Position numbers and translations under genes: made by a program. Source: an uncultured Porphyromonadaceae bacterium (lineage in GTDB: Bacteria > Bacteroidota > Bacteroidia > Bacteroidales > Muribaculaceae). From it: a stretch of DNA of 34,500 bases. The stretch lies in NCBI GenBank assembly GCA_945231345.1, contig CALYOL010000004.1, positions 1-34,500 of the forward strand, given 5' to 3'. A model generated the notes under the pieces. The model was not told the origin of the DNA and did not search any database. It saw only the letters and a program-made list of their open reading frames with translations. Shown piece by piece: positions 1 through 34,500 of the stretch (positions are counted from its first letter, which is position 1; each line of letters opens with the position of its first letter).

Positions 1-83
1 TTTTAGTTTGTTATTTTATTTTGATTATCCTTATAGCAAAACTTATGCCAAAAATCAACTAAACGTCAAAATAAGATTACTTA

Positions 84-116
84 ACAAAAAAAGGTTGCCC
101 GGGCATCCCGGGCAAC
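84..116 (-). terminator. Rho-independent terminator of the 145-1038 minus-strand gene
   Basis: Perfect 10-bp stem GTTGCCCGGG/CCCGGGCAAC (94-103/107-116), 3-nt loop; A-run on + (U-run on minus) at 85-92. Confidence 0.85.
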
Positions 117-144
117 ACATAAAAGATATGATATGTATTTAAAA

Positions 145-1038
145 TTAATCCGTTTTAACTACCAAATATGAAGAAGCATTCCAGAAACGCTTTGCATCCT
201 TAATAACGAGCACTTTCTGACCATTCACATCTTCAATTTCATAAGACTCTGCTGGCTGAGATGTAAGGACTTTTGCCTTTTTTGAATAGAGGTTAATCGA
301 GCGAAGTTCGCGTTTATCTGCTTTGATAAATGTATCACTATTAAACTCTGAAGGATTAATTTTGTCACTGCGGAGGAATCCACCACCTTTTGTCACCCCG
401 GCTTCTTTCAGCTCCTTGCCGGAACCTACGATGTAATATACGGTGTTCATTTCGTTTGTAAGGTCAGTGTTCTTCTGCTCAGCTTCCTCCTTCTTTTGAG
501 TAATGTCCTCTACTGTTGTGTTCAGCGAATCAACCGACTGTGTAAGCTGGTCTATCTGAATATTAGCTTGCGCAAGTTGGTTTCGCAACTGATTGATAGT
601 TGTTTCTTGCTCTGCTATCTGCGCTTTTAGAGTTTCTATTGATTTCTTAAGAAGTGCGTTCTGATGGCTTGAATTTGCAAGTCGTTTCTCCAGTTCCTCA
701 AGGCGCTGACGTCGTTCCTGTAGAGCATTTTGGATTGCAATCATATCATTTTTGATGCGTTCACGTTTTGATTCATTTTCCCCTCCAAGGTTTGTCTCGG
801 CGGCAAGTATGTTTTCCATACTCTTTATCTGCATCATGCCTTCAGATATGTCGTTCATCAATACCAGCAAACTGTCTTGATTGGCAAGTGCTACCTGAAG
901 TGAATCATGCGCTGTTGGAATAGGATTACCATTTTCATCTACTCCCTCTGATGAGGAATTACATGATGATAAAAATGACGCTGCTGACATGGTTGCTATC
1001 ACTGTGACTGCTAACCATTTTGACAAATTCTTTTTCAT
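145..1038 (-). CDS. Putative lipoprotein with long coiled coil and small C-terminal domain, function unknown
   Basis: Full ORF; N-terminal signal with lipobox-like AASFLSSC; heptad-rich centre. Confidence 0.75.
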   Translation of the reverse strand: MKKNLSKWLAVTVIATMSAASFLSSCNSSSEGVDENGNPIPTAHDSLQVALANQDSLLVLMNDISEGMMQIKSMENILAAETNLGGENESKRERIKNDMIAIQNALQERRQRLEELEKRLANSSHQNALLKKSIETLKAQIAEQETTINQLRNQLAQANIQIDQLTQSVDSLNTTVEDITQKKEEAEQKNTDLTNEMNTVYYIVGSGKELKEAGVTKGGGFLRSDKINPSEFNSDTFIKADKRELRSINLYSKKAKVLTSQPAESYEIEDVNGQKVLVIKDAKRFWNASSYLVVKTD

Positions 1039-1050
1039 AACTTGAAAAAT

Positions 1051-1779
1051 TTAAGATTGAATAATGTCTTTATACTTGTTTTTGTGAATTTTTTCTTCTT
1101 TTTGTTCCGGAACACCGGATACAACTATAACAATTTCACCGCGTGGTTGGTTCACTTGAAAATATTCTATCAGTTCTTGTAGTGACCCATTATGCGTAGT
1201 ATTATGCAGTTTTGAGATTTCTCGTGAAACTGATGCTGGTCGCTCTCCTCCACATACTTCTGCAAGTTGTTCAAGCGTTTTTACAAGTCTTAGCGGTGAT
1301 TCATAGATAATAAATGTCCGTGTTTCTTTCGCCAGCTCATTTAGTCTTGTTGCTCTCCCCTTTTTTAGTGGCAGAAATCCCTCAAAGCAAAATCTATCAC
1401 ATGGAAGACCTGAGTTTACAAGTGCTGGTACAAAAGCCGTTGCTCCCGGTAGTGTTTCTAATTCTATTCCGTTTTCTCGGCAAGCCCGAGATAGCAGAAA
1501 TCCAGGGTCTGATATTCCCGGAGTGCCGGCATCGGAAACAAGAGATATCACCGCACCGCCCTTTAATTTTTCTATCACACCCGCTATTGCTGTGTGTTCA
1601 TTAAATTTGTGGTGGCTTGACATTGGAGTGTTAATCCCGAAATGTCGCATCAACACTGCACTGGTGCGCGTATCTTCTGCCAATATGAGCTCACTCTGTT
1701 TCAGCACGGATATAGCTCGAGGAGACATGTCATCAAGATTTCCAACAGGTGTTGGTACTAAATATAGTTTACCGCTCAT
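1051..1779 (-). CDS. rsmI: 16S rRNA (cytidine(1402)-2'-O)-methyltransferase
   Basis: KLYLVPTPVGNLDDMSPRAISVLKQSELILAEDTRTS and LVSDAGTPGISDPG motifs typical of RsmI (SAM-dependent tetrapyrrole-methylase fold). Confidence 0.93.
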   Translation of the reverse strand: MSGKLYLVPTPVGNLDDMSPRAISVLKQSELILAEDTRTSAVLMRHFGINTPMSSHHKFNEHTAIAGVIEKLKGGAVISLVSDAGTPGISDPGFLLSRACRENGIELETLPGATAFVPALVNSGLPCDRFCFEGFLPLKKGRATRLNELAKETRTFIIYESPLRLVKTLEQLAEVCGGERPASVSREISKLHNTTHNGSLQELIEYFQVNQPRGEIVIVVSGVPEQKEEKIHKNKYKDIIQS

Positions 1780-1781
1780 CG

Positions 1782-2666
1782 TTATTGTGCATTAAAGTGA
1801 TGTTCTATGATTTTTAGGAACGCCTTTGTGCTGTCGTCTTCAGGATTCCAGCCATAATTATTCAGGAAATAGTCTTCTGCTTCTGTGTATGACCCCATTT
1901 CTGATATTAGGTCAAGAGCTTCATTATATTGAGCTGAACTATTACCGAAAAGCTCACGGCGAAAACGGAACTTGTCATTAAGAGTAAAAGCCTTGTATAT
2001 ATCCTTTGATTTATGGCGTGAAAGCACCTCATCTACTTTTATTTTAGTATCTTCTATAGCTGTACGCTTCTGCTCTTCTTGCTCTCGTTCTGACCGAAAT
2101 TCTTCATCGGATATGACATCATTACTGAAAGTAATGTTATCCTGCGCTATCTGTTCTTCTTGAGTATCACCATCAGAGACCTCGTATATTGGCTCTTTGG
2201 GGTTATCGGCGCCAGTCTGTCTTTCCTCAGATACATCATCAATATCTTCATCAAAAATATCTTGTAAATTAGAAGGATATGTTTGATTCTCAATATTAGT
2301 GACTTCTGACATACCATCATCGTTGTCACAGGCATCGCTGTCTTTTTCATCAAATGAACAGGTCTCCGGGATGACACTCTCATCATGAGTAGCCTCGCTT
2401 ACTACGTCATCTGATTGCACATCTTCTGCCTTTTCTTCATTAACGTTTTGTATAAATACATCTTCCAATTCATCATCTGAAAGTGCAGAATTAACTGTTT
2501 TGGGAGTTTCTTTTTTATCGCAGTCTATAGCACTGAGAAGAAAACCTATAGCGGAAGATATATTCTCTAATTTAGATTGGTAACTAACATCTTCAGGATT
2601 CATTTCTAAAATGCCCATTTGCAGTTCAGAAATCTTGATAAGCACTTTTTTCAATGAAACATCCAT
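1782..2666 (-). CDS. Conserved hypothetical protein; acidic disordered centre and folded C-terminal domain
   Basis: Full ORF packed between rsmI and dacB; Asp/Glu-rich middle; C-terminus FTLNDKFRFRRELFGNSSAQYNEALDLI... resembles a recurrent Bacteroidota hypothetical domain. Confidence 0.75.
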   Translation of the reverse strand: MDVSLKKVLIKISELQMGILEMNPEDVSYQSKLENISSAIGFLLSAIDCDKKETPKTVNSALSDDELEDVFIQNVNEEKAEDVQSDDVVSEATHDESVIPETCSFDEKDSDACDNDDGMSEVTNIENQTYPSNLQDIFDEDIDDVSEERQTGADNPKEPIYEVSDGDTQEEQIAQDNITFSNDVISDEEFRSEREQEEQKRTAIEDTKIKVDEVLSRHKSKDIYKAFTLNDKFRFRRELFGNSSAQYNEALDLISEMGSYTEAEDYFLNNYGWNPEDDSTKAFLKIIEHHFNAQ

Positions 2667-2668
2667 GA

Positions 2669-4015
2669 TTATTCGTAATATTTTGATAGGAATAGTTCTA
2701 TTTGTTTATGAAGTTCAGGCAACTTGCACTTGAAGTTGTTTATCATCACCGCTACTGCATACCTTGGATTATCGTCATCATCGAGCAAATAACCGGCATA
2801 GCATCTTACAGCTCCCATACTTCCGCTTTTCAGTGCTGCGCGACCTTCCAGGACACTTCCCTTAAATGTATTTTTTAGAGTGCCATCCATCCCGGCTCTT
2901 GGAAATATGTCTATGAAATCCTCGTTTTTTGACATCATTTTCAATACTTGTACAAGGAATGCTGGTGATATGCCATTGCTGCGTGAAAGTCCGCTGCCGT
3001 CTTTTATGGTATACATATCCGTTGATATCCCTTTTGACTCATAAAACTCTTTTTCCACCTTAAGGGCTTCTTTTATTGACTTTCCTGGAGCAAGAAGACG
3101 TAATGTTGATTCCGCCATCATATTATCGCTGCGACTCATAAGGTCTTTTAGTATGGCTTTTAGTGCCGGTGAATAGTATGATGCCACTGGAATAGAATCT
3201 GTATCCATTTCCATTTCCTGATTGTCTATTTCTTCATCGTATATAAACACGATGCTTGAATCTGCCATACATTCACAAAGCTCTGAAATAAACAAGTCAT
3301 TTGGTCTCGGATTGGGCAGTTTCAGTGACGTGTCTTCTGAAAATTCTTCAGTATCATCTATTTCATTGTATGATGCACCAAAACTTTGGTTAAGGTACAG
3401 CTTGCCATCAACCGTATTTACCATTTCATCAAATATTACACTACTTGGACGAGTCTCGTATGTCGTGGGATTATACCAGAATACGTTGTCGCGGTGATTA
3501 AATGAATACCATCCTGTACCATATTCATAATATCCGTCTTCTATTTCCCATGTCCCAAGTTTCCCTTGGTTCGCCGCGTCGCCTAAATCTACAGACATAT
3601 TGCCTGCAATTCGTTTTACGCCCATACCCTTCAGTGAAGACACTATATCTTCTATGAACGTCTGATTGTCTGGGAAATGTCTGCTGTATAGCGTTGGGTC
3701 ACCACTCCCTTTTATTATCAAGTCGCCATATAATGTGCCATCTTTTATAATGCCATATATATATGCTGGTGTTTCATACTGATAGTCGTATGGATACAGC
3801 GATAATGCCGCTGCTGATGTAACCAGTTTCATGGTACTTGCAGGGATTAACGATTTTGCACCATTACAGTTAAATACTTCCCTTTCTTCCTGTAAATCAT
3901 ACACAACTATGCCCACAGAAGATACACTATCTGAATAGAACTTCAGTGGACAATCACTCGCTCTTAATGCATAAGGCATTAATAACAAAGCCGTTATAAG
4001 CAAATTCTTTATCAT
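2669..4015 (-). CDS. dacB: D-alanyl-D-alanine carboxypeptidase/endopeptidase (PBP4, peptidase S13 family)
   Basis: Signal peptide; SxxK (ASTMK), SxN (SDN) and KSG motifs. Confidence 0.9.
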   Translation of the reverse strand: MIKNLLITALLLMPYALRASDCPLKFYSDSVSSVGIVVYDLQEEREVFNCNGAKSLIPASTMKLVTSAAALSLYPYDYQYETPAYIYGIIKDGTLYGDLIIKGSGDPTLYSRHFPDNQTFIEDIVSSLKGMGVKRIAGNMSVDLGDAANQGKLGTWEIEDGYYEYGTGWYSFNHRDNVFWYNPTTYETRPSSVIFDEMVNTVDGKLYLNQSFGASYNEIDDTEEFSEDTSLKLPNPRPNDLFISELCECMADSSIVFIYDEEIDNQEMEMDTDSIPVASYYSPALKAILKDLMSRSDNMMAESTLRLLAPGKSIKEALKVEKEFYESKGISTDMYTIKDGSGLSRSNGISPAFLVQVLKMMSKNEDFIDIFPRAGMDGTLKNTFKGSVLEGRAALKSGSMGAVRCYAGYLLDDDDNPRYAVAVMINNFKCKLPELHKQIELFLSKYYE

Positions 4016-4171
4016 ATCTAATATTTTGTTCTAAATCTTATGCGAAATTACAAATAAACTTTCAATTATCGTACATTATTGGAAACTTTTTCTGAAACAC
4101 CGCTCCAAAACAATGATTTTATCTAAAATTAATAAGAAAACACTACCTGTCATGCCTTCGTTTTTATTTTG

Positions 4172-4179
4172 CAAAGTTA
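4172..4179 (-). promoter_or_regulatory. Candidate -7 element (TAACTTTG on minus) for dacB and downstream genes
   Basis: Matches Bacteroidota TAnnTTTG; TTGAC about 21 bp upstream on the minus strand. Confidence 0.5.
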
Positions 4180-4326
4180 CAAAATACAATATGCCATTGT
4201 CAAGTGTTTTAAGATATTTTAACTATAATTAAATAACAGCGTTGTTTTGTTAAATTCTGTTAATTATATTGATTTCTTGAAACCTTTTGGTAATTTAGTA
4301 CGTCAAATTTACAAATTGATAAAACA

Positions 4327-5337
4327 ATGAAGAAGAAAACCATAATAATAGCTGAAGCTGGTGTGAATCACAATGGAGATTTCTCACGTGCTTGCGAAAT
4401 GATAAGGGTGGCAAAATTAGCCGGTGCTGACTATGTCAAATTTCAGACAGCCGTTCCTGAACTCGTCATATCATCCATTGCTCCTAAAGCTGAATATCAA
4501 AAGGAAACAACTGGAGCACAGGAATCTCAACTCGAAATGTGCAAGAAAATTCACCTCCCGGTTTCTGATTACGCAAAACTCGCGGAAATTTGCAAAAACG
4601 AAGGCATTGGTTTTATGAGCACACCATTTGACCTTGTCTCCATTGATGTCCTTGCTAAACTTGACATGGATTATTGGAAAATACCATCAGGTGAAATCAC
4701 AAATCTCCCGTATTTGCGCAAAATTGCAAGCAAAGGAGGCAAAGTGATTCTTTCTACAGGGATGTCTATGCCTGAAGAAATTAAAGACGCTTGCAATATT
4801 CTCATTTACGGCGGAATTAAGGCTGAAGACATTTCTCTGCTCCATTGTAACACTCAATATCCTACTCCGTTCCGCGACGTCAATCTCCTTGCAATGAACA
4901 CCCTTAGGAGCATCAATCCCGCAGGAATGGTTGGTTACAGTGACCATACAGTTGGCATTGAAGTACCGGTCGCTGCAGTTGCCCTTGGCGCTGAAATAAT
5001 TGAAAAACATTTCACTCTTGACAAAACGCTCCCTGGCCCTGACCATAAGGCTTCGTTAGACCCGAAAGAGCTTTCGGATATGATAACTGCAATACGAAAT
5101 ATTGAAATTGCACTCGGTGATGAACATAAGACTGTTTCAGAATCGGAACGCCCAAATATCACCGTCGCACGCAAAAGCATTGTTGCAGCTCGCGACATTA
5201 AGGCTGGAGAAACGCTCACTGAAGAAAACATCACCGTGAAGCGTCCAGGTAATGGTATTTCCCCCATGCTTTGGGATAGTGTCATTGGCACTAAGGCAAT
5301 TATGGATTTCAAATACGATGAACTAATTAAAATTTAA
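4327..5337 (+). CDS. neuB: N-acetylneuraminate synthase family protein (NeuB domain plus C-terminal SAF domain)
   Basis: IIAEAGVNHNGD start, FQTA, GYSDHT and EKHFTLDKTLPGPDH motifs; C-terminal SAF-like IVAARDIKAGETLTEENI. Confidence 0.9.
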   Translation: MKKKTIIIAEAGVNHNGDFSRACEMIRVAKLAGADYVKFQTAVPELVISSIAPKAEYQKETTGAQESQLEMCKKIHLPVSDYAKLAEICKNEGIGFMSTPFDLVSIDVLAKLDMDYWKIPSGEITNLPYLRKIASKGGKVILSTGMSMPEEIKDACNILIYGGIKAEDISLLHCNTQYPTPFRDVNLLAMNTLRSINPAGMVGYSDHTVGIEVPVAAVALGAEIIEKHFTLDKTLPGPDHKASLDPKELSDMITAIRNIEIALGDEHKTVSESERPNITVARKSIVAARDIKAGETLTEENITVKRPGNGISPMLWDSVIGTKAIMDFKYDELIKI

Positions 5338-5343
5338 TATATT

Positions 5344-5805
5344 ATGGCACAATATTTTATCTATTTTCAAGGAAAGCAAGTAGGTCCTCTTAACAAGCAA
5401 GACCTCATTAACTACGGTATTAATCGTGACTCTTTTGTATGGGAAGTCGGCACTCCTGAATGGAAACAGGCTTCACAAATTCCTGACCTTGCAGATATCA
5501 TTCCTCCAGCTCCACCTGTCAATGGCTTTTATACTCAGGGAGCATATCCACAGTACCCCAATCAGGAAATCAACAACAAGAAAATCGTCGCTTCCATTTT
5601 GGCTCTGATTTTCACCGGGCTTGGAATCCACTATTTCTATCTTGGCAAGATAACTGCAGGTATCCTCACCATTGTACTCTCATTGGTCACATGCGGAATA
5701 TGGAGCTTTGTAATGCTCGTACAGGGCATTGTAATGCTCACAATGGATGACAACTCTTTTGCACAAAAGTATCTCAATTCCAACTCCTCTTTCCCTCTCT
5801 TCTAA
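5344..5805 (+). CDS. GYF_2-like and TM2 domain membrane protein
   Basis: N-terminal YFIYFQGKQVGPLNKQDL...WKQASQIPDL; C-terminal two-helix TM2-like IVASILALIFTGLGIHYFYLGK. Only 6 nt after neuB. Confidence 0.82.
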   Translation: MAQYFIYFQGKQVGPLNKQDLINYGINRDSFVWEVGTPEWKQASQIPDLADIIPPAPPVNGFYTQGAYPQYPNQEINNKKIVASILALIFTGLGIHYFYLGKITAGILTIVLSLVTCGIWSFVMLVQGIVMLTMDDNSFAQKYLNSNSSFPLF

Positions 5806-5825
5806 AGTTTCAGAATAATTTAATA

Positions 5826-5864
5826 AAACCCGGGGATATCGTATTTTACGGCATCCCCGGGTTT
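5826..5864. terminator. Bidirectional intrinsic terminator between convergent genes
   Basis: 12-bp perfect stem AAACCCGGGGAT/ATCCCCGGGTTT with T-rich flanks on both strands. Confidence 0.85.
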
Positions 5865-5914
5865 ATTATTCTTCAACTTATCTGCTTCAAAAGCAATCCT
5901 GACTATTAACTCAA

Positions 5915-6637
5915 CTATATGTCCCCCTGGTTAGCAAGAGTAATAGAGCGCGTTGAGTTAATAGAACTTAGCGACTTGAATAAGGCTATAAAGTCCGTAG
6001 AGTCTTTAGACAACACAAAGAGGTTCAGATTTGTGAATTTCTCCGCATAGTCATATTCCACATACACATTCACGAGGGTTACATTCTCCTTTAAAAGCTC
6101 TGATTTATACGGATTTATATCCTCAATTATCCCGTCAATTTTCATGCGGATAATTCGAGACTGGGCGCCCATATTTTTTCGATGCTCAAATTTTTCTACC
6201 TGTACAAGAACTACCATAATTAGCGCCGTAGCAACAATAGAAAGTGTATAAAGCCCAACGCCTACAGCAAGCCCAATTGTAGCGACTATCCAAATCCCGG
6301 CAGCAGTTGTAAGTCCGCGAACAGAACCCTTCATCTGTATTATTGCGCCGGCTCCAAGAAAACCTATTCCTGAAAGTACTTGCGCTGCAATTCGCCCGGG
6401 GTCTCCGTTTTTAAGTCCTAAATACTCCTGCGGCACATATATCGAAATAAGCATAGCAAGTGTAGCTCCCATCGAGATTAACGCAAATGTGCGTATGCCG
6501 GCTGTTTGACCTTTTGTTTTACGCTCATACCCTACTATGCTGCCAAGTGCCATACTTAGCAACAGTCTAAATATAGCAGACGAAGTATTTACCTCTATCC
6601 CCGTTATATCGTTGTATATTTGCTCAAATAATCCCAT
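5915..6637 (-). CDS. MgtC/SapB family membrane protein
   Basis: RLLLSMALGSIVGYERKTKGQTAGIRTFALISMGATL...QVLSGIGFLGAGAIIQ typical of MgtC/SapB. Confidence 0.92.
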   Translation of the reverse strand: MGLFEQIYNDITGIEVNTSSAIFRLLLSMALGSIVGYERKTKGQTAGIRTFALISMGATLAMLISIYVPQEYLGLKNGDPGRIAAQVLSGIGFLGAGAIIQMKGSVRGLTTAAGIWIVATIGLAVGVGLYTLSIVATALIMVVLVQVEKFEHRKNMGAQSRIIRMKIDGIIEDINPYKSELLKENVTLVNVYVEYDYAEKFTNLNLFVLSKDSTDFIALFKSLSSINSTRSITLANQGDI

Positions 6638-6707
6638 AATGATAAATTAATAAATACAACGCACCGATAGTGTAAGATGTTCAGTTATTAACAACTATTG
6701 TTACTGG

Positions 6708-7646
6708 TTATTTCTTCATTGTGAACTTTTTTGAAGCAAGGCGATAATTATCAGCAAACAGCTCAACAGTATACTCTCCTGGATTAAGGGTCGCATTTAC
6801 ATCCCAATACATCTGAATGCCTGCAATTTCCTCTCCTTCATATTCAATTACCTTTCTCGCAGAGCATTTCACGCTTTGACCTTCAAAATTAAATACGCCA
6901 CCATTGCCAAGCAAATCACCTTCAGGACTTACAAGACGCAGATAAATGACTTTTTCACCTACAGGTGTTGAGTTGTTTTGAGGTATTGTAAATGTTACTA
7001 CAAGCTGGCGTGCCTTTGTTATATTGTTCTCTGTTTTGCCATTTTTTTTGAGCGCACGCAGCGAAACTCCCGTCACATTTAGCTTCTCGGCGAGAGTCAT
7101 GCGCTCATTTAACTCCTCATTTGTTTTTGAAACAGATTCTACACGTTCATTCAGGCGACGGTTTTTCTCTTTAATTTCTTGATTTTCAGTCTTAAGACCT
7201 TGATTTTCGCGTGAAAGTGAATCTATTTGAGCCACATAATGACGTAGCAGCCCTTTAAGTGTAGCAATCTGGTCTTGTAGCTCTTTTATACGAGCGGCAT
7301 TTTTGCGCTTCTCCATTTTCAGCTCTTGAAGCAACTTTTCCACTTTTGCTTTAGCTGCAGCATACTTTTCTACAATTGAGTCATTTGCAAGTAACTGAGT
7401 CTGATTTTCATACTGTGCATACTCATTATTGAGTGCCTCATATTCATTTGCAAGTTGGAGCTGCTCATTTGTCAATTTTAGCTGTTCTATTTCCTCTTGC
7501 GCAGCATTGGTCTTTGCCATTTGTAGCGCTACCAATATGCCTGCTATCACCACAACGCCAACAATAATTAGAGCTATGATAATATTTTTTTTAGAAAAAT
7601 TTATTTTCTTTTTTTTTGAATCGTTAACTGAATTATTCTGTTCCAT
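6708..7646 (-). CDS. Single-pass membrane coiled-coil protein, function unknown
   Basis: N-terminal TM (IIIALIIVGVVVIAGILVAL), long coiled coil, C-terminal beta-rich segment. Confidence 0.75.
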   Translation of the reverse strand: MEQNNSVNDSKKKKINFSKKNIIIALIIVGVVVIAGILVALQMAKTNAAQEEIEQLKLTNEQLQLANEYEALNNEYAQYENQTQLLANDSIVEKYAAAKAKVEKLLQELKMEKRKNAARIKELQDQIATLKGLLRHYVAQIDSLSRENQGLKTENQEIKEKNRRLNERVESVSKTNEELNERMTLAEKLNVTGVSLRALKKNGKTENNITKARQLVVTFTIPQNNSTPVGEKVIYLRLVSPEGDLLGNGGVFNFEGQSVKCSARKVIEYEGEEIAGIQMYWDVNATLNPGEYTVELFADNYRLASKKFTMKK

Positions 7647-7653
7647 AACTTAT

Positions 7654-8703
7654 TTAAAATGAAGTAAATCGGAAAATTATCTGATGAAAATATCTTTTGC
7701 CAGGTCTCAATACTTGAGAAGGAAAATTGGGGTGATTAGGAGCATCTGGCAGCCCCTGACATTCAATGGCAACACAGTCATAGTCATGATATTCTGCCCC
7801 ACCTTTGCCTTTTGGAGAGCCTGTAAGCCAATTCCCGGTATAAACCTGTACTCCTGGCTGAGTAGAATCAATTTGAATTTTGCGCCGAGACATATTATCC
7901 TTCAGAATCGCTATTGGACGCAATTTTTTCTCCTCGTACCCATCCGCTACCCAGCAATGGTCATAACCTTTACCGAATCGCAATGGTTCAAAGTTATCTT
8001 TTATTCTGTCCTCAATCTTATGGCTCACAGTGAAATCCATAGGAGTGCCTTTTACGGGGAGCATTCTACCAGTTGGCGTAAGAGACTCGTCTGTCTCGAG
8101 GTATTTTGAGCAAAATAGCTGCAGCTCATGCTGAAGAGCATTCGCCGCATTGTGTCCCGAAAGGCAAAAATATGTATGGTTTGTTAGATTCAAAATTGTT
8201 GCAGCATCAGTTGTTGCTTCCATCGTCAAATGTAGCTCATTATTTTCTGTCCACCGATAATTAGCGCGAACCTCAATATTGCCGGGATAATTTTCATCTC
8301 CATCATTACTCTTTAGAGTAAATGTGACATCACCGGCCTCTCCGTCTACCGCAAACAGCCAATTGTGGTTTTGAAGCCCTTCTGGACCTCCGTGCAGATG
8401 ATTAGGTCCACAATTAACCGCTAACTTATATTCTTTTCCATCAAGAGAAAATAGTCCGCGAGCAATACGATTTGCATATCTTCCGGGTATTTTCCCTGAG
8501 CAGGGACCATCGTATATATAATCACATGGATTTTCATATCCCATTACTATGTCTGCAAGGTTCCCATTTTTATCTGGTACGCAAATGCTGATAATTCCGG
8601 CTCCAAGAGTTGAGAGAGTGACATAAGCTCCACTTTTATTTGTCAAAGTGATATATGAGATTATCCCTTTTGCAGATTCAAATTTCTCAATTTTTGCTTT
8701 CAT
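7654..8703 (-). CDS. galM: Aldose 1-epimerase (galactose mutarotase)
   Basis: GRYANRIARG, NCGPNHLHGGPEG, LNLTNHTYF and IECQGLPDAPNHPNFPS motifs. Confidence 0.93.
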   Translation of the reverse strand: MKAKIEKFESAKGIISYITLTNKSGAYVTLSTLGAGIISICVPDKNGNLADIVMGYENPCDYIYDGPCSGKIPGRYANRIARGLFSLDGKEYKLAVNCGPNHLHGGPEGLQNHNWLFAVDGEAGDVTFTLKSNDGDENYPGNIEVRANYRWTENNELHLTMEATTDAATILNLTNHTYFCLSGHNAANALQHELQLFCSKYLETDESLTPTGRMLPVKGTPMDFTVSHKIEDRIKDNFEPLRFGKGYDHCWVADGYEEKKLRPIAILKDNMSRRKIQIDSTQPGVQVYTGNWLTGSPKGKGGAEYHDYDCVAIECQGLPDAPNHPNFPSQVLRPGKRYFHQIIFRFTSF

Positions 8704-8786
8704 GAATTTAAGTCATTTATTTTTCTGCAAAATTACGACTTTTTTCTTAAATATCTAAGACCAAATATATTTTTAGAGTCATAAAT

Positions 8787-8817
8787 TTTGTTATTTCCTC
8801 TTTTGTGCCTAAATTTG
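8787..8817 (+). promoter_or_regulatory. Bacteroidota sigma-ABfr-type promoter
   Basis: TTTG (8787-8790) - 19 bp - TAAATTTG (8810-8817), matching TTTG/N19-21/TAnnTTTG; supports translation start at 8833 rather than 8788. Confidence 0.7.
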
Positions 8818-8832
8818 TGTAAAAATTATAAC

Positions 8833-9366
8833 ATGGAAGTATTTAGCGACATGCAGCAGGTAAAACGCCATTTCTTTGCGTTGAGAAATGGCATTATTGC
8901 TGACACTATACGCAAAGCAGGATATGATTATAAAATCATATTTGGGCTCAACATACCTCAGCTTAAAGAAATTGCTGAAAATCTGGGTAAAAATCTAAAT
9001 CTGGCACTAAAGTTGCGTGAAAATGTATCTACTCGCGAAAGTCTACTCCTTGCCCCCATGATATATCCTGTAGATAGTTTGACATACGATGATGCTTTTT
9101 TATGGGCTAAATCTTGTCCTACCACAGAAGTGGCAGACGTTCTCTGTCATTCACTTCTAAAGTTTTCTCCATATGCTGCAAAACTATCCGAAGAGATGAT
9201 TATATCTGATAATTCAATGCATAAATACTTGGGTATGAGATTATTGCTCAATATTTCCGCACAGATTTCAGATAGTATTAAGTCAGTATGCCGTTCAGAG
9301 GTCGAAAACGCTACATCTCTGAGATTTATAGCAAATCAAGTTTTACTTGACAAGGACTTTGAATAA
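8833..9366 (+). CDS. DNA alkylation repair-like (AlkD-type HEAT-like) protein
   Basis: Helical repeat sequence, NIPQLKEIAENLGKN and SLLLAPMIYP; start moved to internal ATG (MEVFSDMQQ) because the promoter overlaps the longer ORF. Confidence 0.65.
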   Translation: MEVFSDMQQVKRHFFALRNGIIADTIRKAGYDYKIIFGLNIPQLKEIAENLGKNLNLALKLRENVSTRESLLLAPMIYPVDSLTYDDAFLWAKSCPTTEVADVLCHSLLKFSPYAAKLSEEMIISDNSMHKYLGMRLLLNISAQISDSIKSVCRSEVENATSLRFIANQVLLDKDFE

Positions 9367-9415
9367 TGTTTTTAATAAATACTTTTCTGAAAATTAATAT
9401 TCAAATTTAAACATA

Positions 9416-10261
9416 ATGAAAACTCGTGAACAACTAATTGAAGATTTGCTTGACCTTGCCTTTGCTGAAGATATTGGCGACGGTGACCATACTACCCTTA
9501 GCACAATTCCGGCTGAAGAACAAGGTAAGCAACAACTTATTGTAAAAGAAGAAGGCATTCTCGCAGGTGTTGAAATTGCAAAAATGGTCTTTAATAAGTT
9601 TGACAAAAAACTCAAAATGACAGTTTTTATTAACGATGGTGCGCACGTAAAGCCTGGTGATATTGCATTTGTTGTGGAAGGACCGGTTCGTTCTCTCCTT
9701 CAGACAGAACGAATAATGCTGAATATTATGCAGCGTATGAGCGGTATCGCTACAACAACCGCTAAATATCAGGAACGTCTCGCCGGACTTAAAACAAAAG
9801 TTCTTGACACCCGTAAAACCACACCAGGCATGAGAATTCTTGAAAAAGAAGCTGTCAAAATTGGTGGAGGTTGCAACCATCGTATTGGTCTTTTCGATAT
9901 GATTCTTATTAAAGACAATCACGTAGATTTCGCAGGCGGTATTCCACAAGCTGTTGCTGCTGCAAAAAAATATTGTAAAGAGAAAGGCAAGAACCTTAAA
10001 ATAGAACTTGAGGTGCGTAATACAGAAGAAATACTTCAAGCACTTGAAGCCGGTGTTGACCGCATTATGCTTGACAATTTTACCCCTGAAGCTACAAGAG
10101 ATGCAGTAAAATTGATTAACGGACGCACTGAAATTGAATCATCTGGAGGCATCACACTCGACACTCTCCGCGCTTATGGTGAAGCTGGTGTTGATTTTAT
10201 CTCAGTAGGTGCACTAACCCACTCTGTTAAAGGTCTTGACATGAGCTTCAAAGCTTGCTAA
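9416..10261 (+). CDS. nadC: Nicotinate-nucleotide pyrophosphorylase (carboxylating)
   Basis: EDIGDGDHTT, LNIMQRMSGIAT, DTRKTTPGMR, KDNHV, EVRN, IESSGGITL motifs. Confidence 0.95.
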   Translation: MKTREQLIEDLLDLAFAEDIGDGDHTTLSTIPAEEQGKQQLIVKEEGILAGVEIAKMVFNKFDKKLKMTVFINDGAHVKPGDIAFVVEGPVRSLLQTERIMLNIMQRMSGIATTTAKYQERLAGLKTKVLDTRKTTPGMRILEKEAVKIGGGCNHRIGLFDMILIKDNHVDFAGGIPQAVAAAKKYCKEKGKNLKIELEVRNTEEILQALEAGVDRIMLDNFTPEATRDAVKLINGRTEIESSGGITLDTLRAYGEAGVDFISVGALTHSVKGLDMSFKAC

Positions 10262-10278
10262 TTACATATCTTCCATAA

Positions 10279-10314
10279 AAAAAGCTCGGCAGATTTGGTT
10301 CTACCGAGCTTTTT
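10279..10314. terminator. Bidirectional intrinsic terminator between convergent nadC and purF-like gene
   Basis: 11-bp stem AAAAAGCTCGG/CCGAGCTTTTT, loop of about 14 nt. Confidence 0.85.
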
Positions 10315-10333
10315 CTATTTGCATTAAATATAT

Positions 10334-12214
10334 TTATCTCTTATCGTGATTCCCTTCAAAATAATTGATATAGGCAAGGTTTACAAGGCGATTACCACCA
10401 GGTGTGGGATAATCTCCGGAAAAATACCAGTCCCCGGGGTGATTAGGGATTGCATTGTGTAGGCCATCAAGTGTTTGATATACAATCTCAATCTCAGCCT
10501 CACAATCATCCGGCGTAAGCATCTTAGCTATTTGTTTTGAAATTTCCTCGTCTGTAAAGCCTTCATATATTCGCTTGACGCAATTTATCTGTTCTTGGGG
10601 TTTAAGAAGCGACTGACGTTTACATTCATCGTATACTTCCTTAAGTCGAGATTGCTCTCCATTCTCCTTAAGCAATTCAATTACAGCTCTAAAAGCGATA
10701 AACTCACTGAGTCGCGACATATCTATACCATAATAGTCCGGATAACGAACTTGCGGAGCCGATGATACTATGACAATTTTTTTCGGGTGCAATCTGCCAA
10801 GCATTCTCAGAATTGATTGTTTGAGGGTGGTGCCACGTACTATTGAGTCATCGATTACGACGAGCGTAGAAACATTATTTGTGACACATCCATATGTTAC
10901 ATCGTAGACATGCGCCGCAAGGTCGTTCCTCGTAGTGCCTTCAGCAATAAACGTACGCAATTTTATATCCTTTATGGCAACTTTCTCAACCCCTATTTTT
11001 CGGTTCATAATTTCCATTACAGAATCCGAAGTCAACTTGCCGGTTTTACTAAGATTGAGTATTTGTTCTGCTTTTCGTTTATTCAATATCTGTTCAAATC
11101 CCTCTACCATCCCAATAAAAGCTACTTCGGCTGTGTTAGGTATGAAAGATAGTACCGCCGTATCAAGGTCGTTGTTAATAGCCTGCATTAAGCGCGGGAC
11201 AAGATTTCGTCCCAGAAGCTTTCGTTCCTGATAAATATCCGCATCACTGCCACGTGAGAAATAAATACGCTCAAAAGAGCATCGGTTGTTGCTCTTTTCT
11301 GGTAAAATCTGCTTAATTGAAATCTTTCCTGATTTTGAGACAATCAGCGCCGCCCCTGGTGTAAGTTCTTGTACATTTTTTCGCCTTACATTAAGTACAG
11401 TCTGTATTACCGGACGTTCAGATGCCAATACAACAATCTCATCGTCATAGTAATAAAAGGCAGGACGTATACCACTACTGTCACGCAATGCAAACATGTC
11501 TCCAGAGCCGGTAGCACCGCAGATTACAAAGCCCCCGTCCCACATTGGCGCTGCTTCAGACAAAATTTTTGAGACATCAAGTCTGTCTTCTATTATTTGC
11601 GTAATGTTAGCAGGCGTTGTATCATTTTTTACTTGCTCATATAGCCTGTGGTTTTCCTTATCAAGACAGAAACCAAGTTGTTCCAGAAGCATATAGGTGT
11701 CACTGTAAAAGCGTGGATGTTGCCCATTCATCACTATTGAATGAAACACCTCGTCAACGTTGGTTAGATTGAAGTTTCCGCAAAGAAGAAGATTTTGAGA
11801 ACGCCAGTTGTTTCGGCGTAAAAAAGGGTGCACATAAGACATACCCGATTTTCCGGTCGTGCTATATCTTAAGTGCCCCATATATATTTCACCGATGAAT
11901 GGAGTCAAAGACTTGATGTGTTCCGTTGATAGATTCTCCAACTTACCAATTTGGTTATAGATTGAATCAAATATCTCCGATATTGCATTTGTGCCAAGTG
12001 CTCTTTCACGGAACATATATTCATTTCCGGGAGAAGTGTGCATCTTGACAACCCCTACTCCCGCACCTTCTTGTCCTCTGTTGTGTTGTTTCTCCATCAA
12101 GAGGTATAGAAGGTTTAGTGCATATTGGGCTGTGCCATATTTTTGTATGTAGTAGTCAATAGGCTTTAGCAGCCTTATCATTGCTACTCCACATTCGTGC
12201 TTTAATATCTCCAT
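10334..12214 (-). CDS. Long-form amidophosphoribosyltransferase-like protein (class II glutamine amidotransferase plus PRPP-binding domain)
   Basis: HECGVAMI N-terminal Cys region, KQHNRGQEGAG, GHLRYSTTGK, PRPP motif VVIDDSIVRGTTLKQS; 626 aa. Confidence 0.87.
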   Translation of the reverse strand: MEILKHECGVAMIRLLKPIDYYIQKYGTAQYALNLLYLLMEKQHNRGQEGAGVGVVKMHTSPGNEYMFRERALGTNAISEIFDSIYNQIGKLENLSTEHIKSLTPFIGEIYMGHLRYSTTGKSGMSYVHPFLRRNNWRSQNLLLCGNFNLTNVDEVFHSIVMNGQHPRFYSDTYMLLEQLGFCLDKENHRLYEQVKNDTTPANITQIIEDRLDVSKILSEAAPMWDGGFVICGATGSGDMFALRDSSGIRPAFYYYDDEIVVLASERPVIQTVLNVRRKNVQELTPGAALIVSKSGKISIKQILPEKSNNRCSFERIYFSRGSDADIYQERKLLGRNLVPRLMQAINNDLDTAVLSFIPNTAEVAFIGMVEGFEQILNKRKAEQILNLSKTGKLTSDSVMEIMNRKIGVEKVAIKDIKLRTFIAEGTTRNDLAAHVYDVTYGCVTNNVSTLVVIDDSIVRGTTLKQSILRMLGRLHPKKIVIVSSAPQVRYPDYYGIDMSRLSEFIAFRAVIELLKENGEQSRLKEVYDECKRQSLLKPQEQINCVKRIYEGFTDEEISKQIAKMLTPDDCEAEIEIVYQTLDGLHNAIPNHPGDWYFSGDYPTPGGNRLVNLAYINYFEGNHDKR

Positions 12215-12263
12215 AAATTGATTTAAGCGTTAACTAAGATTGTATGAGTGTGAAATTTATTTA

Positions 12264-14453
12264 TTATCTTATGAAGAGCAGCTCTCTATATTTAGGCAGA
12301 GGCCACATTTCATTATCTACCATAAGCTCAAGTTTGTCGATGTGATAGCGAATATTCTCCATTGCCGGTATCACGTTATCGTGATATGCAATAGCTTTTT
12401 CTCTCTCACATCTTAGGGCATTCGCTTCTTTTCTCGCGCTTACCATTTTTTCAACTTCTTCTTTAATGATAGACATGTGTTCTGCTATTGTCTCGATTGT
12501 CTGCAAGTCTTGTTGAGCTATCTTTGCAGATTTTGACTCGTCAAATAGGCTCTTGATTTTCACAAGGTTATCAACAAGGAATGATTGATAACGTGTTGCA
12601 ACAGGGATAATGTGATTTATGGCAAGGTCGCCCAACACGCGTGCCTCAATCTGGATTTTCTTAGTGTACATTTCCCACTTAACTTCATTGCGTGCCTCAA
12701 GTTCAACCCTATTCAATACACCTGTACGCTCAAACATTTCAATTGATGCTGCAGATAGGTACGAATCAAAGATTTTTGGCACAGAGGTCTCGCAGTCAAG
12801 TCCACGGCGTGCTGCTTCCTCTTTCCATTCGTCGCTATAACCGTTACCATCAAAGTGGATAGCCTTTGATTCTATGATAAGAGATTTAACCTCTTCAAGT
12901 ATTGCCTGACGGAGCGCCTCTCCCTTTTCAACTCGAGTGTTTACTTTCGATGCAAAATCATTTAGCTGGTCTGCTACAGCAGCATTCAGCACGAGCATTG
13001 CTGATGCACAATTTGCACTTGAGCCAACAGCACGGAATTCAAAGCGGTTTCCAGTGAATGCAAAAGGAGAAGTACGGTTACGGTCAGTATTATCTATCAT
13101 GATTTCAGGTATCTGATATATACCGACATTCTTACCCATTTTACCCGACAGACTCTCAAGCTCTGCGACATTACTGTTCTCAAGAGCTTCAAGAATGCTT
13201 GCAAGTTGCTTTCCTGTGAAGATTGATATAATTGCCGGCGGTGCTTCGTTTGCGCCAAGACGATGCGCATTTGTTGCAGATGAAATAGATGCCTTTAGCA
13301 AACCATTATATTTATTGACCGCTGCCATTACGTTTACAACAAACGTGATGAATTGCAGATTATCTTCAGCTGTCTTGCCTGGAGCAAATAGAAGAACCCC
13401 AGTGTCTGTCCCAAGGCTCCAGTTGTTATGCTTGCCTGAGCCATTAACTCCTGCAAACGGCTTTTCGTGCAACAGTACGCGGAAATTGTGTCTACGAGCA
13501 ACTTCAGCCATTACAGACATAAGAAGTAGGTTATGGTCGTTTGCAAGGTTTGTTTCCTCAAAAATAGGTGCAAGTTCAAACTGGTTTGGAGCAACCTCAT
13601 TATGTCGAGTCTTTGCTGGTATACCAAGTTTATGACATTCTATTTCAAGGTCAAGCATAAATGATTCTACGCGTGATGGAATCGCGCCAAAATAATGGTC
13701 CTCAAGCTGCTGGTTTTTTGCGCTTTCGTGACCCATAAGTGTTCTGCCGGTCATTACGAGGTCTGGACGAGCAGCATAAAGTCCTTCATCAACAAGGAAA
13801 TACTCCTGCTCCCAACCAAGATATGAGATAACATGATTAACTTTTGGGTCAAAGAAACGCGCAACAGCCGTACCTGCCTTATCAACGGCATTCAGAGCGC
13901 GGAGAAGTGGGGTTTTATAGTCAAGTGACTCTCCTGTATATGAAATGAAAATGGTAGGGATACACAGGGTTTTATCAAGAATAAATGCAGGAGAAGAAAT
14001 ATCCCATGCCGAATATCCTCGAGCTTCAAAAGTGTTTCTGATACCACCATTAGGAAAACTTGAAGCATCAGGTTCCTGTTGTACTAAGAGCTTACCTGTA
14101 AATTCTTCTACTACACCACCTTTACCATCGTGATCAATAAAAGCATCGTGCTTTTCTGCTGTGCCATCTGTAAGTGGATGGAACCAGTGTGTATAATGAC
14201 GAGCACCCTTGTCAATAGCCCAGCGGCGCATACCTTCAGCAACACTGTCTGCAAGTTCTCTTGACAAAGGTTGTCGGTGGTCTATTGCATGTACGAGTCC
14301 CTCGAAAGTTGCCTTTGGTAGGTATTGGTACATTGCTTTACGGTTAAACACAAATTCGCCGTAATACTCATCCGGTCTTTTCTCAGGTATATTGACTTTT
14401 ACCGCCTTGCGGTCAAATGCCTCACCTACAACCTTAAACCTTAATTTTGACAT
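12264..14453 (-). CDS. glnN: Glutamine synthetase type III
   Basis: 729 aa; AFAGVNGSGKHNNWSLGTDTG, RLGANEAPPAIISIF, NRTSPFAFTGNRFEFRAVGSS. Confidence 0.95.
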   Translation of the reverse strand: MSKLRFKVVGEAFDRKAVKVNIPEKRPDEYYGEFVFNRKAMYQYLPKATFEGLVHAIDHRQPLSRELADSVAEGMRRWAIDKGARHYTHWFHPLTDGTAEKHDAFIDHDGKGGVVEEFTGKLLVQQEPDASSFPNGGIRNTFEARGYSAWDISSPAFILDKTLCIPTIFISYTGESLDYKTPLLRALNAVDKAGTAVARFFDPKVNHVISYLGWEQEYFLVDEGLYAARPDLVMTGRTLMGHESAKNQQLEDHYFGAIPSRVESFMLDLEIECHKLGIPAKTRHNEVAPNQFELAPIFEETNLANDHNLLLMSVMAEVARRHNFRVLLHEKPFAGVNGSGKHNNWSLGTDTGVLLFAPGKTAEDNLQFITFVVNVMAAVNKYNGLLKASISSATNAHRLGANEAPPAIISIFTGKQLASILEALENSNVAELESLSGKMGKNVGIYQIPEIMIDNTDRNRTSPFAFTGNRFEFRAVGSSANCASAMLVLNAAVADQLNDFASKVNTRVEKGEALRQAILEEVKSLIIESKAIHFDGNGYSDEWKEEAARRGLDCETSVPKIFDSYLSAASIEMFERTGVLNRVELEARNEVKWEMYTKKIQIEARVLGDLAINHIIPVATRYQSFLVDNLVKIKSLFDESKSAKIAQQDLQTIETIAEHMSIIKEEVEKMVSARKEANALRCEREKAIAYHDNVIPAMENIRYHIDKLELMVDNEMWPLPKYRELLFIR

Positions 14454-14598
14454 AATTAATACCTATTAGAGAATTAATAAAAAAACGCACTACTTCAGCG
14501 TGTTGGCATAAGATAGTGCGGTATGATTCTTGCGTAAAATGTTTGACACACTCTGCGTGTCGCTTCTCGATAATATGAAAACGAAATGATAAAACCAT
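14434..14598 (-). other. Possible upstream ORF (54 codons) overlapping the glnN start
   Basis: ATG at 14598 to TAA at 14434-14436 read on minus: MVLSFRFHIIEKRHAECVKHFTQESYRTILCQHAEVVRFFINSLIGINYVKIKV. Below the ORF-track length; translation unproven. Confidence 0.3.
14479..14520 (-). promoter_or_regulatory. Terminator-like hairpin in the glnN 5' leader (candidate attenuator)
   Basis: Minus strand: CGCACTA...TAGTGCG stem (extendable by CTT/AAG past a bulge) followed by TTTTTTT, between a candidate promoter and the glnN ATG. Confidence 0.6.
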
Positions 14599-14627
14599 TT
14601 TGTAATATCTTTTTCCTTTTGACGGTG

Positions 14628-14635
14628 CAAATTTA
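14628..14635 (-). promoter_or_regulatory. Candidate -7 element for glnN (TAAATTTG on minus)
   Basis: Matches TAnnTTTG; TTTG 18 bp upstream on minus. Confidence 0.5.
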
Positions 14636-14679
14636 CTAATAATTCGTGATTTTCAAAGAAATTTTACAGAAAAAATTCG

Positions 14680-14687
14680 TAACTTTG
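14680..14687 (+). promoter_or_regulatory. Candidate -7 element for the HU-like gene (TAACTTTG)
   Basis: TAnnTTTG about 40 bp before ATG 14727; lies inside the upstream extension of the track ORF, arguing against start 14646. Confidence 0.5.
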
Positions 14688-14726
14688 CAACAAATTTTTC
14701 ACACAGAACGCATATTATATTTTATC

Positions 14727-15002
14727 ATGAATAATAAAGATTTTATTTCAGCATTATCAGAAGAGTGTGGACTTAGCGCAAACCAAGTGTCGTCTGCTGT
14801 TGAGTCACTAATCTCTGTCATTACCCAAAACCTAAAAAATATGGACAGCGTGGCTATTCCTGGTTTTGGTAAATTTGATGCAATTAAAGAAGACGAAAAA
14901 ATAAGCAAAGACCTATCTACGGGCAAACGTCTGCTTTTACCCCCGGTAATAAACGTTGTTTTTACTCCGGCTTCTGCTTTTATTAAAATTTTTGAGAAAT
15001 AA
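14727..15002 (+). CDS. HU/IHF family DNA-binding protein
   Basis: 91 aa from MNNKDFISALSEECGLS; SVAIPGFGKF and STGKRLLLPP...VVFTPASAFIKIFEK align with the HU fold. Confidence 0.85.
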   Translation: MNNKDFISALSEECGLSANQVSSAVESLISVITQNLKNMDSVAIPGFGKFDAIKEDEKISKDLSTGKRLLLPPVINVVFTPASAFIKIFEK

Positions 15003-15007
15003 TAATT

Positions 15008-16291
15008 ATGAACAATACTATTACTTTACTTACTTTGTGTAAGCAATTGCAAGAAAAGTTACCTTATGAAATAGAATCCGAAAAGTTTATAGCATCATTC
15101 ATCTCAGCAATAAATAAGGCTCTTGCTAAAGATGGTAGTGTTACAATTAATGGATTAGGTCAATTTATTATCTTAAAGTCTGATTCTTTAGATGACAAGA
15201 ATAACGTTGACGCTATACGTTTCATTCCGGATTCTGAATTAGCAGATACGGTCAATCAACCTTTTGCTTTCTTTGATGCTGTTGAGCTCGAAGATGAAGT
15301 TACTGAAGATGAATTGATAAATAATGATACTATAAGTAGCATTGAGTCGATTTCGGGTAAATTGCAAGAAAATGATAGTCAAGCCAAAGTAGTTTTAACG
15401 AATGAGGACAAACTAAATTCATCAGACAACAATGAGATAGACTCTACTCTTGAGGAAATTTTTGATGAAGACATAGAACAACCGGAAAGTCAATCGTCCT
15501 GTGGTTCTATGCAAGCTGCTGACCATAAAAAAACAGATATTGAAGAAGCTGATAACAATAAACCATTTGTAGTTACAATTACAGATAATCAGAATGGCAG
15601 TGATGTAGATAATTCAACTGCAAATACAGAACAGCAGGAAACAACTTCTTTCGATAATCCTTTCAAAGTAGAGGATTACGCAACAGATGATGAGAGTAAG
15701 AATGGGAATAATCCTCCTGAGGAGAATGAACAATATAACAATGACGAAGAGAAAGAAGAAAATAGTAATCTTTCATGGCTTTGGCTTGTGATATTTTTTG
15801 TTGTAGGTCTTGTTATTGGCTGGTGTATTCCTACGTTTATATCAAACCCTACAGTTGTTGAAGAGGTGTTTATATACGATACTATTTATGTTGATAAACC
15901 GATTGTGAAAGATAGCATTGATATATCTTCAAATCCTGTGGTTCAAGAGCCTGCTTTGACCCAAAAGATGGAAGTACAGACCAAAATATCCGAAAACAAG
16001 TCTGAAATTGTAGAATCTCAAACAGATAAAAAAGATGCTGTTATAACAGAGACTGTAAAGCCGAACAATACTCTAATCAGTATGGCATTACGGCACTACG
16101 GACATCGTGATTTTTGGGCATACATTTACATAGAAAATCAGGATAAATTAGGAAATCCTGATATGATTCGTTCAGGACAAGTTCTTGTAATACCACCTGC
16201 AAGCAAATATGGAATAGATAAAAATTCTAAAGAGTCATTAGAAAAGGCAAGCAAGAAATGCAAGGAAATACTAAACAAATATAAAAAATGA
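15008..16291 (+). CDS. HU-like domain, acidic linker, transmembrane helix and LysM domain protein
   Basis: N-terminal divergent HU (FIASFISAINKALAKDGSVTINGLGQFIIL); Asp/Glu/Asn-rich linker; TM LSWLWLVIFFVVGLVIGWCIPTFI; C-terminal LysM-like NTLISMALRHYGHRDFWAYIYIENQDKLGNPDMIRSGQVLVIPP. Confidence 0.82.
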   Translation: MNNTITLLTLCKQLQEKLPYEIESEKFIASFISAINKALAKDGSVTINGLGQFIILKSDSLDDKNNVDAIRFIPDSELADTVNQPFAFFDAVELEDEVTEDELINNDTISSIESISGKLQENDSQAKVVLTNEDKLNSSDNNEIDSTLEEIFDEDIEQPESQSSCGSMQAADHKKTDIEEADNNKPFVVTITDNQNGSDVDNSTANTEQQETTSFDNPFKVEDYATDDESKNGNNPPEENEQYNNDEEKEENSNLSWLWLVIFFVVGLVIGWCIPTFISNPTVVEEVFIYDTIYVDKPIVKDSIDISSNPVVQEPALTQKMEVQTKISENKSEIVESQTDKKDAVITETVKPNNTLISMALRHYGHRDFWAYIYIENQDKLGNPDMIRSGQVLVIPPASKYGIDKNSKESLEKASKKCKEILNKYKK

Positions 16292-16304
16292 CCACAAATT
16301 TAAG

Positions 16305-16345
16305 ATGTTAAACGTATAATAGTTAAATTTAACATTTCGTTTTAG
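16305..16345 (+). terminator. Possible intrinsic terminator after the HU-LysM gene
   Basis: ATGTTAAA/TTTAACAT 8-bp stem followed by TTCGTTTT. Confidence 0.4.
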
Positions 16346-16365
16346 CAATTCAATATAAATGTAAT

Positions 16366-16373
16366 TACCTTTG
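16366..16373 (+). promoter_or_regulatory. Candidate -7 element (TACCTTTG) of the Bat operon
   Basis: Matches TAnnTTTG, 60 bp upstream of ATG 16433. Confidence 0.45.
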
Positions 16374-16432
16374 CAGTAGAAATTAAGACAACTACCAAAG
16401 TACAATTGACAATAGATAATCATATCAATATT

Positions 16433-17428
16433 ATGAACGAAAACGTAGATATCCGCCAACTAAACGATTTAGTTGCATCTAAGAGCAATTTTATAAGCCT
16501 CATAAACAAAGGTATGGAGCAGACCATCGTAGGTCAACGCCACCTTACAGAATCTTTATTAATAGCTCTTTTGAGCAACGGACACATATTATTAGAGGGT
16601 GTACCAGGTCTTGCAAAGACATTAGCAATTAAAACCTTGTCACAGCTGATTGACGCAAAATATAGCCGTATTCAATTTACTCCAGACTTGCTTCCTGCCG
16701 ATGTTATAGGTACTATGATTTATAGCGTGCAAAAAGAACAGTTCCAGGTTAAAAAAGGTCCTATTTTTGCAAATTTTGTCCTTGCAGATGAGATTAACCG
16801 TGCTCCTGCAAAAGTACAGTCTGCACTTCTTGAAGCTATGCAGGAACGTCAGGTTACAATTGGTGATGCATCTTTCCGCTTAGACGAGCCTTTCTTAGTG
16901 ATGGCTACGCAAAACCCCATTGAGCAAGAAGGTACATACCCACTACCGGAGGCACAGGTCGACCGTTTCCTTATGAAAGTCGTAATAGGGTATCCAACAC
17001 GCGAAGAAGAGAAGGTAATTATTCGCCAGAATATATCAAACGAAAAGAAACATATACAAGCACTTCTTCGTCCTGAAGAAATTCTTGAAGTACAAAAAAT
17101 CGTCAGCCAAATTTACGTTGATGAAAAAATAGAGCGTTATATCGTTGACATTGTCTTTGCTACTCGATTCCCCGCAGAATATGGGCTTAATGACCTTACA
17201 AATATTATTTCTTTCGGAGCATCTCCCCGTGCTTCTATCAACCTTGCAAAAGCTGCTCGCGCATATGCATTCCTTCGTGGACGCGGATATGTGGTTCCTG
17301 AAGACGTAAGGGCTGTTTGTCATGACGTAATGCGCCATAGGCTTGGACTCACCTATGAGGCTGAAGCTAACAATATCACTGCAGACGAAATTATCTCTAA
17401 CATTATTGATAAGATTGAAGTACCTTAA
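16433..17428 (+). CDS. MoxR family AAA+ ATPase (first gene of Bat operon)
   Basis: Walker A-like GVPGLAKT, ADEINRAPAKVQSALLEAMQERQVTIG, MATQNPIEQEGTYPLPEAQVDRF; start at internal MNENVDIRQ. Confidence 0.93.
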   Translation: MNENVDIRQLNDLVASKSNFISLINKGMEQTIVGQRHLTESLLIALLSNGHILLEGVPGLAKTLAIKTLSQLIDAKYSRIQFTPDLLPADVIGTMIYSVQKEQFQVKKGPIFANFVLADEINRAPAKVQSALLEAMQERQVTIGDASFRLDEPFLVMATQNPIEQEGTYPLPEAQVDRFLMKVVIGYPTREEEKVIIRQNISNEKKHIQALLRPEEILEVQKIVSQIYVDEKIERYIVDIVFATRFPAEYGLNDLTNIISFGASPRASINLAKAARAYAFLRGRGYVVPEDVRAVCHDVMRHRLGLTYEAEANNITADEIISNIIDKIEVP

Positions 17429-17495
17429 TCCATAGTATTCACATTTGCCAACGTACAGACAATTTATTACGTACATTGATAATTTCATTTATACT

Positions 17496-18371
17496 ATGGA
17501 TGCTAATGAACTATTACGCAAAGTACGCAAGATTGAAATAAAAACTCGCGGACTTTCACAAAATATATTCGCAGGAGAATATCATTCCGCATTTAAAGGT
17601 CGTGGTATGATTTTTTCTGAGGTCAGAGAATATCAATATGGAGACGATATTCGCGACATTGACTGGAACGTAACGGCTCGTCACAACCGACTCTATGTAA
17701 AAGTATATGAGGAAGAGCGTGAGATGACGGTCATGCTTCTCGTCGACTTGTCTGCAAGCCGTTTATTTGGTGCTGTTGGACAAGAAAAGAGAGAAATCAT
17801 GGCTGAGATTGCCGCAACCCTTTCATTTTCTGCCATTCAAAACAACGACAAAATAGGAGTTGTCTTTTTTACTGATAAGATTGAAAAATTCATTCCGCCG
17901 AAGAAAGGTAAAAAACATATCTTATTTATAATAAGAGAGTTGCTAAACTTTGAACCACAAAATAAGGGGACAGACATTGGCAATGCTCTCAGATTCTTTA
18001 CAGATGCACTTAAGAAACGCTGCACAGCATTCTTGCTGTCTGATTTCATCTCTGAGAAAGATTTTTCTAAAGAGCTCTCTATCGCCGGTAATCGTCACGA
18101 CTTGATTGCTATACAGGTATTTGATAAACGAGACTCACAACTTCCAGATGTGGGCTTTATGCGTGTTGTAGACCTTGAGACCGGGAATGACCGTTGGATT
18201 GATACGTCTTCAAAAAGTGTGCGGAACTCCTACGGGAAATGGTGGTATGAGTGTCAGCAAAAAAATCAAGCAGCTCTTAATCGATATCGTATTGACTATG
18301 CTTCTGTCCCTACAGACGAAGATTATGTGAAAGTATTGATGGGACTTTTTAAGCGTAGAGGAGTAAAATAG
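17496..18371 (+). CDS. DUF58 domain protein (Bat operon)
   Basis: GRGMIFSEVREYQYGDDIRDIDWNVTAR typical of DUF58; start at internal MDANELLRKV. Confidence 0.92.
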   Translation: MDANELLRKVRKIEIKTRGLSQNIFAGEYHSAFKGRGMIFSEVREYQYGDDIRDIDWNVTARHNRLYVKVYEEEREMTVMLLVDLSASRLFGAVGQEKREIMAEIAATLSFSAIQNNDKIGVVFFTDKIEKFIPPKKGKKHILFIIRELLNFEPQNKGTDIGNALRFFTDALKKRCTAFLLSDFISEKDFSKELSIAGNRHDLIAIQVFDKRDSQLPDVGFMRVVDLETGNDRWIDTSSKSVRNSYGKWWYECQQKNQAALNRYRIDYASVPTDEDYVKVLMGLFKRRGVK

Positions 18372-18382
18372 ATATACATAGT

Positions 18383-19354
18383 ATGATGATAAGACGACTA
18401 ACATATTTTATATTATTGATATTCAGTGTCATTGATATGGCACATGCGGCAAAAATTACCGCAGTGCTTGATTCTGTGACCCTGCTCATGGGGCATAAGA
18501 CTACAATACACCTTGAAATAGTTGAGCCGACAAATGTTGAAGGTGAACTTTGTTTGCAACCTGAGCAGTTAATCATACCTGAAATTGAAGTTTCTGAAAT
18601 AGTTGCTTTAGACACCATTGACCTTGGGAACTCATTACGGCAAGTGAACAGGGATGTTATTATTCAGTCTTTTGACTCTGGTGAGTATATTATTCCGGCG
18701 ATAAAATATCTTTCGGGTAAAGATACTCTCAAATCAAACGAGCTTGCGATGAAAGTATTGCCAGTTAATGTTTCTCACCTCGAAACTATAAATCCAATTG
18801 CAGATGTAGAAGACATAGAGAGCAAATGGTATGATTTCTTGCCTGATTTCATCATCGACTATTGGGTATGGATTCTATTATTAATTGTCATAATTATTGT
18901 AACTATTGTTGTAATTGTTTTGCTTCACAAAAAAGAATTGCCAAATCCATTCAAGAAAATCGTTCCCAAATTGTCTCCATACGAGGCTGCTATGCTTGGT
19001 CTTAACAATCTCAAGGAGCAGAACCTATGCAATAATGGACAGGAAAAGGAATACTATACCTCGCTTACAGACATTCTCCGCATATATCTACAAGACAGAT
19101 TTGGTATTAACGCTGTGGAGATGACAACTACTCAGATAAATAGAGCACTTAACGAAAATCCAGAGACAAAGTCGCACAAAGAGATGATACGCCAAATTCT
19201 CGAAGTTGCAGACTTTGTAAAGTTTGCAAAAGTTCGGCCTATGCCCGAGGATAACGTCAGGTCGTTCAACTACGCTCTTCAGTTTGTTGAAGACACTAAG
19301 CCTGCCCCACAAGTTGAAGAAGTTGATAATAATACTGGTAACCTAAAAATATAG
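18383..19354 (+). CDS. Bat-operon membrane protein, function unknown
   Basis: Signal peptide, N-terminal beta region, TM at YWVWILLLIVIIIVTIVVIVLL, helical C-terminus; sits between DUF58 and batA genes. Confidence 0.75.
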   Translation: MMIRRLTYFILLIFSVIDMAHAAKITAVLDSVTLLMGHKTTIHLEIVEPTNVEGELCLQPEQLIIPEIEVSEIVALDTIDLGNSLRQVNRDVIIQSFDSGEYIIPAIKYLSGKDTLKSNELAMKVLPVNVSHLETINPIADVEDIESKWYDFLPDFIIDYWVWILLLIVIIIVTIVVIVLLHKKELPNPFKKIVPKLSPYEAAMLGLNNLKEQNLCNNGQEKEYYTSLTDILRIYLQDRFGINAVEMTTTQINRALNENPETKSHKEMIRQILEVADFVKFAKVRPMPEDNVRSFNYALQFVEDTKPAPQVEEVDNNTGNLKI

Positions 19355-19359
19355 ATATT

Positions 19360-20346
19360 ATGCAATTTGCGCATCCTGGATATTTATGGCTTTTGCTTCT
19401 TCTAATACCTATCGTTGTATGGTATATATTGAAGCATAGAGAAGCACACCCTGCAATTGAGATATCTTCCACACTTCCCTTTGCTAAATTAGGTAAATCA
19501 TATAAAGAATACCTACTGCACTTTCTTTTTGCGATGAGATTATTTGCAATAGCATGTGTAATCATCGTAATAGCAAGACCACAGACCCATGACAGCTGGA
19601 ATACTACAAAAACAGAGGGTATCGATATTGTAATCACGCTCGATGTCTCTCCGAGTATGCTTGCAAGAGACTTCACTCCAGACCGGCTTGAAGCTGCGAA
19701 AAGTGTTGCAAACAGCTTTGTTTCTACACGAGAAAATGACAATATTGGTCTTGTACTTTTCGCTGAAGAAAGCCTTACAGGAGTACCAATGACTATGGAC
19801 CGCGCCATTCTGACAAACTATATTCAAAATATCCAAATGGGAATGCTTGGCAACGCTACTGCCATTGGTGATGGCATTGTCACATCAATAAACCGCATTA
19901 AGAGTGGAAAAGCAAAATCAAAAACAATAATTTTGCTCACAGACGGCTCAAACAATACCGGTAACGTGGCTCCTAAAACAGCTGCCGAAATAGCTCGCAA
20001 ATTCGGTATAAAGATTTATACTATTGGTATTGGAACCAACGGTACTGCTCTCTATCCACAACAAAATTATTTCGGCAGAATTGAATACGTCCCGCAAGAA
20101 GTTGTAATAGATGAAGCCACCCTTAAAGAGATTGCAGCTACAACCGGAGGTGAATATTTCCGCGCAACTGGAAACAATGTACTTAAAGAAGTTTTTGAAC
20201 AGATTGATAGCCTTGAAAAAACAGCTATGGATGTCAGAAACTTTTCTCATACAGAAGACAATTATATGATATGGGCAATTATGGCATTGATTGCTTTTGT
20301 AGGAGAACTCGTCCTACGACATACTTTGTTACGTACTATTCCATAA
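19360..20346 (+). CDS. batA: BatA, von Willebrand factor A membrane protein
   Basis: MIDAS motif DVSPS, LTDGSNNTG, N- and C-terminal TM segments, operon position. Confidence 0.9.
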   Translation: MQFAHPGYLWLLLLLIPIVVWYILKHREAHPAIEISSTLPFAKLGKSYKEYLLHFLFAMRLFAIACVIIVIARPQTHDSWNTTKTEGIDIVITLDVSPSMLARDFTPDRLEAAKSVANSFVSTRENDNIGLVLFAEESLTGVPMTMDRAILTNYIQNIQMGMLGNATAIGDGIVTSINRIKSGKAKSKTIILLTDGSNNTGNVAPKTAAEIARKFGIKIYTIGIGTNGTALYPQQNYFGRIEYVPQEVVIDEATLKEIAATTGGEYFRATGNNVLKEVFEQIDSLEKTAMDVRNFSHTEDNYMIWAIMALIAFVGELVLRHTLLRTIP

Positions 20347-20365
20347 GACAAATAATGTAAGAGAT

Positions 20366-21400
20366 ATGTTTAATTTCGCTTATCCACACCTACTATATTT
20401 ATTGTTAATACTCCCGGTAATATATTTACTTTTTTACTGGGCACAAGTTGCACGAAAGCACAAGATTAAGAAATTTGGTCAACCTGCCGTATTAGAACCT
20501 TTAATGCCAGAGCGTTCTCCTTATAAGCCATATATTAAAATCATTCTACAAATGATTGCCATTCTTGCGCTTATCATTGCTATAGCACGACCTCGCTCAG
20601 GGGAAAAGGAAGACGTAGAAGATAGCCGAGGGATTGAAGTGATGATTGCTTTTGACGTGTCACGGTCAATGCTCGCAAGCAGCAACGATGACCCACGAGG
20701 AATTTCAAGACTTGATAGAGCAAAACACATACTTGACAAGCTCGTTGACAAGCTCAATAACGATAAAGTTGGTCTTATAGTATTCGCGGGAGAAGCTTAC
20801 ACACAGTTGCCTCTAACTACAGACTATATATCTGCTAAAATGTATCTCAACTCTCTATCACCCAATATGATACAGACGCAAGGCACTGCAATCGGAGATG
20901 CTATAGGGCTTGCCATGAATGGTTTTACATCGGATGAAACTATGTCTAAAGCCATTATTCTTATTACAGACGCAGAAGACCATGAAGGCAATGCTGATGA
21001 AATGGCAAAAGAAGCAGCTAACAAAGGAATTCAGATAAATGTAATAGGAGTAGGTTCGCCTAAAGGAAACCCAATTCCTTTAGACAACCAAGGAACATAC
21101 ATGAAAGACCGTGAAGGTAATGTTGTCACTACTAAACTTAACGAAGCTGTAGCGGCAAGCATAGCAAAAACCGGTAATGGCATATACGTAAACGGTGCAC
21201 AATCTTCAGCACTTAACACGCTTGAAGATTCTCTTGACCGCCTTGAAAAGGGTGATATCCAACATATTGTATATAAAGCATCTGCAGAACAGTTCCCTGT
21301 TTTTGGATGGCTTGCGCTTATATTCCTTATTGCTGACATATTTGTATTAGACCGCGCAATTCGTTGGCTTAACAACTATAACTTCTTTACAAAGAAATGA
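20366..21400 (+). CDS. batB: BatB, von Willebrand factor A membrane protein
   Basis: MIDAS motif DVSRS, ITDAEDHEG, flanking TM segments, follows batA. Confidence 0.9.
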   Translation: MFNFAYPHLLYLLLILPVIYLLFYWAQVARKHKIKKFGQPAVLEPLMPERSPYKPYIKIILQMIAILALIIAIARPRSGEKEDVEDSRGIEVMIAFDVSRSMLASSNDDPRGISRLDRAKHILDKLVDKLNNDKVGLIVFAGEAYTQLPLTTDYISAKMYLNSLSPNMIQTQGTAIGDAIGLAMNGFTSDETMSKAIILITDAEDHEGNADEMAKEAANKGIQINVIGVGSPKGNPIPLDNQGTYMKDREGNVVTTKLNEAVAASIAKTGNGIYVNGAQSSALNTLEDSLDRLEKGDIQHIVYKASAEQFPVFGWLALIFLIADIFVLDRAIRWLNNYNFFTKK

Positions 21401-22236
21401 AAAAATTATTATTCATCATATTATCAGCCTTTGCTTCATTTGCCACTCTTGCTCAATCCCTTGATATAAATAATCAGGAACAGGACGAGGATAACAAGAA
21501 ACAAGAGGTAAATACACCTGTTTATGTTGGTTCTGAGAAACCAAGTGCCCAAAAGAATGTAAGAAATTTCATTAAAGAGGGTAATCAATTATATCGAAGT
21601 GAGAAATTTGCCGATGCAGAAGTAAAATATCGAAAAGCACTTGAAATTGACCCTAATAATGAATATGCACAGTTTAATCTTGCTTCGTCCCTTCTCAAAC
21701 AGAGCGGAAACGCAAATCCTAATGAAGGGAAAAATCCAGTCGAGGATGCGAAAACTATCCTACAGGACCTTACAACAACGGGGCAGAACCAAAGCATTAA
21801 AGAAAAGTGTTACCACAACTTAGGCAATTTGGCATTTGACCAACAGCAGTATGCTGAGAGTATCTCGTTTTATAAAAAAGCGTTGAGAATTAATCCAGAT
21901 AATGACCGAACACGCGAGAACTTGCGTATAGCTCAGTTGAAATTGCAAGAGCAAAAGAAAAATCAGCAGAATCAGGAACAAAATAATCAACAACAAGAAC
22001 AGCAACAAGAACAAAAGAAAGAAGAACAAAAGAAAGAAGAGCAAAAGCAGCAACAGCAACAAAATAAAGAAGAACAGCAGCAAAATCAACAGCAGCAGTC
22101 TTCAATGAGTGATGCTAATGCAGAAAAAATATTAAAGGCTATGGAAAATGAGGAGGCTAAAACTCGTCGACGTGTAGAGGCACAGAAAGCGCGAGAACAG
22201 GGCTCACAACGCCGAAATCCTGAAAAGCCATGGTAA
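21397..22236 (+). CDS. batC: BatC, TPR protein with Gln/Glu/Lys-rich C-terminal tract
   Basis: Signal peptide, TPR repeats, low-complexity tail; 4-nt overlap with batB stop. Confidence 0.87.
   Translation: MKKLLFIILSAFASFATLAQSLDINNQEQDEDNKKQEVNTPVYVGSEKPSAQKNVRNFIKEGNQLYRSEKFADAEVKYRKALEIDPNNEYAQFNLASSLLKQSGNANPNEGKNPVEDAKTILQDLTTTGQNQSIKEKCYHNLGNLAFDQQQYAESISFYKKALRINPDNDRTRENLRIAQLKLQEQKKNQQNQEQNNQQQEQQQEQKKEEQKKEEQKQQQQQNKEEQQQNQQQQSSMSDANAEKILKAMENEEAKTRRRVEAQKAREQGSQRRNPEKPW
21951..22103 (+). repeat. CAA/CAG/GAA-rich low-complexity tract encoding QQEQ/KKEEQ repeats
   Basis: Direct reading of the sequence; generates spurious antisense Leu/Phe-rich ORFs. Confidence 0.85.
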
Positions 22237-22253
22237 TTTATAAGAATAAAATG

Positions 22254-24065
22254 ATGAAAAGGCTAAACATATTATTACTACTTCTTACATTCTGCATCGA
22301 TGTTTTTGCAGAAGCGACTTTCAGTGTTGTTCCTCCACGAAACGTGGTTGAGGGAAAAAATTTCACTGTAACATATAGGCTTAAGGACGGTCAAGGAAGC
22401 GGGTTGATTGTACCTGATATTGAAGGCTGTAAAAAGCTCTATGGCCCTGCTCAGTCCACTATGCAAAGTTATGAGTTTATAAATGGTCGCCAGTCATCAA
22501 GTGTTACAGTAGACTATACTTATACATACAGAGCAGAGAAAAATGGCACTTATACTATTCCATCTGCCACAATTACTGTTGATGGTAGACAGCTACATTC
22601 AAAAAGCGTGACTTTCAAAGTTCTTCCTTCAGACAATTATGGTAGTGGAACAGGCAGCAGTGGAAATAGCGGAGATGTTGATGTGGATGACATTTCTACG
22701 CAATCTCCGGACAAACAAGTGTCAGACAAGGATGTATTTATCCGTGTTATACTAAATAAGTCACAGGCTTTCAAGGAAGAAGCTATAGAATGTACAATGA
22801 AGTTATACACACGCTATCAGAGTATTGAAGGCATCACGTCGGCTACTCCCCCGTCTTTCGACGGATTTCTTATTGATGAAATGAATGATGTAGCTTCACT
22901 TAACGAGATGGAACACTATAATGGTAAGAACTATCTAACTGCTGTGCTGAAAAAGTATATTATTTTTCCACAGCAAACAGGAAAACTTACAATTAACTCA
23001 GGACAATATGACATTTCCGTTATCCAATATGAACGTGTAAATATGGGCTTTTTCACAACTCAACGCCCTGTGCAAAAAACAGTTCACGTGAAGCCCGGAA
23101 ATCTTTCAATTAATATTCTTCCCCTACCCCAACCGCAACCTGACAAATTTTCGGGTGCCGTTGGAGATTTTACAATTTCTTCAGACCTCAGCTCTTCTTC
23201 TCTTCGCACAAACGAGGCTGCTTCACTTTCACTCAAAATTTCCGGTACCGGTAATATAAAATACATAAAAGAACCCGAAATTGAGTTTCCTGAAGAATTT
23301 GAGCAGTATACCCCTAAAGCAGAAATCAATGCTGCGATTGCAGGCAACACTGTAAAGGGCACAAATTCTATAGAATATACATTCGTCCCGCAGTCTGTAG
23401 GGCAATTTACTATACCGGCATACGAATTTGTGTATTTTAATCCTCAAACAAAAAGTTATGAAACCATTGCTACGCAGTCTTATAAGCTGAATGTAGCAAA
23501 GGGAGCAAATGCACCTACAGCTGCTACAGACCAGCAAAATATTCAGGTTAAAAATACTGATATTCTGCATATAAAACTTGGGAATAAAGCCTTGAGTAAA
23601 GATAATAAACCTCTTGTTTACAGCATCGGTTATTGGTCTGCATACGGTTTTATCATTATAGCATTAATTATAATCCTCTTTGCTTATTCTAAGCATATAA
23701 AGTTTACTTCAGATACTATTGGGGTAAAAAAAGCATACGCCAACAAGGTGGCAAAAAAGCGCCTAAATGCGGCTGAAAAGCTAATGAAACAGCACAACAT
23801 TGATGGATTTTATGAAGAAATACTCAAAGCTCTTTGGGGGTATCTTAGCGACAAACTTTCAATGCCGGCTTCTTTGCTCACCAGACAAAACATTGCCCAA
23901 GAACTCGCTAAAAATAACATCTCGGAAGATGTAACCAATCAGCTTATCACAATCATTGACGATTGCGAAATGGCTCGTTATACACCTGGATTGACTGACG
24001 AATCAGTAGAACATACTTTTGAGCAAGCTTCTGATATAATAAGTAAAATTGAAAATTCCAAGTAA
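22254..24065 (+). CDS. batD: BatD, large exported membrane-anchored protein
   Basis: Signal peptide, FSVVPPRNVVEGKNFTVTYRL, C-terminal TM; position after batC. Confidence 0.88.
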   Translation: MKRLNILLLLLTFCIDVFAEATFSVVPPRNVVEGKNFTVTYRLKDGQGSGLIVPDIEGCKKLYGPAQSTMQSYEFINGRQSSSVTVDYTYTYRAEKNGTYTIPSATITVDGRQLHSKSVTFKVLPSDNYGSGTGSSGNSGDVDVDDISTQSPDKQVSDKDVFIRVILNKSQAFKEEAIECTMKLYTRYQSIEGITSATPPSFDGFLIDEMNDVASLNEMEHYNGKNYLTAVLKKYIIFPQQTGKLTINSGQYDISVIQYERVNMGFFTTQRPVQKTVHVKPGNLSINILPLPQPQPDKFSGAVGDFTISSDLSSSSLRTNEAASLSLKISGTGNIKYIKEPEIEFPEEFEQYTPKAEINAAIAGNTVKGTNSIEYTFVPQSVGQFTIPAYEFVYFNPQTKSYETIATQSYKLNVAKGANAPTAATDQQNIQVKNTDILHIKLGNKALSKDNKPLVYSIGYWSAYGFIIIALIIILFAYSKHIKFTSDTIGVKKAYANKVAKKRLNAAEKLMKQHNIDGFYEEILKALWGYLSDKLSMPASLLTRQNIAQELAKNNISEDVTNQLITIIDDCEMARYTPGLTDESVEHTFEQASDIISKIENSK

Positions 24066-24069
24066 AGAT

Positions 24070-24849
24070 ATGAAGACAAAGATATTTATATTATTCCTTC
24101 TTGTCAATATTGCGGTAGCTGTGTTTGCTGCTGATAAAGTTGAACAGGCAGATTCTGCCTATATGAATGAAGACTATGCAACAGCAATAAAACTATACAA
24201 AGAAGCAGCATCTGAAGAGGGAGTTTCTACTGACCTATACTATAATATTGGGAATGCCTATTACAGAAATGGACAAAATGGCAAAGCAATTTTATATTAT
24301 AGCCGCGCACTCAAGCTCGACCCAACTAATGAGGATGCCATGACAAATCTTGACTTCGTTAAAACGAAGATTGTAGATAAGCAGGATGATAATTTAACTC
24401 TTACGGAAAAGGTTGATGAGAATATTGTCACATTATTTACTGCTGATGGTTGGGCAATAGTTACATTCATTTCGTTTCTGCTTCTTATCCTGTGCATCGT
24501 TGGATATATATTCCTGAATGCCGTTAGATACCGCAAAATTTCATTCTTTATGGGACTAATCCTAATAATTAGCACCATATTTTGCATTATTTACTCATTT
24601 AAATCAGCAAAAAGAATATCCTCCGACAGCAGCGCTATTATCATTGACGAGTCTGTACAACTTAGCACTTCACCAAGAGTTGCAAAGGATAAAAGTGAGC
24701 AGGCATACTTCTTACATGAAGGTACCCGACTTGAAATTGTAGATTCTGTTCGTGTATCTACCGATGCTGAAAATCCATTGTGGTATGAGGTTGTTGTCGA
24801 CAATACTCATCGCGCCTGGATTTCTGCAAAATCTGTTGAAAAAATTTGA
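24070..24849 (+). CDS. batE: BatE, TPR, TM and SH3-like domain protein
   Basis: Signal peptide, TPR (AYMNEDYATAIKLYKEAASEEG), TM segments, C-terminal SH3-like WYEVVVDNTHRAWISAKSVEKI. Confidence 0.88.
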   Translation: MKTKIFILFLLVNIAVAVFAADKVEQADSAYMNEDYATAIKLYKEAASEEGVSTDLYYNIGNAYYRNGQNGKAILYYSRALKLDPTNEDAMTNLDFVKTKIVDKQDDNLTLTEKVDENIVTLFTADGWAIVTFISFLLLILCIVGYIFLNAVRYRKISFFMGLILIISTIFCIIYSFKSAKRISSDSSAIIIDESVQLSTSPRVAKDKSEQAYFLHEGTRLEIVDSVRVSTDAENPLWYEVVVDNTHRAWISAKSVEKI

Positions 24850-24918
24850 TTTTCAACAATCTCGCTCTAATCATTTATTACACAATAAATTAAATAATGA
24901 TTTTTAGCATAAATTTCA

Positions 24919-24947
24919 AAATATGTTATAAAACATGTTTCTTTTTT
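24919..24947 (+). terminator. Candidate terminator of the Bat operon
   Basis: AAATATGTT/AACATGTTT stem with one wobble, loop ATAA, then CTTTTTT. Confidence 0.5.
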
Positions 24948-25041
24948 ATTAAAAATATTTGCTTAATTCAAAATTAAAGTATAATTTTATCACACGAAAT
25001 TTAACAAACACGTTGTATTAACTTTATAAACTATAATTATT

Positions 25042-25302
25042 ATGAGTAAGACAATCACATTCAATGAACTTCGTCGCATCAAAGACAGTTTACCTGATGG
25101 TGCGACCCATCGTATTGCTGACAAGCTCAACACCACAGTTCAGACCGTGCGTAACTATTTTGGCGGAAGTAATTATGAGTTCGGAAAGAACTTAGGTGTA
25201 CACATTGAACCGGGTCCTGACGGCGGTATCGTAGTTCTTGATGATACTACAATATATGATATGGCAATTGAAATCCTTAAGGAGCAGGAACAATCAAAAT
25301 AA
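25042..25302 (+). CDS. Small HTH-like putative DNA-binding protein
   Basis: 86 aa; THRIADKLNTTVQTVRNYFGG resembles a helix-turn-helix; free-standing gene. Confidence 0.7.
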   Translation: MSKTITFNELRRIKDSLPDGATHRIADKLNTTVQTVRNYFGGSNYEFGKNLGVHIEPGPDGGIVVLDDTTIYDMAIEILKEQEQSK

Positions 25303-25326
25303 CAAAAGTTTTTAATTATTCATATT

Positions 25327-25414
25327 CTACTTCTATATTCTTTTCCTCTAACTCAATAAGCCTTAATGGCTCTTGTTATTTTTTGTAATTGAAAGTGGAG
25401 GAAAATTGAAGTAG
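25327..25414 (+). ncRNA. Candidate structured RNA element / composite 3' UTR
   Basis: CTACTTC+TTTTCCTC (25327-25333, 25341-25348) pair with GAGGAAAA+GAAGTAG (25398-25405, 25408-25414), enclosing a hairpin followed by a T-run (25355-25384). Confidence 0.35.
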
Positions 25415-25441
25415 ATAATCATATAAAGTATATTTAGTCGG

Positions 25442-25462
25442 AAATCGAAAGGTTTTCGATTT
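25442..25462 (+). promoter_or_regulatory. Hairpin in the miaA leader
   Basis: Perfect 9-bp stem AAATCGAAA/TTTCGATTT, loop GGT, ending 14 nt before ATG 25477. Confidence 0.5.
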
Positions 25463-25476
25463 TGTTTATAATTATT

Positions 25477-26400
25477 ATGACAAATATTCCCCTACTCGTT
25501 ATTACTGGTCCTACTGCTTCAGGTAAAACTCGTCGCGCTGTTGATGTTGCTAAAGCATTAAATGGCGAAATAATTAGTGCAGATTCGCGGCAAGTATATC
25601 GTGGCATGAATCTTGGTACAGGTAAAGACCTTGAGGAATATGACAATATACCATACCATTTGATAGATATTGCAGAAGCTGGGGAAAAATACAATCTTTA
25701 CCGATATCTTAGGGATTATCAAATCGCATACAATCAAATCATCAACAACAATCGTCTACCTATACTTTGCGGTGGAACGGGTCTTTATGTTGAGTCCGTA
25801 CTGAATGGACTCGTTTTGCCAGCGGTGCCACAAAACGATGAGCTTAGAGAGAATCTTAAAGACAAAAACCTTGAAGAGCTAAAAGAGATTCTTTCTAAGA
25901 TGAAAGTTCTACACAATACAACAGACGTTGACAGTTGCAAACGCGCTATTCGCGCCATTGAAATACAAACCTACTATGAACAACACCCTAATGAGGCTAT
26001 TTTAGCAAAGCCTAAACCAATTAATAACGCAGTTATCATCGGGGTGGATATAGACCGTGAAAGCCGTAGAGATAGAATTACCTCCCGACTTAAAGCCAGA
26101 CTTGAATGCGGTATGGTAGATGAGATTAAAATGCTGTTAGATAGTGGAATTGCTCCTGATGACCTAATTTATTATGGACTTGAATACAAATACTTGACCC
26201 TATATGTTACGGGGCATTTGACTTATTGTCAAATGGTGGATGAACTGAATATTGCTATACATCAGTTTGCCAAGCGTCAGATGACATGGTTTCGTGGAAT
26301 GGAAAGGAGAGGGTTTAAAATTAATTGGCTTAAATATGACATGCCTCGTATGGAGTTTGTTGATTCAGTTAAAGAGATAATTTCAAAAGTATCAGAATGA
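25477..26400 (+). CDS. miaA: tRNA dimethylallyltransferase-like protein (divergent MiaA)
   Basis: GPTASGKT P-loop, DSRQVYRGMNLGTGKD, CGGTGLYVESVLNG, HQFAKRQMTWFRG. Confidence 0.88.
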   Translation: MTNIPLLVITGPTASGKTRRAVDVAKALNGEIISADSRQVYRGMNLGTGKDLEEYDNIPYHLIDIAEAGEKYNLYRYLRDYQIAYNQIINNNRLPILCGGTGLYVESVLNGLVLPAVPQNDELRENLKDKNLEELKEILSKMKVLHNTTDVDSCKRAIRAIEIQTYYEQHPNEAILAKPKPINNAVIIGVDIDRESRRDRITSRLKARLECGMVDEIKMLLDSGIAPDDLIYYGLEYKYLTLYVTGHLTYCQMVDELNIAIHQFAKRQMTWFRGMERRGFKINWLKYDMPRMEFVDSVKEIISKVSE

Positions 26401-27365
26401 TTCTACGCTACTTTATAACATTCATTATTGCTGTCGTCTCTACAGCCGGTTTTGCCCAAAATAGTGCAAGGTATAAGGGGAAAAACATATCCGTTCCAAA
26501 GGATTCAACTGTGACAATAAAAATTGATTCACCTAAAATCATAGATGCTAATATAATGTTTTGTCACGTTAAGAACCCTGATAATAGTTCTAAATTTGAT
26601 ATTGAATTTTGCGATAGCACTACAACGGATGGCTATAAACTTTCATTCACTTGGACTAAGGCAAAATACTCAGCATTTGAAGATGATAGGATTATGCAAG
26701 TCAATATCGTTGACATCCTTAATGATTCTATTGTCGGAAGGGTTGAGATTGATGATTCAAAAATTGCAGACCTTTATAGAGGAAATAATCAATTATCAAT
26801 CTCCGGCAATTTTTACTCAGGTTTGAACATATATTTAAATAAGAAAATATCATTAGCAAAGTTACCATGGAAGAAAAATTTAAAGCTCTTTCAGTTTTAT
26901 TCCGACATAGGTTCTACAATAAAAATCTTTAGGGCAAATGTCATAAAAGACAATACGCCTGAGCTCGAGACAAACCTAACGATTGAAGACATTCGTCGTG
27001 TAGTCAGGTATTCAAACGACAGCATAGTTGGCATCTATAGATATCTTGACCGTGAAAACAATCCAAAATTGGCAGTCCCGGGTGGAAAATATACTCTTGC
27101 CATTCTTCCTGCAAGAGATGGAAACTATGATATTATTTACATAGAGGGAGCGAAAACATATAAAAAATGCTGGCACACAGGCATGCTGAAAGGAAGACTT
27201 TTAAAGACCATTTTCATCAATCATTTTGACCTTGAATGGTATAATTCTAAGATGGACTTAATGAAAGATGAAACCTTTGCCTCCTTACAGATGCTTGAAG
27301 TACTTGAAATAAACTTTCCTCTTTACAAAGCTAAAATGAGATTTAGCAGGGTAAAAGATTTCTAA
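26397..27365 (+). CDS. Exported protein of unknown function, coupled to miaA
   Basis: Signal peptide (FITFIIAVVSTAGFAQ); ATGA overlap with miaA stop at 26397-26400. Confidence 0.7.
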   Translation: MILRYFITFIIAVVSTAGFAQNSARYKGKNISVPKDSTVTIKIDSPKIIDANIMFCHVKNPDNSSKFDIEFCDSTTTDGYKLSFTWTKAKYSAFEDDRIMQVNIVDILNDSIVGRVEIDDSKIADLYRGNNQLSISGNFYSGLNIYLNKKISLAKLPWKKNLKLFQFYSDIGSTIKIFRANVIKDNTPELETNLTIEDIRRVVRYSNDSIVGIYRYLDRENNPKLAVPGGKYTLAILPARDGNYDIIYIEGAKTYKKCWHTGMLKGRLLKTIFINHFDLEWYNSKMDLMKDETFASLQMLEVLEINFPLYKAKMRFSRVKDF

Positions 27366-27410
27366 CACTCAGATATTGCAGATGACAATGTCATTAACTG
27401 TTGATGTTGT

Positions 27411-27707
27411 TTATTTAAATTTTTCAATCAATGTCTTCAGAGTGTTAAGGTCGTGATATCCAGACTCTCGCCAGATTGCCTCACCTGATTTGAAAAGCAC
27501 CAATGTAGGCACGCTCATCACTCTGTAAAGCGTGGCGAGTTCTTCATTTTTATCCACATCAATTTTTAAGATTGTTGCTTTTTCCCCTATTGCTTTCTTT
27601 AATTCAGTCAAAACAGGAATCTGCATCTGACAGGGACCACACCATGTGGCAAAAAAATCCACCAATGTCAGTTTGTCTCCATTTATAATGTCATTGAAAT
27701 TATCCAT
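27411..27707 (-). CDS. trxA: Thioredoxin
   Basis: FFATWCGPCQMQIPVLTEL with intact WCGPC; cis-Pro MSVPTLVLFKSGE. Confidence 0.93.
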   Translation of the reverse strand: MDNFNDIINGDKLTLVDFFATWCGPCQMQIPVLTELKKAIGEKATILKIDVDKNEELATLYRVMSVPTLVLFKSGEAIWRESGYHDLNTLKTLIEKFK

Positions 27708-27830
27708 AATTATAACTATTTATTTGTTTTATATATAACGTAGACACTATGTCAAATGTTTAATACTAATTAAAAAAGTTGGCAATGATATGTATCAATT
27801 CTCAAAATGATTTCTGTACATATTGACATA

Positions 27831-27862
27831 AAAAAAGCCCGTTGCCCAATATTAGGGCAGCA
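27831..27862 (-). terminator. Intrinsic terminator of the 27873-28352 gene
   Basis: TGCCC/GGGCA and GCCC/GGGC pairings on the minus strand followed by a U-run (AAAAAA on + at 27831). Confidence 0.6.
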
Positions 27863-27872
27863 GACTAATCAA

Positions 27873-28352
27873 TTAAAGGTTTTTAAGTTCGCTGACACTT
27901 GGGTTTATCGCTATAATCTTACCTGTTTTGCTGATAAGAAAGGAATAATACCCTGCCTTCAAGTCGTAAAATTTGTCAATCTGATTATAGTTACGATTTC
28001 CGGCAAAAAATTGCGAGTCATTGTTAAGATTATCCAGTTTGAGAACCTCACTGAAAAGAGTTTCGCTCTCATCAAGGTTGACAGACAGATAATTGATTGA
28101 TTTTGAATTACTTTTCATAAAGGAGTCATACTCATTGCACATATATCGTGATGATGCATCGTATGAAGACCAAAATGTCAGCAACAGGTATTCTCCACGA
28201 AATCTTTCAATGTCTATTGTTTTGTCATTGTCAAGGAGTGATATATTTGGCGCATATGCTCCAACCTTTGCACCCACTTCGTCATTTGTAAAACCAAAGG
28301 AGAATATCAAAATCATTACAATGCCTGCAAGAAACAAAAATGATTTTTTCAT
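27873..28352 (-). CDS. TlpA/thioredoxin-fold exported protein lacking CXXC
   Basis: Signal peptide; GAYAPNISLLDNDKTIDIERFRGEYLLLTFWSSYDASSRYMC aligns with TlpA-like FWASWCGPCR, but both Cys are replaced. Confidence 0.75.
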   Translation of the reverse strand: MKKSFLFLAGIVMILIFSFGFTNDEVGAKVGAYAPNISLLDNDKTIDIERFRGEYLLLTFWSSYDASSRYMCNEYDSFMKSNSKSINYLSVNLDESETLFSEVLKLDNLNNDSQFFAGNRNYNQIDKFYDLKAGYYSFLISKTGKIIAINPSVSELKNL

Positions 28353-28479
28353 TGTCTTCGATTAATGTTACTAATAAGGATATATCCAACTTTCAAAATG
28401 AATTGAAATTATCAATATCCCCGCCGATTTTCGGCATAGTGTCACCTCTTATGACACTGAAAACCTTTGTTTTCGGGTG

Positions 28480-28487
28480 CAAAGTTA
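28480..28487 (-). promoter_or_regulatory. Candidate -7 element (TAACTTTG on minus) for the thioredoxin-like gene
   Basis: Matches TAnnTTTG. Confidence 0.45.
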
Positions 28488-28597
28488 CAAATTTATGACA
28501 AGATATGCAAGTATTTTGGCTTAAATTAGATATACATAATTAGTCAAAAGTCTGAGAAACCGCACTATTAGTGAGTTTGTGGAATTGTTAAATTTAT

Positions 28598-29539
28598 TTA
28601 ATGAGGTGAGTATTTTGACTTCAAAAGACTATTTTTTGAATTATAGAAGCTTGGGGATAAAATAAAACTCAGTTCTGGTACCTCATTATTTTTTAAATAT
28701 GATTTTACAATTTTATAGCCTATATACCTACCTATCATTGCCGGACAACCATCATGCAAATATGAAGAAGAAGGCGATGGTTGACAAAGTTTAGCAATTA
28801 TAATCCTGTCTGTAGAATAAAGGAAATCACGTGCAGCTAATGCAGCCCAAATCTTTGACTCATTTTCTTTCACAAAATCAATTTCAGTATCGGAATATAA
28901 AAGTATATCAAATACATCTGCATCAGGCATTAATTCCAATATTGTGTACAATAGAGCTCCCTCATACAACATACGATTTATTGCAGTTTCATCTGATTGT
29001 CTCAAATATGGATAACAATAAGCCAATGACGATTCTGCCACGTCAAAAGGCATGTGCGAAATTGTTTTAACTTTCTTAATATAATCAGCGAATGCAGTAT
29101 ATCCGGCATAATTAGAACCAAGATAGTGGTTTAGGCCGATATATACTATTGAATCAATTACCATTATTGGCTGACTATAAGAATTAATAACACCAACATA
29201 ATGCTTATTAGCAATATTTACTTTTAATTCTTTTGCTTTACCATTCATTTGTGCCAATACTCGTTCCACGGAGTCAAGCGGCAATAAATACTTGTTTACA
29301 TCTTTGCCAAAAATCATCATGGCTCGAGATTTTGAGTAATTTTCAATGTCAAGACGCATTCCCATTTGACTTGACATCACTTCAAGAAAAGGGCCAAGAT
29401 ATTTCTGAGCACTATCAAGTCTATCGGTCATACACATTTCATCTGTGCGCACAATTGTTATTTTGCCATAATCATTGTGGCTTGTACAGCTACTCATTAA
29501 AGCAACCAAAATAGCGTAAAAGTAAATAATCTTTTTCAT
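28598..29539 (-). CDS. gldB: GldB-like lipoprotein (gliding-motility-associated family)
   Basis: Start at internal MKKIIYFYAILVALMSSC (lipobox); YVGLNHYLGSNYAGY, DGCPAMIGRYIGYKIVKSYLKNN resemble GldB. Confidence 0.75.
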   Translation of the reverse strand: MKKIIYFYAILVALMSSCTSHNDYGKITIVRTDEMCMTDRLDSAQKYLGPFLEVMSSQMGMRLDIENYSKSRAMMIFGKDVNKYLLPLDSVERVLAQMNGKAKELKVNIANKHYVGVINSYSQPIMVIDSIVYIGLNHYLGSNYAGYTAFADYIKKVKTISHMPFDVAESSLAYCYPYLRQSDETAINRMLYEGALLYTILELMPDADVFDILLYSDTEIDFVKENESKIWAALAARDFLYSTDRIIIAKLCQPSPSSSYLHDGCPAMIGRYIGYKIVKSYLKNNEVPELSFILSPSFYNSKNSLLKSKYSPH

Positions 29540-29717
29540 AACTAATGCAAAAGTACAAATTTGAGTTGATTGTTTGGCAATATTTGCCGTATAATTTGCG
29601 AAATTGGAATAAAACCTGCCAAAAAATGGGTAATTTGTCGGTAATTTCGTAAATTTGCACTTGAAAATAGACACAGTCTTAAGATTGTGTAATTTTCATT
29701 AAGCTCTGACTGTTATA

Positions 29718-30458
29718 ATGAAACAGGCAAATAAAATAAAACTACTATTATTTCTTCTGCTGGCTTGCCTTAGCGTCTCGTCAGCAGCGAAAGATTTTGT
29801 AGTTATCATAGATGCCGGGCACGGTGGGTTTCAAGGTGGAGCAATATACAATAAAGTTAAGGAAAAAACAGTAAACCTTGAAGTGTCAAAACTTGTGCGC
29901 GATAAACTCAAAAACGAACATAAAGACGTAAAAGTTATTATGACGCGTGAAAAGGATGTTTTCATTGAACTTAAAGACCGTGCAGCGCTATCTAACAGGA
30001 TTAAACCGGACCTTTTTATCTCAATTCACTGTAATGCTATTGCCGGTAAAGCAAAACAAAAAAAGATTTATGGAGCGTATGCTGTTGTGATGAACGCAAG
30101 CCAAATGCAGAACCTTGATAAATACACCGACAAGCAGCGCTTACAGAGGCTTGAATCTTTCGAACTTAGCCTTAAGGCTGGAAATTATATACTTGATGAG
30201 CTTGAAGCCATAGCCGGCAGAAAGCGTGGAGGATTTCATCAGAGCCTTCGTGACCTTGCTTTGCTTAGGGAGGTCTGGGCACCTTCTGTGATTGTGGAAT
30301 TAGATTATCTATCATATCCAGAGGCAAACAAGTTTCTCGCATCAAAAGACGGCAAGGAAAAGTGCGCCAAAGCTGTATGCGAAGGCATTATCAAATACAA
30401 GGAGTATCTCGAAAAGATATACGACGACTCTGACAATGATGAGGAGGTTAATCAGTAA
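29718..30458 (+). CDS. N-acetylmuramoyl-L-alanine amidase (Amidase_3)
   Basis: Signal peptide; VVIIDAGHGGFQGGA, FISIHCNA, ELDYLSYPEAN motifs. Confidence 0.92.
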   Translation: MKQANKIKLLLFLLLACLSVSSAAKDFVVIIDAGHGGFQGGAIYNKVKEKTVNLEVSKLVRDKLKNEHKDVKVIMTREKDVFIELKDRAALSNRIKPDLFISIHCNAIAGKAKQKKIYGAYAVVMNASQMQNLDKYTDKQRLQRLESFELSLKAGNYILDELEAIAGRKRGGFHQSLRDLALLREVWAPSVIVELDYLSYPEANKFLASKDGKEKCAKAVCEGIIKYKEYLEKIYDDSDNDEEVNQ

Positions 30459-30500
30459 ATAACATGAATAGTAATATCAAATTGAATTAATAATTAAATC

Positions 30501-31394
30501 ATGAAAATAAGAAAAGAAATCACCATCGGCATATGCGTTATTATTGCGCTATGCGTTTTGTTTTTCGGAATTGACTTCCTGAAAGGCATAAATGTTTTTA
30601 AACCTGCAAATTACTACACTGCATCCTACACAAATGTAAACGGGCTTGCCGTTTCAGCTCCTGTGACAATTAATGGCTACAAAATAGGGCTTGTCAGGTC
30701 TATTGATTATGAATATGACAATCCCGGACATGTCGCCGTAGAATTTAGCCTTGATAAAGAGCTTAAATTGCCTAAAGGTTCAAAAGCAGTAATTGTCTGT
30801 GATATGCTTGGCACTGCTACAGTTCAGCTTCAGCTCGCTGATAATGCAGAGTTTTACAACGTAGGTGACAAAATAGAATCTGAAACAGCTTCAGGGCTTA
30901 TGGATGGACTTTCTACAGACATTATGCCTGGTGTTGCTAACATTTTTCCTAAAGTAGACTCTCTACTCACTTCTATTAACAAGCTTGCATCCGACCCTGC
31001 TATAGCTGCTTCTGTAAAACGACTTGACGCCATCACTGCAAATCTTGAAGCTACTATGACTGCACTTAATAAGTCTGTCAAGGCATTACCTTCTGTTATG
31101 GGAAATGTTGAGGCAACAACTCAAAACGTTAGCACTATCACTGGTAATCTTGCATATGTTTCTGAGGAACTTAAGACCGTTCCGCTTGATTCTTGTATGG
31201 TATCAATCCAACAGACTGCTAACAATCTTCGCCAACTAACCGAAGAACTTAATAATCCTAACTCCTCACTCGGTCTGCTCATGAATGACCCTGCACTATA
31301 CAATAACCTAAACAATACTGTCAAAAGCCTTGACTCCCTATTTATAGATATAAAGAAAAATCCCAAAAGATATATCAATATTAAACTTCTTTAG
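30501..31394 (+). CDS. MlaD/MCE domain lipid-transport protein
   Basis: N-terminal TM, YYTASYTNVNGLAVSAPVTINGYKIGLVRSI typical MCE domain; helical C-terminus. Confidence 0.9.
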   Translation: MKIRKEITIGICVIIALCVLFFGIDFLKGINVFKPANYYTASYTNVNGLAVSAPVTINGYKIGLVRSIDYEYDNPGHVAVEFSLDKELKLPKGSKAVIVCDMLGTATVQLQLADNAEFYNVGDKIESETASGLMDGLSTDIMPGVANIFPKVDSLLTSINKLASDPAIAASVKRLDAITANLEATMTALNKSVKALPSVMGNVEATTQNVSTITGNLAYVSEELKTVPLDSCMVSIQQTANNLRQLTEELNNPNSSLGLLMNDPALYNNLNNTVKSLDSLFIDIKKNPKRYINIKLL

Positions 31395-31405
31395 GGAAAA
31401 GTGCG

Positions 31406-31428
31406 TTATTTAGAATTATTCTAAATAA
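31406..31428. repeat. Perfect 23-bp palindrome upstream of dnaA
   Basis: TTATTTAGAAT-T-ATTCTAAATAA. Confidence 0.85.
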
Positions 31429-31489
31429 TAAAATATTTTGGCTAAATCGCTGTAATTGTTTATTTGACGTGATTTAGCCAAATATTTTT
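31429..31489. terminator. AT-rich inverted repeat, possible terminator after mlaD-like gene
   Basis: AAATATTTTGGCTAAATC / GATTTAGCCAAATATTT (one-base bulge), 22-nt loop, followed by TTC. Confidence 0.45.
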
Positions 31490-31727
31490 CACATTAAGTC
31501 AAAAAACAATAATACTGATGAGTTTCTCTACTTACACATTAATCAGTTAATAAATAGGGTGTTAGTTATTGAAACTATAGATAAAATTGAAAAGTATAAG
31601 CTAATTATTATAAGTTCTTGAAATTCAGGATAGTTGCAATATTTTTGTAAAAACCAAATTTTTTGACTTTGTTTTTTTCAAAAATAATCCTCAATTTTGT
31701 ACTGGAAAAAGATAAGAAATTTTCGAC

Positions 31728-33110
31728 ATGATACGCAACCACATACAGATGTGGGAGGAGTGTCTTCGCATTATAAAAGACAATCTGTCCCCTGATCAGT
31801 TCAAATCTTGGTTTGAGCCGGTGACTTCTTTGGACTTTAGCGAAGGTAATTTGCGACTAATGGTGCCATCTTCTTTTTTCTCTGAATATATTGAAGAAAA
31901 GTACCGAGACTTACTTGGTAAAGTAATTAATCGCGTTTACGGACCAGGCACTAAACTTTTTTACTGCTATAATCAGGTTAACAATGAACCTGCTACTAAG
32001 ATTACTGTAAGAAGCGAGAACCCCTCAAATGCAATTAAGCCTAACCTCCCTCCCGCAAATCCTGCCATTACGGCGGTAAATACAAATTTTGACTCTCAGC
32101 TCAACCCGCGATATAACTTCGAGAACTATTGCGGAAGTATGTCAAATAAAGTAGCGCTTTCTATAGGAGAAGCTATAGGTAATGACCCAAAATGTAAAAC
32201 ATTTAACCCATTGTTTATCATTGGTCCTTCCGGTGTAGGCAAAACCCACTTGATGCATGCAATTGGCATACGTCTCAAAGAAAATAATCCTGAGATGCGT
32301 GTGCTTTACGTTACATCACGCCTTTTTGAAAGTCAGTTCACTACAGCTGCTCACAATGGAGATATAAACAATTTCATCAATTTTTACCAGAGCATTGATT
32401 GCCTGATTATTGATGATATCCAAGACCTTATTGGCAAAGAGCGTACTCAAAACACGTTCTTTCATATCTTCAATCATCTACAGCTAAACGGAAAGCAAAT
32501 AATCATCTCCAGCGACTGCCCTCAATCTCAAATGAAAGGTATGTCTGAGCGTATGCTTACGCGATTTAAATGGGGTATGACAGTTAGACTTGAACGCCCT
32601 GACTATGAATTGCGCCGAGAAGTGCTCAAGATGAAAGCTCAGACAGAAGGTGTTTTGCTCAGTGACGAAGTTCTTGACTTCATTGCCTCTAATATTACAG
32701 ATAGCATTAGAGAGCTTGAAGGTACAATGGTGACTATTGTGGGATATGCTGCAATTCTCGGTGAAGATATAACTATTGAACTTGTAAGGTCTGTGATGCA
32801 AAATTCATACACGGTTAAGCAAAAACAAGTTAACTTCGAGATGATTGCTGAGGAAGTAAGTAATTATTACGGAATTGACCCTGAAGACATTTTCACAAAA
32901 TCTCGTAAGCGCGAAATTTCGGATGCTCGTCAGATGGTTATGTATCTTGCTAAAAAACATGCAAAGATGCCGCTTGCTGCCATCGGTACTAAGCTTGCGC
33001 GTACTCATGCTACTGTTTTATATGCCTGCAAAAACATCGAGGACCGTCTGCCCCATGAGAAACAGTTGAAAGATGATGTTACAAAAATAGAAAGTAAAAT
33101 TTTCGCATAA
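31728..33110 (+). CDS. dnaA: Chromosomal replication initiator protein DnaA
   Basis: FNPLFIIGPSGVGKTHLMHAIG, DDIQDLIGKERTQNTFFHIFNHL, C-terminal SRKREISDARQMVMYLAKKH...ARTHATVLYAC. Confidence 0.97.
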   Translation: MIRNHIQMWEECLRIIKDNLSPDQFKSWFEPVTSLDFSEGNLRLMVPSSFFSEYIEEKYRDLLGKVINRVYGPGTKLFYCYNQVNNEPATKITVRSENPSNAIKPNLPPANPAITAVNTNFDSQLNPRYNFENYCGSMSNKVALSIGEAIGNDPKCKTFNPLFIIGPSGVGKTHLMHAIGIRLKENNPEMRVLYVTSRLFESQFTTAAHNGDINNFINFYQSIDCLIIDDIQDLIGKERTQNTFFHIFNHLQLNGKQIIISSDCPQSQMKGMSERMLTRFKWGMTVRLERPDYELRREVLKMKAQTEGVLLSDEVLDFIASNITDSIRELEGTMVTIVGYAAILGEDITIELVRSVMQNSYTVKQKQVNFEMIAEEVSNYYGIDPEDIFTKSRKREISDARQMVMYLAKKHAKMPLAAIGTKLARTHATVLYACKNIEDRLPHEKQLKDDVTKIESKIFA

Positions 33111-33127
33111 ATAGGCTTAATGATATA

Positions 33128-33168
33128 CAAGAAAGCGATGATGATTATTTGTCAACATCGCTTTCTTG
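33128..33168. terminator. Bidirectional intrinsic terminator between dnaA and TfoX-like gene
   Basis: 13-bp perfect stem CAAGAAAGCGATG/CATCGCTTTCTTG followed by TTTTC. Confidence 0.85.
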
Positions 33169-33183
33169 TTTTCTTCAATTATA

Positions 33184-33486
33184 TTAACTTTTATTTTTAA
33201 TGAGTGGCAGTATAGTTTTTATAATGTCCAATGCCTCTCTTTTATGTTCTATATCAAGAATATAATGTTTCTTTGCACCCGGGTACGGACACCCAATTTG
33301 TGCATCTTTCATCATTTTCGTAATCTCAGGAAATATTTTTATGTAACAAGTATTGTCACATACAAGAACAGCCGGTTTATCATCAATATAAATCAGCCAA
33401 TCACCAAACATCTTTTTAGTTCTAATTATCCCTGCTTCTGAAATTTGAGAGCAAACAAATTCGATATAATCAAGTGTCGACGCCAT
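33184..33486 (-). CDS. TfoX/Sxy N-terminal domain protein
   Basis: Start at internal MASTLDYIEFVCSQI; KKMFGDWLIYIDDKPAVLVCDNTCYIK. Confidence 0.8.
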   Translation of the reverse strand: MASTLDYIEFVCSQISEAGIIRTKKMFGDWLIYIDDKPAVLVCDNTCYIKIFPEITKMMKDAQIGCPYPGAKKHYILDIEHKREALDIIKTILPLIKNKS

Positions 33487-33821
33487 TAAGATTGTTTTTG
33501 TTTGCAAAGATAAATTTAATATTTCATTTATGCAATATTAAACAATAGGATTTATACTTATTTTTTATTAAATTGAAAATAAAGATAGTGTTAATCAAAC
33601 AACTAATATACAATGAGATTATTGATTCAAATCATTAAATTATGCATAATATATATTCAATATATATCCCAATTTTACCAATATTTATATTACAGTTCAT
33701 GTCAAATTTAAAAAACGGAAAACTTTATGCAATTCTCAAAAACATATTTCCTTGATTATAAAATACTTATAAATTAAAAAAGGTAAACTATGTAAAATGT
33801 AAATAAATTCTTGTTGAAAGA

Positions 33822-33853
33822 TTTGGATATAACAAATAATATGTGTTACTTTG
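33822..33853 (+). promoter_or_regulatory. Candidate promoter of the ribonucleotide reductase gene
   Basis: TTTG (33822-33825) - 20 bp - TTACTTTG (33846-33853), near-match to TTTG/N19-21/TAnnTTTG. Confidence 0.5.
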
Positions 33854-33929
33854 CAAAGTCAAAAATTTCTAATCTTTTCCAAAAACAATTTTGACAGTAT
33901 TAACCCAAATTATAAACCTAATTAATTCC

Positions 33930-34500
33930 GTGGAACAAAAAGTTTACACATACGACGAGGCGTATAATGCTTCTCTTGAATATTTCGGTGGCGATGAACT
34001 TGCTGCCCGTGTGTGGGTGAGCAAATATGCGCTAAAGGACTCAGAAGGCGATATTTTCGAAAAAACGCCTGATGATATGCATCGGCGCATTGCTTCAGAA
34101 GTAGCTCGCATTGAAAAAAATTACCCGAACCCGATGACTGAGGATGAAATTTTCTCATACCTCAAAGATTTCAAATATATTGTACCACAGGGCAGTCCAA
34201 TGTCTGGCATTGGAAATCATTACCAAGTTGGTTCTCTATCAAACTGTTTCGTTATTGGACTTGACGGTGACCCGGATTCATATGGCGGCGTCATCAGAAT
34301 TGATGAAGAGCAAGTGCAACTAATGAAACGTCGCGGTGGCGTAGGTCATGACTTGTCTCATATCCGACCTGCAGGTACTCCTGTCAAAAATTCAGCCCTA
34401 ACATCCACAGGTCTTGTACCTTTTATGGAGCGTTACTCAAATTCCACTCGCGAAGTAGCGCAAGGCGGACGTCGTGGTGCGCTTATGCTCACTGTAAGCA
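33930..34500 (+). CDS. nrdJ: Adenosylcobalamin-dependent (class II) ribonucleoside-diphosphate reductase, N-terminal part, truncated by window end
   Basis: GTG start at 33930; reads VEQKVYTYDEAYNASLEYFGGDELAARVWVSKYALKD...GSLSNCFVIGLDGDPDSYGGVI...RRGGVGHDLSHIRPAGTPV...YSNSTREVAQGGRRGALM; open to the end. Confidence 0.9.
   Translation, partial: MEQKVYTYDEAYNASLEYFGGDELAARVWVSKYALKDSEGDIFEKTPDDMHRRIASEVARIEKNYPNPMTEDEIFSYLKDFKYIVPQGSPMSGIGNHYQVGSLSNCFVIGLDGDPDSYGGVIRIDEEQVQLMKRRGGVGHDLSHIRPAGTPVKNSALTSTGLVPFMERYSNSTREVAQGGRRGALMLTVS

What the first reader, a model, noticed from the sequence alone, without database searches (positions are those of the whole stretch)
15008..16291. HU-like domain fused through an acidic linker and TM helix to a LysM domain: a possible DNA-to-cell-wall tether
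The ORF shows a divergent HU/IHF-like N-terminus, an Asp/Glu/Asn-rich linker of about 150 residues, one TM helix and a C-terminal LysM-like fold. In the expected topology the HU part is cytoplasmic and LysM periplasmic, so one protein could link nucleoid and peptidoglycan. HU-like domains fused to TM and peptidoglycan-binding (SPOR-type) domains are, to my knowledge, already described in Bacteroidota, so the general architecture is not new. The LysM version and the tandem HU partner may be less characterised.
Basis: partly seen in the sequence, partly recalled or inferred. Interest (0 to 1): 0.68.

Follow-up and report, generated by a model that had tools for sequence, protein, structure and literature searches.

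The report
HU–membrane–LysM protein with HU partner
The gene encodes an inner-membrane protein with a DNA-packaging-type (HU) domain inside the cell and a cell-wall-binding-type (LysM) domain outside, made together with a small HU partner across much of the Bacteroidales order; it could tie the chromosome to the cell wall, although in this particular species the usual DNA-gripping features of HU are weak.

Summary
ORF 15008-16291 encodes HU-like domain, disordered acidic linker, one TM helix, LysM. Profile searches hit HU/IHF at 1e-10 and LysM at 3e-8; an AlphaFold model shows both folds and a TM helix at 254-278. The architecture is conserved: 107 of 110 good genomes of the window's family, about 20 of 120 Bacteroidales families, and a family in another class. 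The conserved unit is a pair: a small HU gene (14727-15002) lies directly upstream in every split locus testable in the window's family, other Bacteroidales and the other class, and in at least three lineages the two HU domains are fused. A model of such a fusion (pTM 0.83) matches single-chain IHF end to end. The MoxR/Bat operon is a frequent, not constant, neighbour. The DNA-tether reading is only partly supported here: the window's HU2 has lost its DNA-binding arm and is acidic, and HU1 lacks the arm-tip proline; other families keep both. The same genome also has the HU-HU-TM-SPOR version. Unexpected: in a sister clade the LysM part lies behind an invariant T10 run at the end of the TM helix, out of frame in 16 of 37 distinct T10 genes, suggesting transcriptional slippage controls wall anchoring.

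The parts
14727..15002 (+). HU1: stand-alone HU-family protein, 91 aa, upstream partner
   Evidence: PF00216 4e-19; HU1 adjacent to HU2 in every split locus tested in the window's family, other Bacteroidales and the other class
15008..16291 (+). HU2-TM-LysM protein, 427 aa
15023..15283 (+). divergent HU domain (residues 6-92), beta-arm shortened
   Evidence: profile vs PDB HU/IHF 1e-10; AF2; arm and charge comparison
15284..15757 (+). acidic, predicted disordered cytoplasmic linker (about residues 93-250)
   Evidence: pLDDT below 50 over most of 108-248; homologs have median net charge -21 over a median of 130 residues
15767..15841 (+). single transmembrane helix (residues 254-278)
   Evidence: AF2 helix 254-278; hydropathy and positive-inside over 142 homologs
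16043..16201 (+). LysM-like domain (residues 346-398), expected periplasmic
   Evidence: invariant G365, W370, Y372, E376-N377, P384, P396
16229..16282 (+). C-terminal helix after LysM (residues 408-425)
   Evidence: AF2 model
16433..17428 (+). MoxR AAA ATPase, first gene of the Bat operon (to about 24849); frequent but not constant neighbour
   Evidence: Pfam AAA_3 3.5e-66; MoxR downstream in 25/28 loci of the family, 32/45 other Bacteroidales, 0/27 in f20, 0/8 in the other-class set

Best explanation
HU1 and the HU domain of HU2 form an HU/IHF-type heterodimer on the cytoplasmic side of the inner membrane. HU2 holds the pair to the membrane through a flexible acidic linker and one TM helix, and to the cell wall through a periplasmic LysM. 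The module therefore anchors whatever the HU pair grips to the peptidoglycan; ancestrally this is most likely DNA, giving nucleoid or chromosome tethering. Shown by computation: the domains, the conserved two-gene pairing, the natural fusions and the predicted pair fold. Inferred: topology, peptidoglycan binding, DNA binding. In the window's own lineage DNA grip must come mainly from HU1, because the HU2 arm is gone, and may be weak or lost.
For: HU and LysM folds. HU1 next to HU2 in all 28 testable loci of the family (26 by script; the other two, L023 and L034, have HU1 ORFs), 45/45 other Bacteroidales and 8/8 loci of the other-class set, typically with an ATGA-type overlap. Natural HU1-HU2 fusions in f87 (29 distinct proteins), f30 and f20. 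The fusion model has pLDDT 89 and pTM 0.83 and aligns over 200 columns to single-chain IHF 2iif/2iie. Positive-inside pattern in 115 of 142. Other families keep a full arm of about 26 residues, an NP or NVxTG tip and basic HU1 (median +6). FimV/HubP show that a LysM-TM-acidic cytoplasmic protein binds peptidoglycan through LysM, and HubP places oriC at the pole (PMC12918733).
Against: The window's HU1 (net -1) and HU2 (net -5) lack basic charge, the arm-tip proline and, in HU2, the arm itself. Median HU2 charge in this family is -7. Whole-length Foldseek matches of the HU pair also include ciliary microtubule proteins and Mycoplasma mobile gliding proteins, where HU-like pairs probably act in protein assembly. 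The alignment to single-chain IHF is only moderate (TM 0.53). The closest LysM matches are Kbp and phage/injection-system baseplates, not wall enzymes. No binding data exist.
Confidence: 0.45

Rival explanations
1. The HU1-HU2 pair no longer binds DNA and serves as a protein-binding scaffold, so the module anchors a cytoplasmic protein complex, not the chromosome, to the envelope.
For: Acidic HU2 and loss of arm and proline in this family; whole-length structural matches of the pair to doublet-microtubule proteins and Mycoplasma mobile gliding proteins; Pfam CCDC81-type HU profiles hit these domains.
Against: HU1 in most other Bacteroidales is basic with NP-type tips (38 of 44) and HU2 keeps a full arm in 34 of 37 measured.
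Confidence: 0.33
2. Membrane-bound regulator: LysM senses wall state and the HU pair changes local DNA architecture or transcription, for example of the adjacent Bat operon.
For: MoxR/Bat operon directly downstream in 25 of 28 family loci.
Against: The pair is conserved without that operon in f20 (0/27) and the other-class set (0/8); a long disordered linker is a poor signal relay.
Confidence: 0.12
3. The LysM-like domain binds something other than peptidoglycan, such as an ion or another protein, so there is no wall anchor.
For: Best sequence and fold matches are Kbp, a potassium-binding protein, and baseplate proteins.
Against: Strong conservation of the domain and predicted periplasmic side; FimV LysM in a similar setting binds sacculi (PMC12918733).
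Confidence: 0.1

Closest known systems
CCDC81-type HU-HU-TM-SPOR proteins of Bacteroidetes (Pfam PF18174/PF18175; to my knowledge Burroughs et al. 2017, not held in the library)
   Same: Two HU domains, one TM helix, C-terminal wall-associated domain; predicted chromosome-to-envelope role
   Different: SPOR replaced by LysM, long acidic linker, HU pair usually on two genes; both kinds coexist in the window's genome (L038)
FimV/HubP polar landmark proteins of Proteobacteria
   Same: LysM in the periplasm, one TM, acidic disordered cytoplasmic region, chromosome positioning by HubP (PMC12918733)
   Different: Reversed domain order, TPR client-binding domain in place of HU, no sequence relation tested or claimed
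HU/IHF nucleoid proteins
   Same: Fold and, in most relatives, the arm motif; predicted dimer
   Different: Membrane-tethered, one subunit divergent; window copies are acidic and arm-deficient

Membership tests
HU/IHF superfamily | HU fold (two helices, beta saddle, C-terminal helix) | tested here: met
   Profile vs PDB 1e-10, AF2, Foldseek prob 1.0
HU/IHF superfamily | Long basic beta-arm with intercalating proline in the window protein | tested here: not met
   Arm truncated in HU2; HU1 tip is KDLSTG, no proline; net charges -5 and -1
HU/IHF superfamily | Dimerisation | tested here: inconclusive
   Fusion of HU1 and HU2 in three lineages and pTM 0.83 model matching single-chain IHF; no interface measured
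CCDC81-type HU-TM-SPOR family | Pfam PF18175 over cut-off | tested here: not met
   16.4 bits vs 35
CCDC81-type HU-TM-SPOR family | C-terminal SPOR domain | tested here: not met
   C-terminus is LysM; the genome's SPOR hits lie elsewhere
LysM domain | Curated Pfam cut-off | tested here: not met
   14.2 vs 20.9 bits
LysM domain | LysM fold | tested here: met
   Foldseek prob 1.0 to Kbp and chitinase LysM; pLDDT mostly 91-97
LysM domain | GlcNAc or peptidoglycan binding | not testable with these tools
   needs sacculus pulldown
FimV/HubP | C-terminal cytoplasmic TPR/FimV domain | tested here: not met
   No such domain found in the Pfam scan or the AF2 model

The most novel reading that the evidence does not exclude
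In a sister clade (family handle f20, seven genera) the gene keeps an exactly ten-T run at the end of the TM helix. In 16 distinct T10 genes, plus one T11, the intact LysM lies in the +1 frame behind that run; in 21 it is in frame. RNA-polymerase slippage there would produce two isoforms from one gene, with and without the wall-binding LysM, making wall attachment of an HU-bearing membrane protein a recoding decision.
Probability: 0.6. Interest if true: 0.75.

Novelty: new variant of a known kind. Interest (0 to 1): 0.6.

Why it matters
How the Bacteroidota chromosome is positioned and whether it is physically linked to the envelope is not settled, to my knowledge. A widely conserved protein pair that spans cytoplasm, membrane and wall with an HU pair on one end is a direct candidate and easy to test by deletion in a genetically tractable Bacteroides. 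The invariant slippage run in the sister clade would add a rare non-mobile, chromosomal case of slippage controlling protein architecture.

Tried and rejected
A link to the Bat operon as the defining context was rejected: the HU pair occurs without it in f20 and in the other-class family. Assembly error as the cause of the LysM frame breaks was judged unlikely: exact T10 in single-contig genomes and across genera, always the same +1 frame, no stop between run and LysM. I first described the g238 genes as HU1-HU2 fusions; on inspection they hold one hybrid HU domain (HU1-like body, HU2-like tail), so they are not counted as fusions. Alignments A3 and A5 were not used for modelling: A5 misplaced HU2 rows on HU1, and A3 put the HU1 C-terminal helix in the HU2 block. 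Literature searches for an HU-LysM protein found no description, and the CCDC81 paper is not held. No slippage-prone run was found in the window gene; its longest T run in the TM region is six.

Full report
OBSERVATION. The ORF at 15008-16291 is 427 aa. In single-sequence scans it sits just below Pfam cut-offs: PF00216 21.6 vs 22.4 bits, LysM 14.2 vs 20.9. With a 26-member alignment both ends become clear: 23 of 26 members match PF00216 at E<=0.1, best 3e-23. The family profile finds HU/IHF structures at 1e-10 and the Kbp LysM at 3e-8. The AlphaFold model has an HU topology at 7-86, disorder over most of 108-248, a helix at 254-278, and a LysM at 346-395 followed by a terminal helix. Foldseek returns E. 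coli HU and LysM domains with probability 1.0, though with weak E-values because the query is multi-domain.

DISTRIBUTION. The window's family (30 genera sampled) has it in 107 of 110 good genomes. In 393 genomes of the order, hits covering both the HU and the LysM part come from roughly 20 of 120 families by my reading of the (truncated) match list; the remaining families match with other, mostly HU-only or LysM-only, pieces. In a phylum-wide sample, 55 of 396 genomes match at 1e-12, mostly one family (f142) of another class, where it again appears as HU1 plus HU2-acidic-TM-LysM.

A PAIR. The small HU1 gene (14727-15002) directly precedes HU2 in the family (26 of 28 by script; the two exceptions have HU1 ORFs and were missed because their start was over-extended), in 45 of 45 other Bacteroidales loci and in 8 of 8 loci of the other-class set, usually with the two ORFs overlapping by four bases. 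In f87 (29 distinct proteins), f30 and several f20 genera the two are one protein, HU1-HU2-TM-LysM. The HU1-HU2 part of one natural fusion, folded with 31 other fusions, gives pLDDT 89 and pTM 0.83 and aligns end to end with single-chain IHF on DNA (TM 0.53). This is the best evidence that HU1 and HU2 act as a heterodimer.

WHAT IT GRIPS. In other Bacteroidales HU1 is basic (median +6) with a proline-type arm tip in 38 of 44, and HU2 keeps an arm of about 26 residues. In the window's family HU2 is acidic (median -7); the window's HU2 has a short arm and net -5, its HU1 net -1 without proline, while the genome's two canonical HUs are +6 and +7. These arm and charge measures use simple patterns and are approximate. 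DNA binding is therefore likely ancestral and uncertain here. The fusion model also matches ciliary and Mycoplasma gliding proteins over its whole length, so a protein-scaffold role is a serious rival.

TOPOLOGY AND WALL. There is no second TM helix in the model, and Lys/Arg are enriched before the TM in 115 of 142 homologs, placing HU inside and LysM outside. FimV/HubP provide a precedent for wall binding through a periplasmic LysM on an acidic-linker protein (PMC12918733).

RELATIVES. The same genome carries a 318 aa CCDC81-type HU-HU-TM protein with a SPOR-like C-terminus (L038; PF18175 5e-15; the SPOR assignment is by eye, since the Pfam SPOR search did not list it). The LysM form is thus an additional member of this kind of architecture, not a replacement.

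SLIPPAGE IN A SISTER CLADE. In f20, 37 of 41 distinct gene contexts with a T run of seven or more at the TM end have exactly ten T; in 21 the LysM is in frame and in 16 it is in the +1 frame, and a T11 case is also +1. Several f20 genes had no such run. The run keeps length ten even where its codon phase differs. Exact T10 runs are otherwise rare, 3 to 20 per genome in 12 genomes checked, and Phe codons elsewhere in these genes are 62% TTT. The LysM-frame peptide after the run has no stop before LysM and in some off-frame genes preserves the residues seen in in-frame relatives, such as MEWQ vs MQWQ and MSAQRKAQAIKNNP vs VSEQRNQQALKNNP. Bacterial RNA polymerase slips at runs of nine A or T (PMC5009743). 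Ribosomal frameshifting or an internal start for LysM is not excluded, and the genomes are related, so counts are not independent. The window gene has no such run.

VERDICT. Real, conserved, a new variant of a known architecture; tether hypothesis plausible and unproven, weaker for this species than for its relatives.

Noticed in passing
L174-L209 and L098, L110-L139 (sister family f20), end of TM helix: Invariant T10 run; LysM in +1 frame behind it in 16 distinct genes, in frame in 21: candidate programmed transcriptional slippage.
   Followed up: partly
L038:937-1893 (-), same genome contig C55: CCDC81-type HU-HU-TM protein with SPOR-like C-terminus coexists with the LysM form.
   Followed up: partly
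L186-L188, L174-L185 (genus handle g238): HU1 and HU2 appear merged into a single hybrid HU domain (HU1-like body, HU2-like tail).
   Followed up: partly
L184 (G580): Run shortened to T9 and most of the LysM region missing: apparent loss of the wall domain.
   Followed up: no
window:1782-2666 (-): 294 aa acidic protein with no significant Pfam or NCBIfam family.
   Followed up: no
L001 and L002 (same genome): Two canonical HU genes, net +6 and +7, separate from this pair.
   Followed up: yes
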